From contig NAVB01000096.1 in assembly GCA_002179805.1 (NCBI GenBank), positions 1-64,000 of the forward strand: 64,000 nucleotides of DNA. Direction: 5' to 3'. The position numbers and the translations under genes were made by a program. The notes below the pieces were generated by a model. That model ran no database searches and was not told the DNA's origin. It saw nothing but the letters and a program-made list of their open reading frames with translations. The stretch comes from Acanthamoeba lenticulata (Eukaryota; Discosea; Longamoebia; Acanthamoebidae). This document shows, in pieces, positions 1 through 64,000 of this stretch; within the stretch, counting starts at the first letter, position 1; each line of letters opens with the position of its first letter.

Positions 1-427
1 CTCTTTAAGGCACGTGAACTCCACAGACGATGAGCTTGATGGTGATGATGTGCTCATCTTTCCTGTAAACGCAGCTCGAGGAGCAAGACCAACTCGTCGA
101 CGCGCTGCTCTCCGAGGCCGAAGTCGACCTCCGCGAGCAGGCGCACCGCGATGTCGCCCTTCACCTCTTCTCCACCGACGAAGGTGCTACACCCACAACC
201 AGCACATGTCGTCGTCGCTGTTCTGACGCGAGTAATTTGTACCAACAGAGATTGCGGGGCTGTTCGAGCCCGACGCGCGGGAGTACATCTTGCGGTGCTC
301 CATCCCGCGACCTCTGGTGCCGCTGGGTCCAGGCTTGGGCGGGTCGCGGCCGGTGGGCCAACGGCTCTACGCGCTCCTCACCGACTCCGAGTCCCGCTTC
401 GCCACCGCCATCGCGGCTGATGAGTAA
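1..427 (+). CDS. 3' end of an unrecognised protein gene (partial)
   Basis: Three exon pieces share one reading frame: 1-9, 75-183 and 249-427. The translated end runs from LEEQDQLVDALL through a Leu/Glu-rich helix to a segment containing FEPDAREYIL and finishes at TAA 425-427. The first intron (10-74) begins AAG|GCACGT and ends GCAG, so it is a GC-AG intron; the next (184-248) is an ordinary GT-AG intron. The stop overlaps a good donor (GATGA|GTAAGT at 422-429), so the final exon could instead splice onward, but no convincing downstream exon was seen. No family was recognised. The gene enters from the left edge and most of it is missing. Confidence 0.5.
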
Positions 428-1130
428 GTTGGAATGTAGAACGACCAGTCACTCGCTGCCAGGCTCATCCCACAAAGAAAAACGCGTGTGAGGTCGCCGG
501 GGGCAAACTCCTGTCCGTTGCGACGGAGGCCTTGAGGAGACCCACACCAATATCTGAACAATGTGATCAGATTGGAATGGAGCATACCAACAATATTTGA
601 TGATTAGAGCGGAAAGAAGGGAAAAGACGACAGAAAATTGAAACGGTAGCCAGAAGGGGAGATACGTCACGAGCGAACCCCACGGAATCGAACGAAAAAC
701 TTGAAGCCTCATTGAATTGCGAATAGGTGAGACAGGAGAGAGAGAGGAGAGCGCTTGCTCGATAAGAATCGATTGGATTTGATTTGATTTTGCTGGAGGA
801 CCTCCTGCTCGGCCGCTTGCTCATTGATGCTCCTGTAGAACGATTCAGCCACTCAGGCCAGGACACTCGACAACAACTACCGGCACACCTCCGCTCGACA
901 TCGGCTCTAAGCACGTGAGCTGCACTATATTTGTGCCGTTATTTAGACCCTTTTATTATTCGCGTCTGCACAGAGCGCACAAACATCAAATCTTCCTATC
1001 GATTCGGCTGCACGGCCGTTCACAGTTGCGCTTCCCCACTTCGCCACGTGCAGTCTTCATTTACCGAGGATCAGCACCCTTCACTCTTCGTGCGTGAGCA
1101 CAAGGACGCTACTCGGTCGGCCGATCAAGC
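428..1130. other. Intergenic stretch, no gene seen
   Basis: No reading frame here has plausible splice sites or protein-like composition. It should hold the 3' flank of the gene at 1-427 and the promoter and 5' UTR of the CLEC16A-type gene starting at 1131. No clear TATA box was found. A long minus-strand frame at 567-914 looks like noise. Confidence 0.5.
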
Positions 1131-4100
1131 ATGTCACGTTGGGGCAACCTCTTTGGGTTGCGCAAGCCAGAAAAGTTCTCTCTTGAGAACCTCAAGTACG
1201 CCTCCAAAACCTCCCCTAGCCCGCCAATCGGGCTTGCGAGTACACAACACTTTCGCTTCATTTATGAGAGATTTGGCAATGCCTGCTCTTGCCCCTAAAT
1301 CTTATGCGCTTGCCCACCACCACCCACCGATAAATTGCATAATCGCTCTTCGGCTTCGAAATTGAAAGCCTAATGGCCACGTGTAGACAGAACACTGCTG
1401 CCAGCCCAATGGCGACGTTTGCGTTTTTTAATACAAGCAATTAAAAAACCGTATTTTAATGAAACTACGGGCACAACCACGCACAGATACCTGCACGAGA
1501 CTCTCTCACGCAATGCCGTCATCACAGAGAAGAACAAGGCACGTGCCAGCCCTCGCGCACCACGAGCGCTGGTCAGGAGTTTTTATGGTATTTCTAACTT
1601 GGTGGTGGCTGCAGAACTTGGTGATTGAGTCGCTGCGCCAGATGTCTGAGGTGCTCATCTGGGGCGATCAAAACAATGTACCCCAGATCTTCGAGTACGT
1701 CTGCCTCGCTCGTTTTCACTCTCCTGCCCTTTCGCTCACGTCTGAGACGCGACTGCAGCTACTTCCTGGAGAAGCACATGTTGGCGCACTTCCTCAACAT
1801 CCTGTCGCAAAAGACTGGCCAGCAGGTCAAGGTCCAGCTGCTCCAGACGCTCAGCATCCTCATTACCGGCATCAAGAGCGAGACCCATCTCTGTACAACA
1901 CCTGCTTTAGTCTTGTTTATTATTCATTAATTTAATTTAATTTTTTTTGTCTCGGCTGTTCCTGAGAGTCTGACCCGCACCTGACAGACTACATGCTGTC
2001 CAATAATCACATCAACGAACTCATCACCCACCGATTCGATTTCTCGAACGAGGTGCGTACCAATATGGTCGGTGCTTTTTCCCAATGGTATGCTCACGTT
2101 GTGTTGGGCGTGCAGGAGGTGCTGGCATACTACATCTCATTCCTCAAGAGCCTGTCGCTCAAGCTCAACGACAACACCCTTCAGGTACGCAGGACCTTGA
2201 CCATGATCGATCTTATCAAGTTTATGTCTCAAATAAAAATCGTGCTATTTTCGTGCAGTTCTTCTTCAATGATGCCGAGAACGACTTCCCGCTCTACACG
2301 GAGGCTGTCAAATTCTTCAACCACTCGGACAACATGGTTCGCACGGCCGTCCGCAATCTTACCCTCAACGTCTACAAGGGTGCGTACCAAGAACCATGTT
2401 AGCGCCGTTGATGCATGGTGTTGACTCTTCTTTTTATAGTGGAGAACGAGAGGATGCGAACATTCATTCTGGATCGGACAACGGCGCCCTACTTCTCCAA
2501 CATCGTGTGGTTCATCGCCGAGAAGTGCCGGACGCTTGACCGCCTGGTCACGCGCTCGTCCAGTCACACCGGCAGCCGACGCGAGTTGGCTGGGGGCGTG
2601 GACGAGCTGCTGGATGTCTTCTACTACATCAACGACATCTTCCACCTCAAGATGGCCTCCATGAACAAGGTGTTGGCCTCGCACCTGCTCGAGAACCTCC
2701 TGCTACCACTCTTCCGCGGCTCGCTGGTTGGCCGAACCGGCGGCGCCTCGCAGGAGCGCCTGAGCCCCGGCCTCGCGCTCTTCCTCCTGGCTCAGGTCTT
2801 CCACATCTTCTCCCACAAGGTGCTCTCTCTCTCTCGTCTTCGCTTCGTTCTTTCTGCTTCGCTTTTCTCTCGTGCTCAGAATTGACGTCCTTTCAAACGA
2901 CGCAGCGGCTTATCGACACGCTTGGAGCAGCGTTGATTCACCCGAACCCGACGACCTACATCCACCAAATGCTGAAGCAGACCGACAGCACCAAGGACCT
3001 CATCTCCCTCGGCAGCGGCGGCAGTTCCAACGGCTACATGGTCAAGGGTACCTTTTTCCTTCTCATTTTAACTGTTTTTTATGATCTAAAAAGTGCCGTC
3101 AGCAGTTTCCGACATGAGGGACAACGCACCGTCGCACTCGTCTCTGCCGTCGTACGACAGCGGTTCGCAGCCCACACGGATTGCCCACGCGAACTCGGCC
3201 TCCAAGTTCCACAAGAGGTGCACCCTCGCCAGCTTGCTCTTGCCCTTGTTCTCGCCGAGCTGACCTTACGTCCCGTCACGTCTGTGCAGGTCCTTCTCGG
3301 TGCCCACCTTTGTCGGCTTCGAGGAGGCAAACTCGGGCACGCCGGCGGCCCAGACGCCCGGCGCGACACCGAGCAAGCCCACTGCCCCAATGACGCCCGT
3401 CGCCAAGCTGGTCGCCGCCGAGGATAAGAAGATCAGCGGGGCGCGCCGCCTGTTTGGGCGCAGGGAGGCCACCGTGGCTGTCGACGCGACCGCTAGCGGT
3501 GGTGCGCAGTCTTCGCCTGTTGCCGCGGCCTCGCCCCAGGGCAAGGATCAGGCGCCAAAGCAGGCGGCGACTGCCAAGCGCGATGCCTCGCCGACCAAGG
3601 TCGGCCTCTTTGCTTCTCTCCTCCGCAAGAAGGAGCAGCCGCAACAGGACAAGGCGGCCGACGAACAGCAGCAACAGCAAGGCGAGGAACCTGTGCGCTC
3701 AGAGAACAAGAATGATGGTGATGACAAGCAGAGCGGCAATGTTGAAAAGGAGGACGGCAGCGGTGCAAAGGACGAGGCGCAGGAGCCGCTGCGCAAGGAG
3801 AGCGAGCCCTTCCCCGGCATCCCGCTGGCGACCGACAGCCTCGACGACTTTGCCAAGAAGCAGCACAACGGCGCACACGACGAGGCCTCCACCGCCGATG
3901 CCGCTGAGCAGCCGCAAGTGGAGGACGAGGAGGCCTCCGAGGCGCCCAAGGTTGATGATAACGCCGAAGCCGCGGTCGACGTTCCACCATTGACGGAGGC
4001 CGAACAGGCGGCGCCCGCGGGCGTCGGGCTGGCGGAACGCCAGGAGCGCCGCACGCGCGTGCGCCAGCGGCGCCTGCCCGCTCGCGGCCGTTCTAACGCG

Positions 4101-7033
4101 GCTGCCGTCTCGACCTCAGCCTTGGCCGGCATCCCGGGCGCGGGCAAGTCCCACAGCCGGCGGGACCCGTCTGGTGCCGCCGCGGCCGCGGCTGGTGCAG
4201 CCAAGGCCGAGCGCAACAAGTATCGCGATGCCATCCTGCGTATCCTAGAAGAGGGCGAGGACAATTCCGTGATGGGCGCGCTGGCGCTGCTTTACGCGCT
4301 CCTCCGCAACGCGTCGGTCGACAAGCCCATCCTTCAGGTGTCGGGCCTCTACCCGCTGCGCATGTCCAAGGCCAAGCAGCTGCTGGACGCTCTCACGGCC
4401 ACTTCTCCGCTGCGCGACGACAAGGACGGCGGCGACCGAATCGCCGAGATCGTCGCCACCACCGCGGACAAGCCTGCCGTCAGCGGCAAGCTCGACCACC
4501 GCCTGTTTGCGTCGATGTCGCCGCCGCACCAGCAACAGCTGATGCTGGTCGAGCAGCTCAAGGCGGCCGAGAACAAGACGAAGACGAAGAAGCACGCCGT
4601 TGAGCCAAATGTACAGGGCCATGACAGCGGCGAGCCCATCGAGCACAACAGCGACAACAGCAGCCGAGAGGAGAACGCCGTTGACGACCACGAAAACGAC
4701 GATGACGATCACGAAGACGGCGATGATGAGGGAGGAGATGAGGAGGAGGAAGACGAAAACGAAGGTGAGGAAGAGGAAGAGAGCGGCGATTTTGGTGAGA
4801 GCAGCCCCTCGTCCTCCTCGTCATCATCGTCGTCGTCCTCGGCCAGCGACGTCGAAGACTCGGCCGCCGCCGCGCCGACACCCGATGCCGGGTCCGCCGG
4901 CCAGCCAAAGTCGAGGCAAAAGGCTAGCAAGAAAACGACGACGGCTCCGGCCATAACAACCAAGTCTGGCGGCGCGCAGCCGCAGTCGTGGCTCGACGCC
5001 GACGCGGCGGACAAGGAAGAAGCCGACCGACTTCAGCACGAGAAGCGCAACAGCCGGCCGCGCAAGACGGATCTCCTGCAGCAGCACCAACAGCAGCAAC
5101 AGCAGAAGCAACAGCAGCGGCTACCCTCGAGCCAGGACTGGACCGAGAAAATCCTCTCCATCCTCGTACGCCCTTATCCAATCTTTAAAATATTAATTTA
5201 ATATTAATTTGCTTTTCTCGATTACATTTTTTGCTCACATTCTTTGGTGGCCAGACCAAGAGCCACGCCTACCGGCTGATCACGGTGCAGCTGGCGGCCA
5301 TCCTGCTCAAGGAGCTGGTCTACTGTCCCGACACGGACTCGAACCTCACCACCGCCCACGTCGCCCTCCTTCTGGTTCGCGCTTCCTCCTCCCCAAAAGA
5401 CTTTGCCATCGGCCCAGCCATCCATGGCTCACGATTGGAGGGTGTGATCTCCCACAGGAGGCCTACAACGGGTCGGTGGAGAAGGTCAAGCAGCGGCTCA
5501 ACGGCTCGCTGGGAGGCATTTTCCTGCAGCTCTTCGAAGAGGAGATGTCCAAGTACCGACGTACGGCGTCCCTTGAAATTATTATTTTAACAAAAAGAAT
5601 TGCGGTTTTAATTTATTCACTAATTTGCGACGCAACAGAACTCAATTTCGAGGACCTCGTGACGGACCCGTCCTCGCTGCTGCCCGTCTCGGCCACGCCC
5701 TACTCTGATTTGCGTACGTTGATCTTCACTCGGCCCGAATCGATTTAATTCTGACGATTTTAATTGTACGATGCAGCGCTGAGCAAGCGGCTGCCCAACG
5801 GGGAGCTGGAGCAGACACGGCGGGCCATCCTCGGCTTCTTTGTGCTGCGCGACCTCAAGTACACGCTCCTCCGCAAGAAGGACTTCCGCCTGCCCCTCAA
5901 GGAGCGGTTCGTTCTCCTCCTTCTCCTTCTTCTTCTCCATCTCGAGGCCTCCACCGCCCCCTTAACCGCGGTCTGTTGTCTGCCTTTTGTCCACACGCAG
6001 GGGCCACCGGAAGCTCAAGTACAGCACCAAGAACCTCAAGGTGGGCGCCGGCTATCCCATCACCGGTGCGTCACCCGACCAACATTGATGTTGCTGATGA
6101 TGAAGATGTCGTTGTTGTTGTTGAAGGACGACGCTGGCAATGATGCTGATGATGCTGGTGATGACGAGTGCAGAAAAGGAACGAGCGCGGTGCGTCAAGG
6201 GCCTAAAGGACCGCGAGGACAAGTCAGGAGGCGGTAGCAGCGGCGGTGGTGGAGGTGGTGGCGGGAGCGGCGGAGCGGGCGGGAGCGGGACGCCGATCAC
6301 GTGGCTGGTGCTGCCGGTGGACCTGCAGCTGGCCATCCTGCACCCGGCCGACGGCCCGGCCGACCCGGCGCCCGTCATCCGCCACTTGGTGCCGCTCCAG
6401 AACGTGGAGCTGCAGGTGGACAAGCTCGACCCGCGCAAGCTCGTCATCGGCGCGCCCGCCTCGCGCGGAGGCGGCTACGGGCTGGTCCTGCGCAGCGCCG
6501 ACGAGTGCCTGCAGGTCAAGGCCCGCCTCGAGAAGGAGCGCAACAAGCTGCGCGATTACAAGCTCAAGCAGATCATGAAGCTCTTTGCCGACGCTGGCAA
6601 CGAGCGTGAGGGAGATGAAGAAGAGGAAGACGACGATGATGAAGAGGAGGATGAAGAGGAAGAGGTAGAGGTCGAGCAGGAGAAGGAAAAGGAGGAAGAA
6701 GAGAGCCATGATGAAGATGGTGGCGATGGCCAGCCCAAAAAGGTAGAGCAGGACAAGAAGGAACAGCAACAACCACCGCAGGTAGAAGAAGACGACGACC
6801 CGCAGAGCGACGTGAGCGAGACCTCTTCCTCGTCGTCATCATCGTTGTCCAAGATGGCCGACGTCACGAAGGCGAAGGAGGACGTGCGCGATGAGGACGC
6901 GGATGACCAGCAGCAGTCCAAGCTCTCGTCGCCAATCGAGTCGAGCCCAACAACAGCGCCACCATTGTCGTCCTCCCCACCAGCGCCACCATCAGCAGCA
7001 GCCGAGACGCGCGAGCAAGAAGCCGCGGAGTGA
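1131..7033 (+). CDS. CLEC16A: CLEC16A / Ema / TT9 family protein (endosome-autophagy regulator)
   Basis: Exons read as 1131-1195, 1487-1538, 1615-1694, 1759-1892, 1988-2052, 2116-2184, 2259-2379, 2440-2819, 2906-3047, 3106-3217, 3290-5165, 5255-5374, 5458-5560, 5639-5713, 5777-5906, 6001-6065 and 6174-7033. They sum to 4449 nt, a clean 1482-codon frame. The N-terminal FPL domain is highly conserved, with motifs such as [26 protein letters not shown] and [11 protein letters not shown], as in metazoan CLEC16A. The C-terminal PH-like part (about 6280-6600) is also recognisable. Between them lies a long Ala/Glu/Ser-rich acidic insert (about 3420-5100), and the tail is acidic. In animals the family acts at endosomes and lysosomes in membrane traffic and mitophagy; the same role here is inferred. 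Intron 1539-1614 is GC-AG: only AAG|GCACGT keeps the conserved frame. Confidence 0.93.
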
Positions 7034-7123
7034 TGATGAAGTGGCTTCCCATTTCTTTGTGTACATGTTTTTATTTCTTCAAAATGCAAAACAAAATTGA
7101 TTATTATTCTCGGGGTTTAACTT

Positions 7124-7969
7124 ATGGAACAGAAGATCAAGATGAAGCGATCCATCCCGCAAGAAGAGGTACCCCCTCGAAGGCCTTCCTCCACCGTACA
7201 CTGTTTAACGCCACTTATCACTAGAAAGAGGAGCAAAAGCTTGAGAATGAGGACAAAGAGCAAGCTGGAGAGCCAGACCACAAGAAGAGTAAGAAGGATG
7301 AAACCAAAGTCCGTCGCTTGGCCAACCGGGCAGATGACGAGGATGACCCCGACCTCGCTCCCGAGGGCGTCTCTGATGAAGAGGTCCTCACTTTCTTGTT
7401 CTACCCCCCTTCCGGGGTTGTGTGCTGAGCTGCACTGGTGGGGTGGCGTATGTGCAGCCAGAACGGAAGTGGGGGGAAGAAGCAGACTACGTTGACTCCT
7501 CCTCGTTGTCGGTGCCGTCCCTGACCATCGCCGACTTTAGTGGCTACTTTTCTATTGAAGCTGCGGAGGATGATGGTTTCAAAGTGAACTGGAGGAAGAG
7601 CCGCGCCAGCTGCGAGTATGGCAAGGCCAAGGCCACAGCAAAATGCAAAAAGGGAGATAAATATGCTGAGAAACAACTCAGCGAAGACTGCGAGTACACC
7701 TTTAACCACACTCTTGTGTGGCCGGGTCAGCTCTACTTCCGTGGTGATGATGATGATGATGTACGCATGCCATCCACTCCTTGCATTCTAGTGCCTTGGC
7801 TCATGACCTTGTTTAAATTTAGCAGAAGGAGGCGGAGATCAATTCCAAAGCGCAGTTGCCCGTCATCCTGATGTTGGCGGAGGACGACGCTGGCTTCATG
7901 TTTGTGCTGCAAAAGGTTGAAGATGGCCAGGGGAACACAATTCTCCGCATACAAAAAGCTGCAAACTAG
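7124..7969 (+). CDS. Unrecognised charged protein, 217 aa
   Basis: Four exons (7124-7168, 7225-7383, 7458-7760, 7823-7969) join into one frame of 217 codons plus TAG. The N-terminus is very Lys/Glu-rich (MEQKIKMKRSIPQEE, then KKSKKDETKVRRL) and followed by an acidic patch. The middle holds a possible folded unit from SLTIADFSGYF to TLVWPGQLYF, then an Asp run from a GAT microsatellite next to the third donor. The last exon encodes a compact segment, LPVILMLAEDDAGFMFVLQ. Exon 4 could start at 7823 or 7826 (tandem CAG acceptor). No family was recognised. A nuclear protein is a guess from charge alone. It starts 90 bp after the CLEC16A stop and ends 60 bp from the stop of the convergent gene. 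Confidence 0.7.
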
Positions 7970-8029
7970 GTTGTGTCTTTTAGCGATTGCAAAGGCGTCA
8001 CCACCAATCAATCGAAACGAAAAAGAAGT

Positions 8030-11000
8030 TCAGGGCGAAGTGCAGCCAGCGCCCCACACACGCTCAAAGCGCCGGACGTTATTGCGGTACTTCTTCTTGG
8101 TCCTTCGCGTGCCGGGCCGCCACGCTTTTCCACCATCGAGCACGTTGATCGCGTTCCTCCCGCTGTGCCACTGGCCCGAGAGGAGCACCTTCAGCTTCTC
8201 CGCTCCTGCGTCACAGCAAACATGGAAGTCAACAAGACGGTGGCTGTGATCCTCGAAAGCGTCCTCGAAAGGGCCGCAGCCCAGCGCACCCAGGGGAATG
8301 TCGGCGGCCAGCTCCACATGCTGGAACCGCATGTAGAGCTGCTTGAACGCTTGGCTGTTCCGTCTTCCGCCGAAGCCGTAAGTCTTGTGCAAGAGATACC
8401 TGGACGCGTGCGCACGTGTGAGAGTACCGCTGGAAAAAGACGACGAAGAACAAGAGCGAGGAGAAGGTCTTGGTCCACCTACCCGACGAAAGTGGCCATG
8501 TCGGTCGTGGTGATGCAACACTCGATGGCATAGCGGAGCTTCAGGTTGCGCTCGACCCGCTTTGTCTCGTCGTCGGTCTGCGCAGAAAGCTGCGCTTGGC
8601 AGACCGCCAGCACCCGCGGGGCGGCGGTCACCGGGTCCTCATAAGTGCCTGTGCCAGGAGAACAAAAGGTCAATCAGTCCCACAGGTCCAAACAGTGACG
8701 CATGAAGGTTGCGGACCCTGCGCGATGGCCTCGCGGCAGTCCTTGTTTTCATGGAGACGCAAGGCCTGCACGGCCATGGCGCGGACGACCACGAGCCAGT
8801 CGCAGCCCAGCGCGGTGCTCAGGTCCTCCTTTTCCAGCCCGACGATCTGTCTGAGCGCGTCAAAGCAGCCGGCGAACGTGGCCGGCCTGGCGGCGTGTTG
8901 GCCGAAAGCACGCTTCGTGGCCACAATCCACGCGTCTGGCGCCACACCGCCGCGCGAGTCGATGTCACGCAGCATCACTTCTGCGCCGCCGGCAGTGCTG
9001 CGGACGTCGCGATTCAAGTCAGTTCTGGCCTCTTGTCCCACGAGTGCCGAATGGGGCGCGCACCGCTCAAGGTCGTGCCAGGAGTGGGCGAAGGTGGCAA
9101 GCGAGATGAGCTGGCCGAGGGAAGGATGGCCCCGCTTTCTGAAGCGCTGGTCCAGCTCGAGCAACGCGTCGAGCATCTCTCTCGTGGTCCGCTGGTTGAA
9201 TGAGGAAGGTTAGTCAACTTTTGAGTTGTCCCCTGAAAAACGAGGAACCCAAGGACGCACGTTCGAGTCGTAGGCGCACTTGTCGTCTTCGTCATCGTCC
9301 ACGAGGTCGGGCAAGGTCTGTGTCGCAGTCTTCTTCTTCTTCCTCTTCTTCTTGTCCTGGCCAAGCATTTGCTGAACTTGCTGCCGAACTCGGGCATCAC
9401 GCTCCGGATTGGGCGCCGGTGGCTCCGCCTCGGCGCTTTGCTGTGTTGCACCACAACAAACCGGATTTGAACGTCGATTAGTCAGTGGCCGATCGGAGGC
9501 CTGCGAGAGACACGGCCACTTCACGCACAGTCGGGTTGGAGGTATGGGAGGCAACTGCCCAGGCCTGCGTGCGGGGACGCGGACGGCCGCGGTCGGCTTC
9601 ACCGCCGCCGTCGTTGTGGTTGTTGTCCTCGTCCTCCCCTTTGCCGTCGACCTCGTCTCCACCCCAGTGGGAAGACTTGCTGCTCTCGCGCTTCTTGCGC
9701 TTTGTGCCACGAGATTCCGATACGCTCGGTGATGTCTGCGCGTCCTGCCCGTGGTCAGCGCTGCTGTAGGGAACGTGAGGACCGCCGGGAGGACGCACCG
9801 CCTGAGCCTCGACTGCGATGCAGGTGAACGGATGGCCCGCGATGGCAGGCTCGGCCAGCGGGGCGTGGGCGGGACAGTCCACGATCGCTTGGAGGAGCTT
9901 GCTGACCGCCTCGGGCGGGAAGTCCTTTTGAATGCTTCCCCCAGCGCGCCTGAACGACTCCTGGGGTAAAGGCCACAACGAGGAAACATCAGACAATTCA
10001 AACGGCCGCTGCTCTGACATCTGGGGCGTATGTGGGGAGGTCCTCCGCACCTGGAGGACGTGAAGCCAAAAGGCCAGCCAGTCGGAGCTCTTTGTGCCGA
10101 TCGCCTCTCGAACGGTCCCGAGCGGGAGCGACAGCACGTAGCCCACCAGCATCACCAGGTTTTTGGTCTTGTCCTGCGGGCCCGGCAGTTGAGCAAGTGT
10201 GGCCGGCCGGCCTTGACGATCATTGCACGCCACCCAAAGACAGGAAATCAAGTACCTTGAGGCGGTCGCCAGGGTTGGCCGCAAAGGTCTGCAGCGAGCG
10301 GACAAGGTGCTGTTGTACACCCGGCATCTGCTGCGTGATGGCGATACACGTGCGCTGCATGGCAAAGACCAATCCCAGCTCCTTCTCGCCTGCGTGTAAA
10401 ATATTAAAAATATGAAAAATATAATTAATTAAATATATAAAAATTAATTTAGTTTTGTCCATGTACCAGGCTTGGCGCGGAGGCGGGAGACCATGGAACC
10501 GAGGAGGAGGTAGAACAGGTCCACTTGGTTGGGGTGGTACCCCAGCGGATCAAGCGTGGCCAGATAGCCCATGATGCCCTGGCGTGTTCACCAGGTTAGG
10601 GCGATGATTCCGGTTATGATTGCCAGCCAATCACGAAAACGTGCCGGAAGCTGCGGGAACACGAGCTTCCAGTGTTCGGGGTGGATGAACAGCGGCACCC
10701 ACGCGTTGATTGGCTCACGGCCCGCCCCGCTCATGGCCTTCCTGTAGTCGTGCATCATCCTCACAAGGTTAAAGATTGATCAGACAAACGCTGGACAAAG
10801 CCCACACGAACCCGAGGTGAACGCCGTCGTGCGCAAAGCCTCCGTGCGACTCGATGTGCCCCGAAGTCTCGATCGAGTACTTGAGCGCGTCCTGGATAGC
10901 TCATGCGGCCATCTCACGTGAGCCATGGCATAGCCACATGCACGCTCAAGGGCGAAGGAAACGCACCTCAAAGGCCGTCTTGGCGACGGGCGTTATGCTG

Positions 11001-13615
11001 ATGTCCATGATTCGCACCTGCGTTGGGTCGTCCACCGCCGCTGTCCACGCCAACATGCGTCAGCCCATCATGAAGGTAAGCGGCTGCTTGCTGTAAACAA
11101 ACATACTTTCGGGCCGTGACAATGCGACACCAAACCCGACGACGTCGCGGTCACCCAGCTCGGCTTGCAACAGGAGCTCTTTCCACGTCGACTGCGTGAG
11201 AATGCAGTGAAAGTTCTCGGCCAACTCGTCAGACACCTGCCCGACAGCGTCCTTGTCAATGTCCACCAGCTTGATCTCTTGTTCGGCGCGAGCCAACAGC
11301 TCCGCATTCTTTTGCACCCGCTCGTTCAATCTGTGGTTCCCTGTGTGAGCAGCGCATGAAGGGACGCCCAGCACGTCATGCACGAACCTGCGGTTGCGCG
11401 AGGCCCGCTGGAACTGGTGGCCGAAGGCGATCTCGGCCAGCCGCGCCTTCAGCGCAGTCGACAGCACTGCCGCCGCCCAAGAACGGGACAAGGGATGAGC
11501 CAGGCGACACGACGACTGAAGACAAGGCCAAGGGGGAAACAAAGGGCGGCGCACTGGAGTCCCGGGCCAAAGCGATCACGATCTCGTGGATCAAGTCGAG
11601 TTTGGCGGTGAGCTGGTTGATCTCCTCGAAGAGCTGGGCGCGGTGGCGCTTGGCAAAGAGGCGCAACATGGACACGCCCTGGAAGGGACTCAGCTTCTTC
11701 CTCAGCTTCTTCACCGCGCGCTGCCACAGTTTGATTTGCTTGGCGCTGGCCGTGCGGTCAGCGCAAGCCGTGGCGTCGGTCACTTGCGTCTGCAGCGCCG
11801 CCACACGGCTGGAGATCTGCAGCAAGTCGAGCCTGCTGATGTCGGCTTGGTCCATCGGCCGAGGGGAGACGCTAAACGTCAGGTGGACGGTCTTAGCTTC
11901 ATCACCCTGTCCGAACTTGGCCGTGACCCGTGCCCGAAGCGGCTCGTTGCTGCCATAATATAAAATAATATAATATAATATATAATAAAATAAAATAGAT
12001 AAAGATAAAATAGATAAAGATTCGAGTTAAATTTGAAATAGATTTCGCTTTGCGCGTGAACTTGGGCGGGAGGAGGAAAGCGCACAAGGGCACGACAGGT
12101 CCGTCGGACTTGAGCCGGAGAAGGCTGGTCAGCTCCACCGTCGGCTCATTGCGCGAGACGTTCACCGTCTTGCTGAACCACCTGGCTGCCGTCTCTTCCT
12201 TGCCCTGGATGACCGTGTGCCCAATAAACTTGCTGGCTTTGGGGCACGCACACATGGGGCCACGTACCTGAACGCCTGTGGTCACGAAGCGCAGATGGCG
12301 TATGTCGACAGTAAAGGTGGCAGCAACGTGCTTGGACGACACTGCATCAAAGATGGCCTCCATCTTCCCCCTCAGCGCCTCAGGTCCGTCTTCCGGTTCG
12401 GCGTACTACGCGCGTCAACAAAAAAAACACATAAACAAACGTGAACCCAAGGAAGCTCCACTTGTGTTGATGGTTTTGGGCAAGGCGCGCACTTGGAAGC
12501 CGCCAGGTTTGGTGCCGAGATTGGCGCGGAGGGCGTTGAGCAAGTCAAAGTCATGGTATTGGCCAAAGGCCAGGGCGTGAACCACCACGGGCTTGCCCAA
12601 GGCGAGGATGGCTTTTCGCAGCCGCCGATATTGGTCGCGGTCTGTTGGCGCACTCCCAGACTCATCTTGGCCTGTTTCACGCAACGTCATCATGTGAGAG
12701 CGGCTCTACAGTCACTTACGTGATACCATTCTAGCCAGTTGCTGCATGTACCATCGGTGAGGAACCCGATCACGACTTCATCACAGGCCGCAGCCTCCGG
12801 TCCCTTCATAACTTTTCGGATTTGGCCGAATGCACTGTGATCACCACACGCGCAAATAAGCAAACCAATGGGCAGCGACAGTGACCTCAGCAAAAGGCCA
12901 ACCACAATCATCAATACACTCGAACCTGTCAAAGGAAGTGCCACCGCGCGCCTTCAGCGCGGACAATTTCCTGAGATAGGTGTCTTTATCTAGCCTAGTG
13001 AGGCACTGCGGGTCAGCTCTGCCCTGTCAGGGGGCGAAATGGAGAGCTGCACGCACTTGAGCCTCTGGGCCTGACTCTCGTAGACGATAACCTCAGTGTG
13101 CACGCTGGGCCAGCTGAGCAGAGACTGTGCAATAAAAAAAACAACAAGGGCCAATGCCAAAAGTCTCAGCCCACGCACACGCACCGAGCACACACAGAGA
13201 GAGCAGGAGGCTACGGCACCTGGCCGACGATGGTGGTTAGCCCCGGGACGACTTGGTTGGTAAGAGCAGAGCCCATTGAGCCGCTGGTGTCTACAACCAA
13301 AACCAAGAGCGTCTGGCGACCCACACCAGCCTGCCCCTTTATGTCATTCGACCAATCGTCCATGTGGCAGCGTAGGGTGAGGGACATTTGCCCCAACCCA
13401 GTTGCTGCGTGGTCAGACTGGGGTGGTAGTCTTAACTCACTGCTTACAACACGCAAGCCCTCTTGTTCATCTTGAAAATCGGTTTGTTTGTATTGATTAG
13501 TTGTTCGCCTCAAAGTCTTCTGATGTGAATTTGTGTACCGACTTCCATGTCGGTTGAGTGTTGTGCGCCTTGGGAGGAAGAACAACTGGCCCGAGGCCGA
13601 AAGAAGATGTCGGGT
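8030..13615 (-). CDS. Large von Willebrand factor A (vWA) domain protein
   Basis: The minus-strand stop is TGA at 8032-8030. The N-terminal part (about 13,490-12,440) carries a vWA domain with MIDAS sequence VDTSGSMG near 13,300, an ARGGTSF segment near 12,950, DEVVIGFLTDG near 12,770, and a last core strand VVVHALAFGQYHDFDLL near 12,560. About 4 kb of multi-exon coding follows: predicted helical segments, a Ser/Lys/Asp-rich linker near 9,600-9,750, and a conserved-looking C-terminal helical region (8,670-9,190 and 8,030-8,500). vWA domains bind ligands through a metal ion. A cytosolic ubiquitin- or traffic-related adaptor is possible but not shown. The 5' end is unresolved because no in-frame ATG precedes the vWA exon; an exon at 13,682-13,850 may belong to it. 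Many internal exon edges are approximate. Confidence 0.72.
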
Positions 13616-13681
13616 TGGCGGTTTTATGTTCAACGACCTTCGGGTAAGTCTTTCAGAATATAACTCCGAGCCTTGGTGCTG

Positions 13682-13850
13682 CTATGACTGACCCACAATA
13701 AATGTCATGTGGCCGTTCCCCTTCACACTCAGGTGTAACTGGGCCCTGCCTTGGCCGAAGCTGCAAGCACTGTGCTTGGCATACACTCCCTTGAGGGGTA
13801 ACATCGCTAAGGACAGCAGCCATGACTGTACCGTTCCCCAAATCCACAAC
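13682..13850 (-). other. Possible minus-strand exon, ownership unresolved
   Basis: A strong acceptor (pyrimidine-rich tract then TTTTCAG) lies at 13,851-13,862 on the minus strand. The following frame runs through KGVYAKHSACSFGQGRAQ and a strand-like segment HMTFIVGQS to TAG at 13,684-13,682. A GTCAGT donor just before that stop would allow it to be a 5' exon of the vWA gene. An upstream frame (to about 14,000) overlaps the first exon of the opposite-strand kinase-like gene, so one of the two models must be wrong at that end. No family was recognised. Confidence 0.3.
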
Positions 13851-14093
13851 CTGAAAAGTAAAAGAAATGGATTTCTCTTCTCAACGGCCATACATGCTCT
13901 TGAACAGATTAAAGGCAAAGCGGGTGGACCACCGACCAGCGGAGACCACTCGCAGCTCCCATCCGCTGTGGCTTGCCGCTGATGACTTGCACCTCACTCC
14001 CTCGGCTTCGACCAACGCCGAACATGTACTTGCTCCTGGGTACCCTCTGTTGGCACAACGTGCCGGCAAAGGATTCACTTGGGCCATGTGCAG

Positions 14094-17000
14094 ACGTGGG
14101 AGGGCGTTTACAAAGGCAGACGCGTTGCGGTGCACAGTGTGGCCGAACTTGGTGCTGAGGTCACTGACGCTCAGCTGGTCGAGCTCGGGTACTGCCCCGA
14201 ACCATAGCTTCTGTGCTGCAACGCGAATCGCTCACACGCACGCGTGGATTGGTGCCACCGCCAGGTCCCTCTACCAGGCGAAGCAGACACTCGTCAATGT
14301 GGTGGGCTTCTATCGTTCTGAAGACGACGGCAAGGCACGGCCACTCATCTGTCTTCGCCTGAGGCGCTGCCTTCCATCCTCCACTAACTTTCTGTTCCCC
14401 CCTTTGCGACTGCTGCAGGTCTACGCCGTGTACGAGTGGCCGACCGGTTACGTGTCTTTACGCGATTATCTGCAGGACAAGAAGCACACGTACGCAGTTG
14501 GATATGTTTGGCGACTCAGCTCTTCACTTACCAGCCGAGTGCACGCCGCAGAAAGCTCTCATGGGAAGACTGCATGTCGATCGCAGCTGACGTAATCGAT
14601 ACGGTTCAACTGCTGATCGACAAGAAGGTCCACAGCGCCACAAGCATTGACACACGTTCAGTGCTCATCGACAAACGATCCAAGGAGATCCAGCTCACAG
14701 GTACGTCCCGCTCGACCGCTTCATGAAGGCCACGCGGTAATCTGATGGTAGCCTGCACGAACGACATGTAGGCTTTGCCGTCGTCAGAGAGACCAACTGC
14801 CAAGCTCCCAATCACAGCGCCGATTTCGGCCGCTTCCTCGTCGGTTCGTGCTCTTTGTTTTCCCTTCAGTCTCTGGTGTGTCAACATCACCACCATCACC
14901 AAGAGGAAGATGGCCAACTCGTGTTTGTATGTTGCCTCTCTAGAGTTGATCACCAGACAGCCGGCCGAGCCCGCTTCACCTGGAGCCGATTCCATCGTCG
15001 ACACCTTTGTGAGGTCGGAAGGCTCATCTGAGCCGTCAGTCGAGGTTCCTGCCGATTGTACGTCGGAGCCCTTCAAGCAAAACTTGTTATTTCTATTGAG
15101 GTATTTATGGTATGTGCACGGAACAGGCCCGCCGGCCTTGCTTGAGCTGGCCAAGCAGTGTTGCCGCGCCCGGGCCGAGGAGCGTCCGTCTCTGCCCGAG
15201 ATTCGCAAGCGGCTCCGCGCGGTGGTTGCCGACATGCACGGACATCACCAAGCGCCTCCCCATGCTCCTGTGCCGCTCGCTGCGCCCGAGCCGCCCGCCG
15301 ACGCCGAGAAGACGAGCGACGACTCGGCCGAGATCATGAGGCTTCGAGAGCAGCTCGCGGAACGCGAAGACGAGCTCGTCCAACTTCGGGGCGAGCTGGA
15401 GAGAAAGAACGAAGAGAAAACGAAAGCGGAGGCCGAACAGACGAACGCGAAGCAGAGGCAGGAGGAAGAACTGCACCGAGTCGAAGCCGCACGCGCGGGT
15501 GCACATGAGAACGAGCTGGCAGAACTGCGCAAGAAGCTTCAGGAAGCCGTCAACGACACTCAGGAAGCGCGGAAAGAGAATGAGCGACTCGCCGCACAGC
15601 TGCATGAGAGCGGCGCCCTGCAAGACCGCTTGCATGACGCCGAAGCAGAACTCGAGCGTGCCAAGAAGGCCTTTGCTGACGAGCTGCACGCGCGTGAGGA
15701 AGCCGAACGTCATGCGCGCTCCGAGCTCGAGGAACAACGCACGGCCGCGATCAATGCGGAGACGCGACGCGACGAGCTGCAGACGGCGCTCGACGCGGCC
15801 CTCATACGGGCCACAGAGCACGAGGGCGTCATCGACCAGCTACGCAAGGGCGAACAGGAGCGGGAGGACGAGCTCAATCGAGCTCGTGAACTGCTGCGGC
15901 AGCGAGAACGGGAGCTTGGAGACGAGGCCGAGCGCGACGCACGTGCGGCCGGCGAGAAGACGCAGCGGTTGGAACAGCGAATCGCCGAGCTGGAGGACCA
16001 GCTGCAGCGTACAGAAACCGCGTCCGCTACGGCGCTCGAGTCCGGCATCGCCGAGCGGGAGCTCGCCTGGTCAGACGAGCGGGCGCAGCTCACCGACCGA
16101 TTGGCCGAGAAGGAGAACGAAGCCAAGAAGCGCGACGAAGAGCTTGTCCGTCTGCGCGATGAGGCCGAGCGCGCGGCCCAGCAAGAAGCGGAGCTGGTTC
16201 GAGCCAAGGAGGAGCTTCAAGGACAGCTCACCCAGCAGCTCCAGACCGGCCTGGCCGAGAGCGAGCGGCAAGCCAGTCTGATCACCGACTCGCTTCGGCA
16301 AATCCAACAACTGCGGGACGAGAAGCGGGACGCCGTTGCCCGCTCGGCAGCGCTGGAAACGCAGTTGCGCCAGCTCGAACACGCCAACGCGGAGCAACAG
16401 GCCATGATCGACGCGCTGCGTAAGCAGCACGAGGACGAGCTGGCCCGGTTGGAGCAGACGGCCGCCGAGCGGGCAAGCGCGCTCGAGGAGAAGCTCAAGA
16501 ACGAGTTCGAAGACCGAAGGAGAGCGGAGCGAAGCGAGCTAGAGGCACGCATGGCCGACCAAGTCCAGAAGGCCAGCGAGCGAGAGCAGGCGCTGCGGAA
16601 CGAGCGGGACGAGGTCGAGCGTCGGCTGCGGCAGGAGATGGATGACGCGCTTCGAGCTGCGGAGCGCGAGCATGAGCGTCGGCAGGAAGAGGCCATCATG
16701 CAGGCGAGGAACGAGCACGCCACGGACGAAATGCATCGGCTGCAGGAGGCGCTGGCCAAGGCCGACCGGGACGATGCCGATGCTCGCCAGATGATCGATC
16801 GGCTTCAGGCACAGCTGAGCGCAGCTGGCACTGAGCTCGACCGTCTGCGAGACGACCTGGAGCAGTCTCGCCAGCATGTGATCGAGCTCGAGCACGAGCG
16901 GGAGGCGATCAAAGCAGAGGAGCGTTCTAGGCTTGAGGAAGCCGAACGTCAGGCCGTTGAGCAGCAGCGCGAGCTGGCCCAGCGACTCGAGCAAGTGCAG

Positions 17001-18620
17001 AAGGAATGCGAAGCACAAGTGGCACGACTGCAAGCTGAGCTGGAACAGCTGCGCAGCGACCACGAGGCCGAGCTCAAGCAAGAGCGCGAGAGCCACGCGC
17101 AGGAGAACGAACGCGAGGCCACCTGGGCGCAGGAGAGGAACGAGCTGCGTCAGCAGCTTCAGCGACTGGGTGATGAGGCAAGGGGGCGTGAGGCTCGACT
17201 GCACGAGCTCGAGGCCGAGCTCGACCGCGAGACACGTCAAAGGCAGGAGGAGAAGCTTCAGCTGGAAGAGCAGCTCGAGCAGGCTCTCGAGCAACAGCGG
17301 CGCCTCGAGGCTGAGCTTGCAGAGAACGCGCAACGGGCACACGAGCAGGAGCAGAGCGCTGTGCAATCTGTGACCGAGGCGCTCGAGCAGGAGCGCTTGC
17401 GGCGACTGCGCGCCGAGGCCGACCTGGAGGAGGCGCAGCGGCTGTTGGATGAAAAGAGCGAAGCGGCGGACAAGGCGATGGCCGAGCTGGCCGAGCTGCG
17501 GAGGCGGCTGGCCGACGCGGAGGAGCAAAAGGCGGCGGAAGGAGAAGCGCAGGAGAACGAAGCACAAACGCTCCGCAAAGAGCTCGAGCGGTTGACGCGA
17601 AAGAGCGAAGCCGACGAGCAGGAGCTGTCTGGACTTCGAGAGAAAGTTGACGACGAGCGCGTCAAGCGAGAGACGGCCGAGGCAGCGCTGGCAAGCGCAG
17701 CGCGTGAGAGCGAGAAGAAGAAGGAGAAGCGGAAAGCCAAGAAGATGGACATGCGCAACGAACTCGAGCGGAGCAAACGCGCTGCGCTCGAGGCGGCCGC
17801 AGAGGCTGCGGAGAAGCTCGCTTGCTTGCGAGAGGAGCTCCTTCAACTGCGGACGGACAGCGAGGAAAGGGCGCGGGCCGCACGTCAGCAGCTCGAGGAG
17901 CGTGTTGCTCGGCTACAGGCCGAGCTCGACACAGCAGCTTCGCGTGCCGAGCAGACCGAAGCCGCAGCTGCACTCGCGCTGAAGCAAGCGGAGGACGGCA
18001 GGCGTGCCGTGGAAGGCCGAGCGGGGGAACTGGAGGGTCGCCTGGCCGATGCCGCGCGCGAGATGGCGGTGCTTCGCGAGTCCTTGGAATCTGCTGCGAA
18101 GAAGAACGAAGACGACGAGAAAAGAGCGAATGCGAAGCTGGTCGGGCTGGAGCAGGAGCTCTGCAGCGCACGCAAGGCAGGTGAGAGGCAGGAGGCGGAG
18201 AACGAGGCCCTTCGCCAGCGACTTGCCGTCAGCGAAAGCCGTTTGCAACAACCTTCCTTCCCGCCCGAGCAGCACCAGCCAGAGAAGGCCGACGACAGCT
18301 TTGTCCTGTTGAAACGCGACATCAAGCAGATGCGCACTCTCTCACGCCAGGTGCAGCGGCATCGCCAGTCTGTCGCATCCACATCAGTCGAGAGCGATGA
18401 GGACGACAATGGGTTGTTCATGCAGCAGGAGGGCGACGACTTCCTGAGCGAGCCCGGCCTCGTCGCAGCATCGCCCCGGCGACATGATTTGCCGCGGCGG
18501 CGGACCCTTTGGGGTCGTCTCGTGCACAGCCTCTGGGTCGCACTGTGCCTCGCCGTCGTCCTCCTGGCAATCCTTGTTCGGCAAAGCGAGTTTGTGCGGG
18601 CCTGGTGGGTGCCCACCTAG
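14094..18620 (+). CDS. Pseudokinase - long coiled coil - C-terminal membrane anchor
   Basis: Exons 14094-14188, 14265-14334, 14419-14489, 14552-14700, 14772-14843, 14944-15057 and 15127-18620 give 1354 in-frame codons; an ATG exon further 5' was not found. The first 200 or so residues align by eye to a protein kinase: WEGVYKGRRVAVH (beta2-beta3), TLVNVVGFY, VYAVYEW with SLRDYL (hinge), LSWEDCMSIAADVIDTVQLL (alpha-E), and RARAEERPSLPEIRKRL (C-lobe end). The VAIK lysine is His, the HRD site reads HSA, and DFG reads TGF, so it is probably inactive. About 1000 residues of nearly unbroken Glu/Gln/Arg/Leu/Ala coiled coil follow. A single hydrophobic segment (LWVALCLAVVLLAILV, near 18,530) lies 13 residues from the stop, as in tail-anchored golgins or kinectin-like tethers. 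Intron 14335-14418 is GC-AG. Confidence 0.8.
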
Positions 18621-18825
18621 GTGGCCTAAAGGCAATTTTTAACTCTACCACTCACCACAGTGGTTTACCCATCTGGACTCACTCAGAATATTTTTCCTGC
18701 CCAATCACGGTCGAGTGCCAAGATATCGGCCTTTAATGTTCCGAGGCCGACTACATGCACACTCTCAGAAGCTGTAGTGTCCTCTCTTCTTCTTTTCCTT
18801 TCGCTTCATCAAGTCTACCACAGCC
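18621..18825. promoter_or_regulatory. Short intergenic promoter region
   Basis: This 205-bp gap separates the stop of the coiled-coil gene from the signal-peptide ATG at 18,826. It ends in a pyrimidine-rich tract (18,784-18,812), a common feature just upstream of the start codon in this window. No TATA element was recognised. Confidence 0.3.
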
Positions 18826-21800
18826 ATGCAGTCGCCAAGAAGGGCAACCTTCCTTCTGCTCTTCACCTTGACAACCATCTTTCTCTCCGTTCAAGGTAAG
18901 CATGGAAGTTCTCATGCAATCACGGCTCTGGTTCTTACATGAGCGCGTGGCCTGTGTAGTCAGCGCATATGGCGTTCAGCTCTATGGCGCTGGCACCTCA
19001 AATCCAGGCCCGGTCATGGCTGCCTGGAGCTCTGCTTATCTGTACCATCGGGACGACGTCAAGTAGGTGCCCTTCCCTCAACGTCAAAGCCATTCTTTTC
19101 ACTGCCCCTATAACCTGTAATTGCACTCCACCATCGCAGCATAAGCTATTCGGGGATTGGCTCTGCTGCCTCCCTGGCACGTTACGCAGACCTCTCGCTT
19201 GTATGTTGTTTCAAATTTTAGAGCCATACTGGTTGAGCGAGCTTCTCAAAGCGAACATTACCGTGGCCATGCGCCACCTTCAGGACTTTGTTTGTCTGGA
19301 CCACCCCGTGCCAGACGTGATTAGCGAGTCCTTTGGCGGCCTGGTGCAGTTCCCGCTGATTGGTTAGGTTCTCGTGCTCGCATATAATCTGCCCAACATC
19401 AGCGGCCCTGTGGTACGCCCAGAGGTCTCAGTACGAGAAGGATCCCTGTCCACTGTTGACTCCCTTGTCGAACAATGACGACAACCAGGTCTTGGACAGG
19501 CAGACGCTGGGGCTGATCTGGGCCGATGATCACCATGTGGAATGACTCGGCCATCCAGGCGACAAACCCCAGCCTGGCCGCCGAGCTTCCTGGCGTGCGG
19601 ATCCTGGTCGGCTACAACGAGAACACGGTGGTCTCGGTCTCGGAAGGACAGGCGGGCGGTCGTGGAGGCTCCCGCTGAGACCAGATTGCCTCCGCTTTGT
19701 GCGGCGGGCAGGTTGGCCCAGGTCCGGTTGGCCGCGCCCAAGGCCGCGGCAAAGTCGGGGCTGAAGCTCTCCATGCCACGCTTGAAGACTTCCGCCTGCA
19801 GGCGCATTCCTACTCGATGTCCTATGTCAACTACGCCGACGTCGTAAAGGCCGGCGTGCCCTTTATCAACGTGATCAACCGAGCCAACAATACCGTGCAG
19901 CCGTCCGTGAGCACGGTGCAGTTGGCCATGTCAGGTTGGCGTTCCCCAGCTCTCGATTCTGTCCTGTCCTGGTTCGTGTTGTTGACAAAGTGATTCGAAA
20001 ACAAACACACAAGACTTTCAAGGTACTTTGCGCAGGGCAACTTCAATTGTGGATGCGCCCGGAAACGACTCCTGGCCGCTCTCGTACCTCAGCTACTTCC
20101 TCGTGAGGCGGAACCTGACGGCCTATGACTGCACCGAGATTCACTTGCGAACGCTGCGATCTGTTGCTCGCCTAGCTTACTCATGTGTGTGTTTTGTATG
20201 CACAGGAGATGCTAGCTTGGTTTCAGACAAACGACCAGTACGTGAGCCAACACCACACGTGAGTGCTTAGACGCTGAGGATGGCCATACCAGAACCGGGA
20301 CCCAATAGTTGGCCGTTGGCGTCCATGGCCTCGGTCATCTATCGACAGTCCTCAATCCCGACTGCGGCAAGGCCAAGGCGTTGGCGCGCTTCATCTTCTG
20401 CATGGTCGCAAAACAACCCGGTGCGTTGCTTCTTCTGTCGTTCTTTGCATTCCGCATGATTCAGTCCATCTGAAACTTGGGGCGCACAAACACAGGCAAG
20501 GCTACGTGGTGGCGTCGCGGGCGGCCAAGTCTCTGGCGCGCATCGTCAATTCAATCTGCTCCGACATCGGCATATGCATCACAGGCGCATGCGTTTGCCC
20601 TACGGACCGCGAAGGGCAGTACTGCGAACGCGTCAAGACAAGTTCGACCTACTATGCGCTTGCGATCGGGCTGGGTTCATCAAAATTGTTTTTTCAATAT
20701 CAAAATCAATATTTTTCACTCAAGGTTCATTTTTAATGATTTCTTACATGTGTGTTTGCCAAACTCAACAGGGACCGTCATCCCCGCCGTTGTGGTGGTT
20801 GTTTGCGTGCTTGTGCTCTTCATCGTAGGGCTGATGCTCATCCTCCGCCGCAAGTCCAAACAGACGGACGACTGGGAGATCGACTTTGACGAGCTGGAGA
20901 TGGGCGAGATTCTGGGCGCCGGTGGCTTTGGCGCCGTCCACCGCGCCACCTGGAAAGGAACCGAGGTCGCGGTCAAGATGCTGGTCTCGGAGCGGATCAC
21001 CAAAGACATGGAGCGCAGCTTCAAGGACGAGGTGTGCGTGATGACCGCGCTGCGGCATCCAAACGTGGTCCTCTTCATGGCGGCATCCACCAAGCTGCCC
21101 AAGATGTGCATCGTCATGGAGTTCATGGCCCTCGGCTCGCTCTACGACGTACGTTGTGTCCTCACTTTCCACTGTTGGCATCGGCCTGACATATTGATTT
21201 GGTCTGCAACACAGCTGCTCCACAACGAGCTCGTGCCTGAGATTCCGTTCGCGCTCAAGACCAAGATGGCCTACCAGGCCTCGAAGGGCATGCACTTCCT
21301 CCATTCCTCGGGCATCGTCCATCGCGACCTCAAATCGCTAAACCTCCTCCTGTGGAATGTCAAGTATTTTTACAAATCATTTAACTATTGATTTATTTTA
21401 TTATCGAGAATATTGCAGAATTTGGTCGACCAAGTTCCGCGAGGACGTGGCCAAGGGCGGTCCCGGCAAGGACGGGGCTGGGAGCGTCCACTGGACGGCT
21501 CCCGAGATCCTCAACGAGGCGGTGGACGTGGACCTCATCCTGGCCGACGTCTACTCGTTCGGGATCATCCTCTGGGCGCTGCTCACCCGCGAGCAGCCTT
21601 ACCTCGGCATGAGTCCCGCCGCCGTGGCCGAGGCCGTGATCCGCGACAACATCCGCCCGCGGCTGCCGAGCCCGGTCGGGGGCGAGGCCGACCTCCTGCC
21701 CGCCGAGTACCCGCAGTACGAGGAGCTCGTCTCCACCTGCTGGCACCGGACCCGACCATCCGCCCGACCTTCCTCGAGATCATGACGCGGCTTTCGGCCA

Positions 21801-23589
21801 TGCACGGCGACTCCCTCGGGAACAGCAGTCATCGCGGGTCGCACATGTCGCGCACGACGTCGTCCCACTCGTCTTCCTCGTCCTCGGCTCACTCGGGAGA
21901 CGCCAAACGGGAGACCACCATGATGGACGCGGTGGGCTCGGCCTCGTCGACGTCCTCGGGCTCTGTTGGCCACGGGTCAGGTGCAGGGACGACTACGAAC
22001 TCGACCGCTGCGCGGGCGCCCGACATCACGCGCGCGGCGTCGCTCTGGGCGTTCCACGCCGAGGCCATGAGCGACGCCACGCTTCTCCACAACAAGATGC
22101 TGCGCGAGGCGCTAAAGCGGCATCACGGCTACGAGGCCGCCTTCCTCCGGGACCGGAACTCGGGCGAGGGCTCCTTCTGCATGGCCTTCCAGCTGGCCGC
22201 CGACGCGCTGGCCTGGTGCTGCGACGTGCAGCGCGCCCTGCTCGACGCCGACTGGCCCGAGGCCCTCTTCGGCCACCCGGCCTGTGCCGAGGAATGGGGC
22301 GACGTCGACGACCGCGTGCTGTTCCGCGGGCTTCAAGTGCGCATGGGCGTCCACGCTGGCGCGGCCCGCAGCGTGCGCGATCCGATGACCAGGCGCGTGG
22401 AATACATCGGCCCGGTGGTCAACGCCGCGGCCCGCATCACCGCGCTGACCCTCGGCGGTCAGATTGTCATGAGCCAGGCCGTCCACGAGAAGCTCCAGGA
22501 GGCCGACGAGCTGAAGTCCTATGCAGGCCGCGTGGCCTCGCTCGGCCGCTTCGAGATGCCGGACGCGCCCCAAGGCTCGCAGCTATTCGAGGTCAAGGTC
22601 GACGGCCTTGCGTCGCGCTTCTTTGGCGGCGTCGGCCGCACGGCCGGCCATCGGGCCGACGAGCAGCTGGACGACGACAATGAGGTCGCTGATGTCCAAG
22701 GCAGCGGTGAAGTGCAGACGGTCGTCGGCGAGGGGATGGCGTTCAAGGAGGACAACTTCCTGACGTCGGCCAATCTGTGCCGGTGGATCATCGACTTTGC
22801 CGAAGTGCAAGTGGAGAAGCAGATCGGACTTGGCTCCTATGGCGTCGTGTACCGCGGTTGGTGGAAGGGCGTCGAGGTGGCCGTCAAGCGGTTCATCAAG
22901 CAGAAGCTTGATGAGCGGCGCATGCTCGAGTTCCGCGCCTTCTTGTCCGAGCTGCACCACCCCAACATCGTCCTCTTCATCGGTGCGTGCGTCAAGCGGC
23001 CCAATCTGTGCATCGTGACCGAGTTCATGTCCCGCGGATCCCTCAAGGACCTGCTCGCCGACGCCTCGGTCAAGCTGACGTGGCACCAGGAGCTGCGGCT
23101 CCTGCGCGGCGCGGCCCTCGGGCTCAATTACCTGCATTCCCTGCAGCCCGTGATTGTGCATCGTGACCTCAAGCCTTCGAACCTTCTTGTCGACGACAAT
23201 TTGAACGTCAAGGTGGCCGACTTTGCGCGCATCAAGGAGGAGAACTCGACCATGACCCGCTGCGGCACGCCGTGCTGGACCGCGCCCGAGATCTTCCGCG
23301 GCGAGAAGTACGACGAGCGGGCCGACCTATTCTCGTACGGGATCATCATGTGGGAGGTCCTCACCCGCAAGCAACCCTTCGCCGGACGCAACTTCATGTG
23401 TCGCTCGACGTGCTCGAAGGCCAAAGGCCTCAGATCCCCCACGACGCCCCGCAAGGTTTCAGCAAGCTCATGCGTAAGTGTTGGCACGCCTCGCCCTCGA
23501 AACGCCCGTCAGCAGAGGAGGTGCTTGCCTTCTTTGACCGGCAGGTCACCACAGAGACCTCCACTCAAGCCGTGTGTGAGCGAATTTAA
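18826..23589 (+). pseudogene. Decayed receptor: PstS-like/EGF ectodomain - TM - kinase - cyclase - kinase
   Basis: Domain order: signal peptide (18,826-18,895); PstS-like periplasmic-binding fold (GAGTSNPGPVM, then SYSGIGSAASLARY, ITMWNDSAIQATNPSL); an EGF-like Cys cluster (about 20,560-20,640); TM segment (20,770-20,845); TKL kinase 1 (20,880-21,800); class III nucleotidyl cyclase (22,000-22,600); TKL kinase 2 (22,790-23,560). Such receptors are typical of Acanthamoeba. The copy looks dead: in-frame TAG at 19,365; frame change near 19,527; a segment inverted at 19,656-19,792; the kinase 1 DFG replaced (KIWSTKF); one base lost near 21,746 (CWH then RTRP instead of PDPT); GEGSF in the cyclase without the second metal-binding Asp; DFGLAR reduced to DFAR in kinase 2 (near 23,222); another frameshift near 23,398. 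HRD motifs survive in both kinases, so decay is recent. Expression as a truncated product cannot be excluded. Confidence 0.8.
19649..19799. repeat. Micro-inversion bounded by 7-bp inverted repeats
   Basis: Left repeat CAGGCGG (19,649-19,655) and right repeat CCGCCTG (19,793-19,799) flank 137 bp. On the plus strand the interval breaks the PstS-like frame with stops. On the minus strand it encodes PstS-like sequence (EVFKRGMESFSPDF, ANRTWANLPAAQSG). Flipping the interval in silico joins VVSVSEGQA to it on the left and ARLQAHSYSMSYVNYAD on the right with no frame error. Confidence 0.85.
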
Positions 23590-23636
23590 AAGATATTAAA
23601 AAGGAGTAATTGATAATTAATTCTTAGTACAACTTA

Positions 23637-25669
23637 CTACACCTTATTGTTGAATGTGCTTGCCCGATTAAGGCGGATGATGGAGGCGCGGGAGCGCCTC
23701 TTGATGAGAATCAGACCCGCAACAATGACTGCAACCACAACAACCACGGCCACGGGGACGGCCACGGACACCGCCACGATCAGGCCCAGATTGTCGCTGC
23801 CGCTCGAACCGTAGCCGCCGTTGCCGTCATCACCGCGCCCGACCAGCTGCCCGAGGCTGATGCTCGGATCGTAGCTCAGCGAGTGGTTGAAGCCCGGGAA
23901 TCGCAACTCGAGCACGAACTGGGCCGAGGCCTGGGAGGCCGCCTGCTCGACGAGGATGGCGTGCTTGATGGGCGTGATGACGCCGTCCACCACGGCGTTG
24001 TCAAACACCTGAACCGTGCAGCCGAGGCTGCTTCCGCAGCTGGAGGACGGGGAAAAGGAGAGGAAGTAGCTCGTCATGCCCACTTCGGGCGTGTTGGTCC
24101 ACTCGATGACCGAGCTCGCCTCAGTGCACTGGGCTTGCGTGTCGTTGATGAGGCTCAACAACCGGTAGCGGAACGTCAGGGCTGCTGCAGTGTTGTTTGC
24201 GTTGTCGATGTGGTCGTGGGCGGATCGCGTGAGGTCGATGGACCATTTGACCGAGCCGGCGTCGACGCGGAAGACCGTGTTGGCAAACTGGCGCGACTTG
24301 GCTGACGCATGGAAGCCGAATGCTTGCTCAAGCGTGGTCTCGTTGTCCAGCTGAGTCGCGTAGATAAAGGTTGTCGTGGTGACGTTGGTGTTGTCAACCT
24401 GCTCGGTCTCGTTCACGACCGACATTTCAAACTCTGCAAAAAAAGCTTAAAATTTTAAATTTTTGGATGATTCTACTGGAGGGGAAGTTCATGACATTAC
24501 CAGCCAAGATCGATGGCGAAAGGGACTTGTTGGCGGCCTCCAGCCCGACAAGCTGGGAGGAGACGGTCATCCCCGCACCAGGTGATGCCAACGGGGCCGA
24601 GATGTTGACGGCGACGGCGGCAGAACCAAAGTCGGCGGTCACGTTTTTCACCAGCGGGAGGATGGCCGCCAGGCTGATCGGGGAAGTGGACGGCGTCGGA
24701 CTCGAACTCGGGGTCGGGGAAGTCGACGGGGTGGGGCTCCGTGAAACGCTCGGTGTTGGCGAAGAAGAGGTGGACGGCGATGGACTTGAAGAAGGAGAGT
24801 TTGTTGGAGATGGACTCGAGGAAGGGGAGTTTGTTGGCGACGGGCTCGAAGAGGGAGAGTTCGTTGGCGACGGGCTCGAAGAAGGAGAGTTGGTAGGCGA
24901 TGGAGACCTCGTCGGTGAAGGGGAGGGCGTTGACGATGGGGTGAGTGAAGGCGTCGGGGAGAAGGAGGGTGTGGTCGAGGGGATGCCAGCCAGGTCGCAT
25001 CCGGAGATGCTGAGTCGGAACGTTGAGGATTTACGCTCCCACGTACCAGAACTGTAGGAGCCACCCAAGGTCGCCGATGTGCGCAGCACCACCGGAAGGG
25101 AAGTGTTGAAAGTGGAGAGCGTAACGTAGTTCATGCCAACATAAGCAGTCTTGTTAGACAGCACGAGCCAGTAGAAACCTTGGCCCAGGTAGAGACCGTC
25201 GGGCTGAGCCACATCGAACGTGTAGTACAGATCCCCTTGGGTCGTATTCGCCAAGGCCGTCGGGGTGAGCAGGCCATCTTGAATGGGTTGTCCCGGAAGG
25301 GTGTTCACGTCTGTATAGAGCTCGGCTCTCTCGACGTTGGCGGCTAGCAAGCAAAAATGTAGTGTGTAGATGTCAGTTCTCTGTTTTGTTGGGTAAAGAT
25401 ATGGGGGCGAGAGGGTGGAAGAACGAACGATAGGTCTTCACCATGAAGGAGGTCACCATGACGGCGTTGGTCACTTCAAATCGTTGCCCCAGCTGGAAAC
25501 TAATAAAACCACTAAAAGAGGAGCGGGCGAACGTAGAGTCCAGTTCGCCACACGTGCCCACCGCCATCGAGGGAGAGGCAAGGCTGACCAGAAGCAGGCC
25601 AACCGACATCAAAGTCACCAGCCAGGTTGTAGGTGATGATCGGATCATCAGGCAGGAAGAGCCCTCCAT
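23637..25669 (-). CDS. Type I membrane glycoprotein with Ser/Pro/Thr-rich repeats, 626 aa
   Basis: Exons 25669-25429, 25343-24501 and 24433-23637 give an exact 626-codon frame. A signal peptide (LVTLMSVGLLLVSLASPSMA) follows the chosen ATG; an upstream in-frame extension is less likely because this ATG sits just before the hydrophobic core. The ectodomain is beta-rich with many N-glycosylation sequons (NTS, NKT, NET, NVT). A stalk at about 24,690-24,960 is a Ser/Pro/Thr-rich tract with about four 10-residue repeats of the type SPTNSPSSSP. Near the C-terminus one transmembrane segment (23,710-23,790, AVPVAVVVVVAVIVAGLILI) precedes a short basic tail. The stalk suggests heavy O-glycosylation at the surface. 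No family was recognised. It is convergent with the decayed receptor (47 bp apart). Confidence 0.85.
24780..24910 (-). repeat. 30-bp coding tandem repeats (mucin-like stalk)
   Basis: About four imperfect 30-bp units encode the repeated Ser-Pro-Thr-Asn-Ser-Pro-Ser-Ser-Ser-Pro pattern within the membrane glycoprotein. Unit-to-unit differences are mostly third-position changes. Length variation between strains would be expected. Confidence 0.8.
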
Positions 25670-26172
25670 CACGCTGTGTTTTGTGTTTTGATGTTCTACT
25701 GCTGAAGTCGCAACGAAGAAGAAGAAGACCAAACGACAGGATGAGGGGAACAAGCACAAGTGTACAGAAAGCAGATACCAACTGAAAAGCGTGACAACCA
25801 CCGCGGGGAACTTTCGCCAACAGGAAGCTGGTCTTTTAACTCAACCAATCACCCCAAGCAATTTCGGGGTTGGAAGCGATGCACTAGCACAACCAACCGG
25901 CAACACAGTTCGCGCGCCTCACGGCCAGGATAAAGCGAAGTGGCTCTGGCTCGTTTTGTGCTCGGGCAAACACATTGTGCGTCATCAATGTCGCTGTGCG
26001 CCTTCTGGCTAACTGAACGTAGTGCTGCCCAATAGCTACGCTCGTGTGTTGTCACCAGTAAGCTCTAGGATCAACGGTCGCGGTTCGCCCTTAAAAACAA
26101 AACAATCACAGGCACCCCACAAGTAGAAACGCAATGATGTTTGATGTACAGAAACAAGCTGTGGCTACATGA
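25670..26172. other. Intergenic, no gene seen
   Basis: About 500 bp between the start of the membrane glycoprotein and the end of the NudC-type gene, both on the minus strand. Frames in both directions are short and lack splice signals. It should hold the promoter of the glycoprotein gene and the NudC 3' flank. Confidence 0.5.
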
Positions 26173-26643
26173 TCATGGGTCCTTGGGCGCAGCAGCAGCA
26201 GCGGCGGCTTCAGCAGCCTTCTTCTCGAGCTTCTTGGCCTTCACTTGCTTGAGCAAACCCTCGTCGAGGTACTTGCTGGCTTCAATCAGCTCGGCGTCGA
26301 TGGCACCACCTTCTTTTTCTTTGTCCTCCTCGACAAGGCAGTCCCACCACTCCTCCTTATCGGGGTCGGCGATGTTCTGCAGCTTCTCCTTGCTGAGGGA
26401 GATCTCGACGGTGTCACCCTCCTTCGTCCATGTGCTCTCAGCAACCTTGATTCCCTTAGGGAAGGTGCCCTTGAGCAGGGGCGTCTGACCCTTGACGCCA
26501 AACTCGATCGACGAGCGCTCCATCTTCGACACAAAATCGCGCGCCTTGAAATGCGCAGGCACCTTAAGGATCACTGTAACCTCGTCCTTCGTTTGCGTCC
26601 ACTCGTAGTTGTCCGTCTTGCCGCCATATTCGACCACGCTCAT
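26173..26643 (-). CDS. NudC / CS-domain co-chaperone-like protein, 156 aa
   Basis: A single uninterrupted exon from ATG 26,643 to TGA. The CS (p23/HSP20-like) fold is clear: YEWTQTKDEVTVILKVP, the conserved Lys/Arg strand, then ESTWTKEGDTVEISLSK and a C-terminal EWWDCLVEED. This order matches NudC and NudC-domain proteins. The tail is Lys/Ala-rich (KAKKLEKKAAEAAAAAA). NudC-family proteins assist Hsp90 clients and dynein regulation in the cytosol; the role here is inferred from the family. It is short compared with full-length NudC, closer to the small NUDCD2-type members. Confidence 0.88.
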   Translation of the reverse strand: MSVVEYGGKTDNYEWTQTKDEVTVILKVPAHFKARDFVSKMERSSIEFGVKGQTPLLKGTFPKGIKVAESTWTKEGDTVEISLSKEKLQNIADPDKEEWWDCLVEEDKEKEGGAIDAELIEASKYLDEGLLKQVKAKKLEKKAAEAAAAAAAPKDP

Positions 26644-26830
26644 CTTGCCAGATCGTTTGTTTTCCCTTTGTGTTGAGATTGGAATGCAATAAAAATAATA
26701 AAAACTGTGGTCGGTCGACATCAAATATGCAGTCGACATTATACATTTATGAAATTCACCTATTATTTCTTGCGTTACATCGCGTATTTTCCGCAGCCTT
26801 TCTACCGCGTTCATGGCTTCATGGCTGGGG

Positions 26831-29800
26831 TTAGTCTGTGCTGAGCTCGTGGAGGATCGCCTCCAGGCGCACCACAAGGTCGGCAAAGGGCGGCCGCACG
26901 GTGGGCTCCGGGTCCCACGACTGCGCGAGCACGTCGCGCATGGCCTGGGGCCAGGCGCCGTCCAGCGCCGGCCGCTTGCCCGAGGTCACCGCGCCGGCGA
27001 CCTGCCAGCCGTTCTGGAGCTCGCCGTAGGGCATCTTGCCGGTGATGAGCTCCCAGTACAGGATGGCGAAGCTGTGCACGTCGGCCGACGTGTCGTACAC
27101 CTTGCCCCCGATCACCTCTGGCGCCATGTAGCGCGGGGTGCCCATGGCCTTGGTCATGCGCGGGCCCACGATGCGCGAGATTCCGAGGTCGGCCACGCAC
27201 GCGCTCATGTCCTCTCGGATCTGCTCGAACAACGCGCGCACGCAACGTTATCAGCACGTCATCTCGCAGGAGAGCGCAACGAGGAGAAAGGAGACGCGTA
27301 CGAGCACGTTCTGAGACTTGATGTCGCGGTGGGCCACGTTCATGGCGTGCAGGTAGGCCAGACCGCGCGCGATGTCCAGCGCCATCGACGTCGCCGTCCT
27401 AATGTCCCAGTGTTGGCGCGTCGCTGCAGACGAAACAACACAACACACAAGTCAGACGCGCGTGTGTGGCGTGGCGCACGACACGAGAGGGTTGCGTACA
27501 TTCCGCATTCTTGCCGTGAAGAATGTCAAACACGCTGCCTTGAGAAAAGTATTCGGTGACGATGAAGCAGTTGTCGTCCTCCACGTGGGCCCCGAGGCAC
27601 TGCAGGACCTCGCGCGTGCAGAGCACGCTCAGGAAGGCCACCTCGTTGAGCACCTCCTGCTTGCTCACGAGCTGCATGTGATACTTCTTCACCGCCACGT
27701 CCCGCCCCTGCCACTTGCACCGGTACACGTAGGCGCTCACTCCGCCTCCGATCTTGTCGCCCCATTCTACACATTTTCAAAAAAAAAATTAATGTAAATT
27801 AGCAAAATTAATTTAGCAAAAAATGAGCAATAAAAATAAAAATAAAAATAAAAAAGAAAGAAGGCGGACCGATATCGTCGAGGGGGATGTGGTTGTGGAC
27901 GGTGGCCATGCCCGAGAAGGTAAAGGCCAGCAGGGTGGGCAGGTGTCGGCTGTCGCCTCGCGCGATCGTCACGAAATGCTGCCAAAATTGTGGACCTGCC
28001 GGCAGTACCCAGGCGATGAGGCCGTATACACACAAGAGAGAGAGAGAGAGAGCATCGTCAGGCATGTCGTGCGTGCGTACCCGCCTGTCGGCAGATCTGT
28101 GCGGGCACTTCGAGCTGGTCGAGGGCCTTGGCCAGCTCCTCGGTCTGATCGATGGACAAGGGCGCTCGACTCGCCCGGCCTAGCCCGTCCGCCGACAACA
28201 TGATCACCAACACCTCCATCATCAGTACAACGTCGACGGAGAGCAGAGGGGAAGCTGGCGTACCGTCGTGGTCGCTCGGGTAGAGGTCCTGTCGGCTGGC
28301 CATGGACATGCCCGTGCACAGCTCGGCCAGCAGGCATGCCGCCGTGTGTTCTGCACGTCGAACAAGACCACGACGACGATGAGAAGAACGGCGCTGATGA
28401 ATACAGCTCTTTTCGCGCCGCGCGTACCGAGGAGTGGCCGCTGGAAGATGAGGTTGGCCTTCATGACCTTGATGAGCGGGCCCACGCCCTTCTCGGCGAT
28501 CACCAGCTGTGGTCGCTTGACTGCAGCCAGACGATCGTGTGAGCGCTCCACCAAAGGACGCACAGAAGAGACGTGTCGTTGTTGGAGGAAGGCGAGGCGG
28601 GTACCGATGAACTTCTGGAGGCGCTCGAGGATCATGCCGGTGACCTCGGGGTCCTCGCACGAGAGGAGCTGCAGGAAGAGTCGCAGCTTGACCACCACGT
28701 AGCGCTCCTTGGCGTGCTTGCCCAGGCTCTGCTTGTGCTCGGCGAGAAAGTGGAGCGCGTGCGACATGATCAGCCGGCCGGGCCACGAGATCAGAATGCC
28801 GCGAATGGCCTCCACCCCGCCGTCCTCCACTCCGGCCCTTCATGGGGCGGACGCGTCGTGTCAGCGCTTCAAAAAAGAACGAAAAGCGACGAAAATGAAA
28901 GCGAAGTAGAAGAATGTAAAGAACGAACCGCTGGATTTGCTGCATGGCGTAGGCGTCCCAGACGCTGCCCTGGAGGAGGCCGTTGAAGTGGGCCTTGATC
29001 TGCTCGAGTCCTCTTCTGGGACGCAATGCACGAGCGGTCTGAGCCTCTCTTCCCCACAGAGAACCAAGAAAGGGAGGAAAGACGTACTTGAGCACGCTCG
29101 CGGCGGGCGAGACAAGCGGGTTATCGTCGTAAAGCAGCGTCCGGAGGTGTCGCATCCGCGCCAGCTCGGGCGGCAGAAGCTGCAGCTTATTGTGCTGAAA
29201 TGAAAAATATTAAATAAAAATCATTTTTAAAAAAACAAAACAAATAAAGAATGCATGATATGTACGGAAATGTCGAGCATGGTGAGCGCGGGGAGCTGGC
29301 AGATGGAGGCCGGGAGGAAGGTCAGGTAGTTGGACGACAGGTTGAGGTAGGTCAGCTTGCCCAGCCCGTCTGAGAAGGCAACACGTCAGCATGACGTCAC
29401 CATATAAGTTGCAAAAAAATGATAAAATAAAGACGCACCAGAGTAAAAGGTCTCCTTGAACCCCGAGATCTGGGCCAGACGGTTGCCGGCCAGCACGAGC
29501 TCGCGTAGATCGTGCATGAACGCGATCGTCTTCTCCAGCGCAAAGATGTGGTTGCTCCTCGACACCACGCCGTTGCTGCCGCCGCTGCCCCCCATAGCGC
29601 CGTCCTCGCCGCCACCGCCGCCGCGGGGGGTCAACGCGCCGGGCCCTGTCCCGCCAGTCCGCAGGTGAGCCTCTCAAGGCCTCTTGCGCGTGGCGCAGGC
29701 GCGTACCGTCGACAGTCGACAGGGAGCGCTGTTTGGAAAAGACCTCCTTGGGCTTGAGCAGCGGTTTCGAGATGGCGCTGGGCACGCGCGGCCGTCGGAT

Positions 29801-32800
29801 CCCGCTCCCGCCTCCGGCGCGCTCGGATTTTTCCCTTTCCTTGTCCTTGAGGGCTCTCGGCGTGCCGGCCTCGTCCTCGAATCCTGTCGTCCGCACTGCG
29901 CCCGCACGGTGTTGGCGCACAAGACAACGCCAACAGCCAACGACAACGATGTCGACGACAATGATGACGACGACGAGGAGACGTACCGGTCGGGATGGCG
30001 TCGGAGGAGAGGGTGTTTTTGCGCGGCAGGGCGGCCAAGGCGGTGGCCGACAGGCAGCCCCATAGGCGGAGGGTGACCAGCGCCTGGAGCGGCGCGAACA
30101 CGATCGGGTTGATGGGCCCGAGGCCGCCGTTGCCCGAGAGGTCGAGCAGGGCGAGCCCCGTCAGCTGCGAGAAGGTCAGCGGCAGCGGGCCCTCAAGCTC
30201 GTTCTTCATCAGGTTCAGCTCGCGCAGGCTCGCCAGCGCTCCTGCGCAGTTCAACGAAGACATCCACAACAAATTGAATAAAATATTCAAAAAATGGAGT
30301 CTTTGATGTCGACACGTACCGATCTCGGGAGGAAGGGAACGCAGCTTGTTGTGGGCCAACTCGAGCGACTGCAACTGGGTCATCTCCCCGATCCTGCAGC
30401 GGCGAGTCAGGAAGATAATTCAAATCAAATAAAGAAAGGAAAAGCTCAAGAAACCATTTGGGGAGCGCTTTTAGGTGGTTGTGATGCGCCTTGAGATGCG
30501 TCAACTTGGCGAGCTTGCTCAGCTCCACGGGCAGCTCCGTCAGTTGATTCCTGCGTAAAGCCCAAATAAATATTTTAAAATGATAAGTATTTGTTCAAAT
30601 AATTACCATAAAATACGACGTCGAGAGAAAACGAACCGAGAGAGGTCGAGCGACTGAAGGGAAACGAGGCGGGAGACTTCGGCCGGAAGGACGGTGATGG
30701 CGTTGCCCTTGAGGTCGAGGCTGGTGAGCATGGGCAGCTGGAACAGGTCGTCGCTCAGCGAGCCCAGGCCGCGGTAGGCCAGGTTGAGGCTGCCCTTGGG
30801 CATCAGCAGCACCTCGGTCACCCGGTAGCCCGAGAGCTCAGTCGAGCCGGCCGCGCTGCTGGCGCTGTTGTTCTCCGAGTGGAGCTGGTCGATCCGGTCG
30901 AGGATCTCGCGCTCGGTCAGGTTCGGGCTCAGCTCCAGCAGGCCCTGGCCGCCGCCGCCGTCGGCGCCACCGCCATTGGCGGCGTTACTGACGTCAGCAG
31001 CGCCCTGAATGGGCTGGGCTCCACTGCGCGCCTGCATAAAGGACGGACTGGAGTCCAGACTGAGCCCGGCGTCGGCGCCGTCCCCATCGGCGCCATCGGA
31101 GAGGAACTCGTTGAGGTCGATCCCACGCAGGTGGTCGCCCGCACGAAGCTCCCGGCCCAGCAGGGACTGCCCGGGCCGGTTCGGGGCGACGCTGGGCACC
31201 TGCTGCTTGGTGATGATGAGCTCGTCGGGCAGCTCCATGCGTGAGTCGATCGACATGGACAAGAAGATCGACTTGCGCTTGTCCCGCGCCCAGCCGCGAT
31301 TTCGTTCGGGACTCATAATTGGCAGCTTCTCGCTTGGGGTTTGTTCGTCGTCGGCTTCCTCCGCCTCCTCGCGCAGCTGCGCCTGAACCTGCTTGGCCGC
31401 CGCCTGGTCCTCGACTAAAGAATGGAGCAAAGAGCGACAATAAGCTGTCGACAAAGAACGAAGCTTCAAGAGCAACAAAAAACGAATAACGAAATGTTTC
31501 GGAAACGTACCACTAAATGACACCGTCCGCGCTTCAGTTGCGGGTGCCGCGGCGGTCTGCGGTGAGGATGAGACAATGAACGGCGATGGCGGCGGCACGG
31601 AACGCTTGAGGTTGTTCAAGGCCGTCTTGCTCTTGCGCAGAGGCGACCGTTCGACGGGCGGCGGCGACATCGGCGTCGCCATCGTCGTCGTCGACGACGA
31701 CTCTGCAGAGTCTTCATTTCCTCCGCGCGACGGGGTGAAGGACATCGAGCCAGACGCCGCCGCGGCCGCGTTGCTGCTGTTGATGCGCTCGAGAATGGCG
31801 GCCGAGGAGACGCCCGTGTTGGTCCGCTTCTTGATACGATGCGCCGGCGGCGGGCCGCCCACACCAGGCCGCCCGGGCGACGACGAGACTGTCGGCGACG
31901 ATGGCATAATCGCTGATGTGGAGGAGGACGATGAGGAGGAAGATGATGATGATGATGATGACGAAGACGACGACGAGGTGGTTGTGGTCGCGAGAGAGGA
32001 AGACGCGGAGTGGAGAAAGGTCGGGGCCGACGGCGCCGAGCTCGAGAGGGTAGTCGGCTGCGGCAAGGCGCGACCGCGGCCCGCCGAGGGCGGGACCGGG
32101 AGTGGGCGTCCGAGGCGGCCCGCCGCCGCAGAGGGGCTTGAGGGCGAGGAGACCAGCGGTGTCATCGGGGCAGCCGACGACGGGACAGCAATGGCCGAAG
32201 CTGACGAGTTCAGCCGCACCGGTGGTCGCGGCGGCGGCGGGAAGTTCGACGGTGGGGGCATCGATGCAGCCGTGTCGGCCTGTCCTCCGCCCCGCGTCGT
32301 CAGCAATGTCCGGCACACATACCATGCATTCCACACTCAACCACGCAGAGCAGGGAGAGGAGGTCAGACCTGGGCCAGGTCGAACTGGGCGATCTCCTCG
32401 CGCAGGGCCTGCATGTCGCCTGGGCTCTGCTTGGCGGTGGTCGTGGGCGACAGCGAGCGCGAAAGGCCGAGCGAGAGCGTGCGCTGCTTGCGAGCGTCCT
32501 CGGCCGAGGCCGGCCGCAGCTCCGTCCGCTGCCACTCGCGTGTCAAGGGCGACGTAGGCGAGACCGGCGACGTCGGAGACGTTGGGGACGTGGGCGAGAT
32601 CGGCGATGCGAATTGCATCTCGCTATCCGACGAGCCTACAATGTCAACAATTAATTTTAATATTCTTGAAAAAAATTAAAATGAACAAAAAATTCAAAAT
32701 TCAAAGTGTACCGTCGCTGCTGGGTACGGCGGACGCCACAGGCGGAGCAAGCAGGCCGTAGCCCTGAGGCTTGGGATGGCTCTTGTTCTGGATCTTTTCC

Positions 32801-33506
32801 ATCGTCTCGCGCACGTGCGCGTCGTAGTCCTGCCCGTGCAAGCCGAGGCGGGGTCAGGCCGTTGGGAGAAAAAGGACGGCGGCGAGGACAAGCAAGGCCA
32901 GGGGAACGGGGGGCAAACCATGAGGATGGACGACATGTGGAGGACGGTCAGCGCCAACGAGCGCAGGCGCACGGTGGAGGTGACGCTCGTGCAGGCGTTG
33001 GCCAGGAAGAGGACCTTGGACTTGATCTGCCAGATGGCAAAGTCCAGCGACCGCAGGATGCGGAGCGTGGCTTGCATGGGCACCTGCCCCCGCCCGCCGC
33101 GTGTCAAGATGACGATGACGACGACGATGATGATGATGATGAGAATGAAGATGGAGACGATCATGAAGGAGGAAGTGGATGGAGTGCGTACATCGTCGGC
33201 CGCGAGTGTGTTTTGGAGGCTCTGCAGGCGCGTTGCGCGGGTGCGGAAGTACTCCTCCTTGGGCGCCGACAAGGGCACGCCTTCAAGCACCTGCATGCCA
33301 GGCAGAAGAAGGAGAAAGTGACGGAGGAGACGAGAAGAAGACGAATGAGCGACTCTCCTACTGGAGAATAAATGATTTTGCGTGTTTGGGTGACCTTGGT
33401 GAGCTGGAGCAGAGCGTCGAGCTTGGTCTGCGCGGCAGAGCGTGAAAGGAGCTTGACTTGTCGTGCGAACGAGTCGTCTTCCTCCGGGAAGAACTCCTTA
33501 TCCCAC
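26831..33506 (-). CDS. LRR - helical repeat - TKL protein kinase
   Basis: A long multi-exon minus-strand gene. The N-terminal part (33.5-32.4 kb) is helical, then Ser/Pro-rich with SPTSP repeats and a long disordered region (32.3-31.0 kb). Leucine-rich repeats follow (about 30.85-29.1 kb; e.g. LTSLDLKGNAITVLP, LQSLELAHNKLRSLP). Next is a helical ARM-like region (29.1-27.9 kb, e.g. VVVKLRLFLQLLSCEDPEVTG). The kinase is C-terminal (27.77-26.83 kb): Gly loop IGGGVSAYVYRC, VAVKKY lysine, HRDIKSQNVLV, a DLG in place of DFG (ADLGISR), and MGTPRYMAPEV. It is a TKL-type Ser/Thr kinase, probably active since Lys, HRD and the DLG Asp are present. There is no Roc/COR domain, so it is not a LRRK/Roco protein. 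The first exon was not located. A GA-repeat lies in an intron near 28,035. Confidence 0.82.
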
Positions 33507-34524
33507 CTGGCGTGATGAATTCGATTTATAAGGATCAATTACATGCAATTGGTGTTTGCATCTGGTAGTGCACACTCGGGTTTTTACGAAAGGAACAAAG
33601 AGGAACACGAGATTCGCCATGGCGTGCGCCAAGTGGCGTCAATCTCACCAGACGGAAGTCACTGGAAAAATGCTCCATGTTGCGCCGATTTTTGAGATTG
33701 AAGGGGCACAGAGAACGAAAACGACGAAACATTGAAAAGGAGGAGGGGAGAGAGAGAGAGAGAGAGAGGGAGGGTAAATCGAACCGCTTCAAGCATGAGT
33801 GGATTGATTGGAGTAGTACAAGAAGGCCCTTGGCTTTGTTTTGGGGCTGGAGATGAAGGCCACCCCCCGGGGTCCCGACAAGCGAGCCAATATAGGACCC
33901 ACCGGTCTGCATCTCTCTCCCCCTTTCAGTCGACGCGCTCTCTGGCCTGACTGTCGAACTGTCTGGCTCTCTCGCGTTGGTCTGCCGCTATTGCCTTTCA
34001 CACTTGTCCGTGAAATGAACCCCAACCGTAAGCCCGCTTGCTCTTCTGCAGCGGGGAAGACCGGATTGCCGCACAAAACTCCCGGACGTCCGTTGGTCTG
34101 CCGCCGGTCCAGCCTCCTGCTCCCGCTTCCCTCTTTCCACCCGGCCACAGCCTCTAGCTTGAAGCCCTTGACCACAAACTCACCCAAAACCGTGTCCTCG
34201 CCCACAAAGCACTAGTGTTTTATTGACCCAGTTGCTTGATGGGAACGACTGCCACTACCTTTAGTCGAGGAGACGCTCCTAGGCGTTGGTTGGTGGTCGT
34301 GCTGAGAACGCACGGGGCTATGAACGTTAATGCCCCCACGAGCACGATTTGTGCACGAAACACTTCACACAGCAATACCAACACGAGACGGCGTTCGGTG
34401 TTTTTCTTCGTATCTGGCGTTGCGTGCAAGAAACAGATCACACGAGAGGGCTGCCTGCTCTCTTGCACCATCTGTTGAATAGTGAGTGTGGCTGGACTAA
34501 GCGAATTGGACAAATAGGACGAAC
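33507..34524. other. Intergenic with probable divergent promoters; first exon of the LRR kinase may lie here
   Basis: About 1 kb between a minus-strand and a plus-strand gene. It contains a purine run (GA repeat at 33,749-33,770) and no convincing coding frame. The missing 5' exon of the LRR kinase gene should be within it; an ATG-containing minus-strand frame around 33,665-33,732 is possible but its donor does not phase with the next exon. Confidence 0.4.
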
Positions 34525-36170
34525 ATGAGAAAATCGACAGATGGAATGGAAGATGAACGAGGAGAGCCCGACGAGGGCGCTTGCGTCGTTTATCTCACGG
34601 ACGCTGTGGTTCTCGAGGAGGGATACGGCAAGGAGCAGTATATCGAGGATCTCTACCAGGAATTTAAAATCACCAAAGACTTTGGCGCGCATGGTACTCC
34701 ACTCCTGAGACTCCATCCATCACTTTCTCCTTTTCATCTTCCATTCGTGCAGGAGGAAGCGAGATTTCGAACAAGAGTACCGTTTTGAACGAAATCGACC
34801 GCGCCCTTGGTACTCTTTCCATGTTCTTTCCCCAATCACAGGCAGCCTTGATCCCTCATCTCTCCCCCTCTTCATTGCCACCTGCTCAACTCGCCAGGCG
34901 TCAACAAGCCGCCAGCGGTGGAGTACATCTTTGTGGAGCCCTACGCCGACTTTGGGCTCCCCTTCTCTACCTACGGCTTCTCGCGCAACCCTTATGGCCA
35001 GTTCGTAGACACTGCCCCTATGCACGTGTGTGTGTGGCGTGCGGTCAACTGAACACGCTTGAGCTCGTGTGTTGGTTTGTTTGCGTTGATGCATCAGCGC
35101 GGCGGTGCGGTACACGCTGCCCAGCGGGGAGCAGATGCTGATGAACATTGTCGGGCAGCCGCACAAGGAGATGGTCAACTTCCTGGACCCGAGTGACTAC
35201 CTCTACGGCACCTGTTTCGACCGTGGCAACGAACAAGGCGGCGTCTACAACCGGTTCCTCTTTCTTCTTCTTCTTCTTCATCACCACTTCATCATCATCA
35301 ACTTCTTGATCTTGATCGTTCTGATCCTCTTGTCATCATCACGAGCAGGACGATGATATCGGTGCGGATCGAAGAGCTGCCGGAGGAGCAGATCCTCAAG
35401 ATGCACGCCTACTACGAGCGCCTCAAGCGGAAGGAAGTGGAGAAGGGCGCCAAGTTCTCCCTCCTCTTCTCGCCCCTCTACAACTTCCTCGCCGGTTTGT
35501 CTCCTTCACTTTATTATTATTATTTTACATTTTAATGCATTATTTGCATTTCCTGTTATTTCATTTTCTATTTTTTAAATAGATAATGATTTATTTTGGA
35601 ATTGGGGGTTTTAGGGTGGCTGCCGATGGCGCTTGCCGAGCGGGGCAACTGCGCGCGCTTCACGTCAAAGGGCCTCGAGGAGGGCGGCATCATCAAGCAC
35701 GCCTCCATGTGGCCCAAGTCCCTCTGGGTGGAGCTGTTTGAGGAGCACGGCCGGAGCAACCCGGACAACGTCCACGTCGTCACCTACCGACAGGTGCGGC
35801 ACGCCAAACGCGCCTACGGAGCGGACTCGCGGTCGATCTCGGCCGTGGCGCCCTTCAACTCGATGGCCAACATCCTCTACTTCAACCTCGAGCGCTTTGC
35901 CAACGTCATCGTCGGTATGTGATGTCGTTTGCATTGCAACCGCGCGTGTGTGGCTCCGCGAGGCTCATCACCACGACACGCGCAGAGGTGCCAGAAAACA
36001 GCGTGAGAGCCGAGGTGCGATTAGTGGAGAAGCCCGCGCGGCCGTCGTGGTGGCGGCATCATCGGTTCTCGTTGACGACGGTGACGATCGCGTCGGCGCT
36101 GCTGTTGATGGGCTTCTTCTCCAAGCGCGGGCGGCCATTCGCCACCTCCAACGCCTTCCTCTCCTTCTGA
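34525..36170 (+). CDS. Conserved-looking C-terminally anchored membrane protein, 371 aa
   Basis: Exons 34525-34693, 34753-34809, 34898-35000, 35098-35253, 35349-35494, 35615-35914 and 35986-36170 join exactly to 371 codons plus TGA. The body is well folded in appearance: PPAVEYIFVEPYADFGLPFS, GHAAVRYTLPSGEQMLMNIV, NFLDPSDYLYGT, NCARFTSKGLEEGGIIKHAS, then FNSMANILYFNLERFANVIV. The C-terminus has a basic patch and one hydrophobic segment (SLTTVTIASALLLMGFF) before a basic tail. I believe it is a widely conserved uncharacterised family but cannot name it. No catalytic motif is evident beyond a possible His/Asn/Cys set (GHAA, NCARF), which is speculative. Confidence 0.85.
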
Positions 36171-36453
36171 TGTTTGCGTCACCACGAGTTTTTGTTTTTT
36201 TATTTATTTATTCACTGTCCAAAACACATAAATATATTTATTTATCTGGACTTTCTTGCAATAATTCTTATTTGCTTGTGCATTATTGTTCTCTTTTTTT
36301 TATATCGCCACAAATTTTATAAATGGCTGCTTCAGCAAAATTTCGTGCAGTTTCACTACCATCAACGCCCGCTTGCTGAGGACGCCTGAGGTGGTGTGGG
36401 CCGATCGCGTGAAATGTCTGTGAGTGGAGCTCCGTGATGTAGTGGGCAGGACT

Positions 36454-36460
36454 ATAAAGA
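36454..36460 (+). promoter_or_regulatory. TATA box of the small secreted protein gene
   Basis: TATAAAG lies 104 bp upstream of the ATG at 36,564, followed by a C/T-rich presumed start region at 36,465-36,490. The spacing matches the TATA-like elements before two other secreted-protein genes in this window (48,696 and 63,009). Confidence 0.65.
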
Positions 36461-36563
36461 GGGACCCTTCTTGTCCAATCCTTCATTCAATCAAACCATC
36501 AAGCATCGCGCCACCGCCAACCCCGAGCTACAAGCAACTACTAGCAACACAACAACAACCATC

Positions 36564-36965
36564 ATGATGAACTCCCTCTTCGTGAAGCTCCTTTCCCTGG
36601 CCGTGATCGCCGTGGTGGTCATGCTGGCCTTTGTGCCGGCCAAGGTTGAGGGCGCCACCTGCCAGCTGGCCCTCACGACGTGGTACAGCAAGCAAGAATG
36701 CAAGGGCCAGAGCGGCTGCGCGGCGGGCCTCATGCAGGACGGCTGCAACAAGCTGGGCGACCAGTGGGTGCAGGTCAACTGCGCCAGCAAGAGCCTTCTC
36801 GTCTACTCGACCCAGGAGTGCGGCGGCCAGTCCATTGGCACACTTCTCGATGAGGACTGCAAGCAGGCCCCCAACCCGATCCCGCTCGCCTGGAGGGCCA
36901 GCTGGGGCGACTCGTGCTCGTCCAGCGCTGCTCTCTTCAAGTGGACCGACTACCTCAACTTCTAA
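36564..36965 (+). CDS. Small secreted cysteine-rich protein, 133 aa
   Basis: Single exon. A signal peptide (LLSLAVIAVVVMLAFVPAKVEG) is followed by a mature domain of about 100 residues with eight cysteines, including KQEC, SGC, DGC, VNC, QEC, EDC and DSC, likely forming four disulfides. There is no GPI-like or transmembrane C-terminus, so it is probably released. Codon use is strongly GC3 and the gene has a TATA box, consistent with high expression. The family was not recognised. A second ATG (36,567) directly follows the first. An AATAAA lies near 37,130. Confidence 0.82.
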   Translation: MMNSLFVKLLSLAVIAVVVMLAFVPAKVEGATCQLALTTWYSKQECKGQSGCAAGLMQDGCNKLGDQWVQVNCASKSLLVYSTQECGGQSIGTLLDEDCKQAPNPIPLAWRASWGDSCSSSAALFKWTDYLNF

Positions 36966-37231
36966 ACCCAACCCAAGCTCGTAACGAGACTTCTCAGGCG
37001 ATAGATCGTCGCCTCCCTTTTGCTATTAATGTACCTTTTATGCTTTCTTATTGCCTAAACAAGAATCAGCTTCTTGACGTTCTTACATGTGCCCCCGTAC
37101 AAAGAAAAAATGGCTAACCATGTTCGTGGAATAAATTTATGCTTGCTTATTTATGCTCCTGGCTGACAGAAACCAACAGACCAAACAACACCAAACACAA
37201 AGAAGAGAAGAACTCGAGGTGTACACGGACA

Positions 37232-37462
37232 ATGCAGATCTTCGTGCGAACGCTCACTGGCCAGGCTATTACCCTCGAAGTCAAGGATACAGACACGATA
37301 GGCATGATCATGGTGCAGTTGGAAGACATAATTGGAGTGCCCACAGACCAGCAACGCCTTATCTTTGCCGGGAAGCAGCTTGAGGTTGGGCGAACGTTGG
37401 CAGACTACAACATCCAGAAAGAGTCTACCCTTCACCTCGTGCAGCAGCTTCGAGGCGACTAA
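37232..37462 (+). CDS. Divergent single-unit ubiquitin, 76 aa, ending Gly-Asp
   Basis: Exactly 76 codons align gaplessly with ubiquitin. Conserved blocks are [25 protein letters not shown] and [13 protein letters not shown], so the L8/I44/V70 surface is kept. Differences are large for ubiquitin: K6R, K11Q, K27M, K29Q and K33I remove five of seven lysines, while K48 and K63 remain and a new K18 appears. The tail is QQLRGD instead of LRLRGG, so the C-terminal diglycine is Gly-Asp and there is no extension to trim. Normal E1 activation is therefore unlikely. It is a monomer gene, intron-free, not a polyubiquitin or ribosomal fusion. A pseudogene is possible, but the frame is perfect in length and start. 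Confidence 0.88.
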
Positions 37463-37637
37463 GAGAGCGCCTCACACCACTACAATAAAATCGACTTTTG
37501 TAGTTTAAATAAAACAAAAATTGTTTTAAGGTTTTTGCATTTGTTGTTTTTTATTTCTAATGTTTTTTATTTATTTTTTTTAATGTTGGCTCAGCTGAGC
37601 TGATTTCTTGAGATTAAGAGGATGTGGCTGCAGTCTC

Positions 37638-39875
37638 TCAGGCTTCCACCTGCATCTCCCTGTCGTCATCCTCTTCGTCATCACCACGATGGTTGTCAGC
37701 GTCATCGTCGTTGTCGCCTTCTCGTTCCTTCTTCACCTTCCCTGCCCCACTCTTATGCTGTTGTTGCTCCTCGTCCGCTTCCCCCCGCTTGGTCTTGTTG
37801 AGGCCTTCGTCCGCTTCTTCACCGCCGCCGCCACTTGTTTTCACGACGACGTTGCCATCTTCACCGCCTTTCGTCGCCGTCGTCGTCGCCGCCGCCGCCT
37901 GCGCGGCCGTCTCGTCGTTGCTGCCACCGCCGTCCGCAGGATTGGCAGGCGACACCTTCTGCCGCTTCTGCCTGCGGCCCTCGCCTTCTTCTTCTTCTTC
38001 TTCTTGGCCCTGCCCTCGCTCCGGGTCGTCCTGCTGCCTCGTTGCCTGCGTGGTCGTGGCCGTGGTGGCCGTGGTGGCCGTGGTGGTCGTGGTCGTGGCC
38101 TCGTCGGCCTTTTTGTCCAGGGCCTTGACCGCCGTGGGCCTCGCCGCCGTCGCTGCCACCGTTACCGCCGCCGCCGTCGCGGCGTTGGCCTCCTGAGGCT
38201 GAGGCGGAGGCTGCGGCTGCTGTTGCTGTTGCTGCTTCTCGCGGTCCTCGCGCTGCTTCCGCTCCTTCTCTTCGCGCTTGCGCTGGAGGGCCATCGTCTT
38301 CTTGACCAGCGCCAGCCGTTGCTTGTGGCCTTCGGGCAGCGGTCGCTTGAGCTGCGCCACGACCGTCGTCGACGCGGATGAGGACGATAACGATGATGAT
38401 GATGATGAAGACGAAGAGGATGAAGAAGAAGATGACGAAAATGCGTCGGCGGTCATCAGCATGACGTCGAGCTCCGGCGTGTATCCCGGGACCTGCAAGT
38501 TCCAGTTGCGCTCCAGATGCAGCGCCACGTCCTTGGCCTCCAGCCGCTCCGACTGCCCACGTCCCCCAAGCCCCTGATGACGTCAGCAATAGGCCAGCAG
38601 GGCGGCAGCAGCAGCAGCGATAGAAACGGCGGCGGGGACGGCCGACCTTGCGCAGCTTGGCGAGCGAGCAGGCAAACGTGGTGACGCTCTCCACAAAATC
38701 TTCGGCGATGTCCTGCAGCAGCTGCGCTCCACCATTTCGTGTGAATTGATTTTTGTTTGTTATTTTTTAACATTTGTTTTGGTTTTGTTAAATAAAAAGA
38801 TTCATAAAAAGATTAATAATAGCAAATAAAGAGTGGCGGCCAAACCTCTTCAACCTCGGGCTCGAGCCGGTCGTTGGGCGCCACCTGCCGGACGAGCTCC
38901 TGCAGCTTCTGCTTGGGCAGGATGTCGGTCGGCTCCTGCTGGTACCGCGCTGGCCGCTGCGGCACGCCCGGCCCCATCCCCGCCCGGTTCATCCATGGGC
39001 CGCCGCCACCACCTCCACCGCCGCCGGCGGTGGCGACCGCGGCCTGGCTGGGCGGGCCGACGATGCCGCCCATGCGGCCGGGCGCGGTCATGCCCGTGGG
39101 CGGGCCCATTTGGCCGCCGCTGCCGCCGCCGCCACCACTGCTCGACAAGGATGAGGACGAGGCCGCCGCAGCGGCAGCAGCAGCAGCGGCCGCGGCGGCT
39201 GCAGCGGCGGCAGCGGCGGCCGCGGCCGCGCCGGGGTGGGCCGGCTGGCCGTTGGACAACTGCGATGGGTTGATGAGGCCGCCGCTCGATGACGGGGCTG
39301 GCCCTCCGCCGCCTCCACCTCCGCCGCCACCGCCTCCGCCGCCGGCAGCAGCCATCGCGGCTACACGGTCGTCAGCTTCAGGCTCATGGCTTCAGGCGGG
39401 CAAAGGAATGGACGCGCACCCATGGCCTGCATCTGCGGGTGGCCGCCGGCGGCCGCGGCCGCGGCAGCAGCAGCAGCACCGCGCGCGGCTTGGTAGGCTC
39501 TGAGCTGCTGCTGGATTGCGTGCGATGCTGTGGACCGGCGACACACACGCGCGCGCATGTGAGCGGTGAGTAACGGCACGTGTGTGCGCGTGTGTGGAGT
39601 AAGAGAACACGCGCGCGTGTGTGCGTACGCATGTGCGAGAGACTCGTCGCGCCGCCGCCGGCGCCGCCACCGGTCCCCATCTGGCCCGCACCGGCCGGGA
39701 GGGTCATGGTCCCGGCCACAGGGCCGCCGGTGCCGGCCACCGGTGGCTGGGGCTGCGGCTGGGGCGGGATGGACTTGAAGTTGTAGAGGCCCGCACCGGC
39801 GCCGCCCATCGGGTGGCCGCCGGGGCCTGGGCCGGGCCCGGCCGGCGCCGTCATGCTCGCGGGATGGCCTTGCAT
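37638..39875 (-). CDS. TAF12: TFIID subunit TAF12 with long low-complexity extensions, 621 aa
   Basis: Exons 39875-39644, 39527-39420, 39360-38846, 38721-38647 and 38573-37638 sum to 622 codons including stop. The histone-fold domain is typical of TAF12: KQKLQELVRQVAPNDRLEPE, LLQDIAEDFVESVTTFAC, and AKDVALHLERNWNLQVPGY. In TFIID it pairs with TAF4 (and in SAGA with the ADA1 partner). The fold carries a short insertion between its second and third helices (GLGGRGQSERLE). N-terminal Gly/Pro/Ala/Gln tracts, including Gly and Ala homopolymers, and a C-terminal Thr/Ala/Glu/Lys-rich tail are far longer than usual. The start ATG (39,875) opens a Gly/Pro/Met-rich segment. Divergent from the DUF1764 gene, with a shared promoter region at 39,876-40,283. 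Confidence 0.92.
39528..39643. repeat. Alternating CG/TG-CA intron sequence
   Basis: The first TAF12 intron is dominated by alternating purine-pyrimidine runs (CACACGCGCGCG, TGTGTGCGCGTGTGTGG). Such sequence can adopt left-handed DNA in vitro. A similar run sits in an intron of the RasGEF gene at 60,692-60,737. Confidence 0.75.
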
Positions 39876-40283
39876 CGGTATGTGGCACTGACTCGACAGT
39901 CAGCAGTTGTTGAGGGAATGGGCGAGGCTATGAAGCGTGATGGAGTTGGATGCCGAATCGAACGATTCGAATAACCAAATTGAAGGAATCGAGTGTAGAG
40001 CCGGGGGGGGGGAGCGAGATGCTCTGGCCACGAAAATGGCCTCCAGCGGGTGTATTAGAGCAGCAAGAAGAACGATCCACCACGAAGGTGGAGCGGTAGC
40101 TAACCACCGCAAGAGATTGGGAAGGTGCGCAGCTCAGCTCGGCGCGCAATCGACAATCAAGTCGCGCTCAGATTTCGCGCCCGAAGCCGTTATTTATCTT
40201 TTGTTTTAAATTTTTATTTTGTGCTTTTTCTTTTTCTCTTTCTGCTCGTTCCTTCCATCTGAGCACAGATTAATCGCAAGCAA

Positions 40284-41325
40284 ATGTCTGCCAAATCGGG
40301 TTCAGGCAAAGTGGCGGCCGCCGCTCAGGAGGTGCCTCCTCACCTTCAATCCGCTCATTTCATTTTGGTGTAAAATTATGAATCATCGTTCCGTTTGATT
40401 TCGCATTACAATCAGGGCACGGCAAGTGCCGAGGAGAAGAAGCGGCTCCTGAACCAAAAGAAGAAGGAAAAGAAGAAGGCCAGGAAGGCCCGTGCTAAGG
40501 AGCAGGCCGCCGGCACCAGCCCTGTGCAGACGCCACCAGCGAAGCCGGAGCAGAAGTCAAAGCCAAAGGCCACAGCCACAACCACCACCACGGCCAGTGG
40601 TTCCAAAGCTGCACAAAAGAAGGAGCAGAAGGGCACCAAGCGGCGTAACGAAGAAGACAAAGACGTAGAGGAGGAACAGAAGCAAGACCTCAACGAGGAC
40701 GATGCTGAGGAGGAAGAGGAGGGAGAAGAAGCGGAAGAGGAAGAGCAGCTTGGCACGGCCGAGGATGTGATGAAGGCCCTCCAGCAGGCCTTTGCCGCCA
40801 AGAAGAAGCAAAAGCCAACTGCCGCTGCGGGCCCGCAGGCCAAGAAGCAGCGCGTAGAGGCGAAGCCTGAGAAGGAAGAGGACAATGAGGCCGGCGAGGA
40901 GGAAGAGGATGAAGGAGAAGACGGGCTCGATGACATCTTCTCACAGCTCAAGGACAACAAGAAGAAGAGGAAGCAGAAGGCCAAGGCCGCCCCTGCTGGC
41001 AATGCATTCAAAACGGGTACGCCCTTGCGTCAGCGCCCCTGACTCTTATGCGCGCTCGAGTATGACCGGTACCCGAAACCCAGATGACGGCGACGACTGG
41101 TTCAACAGTCGAGGCATGAAGCAGTCTGGCCGCAAGTACGTGGATGGCCTCCCGGTCTACAGCGAGGACGAGCTCCGCATGAACCGAGGCGGCGGTACGA
41201 CGTTGCCTGCACCTTCTTGCTCCCTTTTTTTGGCGCCAAAGAGTCCTTCACTGGCACTGACGCAGGCAATTGCCACGTGTGCAGGAACGGCTCTTTGTCC
41301 CTTTGACTGCGATTGCTGTTTCTAG
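40284..41325 (+). CDS. DUF1764 family protein, 266 aa
   Basis: Exons 40284-40331, 40416-41016, 41084-41194 and 41285-41325 give 266 codons plus TAG. The N-terminal two thirds are Lys/Glu/Ala-rich and disordered. The diagnostic part is C-terminal: DGLDDIFSQLKDNKKKRKQK, then DDWFNSRG, GRKYVDGLPVYSEDEL and the extreme tail CPFDCDCCF. That tail, with four cysteines, is the hallmark of DUF1764 proteins found across eukaryotes, whose function is not established. The acceptor at 41,081-41,083 is the one that retains the conserved WFNSRG frame. Basic composition suggests a nuclear or nucleolar location (inference). Confidence 0.9.
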
Positions 41326-41506
41326 CAAAAACAACAACTGTCTGGACCAGGCAAGATGGTTAACAAAAATAAAAATGTGGCCAATAGAACGTTGCTCTAG
41401 TTCAAAGAGAGTCCATTTTTGGTGTTGCTTATGTACAGTAAGTAGGCTAAAACGGGAGGAACCAAGCACTTTGCCTCCCCCACTTCTTCAGCGCGGGCAC
41501 GGGCCT

Positions 41507-42637
41507 TCAGGGCATGGTGGCCATGAGATCGACGGCCCAGATGTACTCCTCGAGCACGAAGCGGTGGCCACGGCGGCTGGTCTGCTTGGCTCCCGAGCTG
41601 CGGCCCTTGCCATTGAGGAAGTGCCGCATCTTGCGCGGATGCTTCTTGAAGTTGCGGACGAGCTTCCGGTGGTTCTTGCTCGGGGCGCGCTTCTTGATGC
41701 GCGAGTAGAAGACCTCGGAGCGCTGGTTGGTCGTGCTCACGATGGACATGGCGCCCAGGTCGATGGTCAAGTTGTTCACCGGATTCGTGAGCGTGGCTTG
41801 GAAGATCGCCCGCTGGTAGGTGTCGTCCGGGCACGTGAAGGCGATCTTGTACTGGACGAGGCCCACGTCGAGGCTGCCCTCGTTGTTGGACGCTCGCCAC
41901 GACAGCTCGCGATCGGACTTGAGCGTGTGGCGCGGGGCGACCACCGCGCCGGGTTCCGCCGCTGCGGAGCCCTCCTCGCGGATGGGCTCAAGATGAAGCA
42001 CAAACTCGTCGAGCGGGTAGTCGACGCGGTCGTAGAAGACCACCCAGATGGGCTTGTTCTTCTCGGGCATGACCGAGAAGTAGTAGACGAGCCTCTTCTT
42101 CCCATCCTGCGGCGGAGAAGACGGCATCATCATCCGCTGCTGCTGCTGGGCCGGAGGCGAGTGGACCGAGAAAGAGGTTCCGGGGCTTGTCACCGGCGAC
42201 GACAACTGGTGGGCAACCGGGAAGTAGCCACTGCCGCAGCTGTGGGGAGAAGAGGCGGGGGACATGACCGCCGTCACTTCGGCAAAGGAGGGGGAGTGAG
42301 GCACGGGCGGCGAGGAGACCGACACCGTCGTGGGCGCCGAAGATGCTGGAGAGCAGGGCTCGCAGCTGGCTGTATAATAGGGCCCGGGGAGGCTGCTGAA
42401 GGCAAACGGCTGGTAGACCGGCCACGCAGGAAGAGGCGCCTGGGGGGCGGACGACGACAAAGGAGAAGGAAGATCGCTCGTGGACCACGAATCGTAAGGA
42501 TGGAAGGACTGTTGAAGAGGCTCAGGAGTCGGGGCGGGGCAGTAGTAGTCGAGAGGGTAGCCCACTAGGCCAGGCGCTGGGGTCGACATCATGAGGGCCT
42601 GCATGAAGGAGGGTTCGCCGTGCGAGTAACTGTACAT
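41507..42637 (-). CDS. Unrecognised single-exon protein with Pro/Ser-rich N-terminus, 376 aa
   Basis: An intron-free frame from ATG 42,637. Residues 1-175 are Ser/Pro/Tyr-rich and disordered, like a transactivation domain. Residues 180-330 look like a beta-sandwich: KKRLVYYFSVMPEKNKPIWVV, VQYKIAFTCPDDTYQRAIFQ, NPVNNLTIDLGAMSIVSTT. A strongly basic segment follows (YSRIKKRAPSKNHRKLVRNF and further Lys/Arg), then WAVDLMATMP at the end. The layout could fit a DNA-binding transcription factor with an immunoglobulin-like fold, but this is inference; no family was recognised. Its lack of introns is unusual beside intron-rich neighbours. Confidence 0.8.
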   Translation of the reverse strand: MYSYSHGEPSFMQALMMSTPAPGLVGYPLDYYCPAPTPEPLQQSFHPYDSWSTSDLPSPLSSSAPQAPLPAWPVYQPFAFSSLPGPYYTASCEPCSPASSAPTTVSVSSPPVPHSPSFAEVTAVMSPASSPHSCGSGYFPVAHQLSSPVTSPGTSFSVHSPPAQQQQRMMMPSSPPQDGKKRLVYYFSVMPEKNKPIWVVFYDRVDYPLDEFVLHLEPIREEGSAAAEPGAVVAPRHTLKSDRELSWRASNNEGSLDVGLVQYKIAFTCPDDTYQRAIFQATLTNPVNNLTIDLGAMSIVSTTNQRSEVFYSRIKKRAPSKNHRKLVRNFKKHPRKMRHFLNGKGRSSGAKQTSRRGHRFVLEEYIWAVDLMATMP

Positions 42638-43055
42638 CGTCGCCTGCACTGTGTTCAGTTCGCGAGGGAGTTTGTTTTTGCAGTTGAATTTGTCGTCGCT
42701 AAGCGCTCACTCTTTATGGACGGACTATGGCCGAGCCTCAGCCTCACCAATGATAAGGCTGGCTTCTTGGGCTCGTGATTGGACACACTCGCCCGGGCGC
42801 CGAGCCGCTTCTCGTCCCTCCTCGTCTGCCTCGCTGCTGAGCTCCGAGCCCGACCAATCGAATAATGTCGTTGGCCAAATGAAACGCCTCGCCATTGGCT
42901 AGGCTAACAAACCACGTGAGGATGCGTACCCCGGTGACGAAGTGCTGGTAGCCACATCCTTCCTATTTGGTAACGTTCTTGTGCGACTAGCAGGCGCCAA
43001 TCGTAACCCCACATGATACGATGATCACGTTCGCTCCGGGGTGGGACAACCGGTC
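42638..43055. other. Intergenic, no gene seen
   Basis: Promoter and 5' UTR side of the single-exon gene at 41,507-42,637 and 3' flank of the F-box/ankyrin gene, both on the minus strand. Contains CCAAT-type motifs (ACCAATGAT near 42,748, ACCAATCG near 42,853), which could be promoter elements but were not tested. Confidence 0.35.
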
Positions 43056-45396
43056 TCAAGGAGCGAACGACGGATCCCGCCCCTCGTCATCTTCATCTCC
43101 ATCTTGGTCGCTATCATCGTCCTCTCTTCCCTCTTCACCTTCGTCGTCCCCTTCGTACTCGGCGTCGTCGACCACGACGTCGTTCACCGCTGGGACCGGC
43201 TGTGGCGCTGCGGGGAGGCCCATGGCCCGGCGGAGCAGGTCGGCCGTGGCGTTCTCGTCCTCGTCCTCGTCCTCCTCGTTGTTGTTGTTGTTGTGGAGCG
43301 CGAGGTCCAGCGGCGTCTCGGCGTCGTCCGTACGGAGAGCAGGATCAGCCCCGTTGGCCAGCAGCAGCGCGACGACCTCGCTCGCCCCGGCCTCGGCGGC
43401 CATGTGCAGCGCCGTCCACCCGCCCTCGTCCCGGCGATCTACCTGCGCGCCCGCCGCCAGCAGCTTCCGCACTGTCGTCACGCAGTGAGTTGGGCGCCGC
43501 ACGCACCGACGCAAGGCCACGGCGCACGCACCGATGCCGGCGTTGCCGTGGCTGGCGGCAAAGCATAGCGGCGTGCGGCCGTCCTCAAAGGCCGCGTTGA
43601 CGTCGGCCCCGCGCTGCAGGAGCAAGTCGACCAGCTCGTCGTAGCCGCCCCCGGCGGCGTGCATGAGGCACGTCCACCCGCGCGAGGAGGCCGAGTTGGC
43701 GTCGGCCCCGCGCTGGAGGAAGAGGGTGGCGGCCTCGCGGCTGCCCTTGGTCACGGCGTAGAGCAGCGGGCAGAAGCCGTCGCGGTCCTTGCTCGTCAGC
43801 GACGCGCCGCCGGCGTCGAGCAGCACGCGGACGGCCTCGGCGTGGCCGTGGCCCGCGGCGTACATGAGCGGCGTGCAGGTCTCGCGGCTCACCCGATCCA
43901 CGTCGGCGCCGGCGCTGAGCAGCAGCTCGATCACGGCCGGGTGGTTCCGGATGCTCGCGTGTGCGAGCGCCGAGCAGGCGTCGCGGTCGACGGCGTCCAC
44001 CTCGGCGCCGCGGGCCAGCAAGTACTGGACAGGATGAATGGATGACGTCAGCACGGGAAGGGAAGAGAGGACGTGGGCAAGGAGGGAAAAGGACCTTGAC
44101 GATCTCGAGGTGGCCGTCGCGGGCGGCCGCCATGAGGGGCGAGTCGCGGTTGGGCATCTCGCGGTGGTTGATGTCGACCTCGCTCGCGTTGGGGCCCTCG
44201 ACCATGTGCCGCACGAGCTGCAGATGGCCTGCGTGGATGGACGACGGTCAGCGGCACGAACGCGGCGCATGCTTGGCATTCCACACGCAACATCGAGGAC
44301 GGGCGCCTCGTACCGCCGTGAATGGCGCGCATGAGCTCGCTGCCTCGGAACGTGCGTCGCTCGGCCGCGAGGTGCGCCTCCCAGCCGCGCTGGCGGCGGG
44401 CCAGCCGCCGCATGATCGCCCCGCACTCGGTGCGCCACGAGTTGTCTGACGCCCGTCGACAGCGACGGCCGTAGTGAGCGCCAGGGCCAGTGCCTTGAAG
44501 GTGTGGTGGGCGGGCGTCGTACCCGACTTGCGCTTGGGCCCTCCAAAGTGGAGTGCGTGGAGGCCGTGCCAGAGCGTCTCGTCCGATGTCATCTCGCGCC
44601 ACTGCGCACACACGAGGGGGATCGTCGCCATCACCTGATCATACGCGGCACCGCGGATCAGCCCTCGCGAGGTTCAACCAACCACAACGTGCAGCAGCTG
44701 GGCACAAACACTGAAAAAGTCATGCTTACGTCGAGTAGCGGGAGCCGCAGAAAGACTTCAAACTGGAGCTCGAGAGGCAGTTGATGGAAGGTGAGCGGCA
44801 TGGACGACGCTGCGTTCCCGCAGAAGGCGTATGGGTCGAGGAGGTGGTTCACTTGATGCACGTCGCACCAGCCGTCTTCGGATTCAGTGGTGCGGCAGGC
44901 TTTGCGGGGGCGCATTGTTGATTGTAGCAGCTCCTCTTGTCCGGGCCGTTTCCTCTTCAGCTGCCGTCCCACTCGTGATCCTTCACTGTCATCACTGCCA
45001 TCATGCTGTTGTTGTGTTGATGTTGCGCCCTCTTCCTCATGGTCTGATGGTGGCCTGAAGCAGAGCCGAGCCTGAAAAAACATGAAGGAGATGAGGAAAA
45101 GCAAGAGAAAACTGTAAAGCTGGACGGCAGCAAGGCGCGGAGGTCGCAACCTGTTCGCCGGTGGGGCAAAGGGGAAGAACAGGCATAGCTGCAGTCGATG
45201 ATGATGAAGAAGAGGAGTGGTGAGCACTCCATGTAACCGCTACGCACAGGCCATCGGGGTGGTCTGCATCCGAAGAGAGGGTGACCCGCCACCGGCCACC
45301 CCCGGTGACCACTTCGTGATGCTGCACTTCCGCCAACTCGGCTGCAGCGGCCTGTTTCTCCATCGTGGGCGCTGCCACTTTCACTTCCACTTCCAT
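43056..45396 (-). CDS. F-box / ankyrin-repeat protein
   Basis: Multi-exon minus-strand gene. Exon 1 opens MEVEVKVAAPTMEKQ and is followed by an acidic, Ser/Gln-rich linker with a basic patch (RQLKRKRPGQ). An F-box motif spans two exons (LPLELQFEVFLRLPLLD, then PLVCAQWREMTSDETLW, about 44,790-44,570). Roughly eight ankyrin repeats follow (about 44,230-43,330; e.g. DRDACSALAHASIRNHPAVIE, RGWTCLMHAAGGGYDELVDL). The tail is highly acidic (DDEGEEGREDDDSDQDGDED). F-box proteins recruit substrates to SCF ubiquitin ligases through Skp1, and the ankyrin repeats would bind the substrate; both roles are inferred from the domains. The start could extend upstream in frame to 45,480 through a non-ATG region, which is less likely. 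Confidence 0.85.
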
Positions 45397-45981
45397 TACG
45401 CTGCACTTGGCTCGAGCAGAAGAAGGCGAAGTGAGGAAGAATAGGTTTGACGGCGGCGACAGGTCGGCCGAGAAGCACAAAACGGAGAAAATGAGTGTAC
45501 GACAGGAGGGGAACCTACGCCCTGCCAGGCAGCATCACCTCCCTGGCCACCCACCCCGAACCTCCGGAGGACCCAACGCGGAAAGTTAAAATATGCTGAA
45601 CAGGCCTCGGTGTACAAATTTGGGGATGTTTGACATTCCCCTTTTAAAAAAGAGTAGCTTGCTGGTGTCTCGTGCCGCAAGTACAGTCTCTCTATCGCTC
45701 ACCACGCCACCAACCCGCACATAAGCAAGTGCTTCTTGGCGGTACGTGTCCTTCTTGAGGTGCACCGGTGCCCCTTGTTTCGTGTGCCAATTACGAAAGA
45801 CTGCTTCCTCGTCCACTTGGTGATTTTGCAGTTCCGAAAACAGACATTTTATGGACGTTGCTAACGACTGCATCGTGTTGTTTGATGCAGCTGTAGATAT
45901 CCTTTGACGATTTGAATCTGTTGAAATTGAACGGAGAAATTTCAACTTGAGGATTTCAAATTGAGGAGAATCAACTTCAAA

Positions 45982-46536
45982 ATGAAGGGAGCGTTCAACT
46001 CGAGGAGGGGCGGGCTTCTGCTTCACACGGCAGCTTTCATCAGCGGCGGTCTTACAATGGCCGCCCTAACCTCCGACCTTACCACGTCCACGTCTTCATC
46101 TCCTTTCTCTTCTTCGGCTCTCTACACGATTCACAGTTCGTCCTACGCGGCACCCTCTTCACTGTCCTACCCTCCCCTTTGTATGTCGACTGCGGACCCT
46201 CTCTCGTCTGCTTCCTCCTCTTCCTCTTCTTCCACGCACACTGTCGCCCCCTCGCCGTCCACACCGAACATGGAAGCGTCTGCCCAAGAGGAGCCGCGAT
46301 ACCAACCGAAGTACTCCTTCAGCTCGCCTCACTTTGCCTTCGGCAACTTGCCGCTCTTCGCCAAGGCCCGTGTGCGGCTCGGCGAGCTCTTCACCGGCAT
46401 ACCGCACGAAAGTGCTGACCGCACGGCCCTCAACATCTCGCTGCAGTTGCGGCGAAGCCCGAAGACACTCGACGAAATTGAAGAGGAGCGCTATTGGCAA
46501 GAGGGCGAAGAGACTGAAGAGGATGAGGAATGGTGA
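45982..46536 (+). CDS. Unrecognised Ser-rich protein, 184 aa
   Basis: Single-exon frame. The N-terminus (MKGAFNSRRGGLLLHTAAFIS) is basic then hydrophobic and could be a mitochondrial presequence or a signal anchor. Residues 35-100 are Ser/Thr/Pro-rich. The last 80 residues look folded (YSFSSPHFAFGNLPLFAKARV, GIPHESADRTALNISLQLRR) and end in an acidic stretch EETEEDEEW. No family was recognised. A minus-strand frame overlaps the 5' flank but is less convincing. Confidence 0.6.
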   Translation: MKGAFNSRRGGLLLHTAAFISGGLTMAALTSDLTTSTSSSPFSSSALYTIHSSSYAAPSSLSYPPLCMSTADPLSSASSSSSSSTHTVAPSPSTPNMEASAQEEPRYQPKYSFSSPHFAFGNLPLFAKARVRLGELFTGIPHESADRTALNISLQLRRSPKTLDEIEEERYWQEGEETEEDEEW

Positions 46537-46925
46537 AGCTGTTGATTTGTACCATCTCTCTGTAAACAACGTTGATTTTCCAAAAGGCGCAATCTTGCCG
46601 CCTGTAGGACACATGTCCCCGCATTGCCAATCCTTCGTCTCTTCCCTGAACCGTGGTGTTCTCGTCGGCCCGCGAGGGTTTCGATGCGCCGACTTCTTCC
46701 TCCAACTGCCGCGCCGTTGCGGGTGCGGGAAGACGGGCCGAGAACCTGCTTGTCGGCACAAAAGAGCCAATAAAAGCCAGAAAGTCGCTGGCTGATAGTT
46801 CAACAACTCACCACAACAAGCTTTAGTACCACCACTTCACACTACCAACACAACGTACCGTCTCTTAGTCTTGAGCCAACGCCTGGTGTAGTGACGTGCA
46901 ACCGCTTACACACTGGTGTGTGCAG

Positions 46926-47706
46926 ATGTCTCTTAAGGCTGGCGACAAGATTCCCACTGACGTGACCTTCCTCACGCTCGAGAACGACGCTCCCACTCCC
47001 ATCGGCTATGCGCAGATCTTTGCCAACAAGAAGGTATTGGCTAACACACGAATCTGCGCTCACCAGTTGCAGCTGTGTTATATAACACGTCACGTTGGCT
47101 GCAGGTCGCCCTTTTCGCCGTCCCTGGCGCCTTCACGCCCGGCTGCTCGAAGACCCACTGCCCCTCGTTCGTGCTTGGTGCGGCTAAGCTCAAGCAGAAG
47201 GGTATTGATGCCGTCTACTGCACTGCCGTGAATGGTAACCTTTTCCTTCCCAGCTGCGCGAAGCGAACAACCAATCGCTCGATCTAATCGATTTTGATGC
47301 ACAGACGCCTACGTGCTCGACGCCTGGGCTGAGTCGCAGGGTGCCAAGGGCAAGATCACTTTCCTTGGTATGTGGTCGCTCTCACTGAGAGCCTTCTTAT
47401 GAGGAAGCTATGACTCACCGTCGTCTCTGCAGCTGACGGCAACGCCGAATTCGCCCGCAAGGTCGGCCTGGTCAAGGAGACTGGCCCCTTCGGTGGCACC
47501 AGGAGGTATGTACACCACTGACCTCTTCCCATCGCCACCACCACCACTGCTGCGCGGTTTGTTGATTGCTTACGTTCGCTTTGTTGGCCTCCCCGTGCAG
47601 CGCCCGCTACGCCCTCGTGGCCACGGACGGCGTGGTGGACTACATCGCCGTCGACGAGCAGGGCGTGGACAAGACCACCGCCGACTCGCTCCTTGCCAAC
47701 CTCTAA
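46926..47706 (+). CDS. Type II (PRDX5/Ahp1-like) peroxiredoxin, 159 aa
   Basis: Exons 46926-47033, 47105-47234, 47305-47367, 47433-47505 and 47601-47706 give 159 codons plus TAA. The active-site motif PGAFTPGCSKTHCPSF carries the peroxidatic Cys with the conserved Pro, Thr and Gly. GPFGGTRSARYALV supplies the conserved C-terminal Arg. A further Cys (VYCTAV) sits where PRDX5 has its structural Cys. There is no obvious counterpart of the PRDX5 C-terminal resolving Cys, so a 1-Cys or glutathione/glutaredoxin-dependent cycle is likely. The Cys in THCPSF, where Leu is usual, is unusual. There is no targeting peptide, so it is probably cytosolic. Type II peroxiredoxins reduce hydrogen and alkyl peroxides. 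Confidence 0.95.
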
Positions 47707-47870
47707 GCACCCACCTCACTCATGTCTATACCAAAGTAAAAACACCTTGTGAACTCTTGTCTGGTCTTCTTCAGCCATGGCGAAAACCGTTAATCGACGG
47801 TTTTATAATGAAGTGCGAAAGGAAGGAGAGGGGGAAGTAAGAGCAGGAGCTTGGCTTCAGGTGAAGTCGC

Positions 47871-48696
47871 TTAGAAGAGGAACGAGAGGAACGACTGGAG
47901 GGAAGCAGCCGAGCTGGCAGCGGTCACCGTGAGAAGAGCCTGGCCCGAGGTAGCGACGGGCTGGACAGGAACAGGAGGATGGTGAAAGGTGCCGGTCAGC
48001 CAAGAGCGATCAAGAGACAGGAGGACGGGAGAAAGGCGTACGCTGGTGGCAACGATGGTGACGGGCGAGGCGACCACAACGGGGGAGGCAACAACAACGG
48101 TGGAGGTGGTCGTGGTGGCCACCGGCGTGGTCTCGACGACAGTAGTGACCGGGCTGGTGACGGCAGTGGCGCCCACGATGGTCGCAGTGTTGGCGTCGTT
48201 GGTCGTGGTCGTGGTGGTCGCTGTAGAAGAAGAGAAAGCGCGACTGTGAGCGAGAGAAGGAAAAAAGTGTGATTTGTTGATGATCCATCAAACATAGAAG
48301 AAGAACGACAGGAAAGATCACATCAAACAGGAAGCTTTGGGGCGGCTAGCTGGGGGCAAGAAGAGGAAGACGCAGAAGATGCCCCGGTCTGGAACAAAAA
48401 CACAATCCCCACAATGTCGAACACCAACAACACAAATACGGCCCACTCACCCGTTCCACTCTTGACCGTCGGCTCACCTGCGGCGGAAAAGAAAGAAGAA
48501 GAGAGAAGAGTGAGCGATGATCATCAGTCAAGTACAAGCTGGGCACAGGCTGAAGCAAGTTACCGATGAAGGTGCCCACGGCGTCTCCAGCGTACGACGC
48601 TGACGCGTTGGAGGCATCAACCGTCTGCGTGGTGGCATCTTGACCAAGAGCGAGAGTGGCGAAGAGGCACAGGCAAAGGACGAGGATGGTCTTCAT
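47871..48696 (-). CDS. Secreted Thr/Val-rich protein, possibly GPI-anchored
   Basis: Exon 1 (48,696 to about 48,565) encodes a signal peptide (MKTILVLCLCLFATLALGQ) and NASASYAGDAVGTFIG. One or more short exons follow between 48,490 and 48,210. The last exon (to TAA at 47,871) encodes Thr/Val repeats (TTVVETTPVATTTTSTVVVA) and ends in a moderately hydrophobic segment LLTVTAASSAASLQSFLSFLF, which resembles a GPI-attachment signal. The middle exons were not resolved with certainty. A TATA-like TTTAAAT lies about 97 bp upstream of the ATG. Surface mucin-like function is an inference. Confidence 0.6.
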
Positions 48697-48792
48697 GGTC
48701 TTAACAAGGGGCTGGATGATCGAGTTTCGAGAGGCTTGCGAGCGAGTGGAGCGCACTGTGATGATGATGGTAATGGCCGGCAGGGTAGCCCC

Positions 48793-48799
48793 ATTTAAA
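48793..48799 (-). promoter_or_regulatory. TATA-like element for the Thr/Val-rich secreted protein
   Basis: TTTAAAT on the minus strand, about 97 bp upstream of the ATG at 48,696. Same spacing class as the TATA boxes at 36,454 and 63,111. Confidence 0.45.
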
Positions 48800-49731
48800 G
48801 GGCTGCCCATTAATTAGGGCTCCGTGAATGGGCAGAGCAGCGGCCGAGATTCGACGTAAAGAGGGGCCGCTACAGGTTGAAGGGCCCCTTCGCCACCTGC
48901 CCGCCAGCAGTCATCCTGGTCACCAACTTTGCCGTGTAACTCGCAGAATGTCGGCCAAAGGGCAGCAGCACTCAAAGAATGAACACAGGCAAGCTATCCA
49001 AAGAATGCCCGGCCCAAAAATCGGCCATGATCACAAAGATATCTTAAGGTCGTGGTCTGCCCGCAACGTCGCACCTCACGTAACAAGGGATTGTTGCCCT
49101 CCAAACCGCCCCACAGCACCCCCGGCGGAAAGCGGCGACGCTGTCGGGGGAACTGCTCGGCATCGCAGCCCGCGAGCCAGATCAGGCCGCCGCCCGCTGA
49201 TTGTTGTCCCGGCCGCAGCTTGTGGGCGAAGGGCGCAAACAGTCTAACACCAATAGGAAGAAAGTATCCGAATTCGTACCAATCGCAGATTTACCCGTCC
49301 GCGTACGTTTGATTTTCAGAACCGCAACGTCCGCCAATGCGCAACTTGTGGGCTTGTGTCGGCGCAAAGTCGCGGCGAGCGAAGGAACTGCCCAAGTTTT
49401 GCCTTGTTTACGTCTGGTCGACACTGCTCAACTCCTTGCGGGGCGAATCAGCAGCGACGCGTCCGCAAAGTTAGGGCCGATCCCGCACCAAGCTAAGACC
49501 CCGCATAACCCGTGGCGCAACCCGCAAAAAGACAAGGCGGCCACACGAGCTTCCTGTTTGTGAGCCCCCTCAGACTTTCTCACACCAGCTCACAACGCGT
49601 GAGCATCAATCCTTCCAACTTGACTGCATCCATCTTCTTCCAACCACACGCGAGAAGGAAACCTTCCCTTCACCTTTGACTTCCACTCGCTTCGTCCACC
49701 TCCACCATCAGCCACCCTGGCGACTCTTAGC
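48800..49731. other. Intergenic, no gene seen
   Basis: About 930 bp between divergent genes. No spliced coding model is credible. The right end (49,570-49,725) is pyrimidine-rich and is probably the 5' UTR of the GATA-factor gene. Confidence 0.45.
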
Positions 49732-50941
49732 ATGCAGCCTCCCATGATGACGCCCGTTGAAGGGCGTCCAGCTGCACAGCTTGGTCAGATTTGCTACGTC
49801 CCCCTCTATGTACGTAGAGACGTCTCTACCCGCATCACGCTCTGGTTGGGCCACGAAGCTCACCCTTGCACATCATCACTCTCTTTCTCTCCTTAGATCA
49901 TGCCTCATGCCGGCGGCGCTCCCTCGACTCTGCAGTCCTGCGCGGCTGCTCTGGCCACTGCCCCTGCATCGCTGGGCCATCTGGCCAGCTCGGCTGGCTC
50001 TTCGTTCCCCGTCCTGGTGCAGCTCCCACCGCCGACGGCGCCCGTCTCGCCCGGTGCCTCGTCCCCGGCCTCGCCCGGTCAGGTTGGATCAACCTACCAT
50101 CATCAACAACCGTTGCCTCAGCCCCAGACGCCCAAACAGCCACCAGGCACGTTCCCCACAACAATTTCATTATCATTTTCTTTCTTTTCCTTTCATTGGT
50201 CGTTGGCCCTTTGCTGACGGTGCTTTCGTGGCTCGAACAGTCATTCCCGAATTCAGGCTGGCCAACTTTGCCTCGTTGCTGCCCCCGTCGTCGGCGACTT
50301 CTCCAACCCCACAACAGCAGCAGCCGAGCGCGGTGCACCAGTCGCCCTTTGCGCACCTGGCCCCGCCCGCGGGCTTTGCCTTCCCGCCGCACGCCGCTGG
50401 CGCGTCGCACTACCCCGCGTTCGCCTTCCCGGCTGGTGGCCACGCCATGTACCCGCCAGCGCGGACCGCCTTGGAGGCGCTGCTGCCGGCTGACCTGCAC
50501 CAGGCGGCCGCCGCCGCAGCGGCGATGTCGACCACCACGACCACGGCCGCCGCGGGCGATGGCGGCAGGAAGGAGATCAAGTTCAAGTACCACATGTCCC
50601 TCATGCCTCAGCTCGCCGTGGCGTCGACCCCGGCGCCGCCCAAGGTGGAGATGAAGAAGAAGCGCAAGCCGCGCATGCGCATCACCGGCCGCGTGTGCAC
50701 GCACTGCGGCGCGACCAAGACCACCGAGTGGCGCATGGGGCCGGAAGGCCGCGGCACTCTGTGCAACGCGTGCGGCCTGCGCTACCGCAAGAAGCTGCTG
50801 TCGGACGGCCAGAAGGACCCGAACGCCAAGATCTCGATGAGCATGCTCCTCAACGCCACCAAGAAGAGCAAGACCTCTTCGACGCCTATCAAGGAGGAGA
50901 GCGTGAGCCCTCTGCGTCGGTCCGGCGAGGAGTCACCGTAA
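49732..50941 (+). CDS. GATA-type zinc finger transcription factor, 342 aa
   Basis: Exons 49732-49809, 49897-50146 and 50241-50941 give 342 codons plus TAA. The single zinc finger is [18 protein letters not shown] followed by [15 protein letters not shown], i.e. C-X2-C-X18-C-X2-C, the spacing usual in plant and many amoebozoan GATA factors rather than the X17 of animals. A basic stretch ([14 protein letters not shown]) precedes it. The N-terminal half is Pro/Ala/Ser-rich, with an Ala run near 50,505-50,530, and would be the regulatory region. Such fingers bind GATA sites in DNA. Intron 50,147-50,240 is GC-AG (CAG|GCACGT); a GT alternative two codons on would break the finger's frame. Confidence 0.93.
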
Positions 50942-51209
50942 AGACAGCTTCGACGAAAGAGCCGAGAAGACCGCGTGGTGGGGAGAGGCGGAAAGAGCTT
51001 CGCGCCTTCGGGTCACCACGGGCGTGTCTTCTTCTGGCGAGGACCGTTTGCGTGTACAGACACCCGTTTTATGTACATAAAACAGCTTTTTTTCACACAT
51101 GTTCCAGAACAGTTCCGGAATCTCGACGCAATACCAAAATATCGAAACATTAACAAAATTTTCCAAAATGATATTTGAGTTTTGAAAAAAAGAAAAGCAG
51201 AAGTTCTCT

Positions 51210-52415
51210 TCACTTCCTTGGGGTGGTGTTGAGCGCGATCTGGGCGAGGGTGGTCATCATCTGACGCTGGAAGGCCTCGTTGGCCTCCTTGTCCTCACTC
51301 TCGTTGGTGTCTGAGACCGAGAATGTTGGCGTTACGTGGGCGTCTCCGCAGATCACCGCCAACAGGTTGCTCACCAGCCTGGTTTGAAGCCACCACAAGA
51401 TTAGTCAGCATCGCAAGTCTTTGGGCGAAGAGGAGAAAGCGGTCTCACCTCGACTGCTGGTTGTCGTTCAAGTGGACGCCATTCTCGGACAGCTTGGTCA
51501 CGGCCGAAGTGACGATCTGCACAGCGCCGTCCACGATTGCTGCAAGACACAACGAGATAGACAGGGTCAGATTTGGCTCTTGACGGAAGAAGCAAACCAA
51601 GCGACAAGAGGAACGCACTGTGGCGAGCCTCGACGAGGGCCTCGGCCTGCTGGCGGACGAGCATGCCGGGGGCGATCTCCGGGGCGTACTGGAGGTCGGC
51701 CAACTCGTAGGAGACCACGCGGCAGCCGGCAACATTGGCCTTCTCCTGGAGCAGGCGCACCATGATGGCCGACACTTCGGCGCTCTCTGACTGGAGCGAC
51801 TTGCCCGAGCGGCACTCGTAGGGATACATCGAGCACACGCGCTTGAGCACGGCCAGCGACTGGCGCTCAAGGTAGGCCGCGTAGTCCTTCACGTCGAAAG
51901 CGGCCTTGACGCTGTCGATGACCTGGAAGGTGACAACGCCGGCGACGACGATCGGGTTGCCGTTGCGGTCGACCACAGTAGACTTCTTGATGTCCAGCGT
52001 CTGCACGCAGGTCGGGATGACCTTGATGGAACGGCCGAAGATGAAATACCAGTAGAGACCTGCAAGCAACCAGCACGAACAAAGGTGAGCGTTGATGGGT
52101 GTAAGTATGGAGATGAGCAGAGGCAAGAGACTGACCTGGCTGCTTGACGACGCGCACAAGGCTGCCCCAGAAAATGACCAGGCAGTGCTGCTGGGGCTCG
52201 ACGGTGAAGAAGGAAAAAGGCAAGAGGATAAGGCCGGTTATGAGATAGAAGAGGCCGTTGAGGATGATGCCCACGATGGAAGGGAACTCAATCTCGGCTC
52301 TGGTGGGCGAGACAGCCGGGTCGAAGGAGGAGTCGACTGTAATGTACACGTCCTCTGGAGCTCTGTCACTGTCGTGATGCTTCCCCTTGCTCATAATGGG
52401 CTCGTACTCCGACAT
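51210..52415 (-). CDS. SPFH / band-7 (stomatin-prohibitin type) membrane protein, 326 aa
   Basis: Exons 52415-52136, 52059-51619, 51539-51449 and 51378-51210 give 326 codons plus stop. A cytosolic N-terminus of about 47 residues is followed by a hydrophobic hairpin or TM segment (IVGIILNGLFYLITGLILL, residues about 49-70) and then the SPFH domain: EPQQHCLVIFWG, LDIKKSTVVDRNGNP, VAGVVTFQVIDSVKAAFDV, and an alpha-helical end (LADLQYAPEIAPGMLVRQQAEA). SPFH proteins oligomerise on membranes and scaffold microdomains or proteases. The short C-terminal coiled region ends FQRQMMTTLAQIALN. Which subfamily (stomatin-like, HIR-like or other) cannot be told by eye. Confidence 0.9.
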
Positions 52416-53488
52416 TTTGTTTGTGGTTGTGTTTGGGCGTAGAGCAGCCTGCTACTCCTGTGTGTGTTGAGGTTCAGTGGTGTTTGCGGGCCACTGGGAC
52501 CGGCTTTTGTACCTTGAAGAGAAATTGGCAAGAAAAAAAGGATAAAATACGAACGGCGAAGGAGGATTCCAATGTAGGCCAAAGACGCTGTGTTCACGGA
52601 AGGAAGAAGAGAAGGCTTGCGCATTTCAAGACCAGGAGCCGCGCCCTCTCGGTAAACATGCGCTTCGGTGATCAAGTGATCCACAGGCCTGTATCACCGA
52701 CAGCACATTCCTGTCGTGATTGGCCTTCTTCTTGTGCTGGCCACAAAGAGAGACTCTGGCCGCGTCTATCGCTTGGGGGCAACATAATCGCATGGCGGTA
52801 GAGATGCCCTATCGGTATCGTTGGCCAGACCTCGCAGGAACATGCACTCAGCTCGGAACTGGAAGCCCACAGTTTGTGCTACGAACGGACGACATGTCGA
52901 CGTTAAATCGAAGCGAAAGAAAATGGGAAATTAATTAATGACAGTTGGTAGCAGGTGGACACCGGCGCAGCGTGAACTCAAAAGAAAAAGGGGACCGTTT
53001 TTGATCGATTCTGCTCTTCTGGCCGGCGTAACGATTGGATTGGGTTACGAACCTTAATCACCTCGTAGCGTTGTTGACTGGTTGCCTGCAGGTATGCCTT
53101 CCCCCTAGATCCTTCGTTCTTTTCCTGCTCGCTTTTCGCTATCCTTCATCCACCCCCTCTGCCTTTGTGGCGGCTTTGCCTCCCGTTTATTGCCACTGTG
53201 GTATCAATCTTTTTCGGCGCGTTGGTGGCCATTCTGATTTGATTGCATTATTTTCAATCGTCTCGCGAGAAATGACCTACATCTGGTCCAATTTTGACAA
53301 TTTGGTGGACATTATCACAATCACAAGAACGGATTACCATCAAAGAACGCATAAAGGCAGGAAACACGCCACATGCGACTGGCTAAGCCTCCCAAACTCA
53401 CACCACTCCCGCTTTTCTTGCCCTCCCAACAGACACGCACACATCCACAAGAGCAGGAGGAAGCGTGCAGGTGTCATAGCTGCCAGTC
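52416..53488. other. Intergenic, no gene seen; likely divergent promoters
   Basis: About 1.07 kb between divergent genes. An open frame at 53,035-53,480 has no protein-like features and lies in the presumed 5' UTR of the RasGEF gene. No TATA box recognised. Confidence 0.45.
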
Positions 53489-56400
53489 ATGGGCCACCAG
53501 ATATCCAAGGGCATCGAGTTGGCCAAGTCCAAGGGCGGCTCCCACTTTGCCATCACCGAGATAGTCTCCAAAAAGGGTTCTCGTTCTCCTCCTTCTTCCC
53601 TTCTTACAACTTTTATTCATTTGTAAAACATAAACATACAAACAAATAAACAAATGAATGAACAAATAAATAATAAAAATAAATGAATTATAAAAACAAA
53701 TGACTTGAACAACGCACTCACTGAACGATCAATACAGGAGGAGCCGCCCAGCAGACGGAGGAAGAGCTGAACAAGATCCTGATGCACATCCTGCGCGAGC
53801 TGCCCAACCTCAACCGCATCACCGTCACCGCGTGCAACCTAACGCTCCTGCCGGATGAAGAGCTGGGCAAGGTCATCAACCTCGTCACGCTCTCCCTGGA
53901 GGAGAACATGCTCACGCAGCTCAACGAGGGCTTCCGCAACCTGTTCAACCTCAAGGAGCTCTACCTCTCCAAGAACCACTTCACGCGCCTGCCTCCCGAG
54001 CTGGGCTATCTGGCCTCGCTCGAGCTCCTCTCGCTCAACCACAACTACCTGGGCGTACGCGCCCGCCTCTTCCCTCTTCCCTGCGCCCTGCTTGGCGCGC
54101 GGACGCTCATGATTGTGCGTACGTGTGTATGCAGGGGACGGCGCCGCCGCGGTCGGTCTCGCCCGCGCCGGGCGCCATGACCGTGAGCCCATCCAAGGAG
54201 AAGGCTAACAAGCTCGACACCTGGCGCAAGAGCTGGCGCAACCGCAAGAACAAAAAGACACGAAGTACGCCCATTTTCCCTCCTTTTCAGAAAATATTTT
54301 GGATTCTTTTTTTCAAAATATAAAATTGTATTCTTACAAAAATCACTGGGCGGACAGCGGGCGATGTGATGACGGACGACTTTTTCCGAACGGGCAGCGA
54401 ACCTGCCGCGCCGCCGTCCCACTTGACGGCGAGCGATGAAAAGGGCAAAGAGAAGGAGAAGGGCAAGAAGTGGACCCTCCGACGGCGCTCCAAGGACGAG
54501 AAGAAGCTCAAAGGTGCCTTTTACCTTCATGAATCTCTCATGATGATTGTCCGCTTGGCTCATCCCCGTGGTCGGCCTCCAGCCTCGCCCGGCGTGGCGG
54601 CCGTCATCAGCCCGCGCTACACCGAAGATCCGCTAGGCCACGACCTCGGCACCAGCAAGTACGCAAAAATTCTAACTATTTTCCTTTGTTTTTATCATGT
54701 GTTTTTCAAAATTCCAAGATCGTTTTCTAACGTTCATGCCATGCAGATCGTACGAGGTGGCCAAGGCCGCGGGCGACCTGATGTCGTCGCCCTCGTTGCC
54801 GCCCTACATCCCATCGGCGCCGGCCAAGATGACGCTGCGCGAGCGGCTGGCGGCCGGCAAGGCCTCCTCGCTCACGACCACGCCCATCAACCCCGAGCGG
54901 ATGGCCGCGGGCTCGGCAGCGGCCTCGGCCCCGCACCTGCACTCGCCCTCGTCGTCGTCCTCGTCGCCCCGCACGCAGCGGTCCCTCACCGTGTCCGACC
55001 CGACGTGCCCGATCGGCGCGTCGCCGCGCGAGGGCTCCTTCGACACGCTCTCCGACAACGACACCTTCTCGGCCAGCATCGACGACGTGTCCTCTGTCGA
55101 CGGCGACGGCAGTGCGTGTCGCCTCTGGCTCGTCGACATGTTGACACGTGTTCTACTCGCTCACTCAACACGTGCGTGTCTTTTTCACAGCCGAGTCGAC
55201 GCGGTTTGGCGCGCTGGAAGAGGAAGAGGACGAAGAGGCCGAGGCCGAGGACAACACGTACGTGGGTCCGATCGAGCTGCCGTCGCTCACCTACCTGAAC
55301 CTCTCGGACAACTCGCTCGAGCGCTTCCCGCGCGAGCTCAACCTCGCCAGCTGCGCGCGCCTGAAAAAGGTACTTTTTATTTTATTTTTTTAAAATAAAA
55401 TGGGCAAGAACCCATTGGCTGACGGGGCCGTTTGCAGGTGCTATTGGGGTCCAATCGGCTGACGACACTGCCGCCGACCTTCTTCGGGCTCACATCGCTC
55501 ACCAGCCTTGGGCTGGAGGAGAACAACATCACCGAACTGCCTGAAGAACTTGGTGCGTCATTGTTTTCTGATATGCTTATAGTTGAAATTATTTGTTTTT
55601 TTTAAATAATTAATTCTATTATTTATGATTATTCTGCTCAACAGGCAACCTGGTGGAGGTGTCGGAGCTGCTGCTGCGGCGGAATCGGATCAGCAAGCTG
55701 CCCAACTCGTGGCACTTCCTGGAGAATCTCAAGAATTTGGACCTCTCGTCCAACCGCCTCAAGGAGCTTCCGCCCTCGATCGGCGGCCTCAAGAACCTCC
55801 ACACGCTCTTCATCCAGCACAACCACATCACCTCCCTCCCCGGTAGGCCTTTCTTACCACCATCATCATCATCATCATATTCATCATGTTCGTCGTCCTT
55901 ATCATCGTCATGTTGAGCAGATGAGTTTGGCAAGCTGAACAATCTCAACAAGCTCCTCATGAACGACAACCAGCTCGAATATCTGCCCCGTACGTGCTGA
56001 TTGGCTATCTTGATTTATTTATTTATTATTATCTTGTTTTGATCGGGTTTGTTTGCTCATCGGCCGACCGTCGTGGCGCAGTGACGTTTGGCGGACTGAC
56101 GTCGCTGACCGAGCTGAGCCTGGCCGAGAACCGGCTCGTGGAGCTGCCGCCATCGTTTGGCGCCCTCAAGTCCCTCCGCAAGCTCTCGGCCGAGAGCAAC
56201 TGGTACCTTTTGTCCTCCTCCTCCTGTGTGCGAGTCTCTCCTTCTTGCGCGACATTCGCTGATCGCGTGGTGGTGGACACCATCCAGCCTGCGGGCCCTG
56301 CCGGCCGAGTTCCGCCACCTGAGCAAGCTCCAGATGGCGTCCTTCAAGAACAACCAGTTCCGCGAGATCCCCACCTCCTTCCTCTTCCTCAAGTACCTCC

Positions 56401-59400
56401 ACCTCTCCCCGCACGACACGCGCGCATGACACGACACGCGCGGTCAAAACCGGGAAAAATCCGGCGATCAGGGACTCACGCACACACGCGCACAGGCTGC
56501 TGCGGATCGACATGGGCGACAACCCGATCCAGGACGAGGTGGCCGGCGAGTGCGTCAGGAAGAACGGCTGCCTGGCCCTCATCCGCACGGCCCAGAAGAT
56601 CCTCACCGACGAGAAGGCCCCGCCCGAGGCCCCGCCGGCCCACGAGTGGAAGCTCGCCTTTGAGCTCCTCCTCGTACGCCACCTCCCACACGTATACGAA
56701 AGACTCGTTCGCGGGGCTGCTGACGTGGAATGTGTGCGCATTCCCGTCACTCCAGGACCAAATGGACATTCCGATGGAGAAGAAGCGCAGCATGCAGGCC
56801 CTGCCCGACGACAAGCGGTGGGTCCTGCTCCTCCAGTCGCGCGGCACCGGCCTGCTCGACCTCAACAAGCGGGAGTCGATGAACAAGGCCTACCGGCAGG
56901 AGGAGGACCCCAACCATCTGGCCGAGGTCCTCACCGGCCAGCCCACCGTCGACGTGCGCCTCCTCTTCCCCACGTCCGTCCCGTTCATCAATCGCCGGCT
57001 CAGGCGGGCTCATACCGCGTGTCGACACAGGAAATGACGACGCTGCGCGTGTCGCTCACGTCCAAGCCAGTCGGGTGGATCGCCCAGTGGATCGAGGCCG
57101 GCGGCCTCGTCAACTTTGCCCAGCTCCTGGCCACCACCTACTCCCTGTGCGTCCCCTTTTCCCTCAGCACGCGATGGTCATATGAGATCAAGGCCTGATG
57201 ATTATCATTATGGGGCCAGGTCGGGCACAGTGGCCGAGCAGCTGCGCGAGAATCTGCTCAACTGCTACAAGGCCCTCTGGCGCGTGCGGCTCAAGGACCT
57301 GCGCGAGCGGCTGCGGCAGCAGGACGTCATCGAGGCCATCGCGCTGCACATGGTGTGCGCCAATCTGCGCGTCAAGAAGACCGCCATCGAGATCCTCTGC
57401 AGCCTCTGCCAGTCGCGCAATGACCACCGGTTCGCTCCGCCCTTTGGCGTTGACGTCAACGTCGTTTGTCTTTCTCACTCAACGTTCGTGTGTTGGCACG
57501 ACGTGGACCTGCGCAGGTCGGTCCTGTCGGCCTTCACGACGATGCAGAAGGCGCTGGGCGACAAGCGGCGCTTCGTGACGCTGTTCCAGAGCCTCACGGA
57601 GGAGTCGGCCAAGTTCCAGGTCGTCGTGCTCCCGCTCCGCATCCGGGCCCTGACGCTGATCAACGCGCTCATCAACGGGACCGAGGACCTCGAGGAGCGC
57701 TTCGCCCTCCGCAACGAGTTCCTCGCCATGAACATGAGCCCTGTCCTCAAGGTCCTTGGCACTGCCCCCCATCGTCCCTTGCCCGCAGACAGACAGCTCA
57801 TCATGGTGGTGGTGTCGATGATGGTGGTGATGGTGACGATCGCACAGAACCTGCGGGAGGCGGGCCTGGAGGAGCTCACCGTGCAGGTCGACCTCTTCGA
57901 AGAGGCCATGTCCGACGACTACGAGTCCATGCTCGACCGCTTCGGCGCCGAGACTCTCCTCAAGGTTTGGTTCTTATTCTTATTTATTTATTTTTTTAAA
58001 AAAACAATTGATTATCAATCTGATTTTTTTGGCAACAATTTCAAACAGAAACTGGACAAGTACAAGATGGAGCTCGGCCTGGGTCAGAACTACGTCATGA
58101 TCATGACCTCGTCCCTCTCCCAGACCAGCCTCGACTTCTTCCCCTTCGACCCTGCCAAGACCACCGGTAAGTTCCACTTTTTTATCATTATTCTTTTTTT
58201 TAAATTTATTTCTTGAATTAAAAAACTGTTGTTTTCTGCACACGTGAAGTGGCGGACATCATCGGCAAGATCACGCAGCACCATCCGGTCAAGAACGTGT
58301 CCGACTGGGGGCTGCACCTCCACTCCACCGGCGTCTGCCTCGATGAGGCCAAGTCGCTCGCCTTTTACAAGCTCCGGGTACAGCAAATACATTTTAACAT
58401 ATATATTTTAGAATTAAATAGAATGCATTTTATTTCGGTTTTTTAATTAACTTTTTGTTTGATTTTATAAAAAATCCACAGGGACCGGTGATCTGCCAGT
58501 TCAAGATGAAGATGTGGGAGATCCCCGTGCGGTTCCGCCTGAACAGGAACAAGGTCAAGCAGTACACGCTCCAGTTCGACCCCAACGACACGTGCTCGGA
58601 TGCTATCATCAACCTCATCCAGAACCTGCCCAAGATCAAGGCCGGCACCTTCAACAAGCAGAAGGACAACCGCCAGATCAAGTTTGCCACCACCTCCTCG
58701 CCCAAGGTTGTCCCCGATTTTTTAAATTGGAAAATTGGTGATTGGTCGGCTGACGTGCGCCACTGCAGAAGGAGGCGCAGTCGTCGTCCTCCTCATCCAC
58801 CAGCGACCTCATGAATGCGACGGCCGAGTCGTACGAGGACTACGGGCTGTACCTGCCCACGTCGTCGTCCGTGGTGACCACCCTCCAGTCCTCCAAGTCG
58901 ACCATCATCTCCCCGTTCGCGCCCAAGCCGACCACTTGCACCACCGTCGGCCCTGCCGGTATTTAATTGCCTTTTTCTAGAAATCATTTTATTTTATTTC
59001 GTGAAAGCTCAATTATTTTGTGAATTGTTGGCGTGCCAGGCGTGTGGCTGGAGGCGACCAAGTCGCTGGCCTTCTACGAGCTCAACCGGCGCAAGGAGGT
59101 CGTGGAGCTCCGCCTGAAGCCCAAGCTCGTACGCGCTGATGTCGATGAGAAACGCTTCCTCCTCCTCGTGTTGGACACGCCTGACCGCCACAAACACACA
59201 ACAACACAACAACAACAGGTCAAGATCAAGTTCTTGGACAACACGTTCCAGCAGATCGCCTTTGACCAATACCTCCTCGTCGAGGAGATGGTGCAGGAGA
59301 TCGCCACCAAGCTGGGCCTCGACGCGACCAAGGCGCTCGACTACGGGCTCCTCCTCGAGTTCCCCAAGGAGGACGCCGAGGAAGATCAGGACGACCACGA

Positions 59401-62400
59401 TGGCGGCGACCTCACCTCGTCCCGCTCGACGCCCGTCCATCTGCCCTCTTCGGCCTCGGCGCCCGTCGTCCCGGCTCCGGGCGCGGCGTCATCGTCCACC
59501 TCGTCGTCGTCGACCAGCACGGGGCTTACCTCGTCGCTGTCCCACAACACGTCGGCGGCGACCACGACCACGACGGCGGCCACCGCGACCACGGCCCTGC
59601 CCACCGGGGCCGGCGCGGCCCCGTCCGGCAGCCGCATCAAGCCTCCGCGGCCTCCGCGGCCGGCCGACATGAAACCGGCGCCGCGCCCGGTACTTGACTC
59701 CGCCTCCTTGCGATCGCTCACGTCGTCGGCGGAGAGCCGCGAGGCTGACGCTCGTGTCTTGTTCTGTCGTGCGTGCGTGTCTGTGGCGACGCCAGGCCGG
59801 CGTGCTGCCGTTGTTTTCGTCGTCGTCGGTGCCCAAGCCTCCGCCGGCCCCGCGCCCGCCCAACGACATGGGACCTATCGTGGACGGCGTGTGGATGAAC
59901 CCCGAGGCCGAGCTCCACAACTACGACATCCAGCATCTCGTACGCGCCCACATTCTCTTGATTCCTTGGCAAGAATTTGAGTATAATTTGGAATTTGTGG
60001 CATGTGCAGGGTGTGCGCTTCATGCTGCGACCACAGAAGGTGACCGTCGCAACGCCCGAGGGCGAGAAGACAGTCGAGGTGCGCCTCCGACACAACGTGG
60101 CCTCAATCTCCCCTTTCAGCCTCACTGAACGTCCGCGTACGACATTGGCCACAGGTGGACCCGACACTGCCGGTGGAGCAGATCACGCGCATCATCTGCG
60201 AGGCGCTCGGCATCAAGCCCGATCAGCTGGCCGCCGGCGGAGATGCGCAGAAGGGCTTCTCGCTCACCGCCAAGACCGAGGACCAAGAAAGTACTTTTGC
60301 CCCCGCAAACAGCCGATTGGCTCCGTCCAGTCGATAAATCTCCGCAAATCTGACGTCATCATCGTCGTGGTCGCCAGCCGCTTTGAATCCGAAGCGGGCG
60401 CTGCGCACGCAGAGCCAGAACTGGCGCAAGTCGGTGTTCATCATCAAGACGGTCAACAAGGCCGGCGACGGCATCGTCCGCGACTTTGGCGATGACGACG
60501 ACGAGGATGAGGACGATAAGGACGTGAAGGAGAAGAAGGACGACAAGTCCAGCGGCGCCGCGGCGGCGAGCGGGAAGGCCGACAAGGACGAGGCCTGCTC
60601 CGTGGTCTACTCGGAGAGCAACCCCGGTGAGATCGAAGCCGCGTCGTTCCCGCGGCTCGTGGAGCACCTCACCTCCCCCTCTTCCTACGGTACCGCACAC
60701 ACGCCCATGCACACGCGCGCACGCGCGCACGCACTCACGGACTTGGGGGTGATTGCAGACAAGTCGTTCATCGACGCCTTCTTCATGACCTACCGCACGT
60801 TCGCGACGCCGGACCAGCTTTTGCAGCAGCTCATCTCGCGCTACACGACGCCCTCGGCCCTCATGCACGCCAAGGACCACAACCTCGTCAAAATGCGGTA
60901 CGGTTTTATTAAATGATCTTTTTTTGGTATTTTCAAGTTATTATTTATTAATGCATTTTCAGGGTGTTTGACATTCTGCGCATCTGGCTGGAGACCAAGT
61001 TCACGGACTTTGCGGACGCGGCCCTCAAGCAAAAGCTCATCACCTTTGTCGACACCACGATGAAGAACGACGCCGGCTTCGATGCCCGCGAGGCCTGCGT
61101 CACGCGCCTCACTCAATGCATCCAGCGCGGGGTTCGTCATTCCTTACATTTTTGATTTTATTCTATTTCGCGAAATTAATGTTTATTTTCTTTTGGTCTT
61201 TTTACTACAGGAGGGCTCGAAGCGCATGACGCTCATCCCGCTCAAGGGCAAGGAGACCAAGGTATTTTCCCTTTTCTAAATATTTAATTTTTTTAAATAA
61301 ATAAATCAACAAAGGAATGCTGACGTCATCACGCAGTCCAAGGTGCCAAAGGCGCTGTGCGAGAACCCGTCGCTGTTCGACATGGACGAGGAGGAGGTGG
61401 CGCGGCAGCTGTGCCTGATGGAGTGGAAGAACTTCAGCAAGATCCAGGCCGACGAGTTCTTCGAGCAGGCGTGGAGCAAGGAGAAGACGCAGCACCGGTG
61501 CCCCAACGTGATGGCCATGATCGCCAACTTCAACGCCGTCTCGGCCTCGGTGGCGACCATCATCCTCACCCAGGAGCGCGTGCGCGATCGGCGCAACATC
61601 ATGTGGCGGCTGGTCAACATCGCGCAGGCGCTCCTCAAGTACAACAACTTCCACACCCTCATGGCCTTCCTCTCGGCCTTTAACAACTCGGCCGTCCTCC
61701 GCCTCAAGTGGACCCGCGAGCGCCTCCCCGCCCCCACCAAAAAGGTATGCATTCATTTCTTTTTTTTTTAATTTTCATTTATTAATGCATTTTTATTCGA
61801 TATTCCTCGCATTTTTGCTGACGTCACGCGCGTGTGTTGTCTGTTCGGCCAGTTTTTGCTCGACGCCGAGGCGCTGATGTCGATGGAGGGCTCTTTCAAG
61901 GAGTATCGTCGCGTCCTCTCGACGTCGCTCCCGCCCTGCATTCCCTACATGTGCGTTCTCGTCCTCGTCCTCTTCATCATCGTCATCATCATCATGATGC
62001 GTGTGGCTCACAACGATGTCACGCACACAAACACGTGCAGCGGCGTGGTGCTGGCCGACCTGACCTTCATCGAGGACGGCAACCCCAACGAGACCGGGCC
62101 CGACGGCAACCTCATCAACTTCTACAAGCGGCGGCTCATGTACAAAAACATCTCTGCTCTTCTCCACCTTCAGGTACTTCCCCAAGATCATGATGATGAA
62201 GAAGACGGTGATGGTGAGGATGATGAACATGATAAAGAAGTTGGTGGTGCACTTGGGACTCACGCACACGGGTTCACGTTCACGCAGTCGATGCCGTACA
62301 GCTTCACGCGGGTGCCGGAGGCCACCAAGCTGTTCCGCGACGGCGACCGGTTCAACGACTCGCAGCTCTACGCGCTCTCTCTCGAACGCGAGCCGCGCAA

Positions 62401-62425
62401 CGCCAAGAAGTCGTCCATCCTCTAA
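53489..62425 (+). CDS. LRR - formin GBD/FH3 - talin-like F0/F1 - RasGEF protein
   Basis: More than 20 exons in one gene with TAA at 62,423. Domains by position: first LRR block (53,740-54,050; LVTLSLEENMLTQLNEGF); Ser/Pro/Lys-rich linker (54,130-55,190); second LRR block (55,260-56,450; LKNLDLSSNRLKELPPSI); formin-type GTPase-binding/FH3 region (56,755-58,160; TTLRVSLTSKPVGWIAQWI, IRALTLINALINGTEDLEE); tandem ubiquitin-like modules (58,250-60,470), one of them close to talin F0/F1 (GVWLEATKSLAFYELNRR, VKIKFLDNTFQQIAFDQYLL); RasGEF N-domain (60,770-61,270; FIDAFFMTYRTFATPDQLL); catalytic CDC25 domain (61,335-62,410; NVMAMIANFNAVSASVATIIL, LADLTFIEDGNPNET). The CDC25 domain would load GTP on Ras or Rap. 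GBD/FH3 without an FH2 domain suggests binding of a Rho-family GTPase for localisation or relief of autoinhibition (inference). Confidence 0.88.
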
Positions 62426-62604
62426 GCGAGAGAGAAAGAGAGAAAAAGAACACACGGACTGTTTGATGTCCATCCGCAGAGGCTTCAAATTATTTCAAAA
62501 ATTCATCACGTGAGTTTTTTAATGTTTCTTTAATATATTTAAAAATGGGAAATCTCTTTTCTAAAAGGTGCAGCCTTCTGGACTGTGCTGTGGCCACCAG
62601 TTCT

Positions 62605-63009
62605 TTAGAAGAACTTGAAGGGAGCAAGCGAGGTGGCCGAAGAGGCGGTCGTGGCCGAGACCGAGTTGTCGTCAGCGTTGGCAGACACCTCGTTGTCGCC
62701 GGCGTTGGCCGAGACGGAGAGGTCATCAAGGTCGCCAGACACGCCAAGGCCACCAACGTCGATGTCAACATCGCTGTCGTCGTTGTTGTTGTTGCTGGAG
62801 TTGTTGTCGTTGTTATCGTTGTCGGTCGTGGTCGAGGCCGAGTTGTCATCAGCCGAGGCGGAGGCCTCGTTGTCGCCAGCGTTGGCCGAGACGGAGAGGT
62901 CGTCAAGGTCGCCAGACACGCCAAGCCCGCCCACGTCGATATCGACGTCCTGAGCGAAGACGAGGCACAGGCCGAGCAGGAAGAAGGCAAGAACAAAAGC
63001 AGACTTCAT
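62605..63009 (-). CDS. Small secreted acidic protein with a duplicated 28-residue unit, 134 aa
   Basis: Single exon. A signal peptide (MKSAFVLAFFLLGLCLVFAQ) is followed by two identical 28-residue units beginning DVDIDVGGLGVSGDLDDLSV (residues 21-48 and 80-107), each followed by a Ser/Ala/Asp/Asn stretch, with an Asn/Asp-rich spacer between them. The C-terminus is short (APFKFF). The mature protein is very acidic and lacks cysteine. Asp/Asn density is compatible with calcium binding but no EF-hand or RTX motif is present. A TATA box lies 102 bp upstream. Family not recognised. Confidence 0.82.
   Translation of the reverse strand: MKSAFVLAFFLLGLCLVFAQDVDIDVGGLGVSGDLDDLSVSANAGDNEASASADDNSASTTTDNDNNDNNSSNNNNDDSDVDIDVGGLGVSGDLDDLSVSANAGDNEVSANADDNSVSATTASSATSLAPFKFF
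62689..62772 (-). repeat. Coding repeat unit 2 (84 bp)
   Basis: 84-bp unit, partner of 62,866-62,949. The two differ at 8 positions, all synonymous, so the 28 encoded residues are identical. Confidence 0.9.
62866..62949 (-). repeat. Coding repeat unit 1 (84 bp)
   Basis: 84-bp unit, partner of 62,689-62,772, immediately after the signal peptide cleavage region. Confidence 0.9.
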
Positions 63010-63110
63010 GTTGTGTGTAAGTGAGAGGCTGAGTGTGTGTTTGGGGTTGGAGTAGTGCTTGTGTTGAGTGCGCTTGAGTTGAATGAGGAACTGAAGGGCA
63101 CGGTGGCGAA

Positions 63111-63118
63111 CTTTTATA
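63111..63118 (-). promoter_or_regulatory. TATA box of the secreted repeat protein gene
   Basis: TATAAAAG on the minus strand, 102 bp upstream of the ATG at 63,009. Confidence 0.65.
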
Positions 63119-64000
63119 GTCGTGGGGCTGGAAGGTTCCGGACCAAGAAACAGGAAATCCAAGTGGGGGATCTGCGAGATCAGGATCAACTTGCAACGTC
63201 GGGCCTTTCTTCCATTCGACGAGAGCTCAAGATCATGTAAGAAAAGCTTGGAAAGGCTCCTTTCGGCGATACAAGAGCCCTCACAAGTGATCCTGGGGCT
63301 CTGCTGGTCTCAAATGGTGTGAAAAATCACCAAATATTTTGCGAATCTGGATCTGCCGGCATTTCGCGGATTGAATAACAAAATACCAAATGTTCCGTAT
63401 TCCTGGCCAATCCGGATTTTGAATCGAAATTGAGTTAAAAATTCTAAATATCTGCCGCCATGACGTTCTGAAAAAGGCTCAAGCGGCACTCGTGCTCCTT
63501 GCAAAAAGTGTTGAAGCGCATCGATCTCTGTGGCATTCACGTGAAGCGTGAGCGCCCGCCTACGCTGCTGGATCAGCGTGAGTCGCATCCGCACCCAGCT
63601 CTATGATTGATATTGATGGCTGTCGTCGACGGAACACATGAACTATGACGGCCTTGGGCGCTGGGTGAGGAATAGTTCACGCTCATCTTCCAAACGGTCG
63701 AAATGAGCATGGCCTCTTGCCAGTGGGCAACCCTCCTTCATCGGCTACTTGACGGCCTAGCCGGCCAGGGATTTAAAAGAGAACGTTTTTTTTGAACTCA
63801 GGAAGCTGCTGGTACATCACTGCCCGTAGAGGCAGCACGTTTACTCGCCCTTGACAGGGCAGACATACTTCGATCTCCACTCAAAGTTGTAGCCAAGAAA
63901 GGCTCCTGGCTGACAAACTCAAGGTGGCCGATCCCTGCACTCAGGTCGCTGCAGCCAATAAAAAAAGCCTAGCATGAAAACTTGAAGATGTAGTACCAAG
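63119..64000. other. Right edge, no secure gene
   Basis: No confident gene. A minus-strand frame with ATG at 63,594 reads LTLHVNATEIDALQHFLQG and continues to about 63,455 with protein-like composition before degenerating; it could be an exon of a gene outside the window or chance. The sequence from 63,600 to 64,000 shows nothing I can support. Confidence 0.35.

Follow-up and report, generated by a model that had tools for sequence, protein, structure and literature searches.

Background

Acanthamoeba castellanii possesses 67 receptor nucleotidyl cyclases in which the cyclase is flanked by two kinases, a layout found otherwise in the giant viruses of amoebae, according to the part of Clarke et al. 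(2013, PMC4053784) that was available. As regards small local rearrangements, the accessible sections of a study of template switching (PMC7954356) describe perfect inverted repeats as products of the process. The definite micro-inversions between human and chimpanzee are all flanked by inverted repeats, which are held by the authors to be key to their formation in the available text of PMC8755829.

The locus considered here lies in a 64,000-nucleotide stretch of the genome of Acanthamoeba lenticulata (the window; NAVB01000096.1, positions 1 to 64,000), which is part of contig C90 in an assembly of 48.5 Mb and 1,825 contigs (GCA_002179805.1). Among the papers listed by searches of the literature on Acanthamoeba, PstS/receptor kinases, micro-inversion, pseudogenes and mimivirus, nothing concerned this locus.

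The receptor gene remnant

The gene and its main features are as follows.

18,825-23,590 (outer limits approximate), plus strand: receptor gene remnant (pseudogene), from tblastn with the paralogue C947 and the proteins P0001-P0003 and from Pfam kinase and cyclase matches
19,365-19,367, plus strand: in-frame stop codon TAG inside the first PstS-like domain, from translation; the family members shown read through here
20,046-20,676, plus strand: second PstS-like domain largely missing, the ends of both domains remaining, from tblastn
20,834-21,749, plus strand: first kinase domain, in more than one frame, from tblastn and Pfam
21,750-23,562, plus strand: cyclase domain and second kinase domain, with a frame change near 23,390, from tblastn and Pfam

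Judged by its domains and relatives, this gene is a decaying member of a large family in Acanthamoeba, whose receptor nucleotidyl cyclases lie between two kinases and bear PstS-like ectodomains. Its remnant domain order, from PstS-like ectodomain through membrane helix, kinase and nucleotidyl cyclase to a further kinase, is the same as that of the two-kinase receptor cyclases of A. castellanii in the available part of PMC4053784; unlike these, the window copy is broken, with most of the second PstS-like domain gone. The cyclase between two kinases is present in pieces. Pfam detected PK_Tyr_Ser-Thr and Pkinase in window 20,477-21,388, and Guanylate_cyc followed by Pkinase in 21,413-23,596. At a threshold of 0.001, Pfam gave no match for the three short PstS pieces of the window or for the 465-aa PstS frame of C947, and the PstS-like label is based on P0001, a protein matching PF12849 and named PstS, together with tblastn using family members. 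GT-AG introns could be read by eye in the remnant.

The coding sequence is far from intact, being interrupted by the in-frame stop, the lost domain, the inverted piece and a series of frame changes, one of them near 19,526-19,530 and others in the PstS and kinase parts. When the PstS region of C947 was used as a tblastn query, its residues 226-455 had no counterpart in order in the window, and the adjoining 44-aa piece of C947 was also without a match. Intact-looking family members, C947 among them, are found elsewhere in the genome. Other places in this genome match the upstream piece (at least 52), the downstream piece (at least 32) and the inverted piece (at least 22), all three counts being lower bounds in which some places represent second domains of one gene. 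Fourteen receptor loci are paired at 92-97% identity on different contigs, and haplotypes seem to have been left uncollapsed in many places of the assembly.

Among the named relatives outside this genome, P0001, P0013 and P0024 are proteins of A. castellanii Neff, the others coming from giant viruses. The kinase/receptors of mimivirus (P0002) and moumouvirus (P0003) have the same kinds of domain, and are 42% and 38% identical to the C947 query in the PstS region; they are full-length proteins of 1,651 and 1,617 aa, whereas the window copy is a remnant. The protein searches scored the 8,000 candidates sharing the most words with the query, at 0.55-1.75 times its length, so that an orthologue may have been missed; within this scope, no close orthologue retaining the state before the inversion was identified. 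The PstS query from C947 returned three matches, one Neff protein and two giant-virus proteins, and residues 115-430 of the window reading frame 21,413-23,596 returned 32, of which the best was 59% identical and none close enough. Consequently, the state before the inversion has to be reconstructed from family members that are approximately 40-60% identical.

A conserved coding piece on the opposite strand

The inverted piece is found between collinear flanks.

19,526-19,645, plus strand: upstream flank, with a frame change relative to the preceding piece at its start, from tblastn and family alignment
19,646-19,792 (edges approximate to within a few bases), minus-strand coding sense: inverted piece, from translated searches and family alignments
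19,793-19,933, plus strand: downstream flank, from translated search and family alignment
19,649-19,655, plus strand: left 7-bp arm CAGGCGG, from the sequence
19,792-19,798, plus strand: right 7-bp arm CCGCCTG, from the sequence, one base to the left of the position given earlier

An earlier note on this DNA had described an interval whose coding sense is opposite to that of its flanks, bounded by short inverted repeats. This description is borne out: the minus-strand translation of 19,640-19,807 matches at least 22 other places in the genome (best E value 1.2e-9, 42-59% identity), and both flanks, read on the plus strand, find members of this family too. The left arm lies where the note placed it, while the remaining positions require small corrections, the right arm being at 19,792-19,798 rather than 19,793-19,799, the spacer 136 rather than 137 nt and the palindrome CGCCTGCAGGCG at 19,793-19,804 rather than 19,794-19,805. 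From arm to arm, the length is 150 nt.

The strand of the middle piece was compared with that of its flanks across the family, using 38 of the 53 upstream and 15 of the 33 downstream matches; among the matches left out, that at C947:17,714 alone shares a contig with a middle match, with which it agrees in strand. Middle and flank were found on one strand in all 19 family places with a flank match within 600 bases, the window alone having them on opposite strands. The three places lacking a flank match in this census (L025, L028 and L029) proved to be same-strand by alignment. The uninverted order that the note had proposed looking for in paralogues is therefore present at 22 of 22 places, and this uniformity, set against the window, implies the inversion of a conserved coding piece rather than chance. 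The possibility that the minus-strand arrangement is normal sequence for some of the family was also considered and rejected, as it occurs at none of the 22.

Many family members have an intron of 73-111 nt (preferred readings) near the junction at 19,793, which some lack; the window copy shows none. The right breakpoint may conceivably fall within such an intron.

Exact re-inversion and the junctions

According to the earlier note, flipping exactly the interval between the arms restores a continuous PstS-like segment. With respect to the reading frame this is correct, since the codon grids of the upstream and downstream flanks agree and that of the middle piece coincides with them when mirrored about the midpoint of the two arms. 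With respect to length it is not. Relative to the exact flip, the left junction is four residues shorter in 16 of 20 distinct family sequences, three shorter in three and two shorter in one, such that none of the 20 fits. At the right junction, 14 of 20 loci can be read as three residues longer, although six of these 14 permit another reading as well; a further three are two residues longer, two are longer by either none or two, and one is unreadable. The relatives used for these lengths are distant (approximately 40-60% identical), and the length at the left junction varies by at most two residues within the family. The continuity gained is also confined to the segment and does not extend to the gene, because the upstream flank starts at a frame change and is preceded by the in-frame stop.

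The sequence around the piece contains 11 inverted-repeat pairs within 451 bases, of which four are perfect 7-mers, the pair formed by the arms included. When zones of 24-25 nt at the same spacing were placed at random, a 7-bp pair was present in 1.5% of 20,000 placements. Taken together, these figures make the 7-bp repeat by itself weak evidence, neither negligible nor decisive. Inspection of the junctions by eye reveals that a conserved glutamate codon is kept in the left flank and also starts the inverted piece, and that the Arg-Leu codons ending the inverted piece are the first codons of the right flank too. Since the exact flip disagrees with the junction lengths of the family, the 7-bp inverted repeat is more readily seen as something left behind by a template-switch event than as what triggered it.

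A second copy of the locus on contig C556

Contig C556 aligns with the window at 97% identity in two long stretches, 11,962-18,652 and 23,528-31,000. This identity, together with the conserved order, indicates that C556 is probably the other haplotype of the locus. Its copy of the gene is more damaged than that of the window and has additional deletions. The earlier note had offered a real mutation in a dying receptor gene as one reading of the inversion, and this is supported both by the several further lesions in the window gene and by the even more broken state of the probable second haplotype. The inverted piece was searched for in C556 and not found, the region being absent there: window 19,189-21,462 is replaced by approximately 690 bp of different sequence.

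The replacing sequence, L093:2152-2845 (C556:15751-16444), lies between the counterparts of window 19,188 and 21,463 and has partial matches on seven other contigs. One of its frames shows an apparent resemblance to the terminal RNase H part of a copia-type retroelement. At window 18,652-18,690, immediately upstream of the gene, 37 bases of the window correspond to 129 in C556.

C556 has a micro-inversion of its own, in the second kinase domain.

23,410-23,509, plus strand: stretch in family orientation in the window and inverted in C556 (C556:14059-14159), from the C556 alignment and tblastn with P0002

This second inversion comprises approximately 100 nt, C556:14,059-14,159 being on the opposite strand to window 23,410-23,509. 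The mimivirus protein P0002 matches the window in the plus sense at 23,392-23,562, from which it follows that C556, and not the window, is inverted here. Window sequence is missing on both sides of the inversion, and within 12 nt of the edges perfect inverted pairs reach four bases at most. This implies that the second inversion needed no repeat.

The deletions in the cyclase domain (window 22,024-22,140) differ between the two copies, which therefore seem, on this alignment, to have been damaged separately. Across five aligned blocks (window 18,690-23,979), from which one cross-matching row was dropped and of which the last extends beyond the gene, 41 sites that are CpG in the window are TG or CA in C556, against 10 in the reverse direction; the equivalent counts in a block of the upstream flank (18,115-18,652) are 0 and 2. 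This asymmetry suggests that CpG sites have been decaying on the C556 side. In Acanthamoeba, mobile elements are reported to carry cytosine methylation in the available part of PMC12210455.

Inversions elsewhere in the assembly

Neither the assembly in general nor the gene family shows such flips. Family members, some of which may not be intact, were compared in 14 pairs, each 92-97% identical over approximately 3 kb; with up to six pieces viewed per pair, none has a piece on the opposite strand. Matches to the kinase region keep to one strand in each of the 35 contigs, C90 excluded, that have at least two. The long alignments of C556 to the flanks of the gene (6.7 and 7.5 kb, approximately 14 kb together) contain no inversion. 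That one gene should hold two inversions, one per contig, is a striking observation, although the comparison is post hoc and involves small numbers.

Origin of the inversion

The explanation that appears probable is that the inversion is real and just one of many mishaps in a receptor gene undergoing decay, arising most likely through template switching, with the repeat mostly a by-product. While the gene decayed, some 147-150 nt would have been copied in place in reverse orientation. A single template switch during replication or repair is the most likely route, in which the forward copy jumps to the nearby complementary strand, copies backwards and then jumps forward again. If such a switch copied a few bases at both ends, each junction would be left with a short copy of the opposite end, which would explain what the junctions seem to carry: the glutamate codon at the left, with its inverted counterpart at the right, and the Arg-Leu codons, inverted at the left and present again at the right. 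Copying of the ends would by itself make most of the 7-bp inverted repeat.

What the window holds, a reverse-complement copy in place between collinear flanks, is the arrangement expected of a template-switch micro-inversion. Short-range switches under the four-point model, in the accessible sections of PMC7954356, share with it both the reverse-complemented fragment in place and the inverted repeats in the descendant, the difference being that the ancestral sequence is here inferred from distant family members. The comparison with primates is more mixed, based on the available text of PMC8755829. Local inversion and short inverted repeats at the edges are common to both, but the primate micro-inversions are of 17-33 nt and mostly exact copies, while that of the window is of approximately 150 nt and fits the exact flip poorly. 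The regular flanking of the primate cases by inverted repeats, along with the 1.5% frequency under random placement, would count against the repeat being a by-product.

These same observations favour an alternative in which the gene is equally dying, and the 7-bp inverted repeat existed beforehand and brought about inversion of exactly the 136-nt spacer, either through a repeat-mediated template switch or through break-induced repair. The arms are perfect and lie at the edges, an exact flip preserves the frame, and the known primate micro-inversions sit between inverted repeats of 3-75 nt (PMC8755829, available text). Against this, the exact flip leaves two to four surplus residues at the left relative to all 20 family sequences and lacks three at the right relative to 14 of 20, and the inversion in C556 arose with no inverted pair of more than four bases at its edges. 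Such an origin is consequently regarded as unlikely, if still the most serious competitor to the end-copying switch.

It is much less likely that the inversion is an artefact of assembly or sequencing, as the earlier note had allowed, and that the locus in reality has the same arrangement as the rest of the family. The several small frame breaks in the gene, and the fact that both C90 and C556 look damaged in it, are compatible with such errors. However, no local inversion is seen in the 14 member pairs or in either of the long flank alignments, and in the stretch compared it is mainly the gene that is damaged, in different ways on C90 and C556; outside it there is a slight difference in length immediately upstream. 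The words normally used by assemblers are also much longer than a 7-bp repeat. The assembly is thus presumably correct at this site.

The third suggestion of the earlier note, a repeat-mediated invertible switch turning the receptor ectodomain on and off, draws on the bounding of the piece by inverted repeats and the frame compatibility of an exact flip, but is extremely improbable, as the lesions up- and downstream lie outside the invertible interval and persist in either orientation, leaving no functional reading frame in either, a single orientation is found in 22 of 22 family places, the region is absent from C556 and the exact flip fits the junctions badly.

Significance

An inversion of this type, most plausibly left by the template switch proposed above, is an ordinary kind of mutation; what is mildly notable is the presence of a different micro-inversion in each of two copies of one dead gene. 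Genes that are dead or silenced in this genome might undergo an unusually high local rate of template-switch rearrangement (micro-inversions, deletions and repeat insertions of 100-700 nt), which would account for a different micro-inversion in each of two haplotypes, approximately 3% apart in their flanks, within a single gene, while the flanks and the compared members have none; this is a speculative and rather doubtful extension of the data. The locus nevertheless provides a readable example of the decay of a receptor gene within a large amoebal gene family. As what appear to be its two haplotypes are both retained in the assembly, the types of lesion in them can be compared directly. If dead genes in this genome do collect micro-inversions, such assemblies would be suited to measuring template switching beyond primates and yeast.
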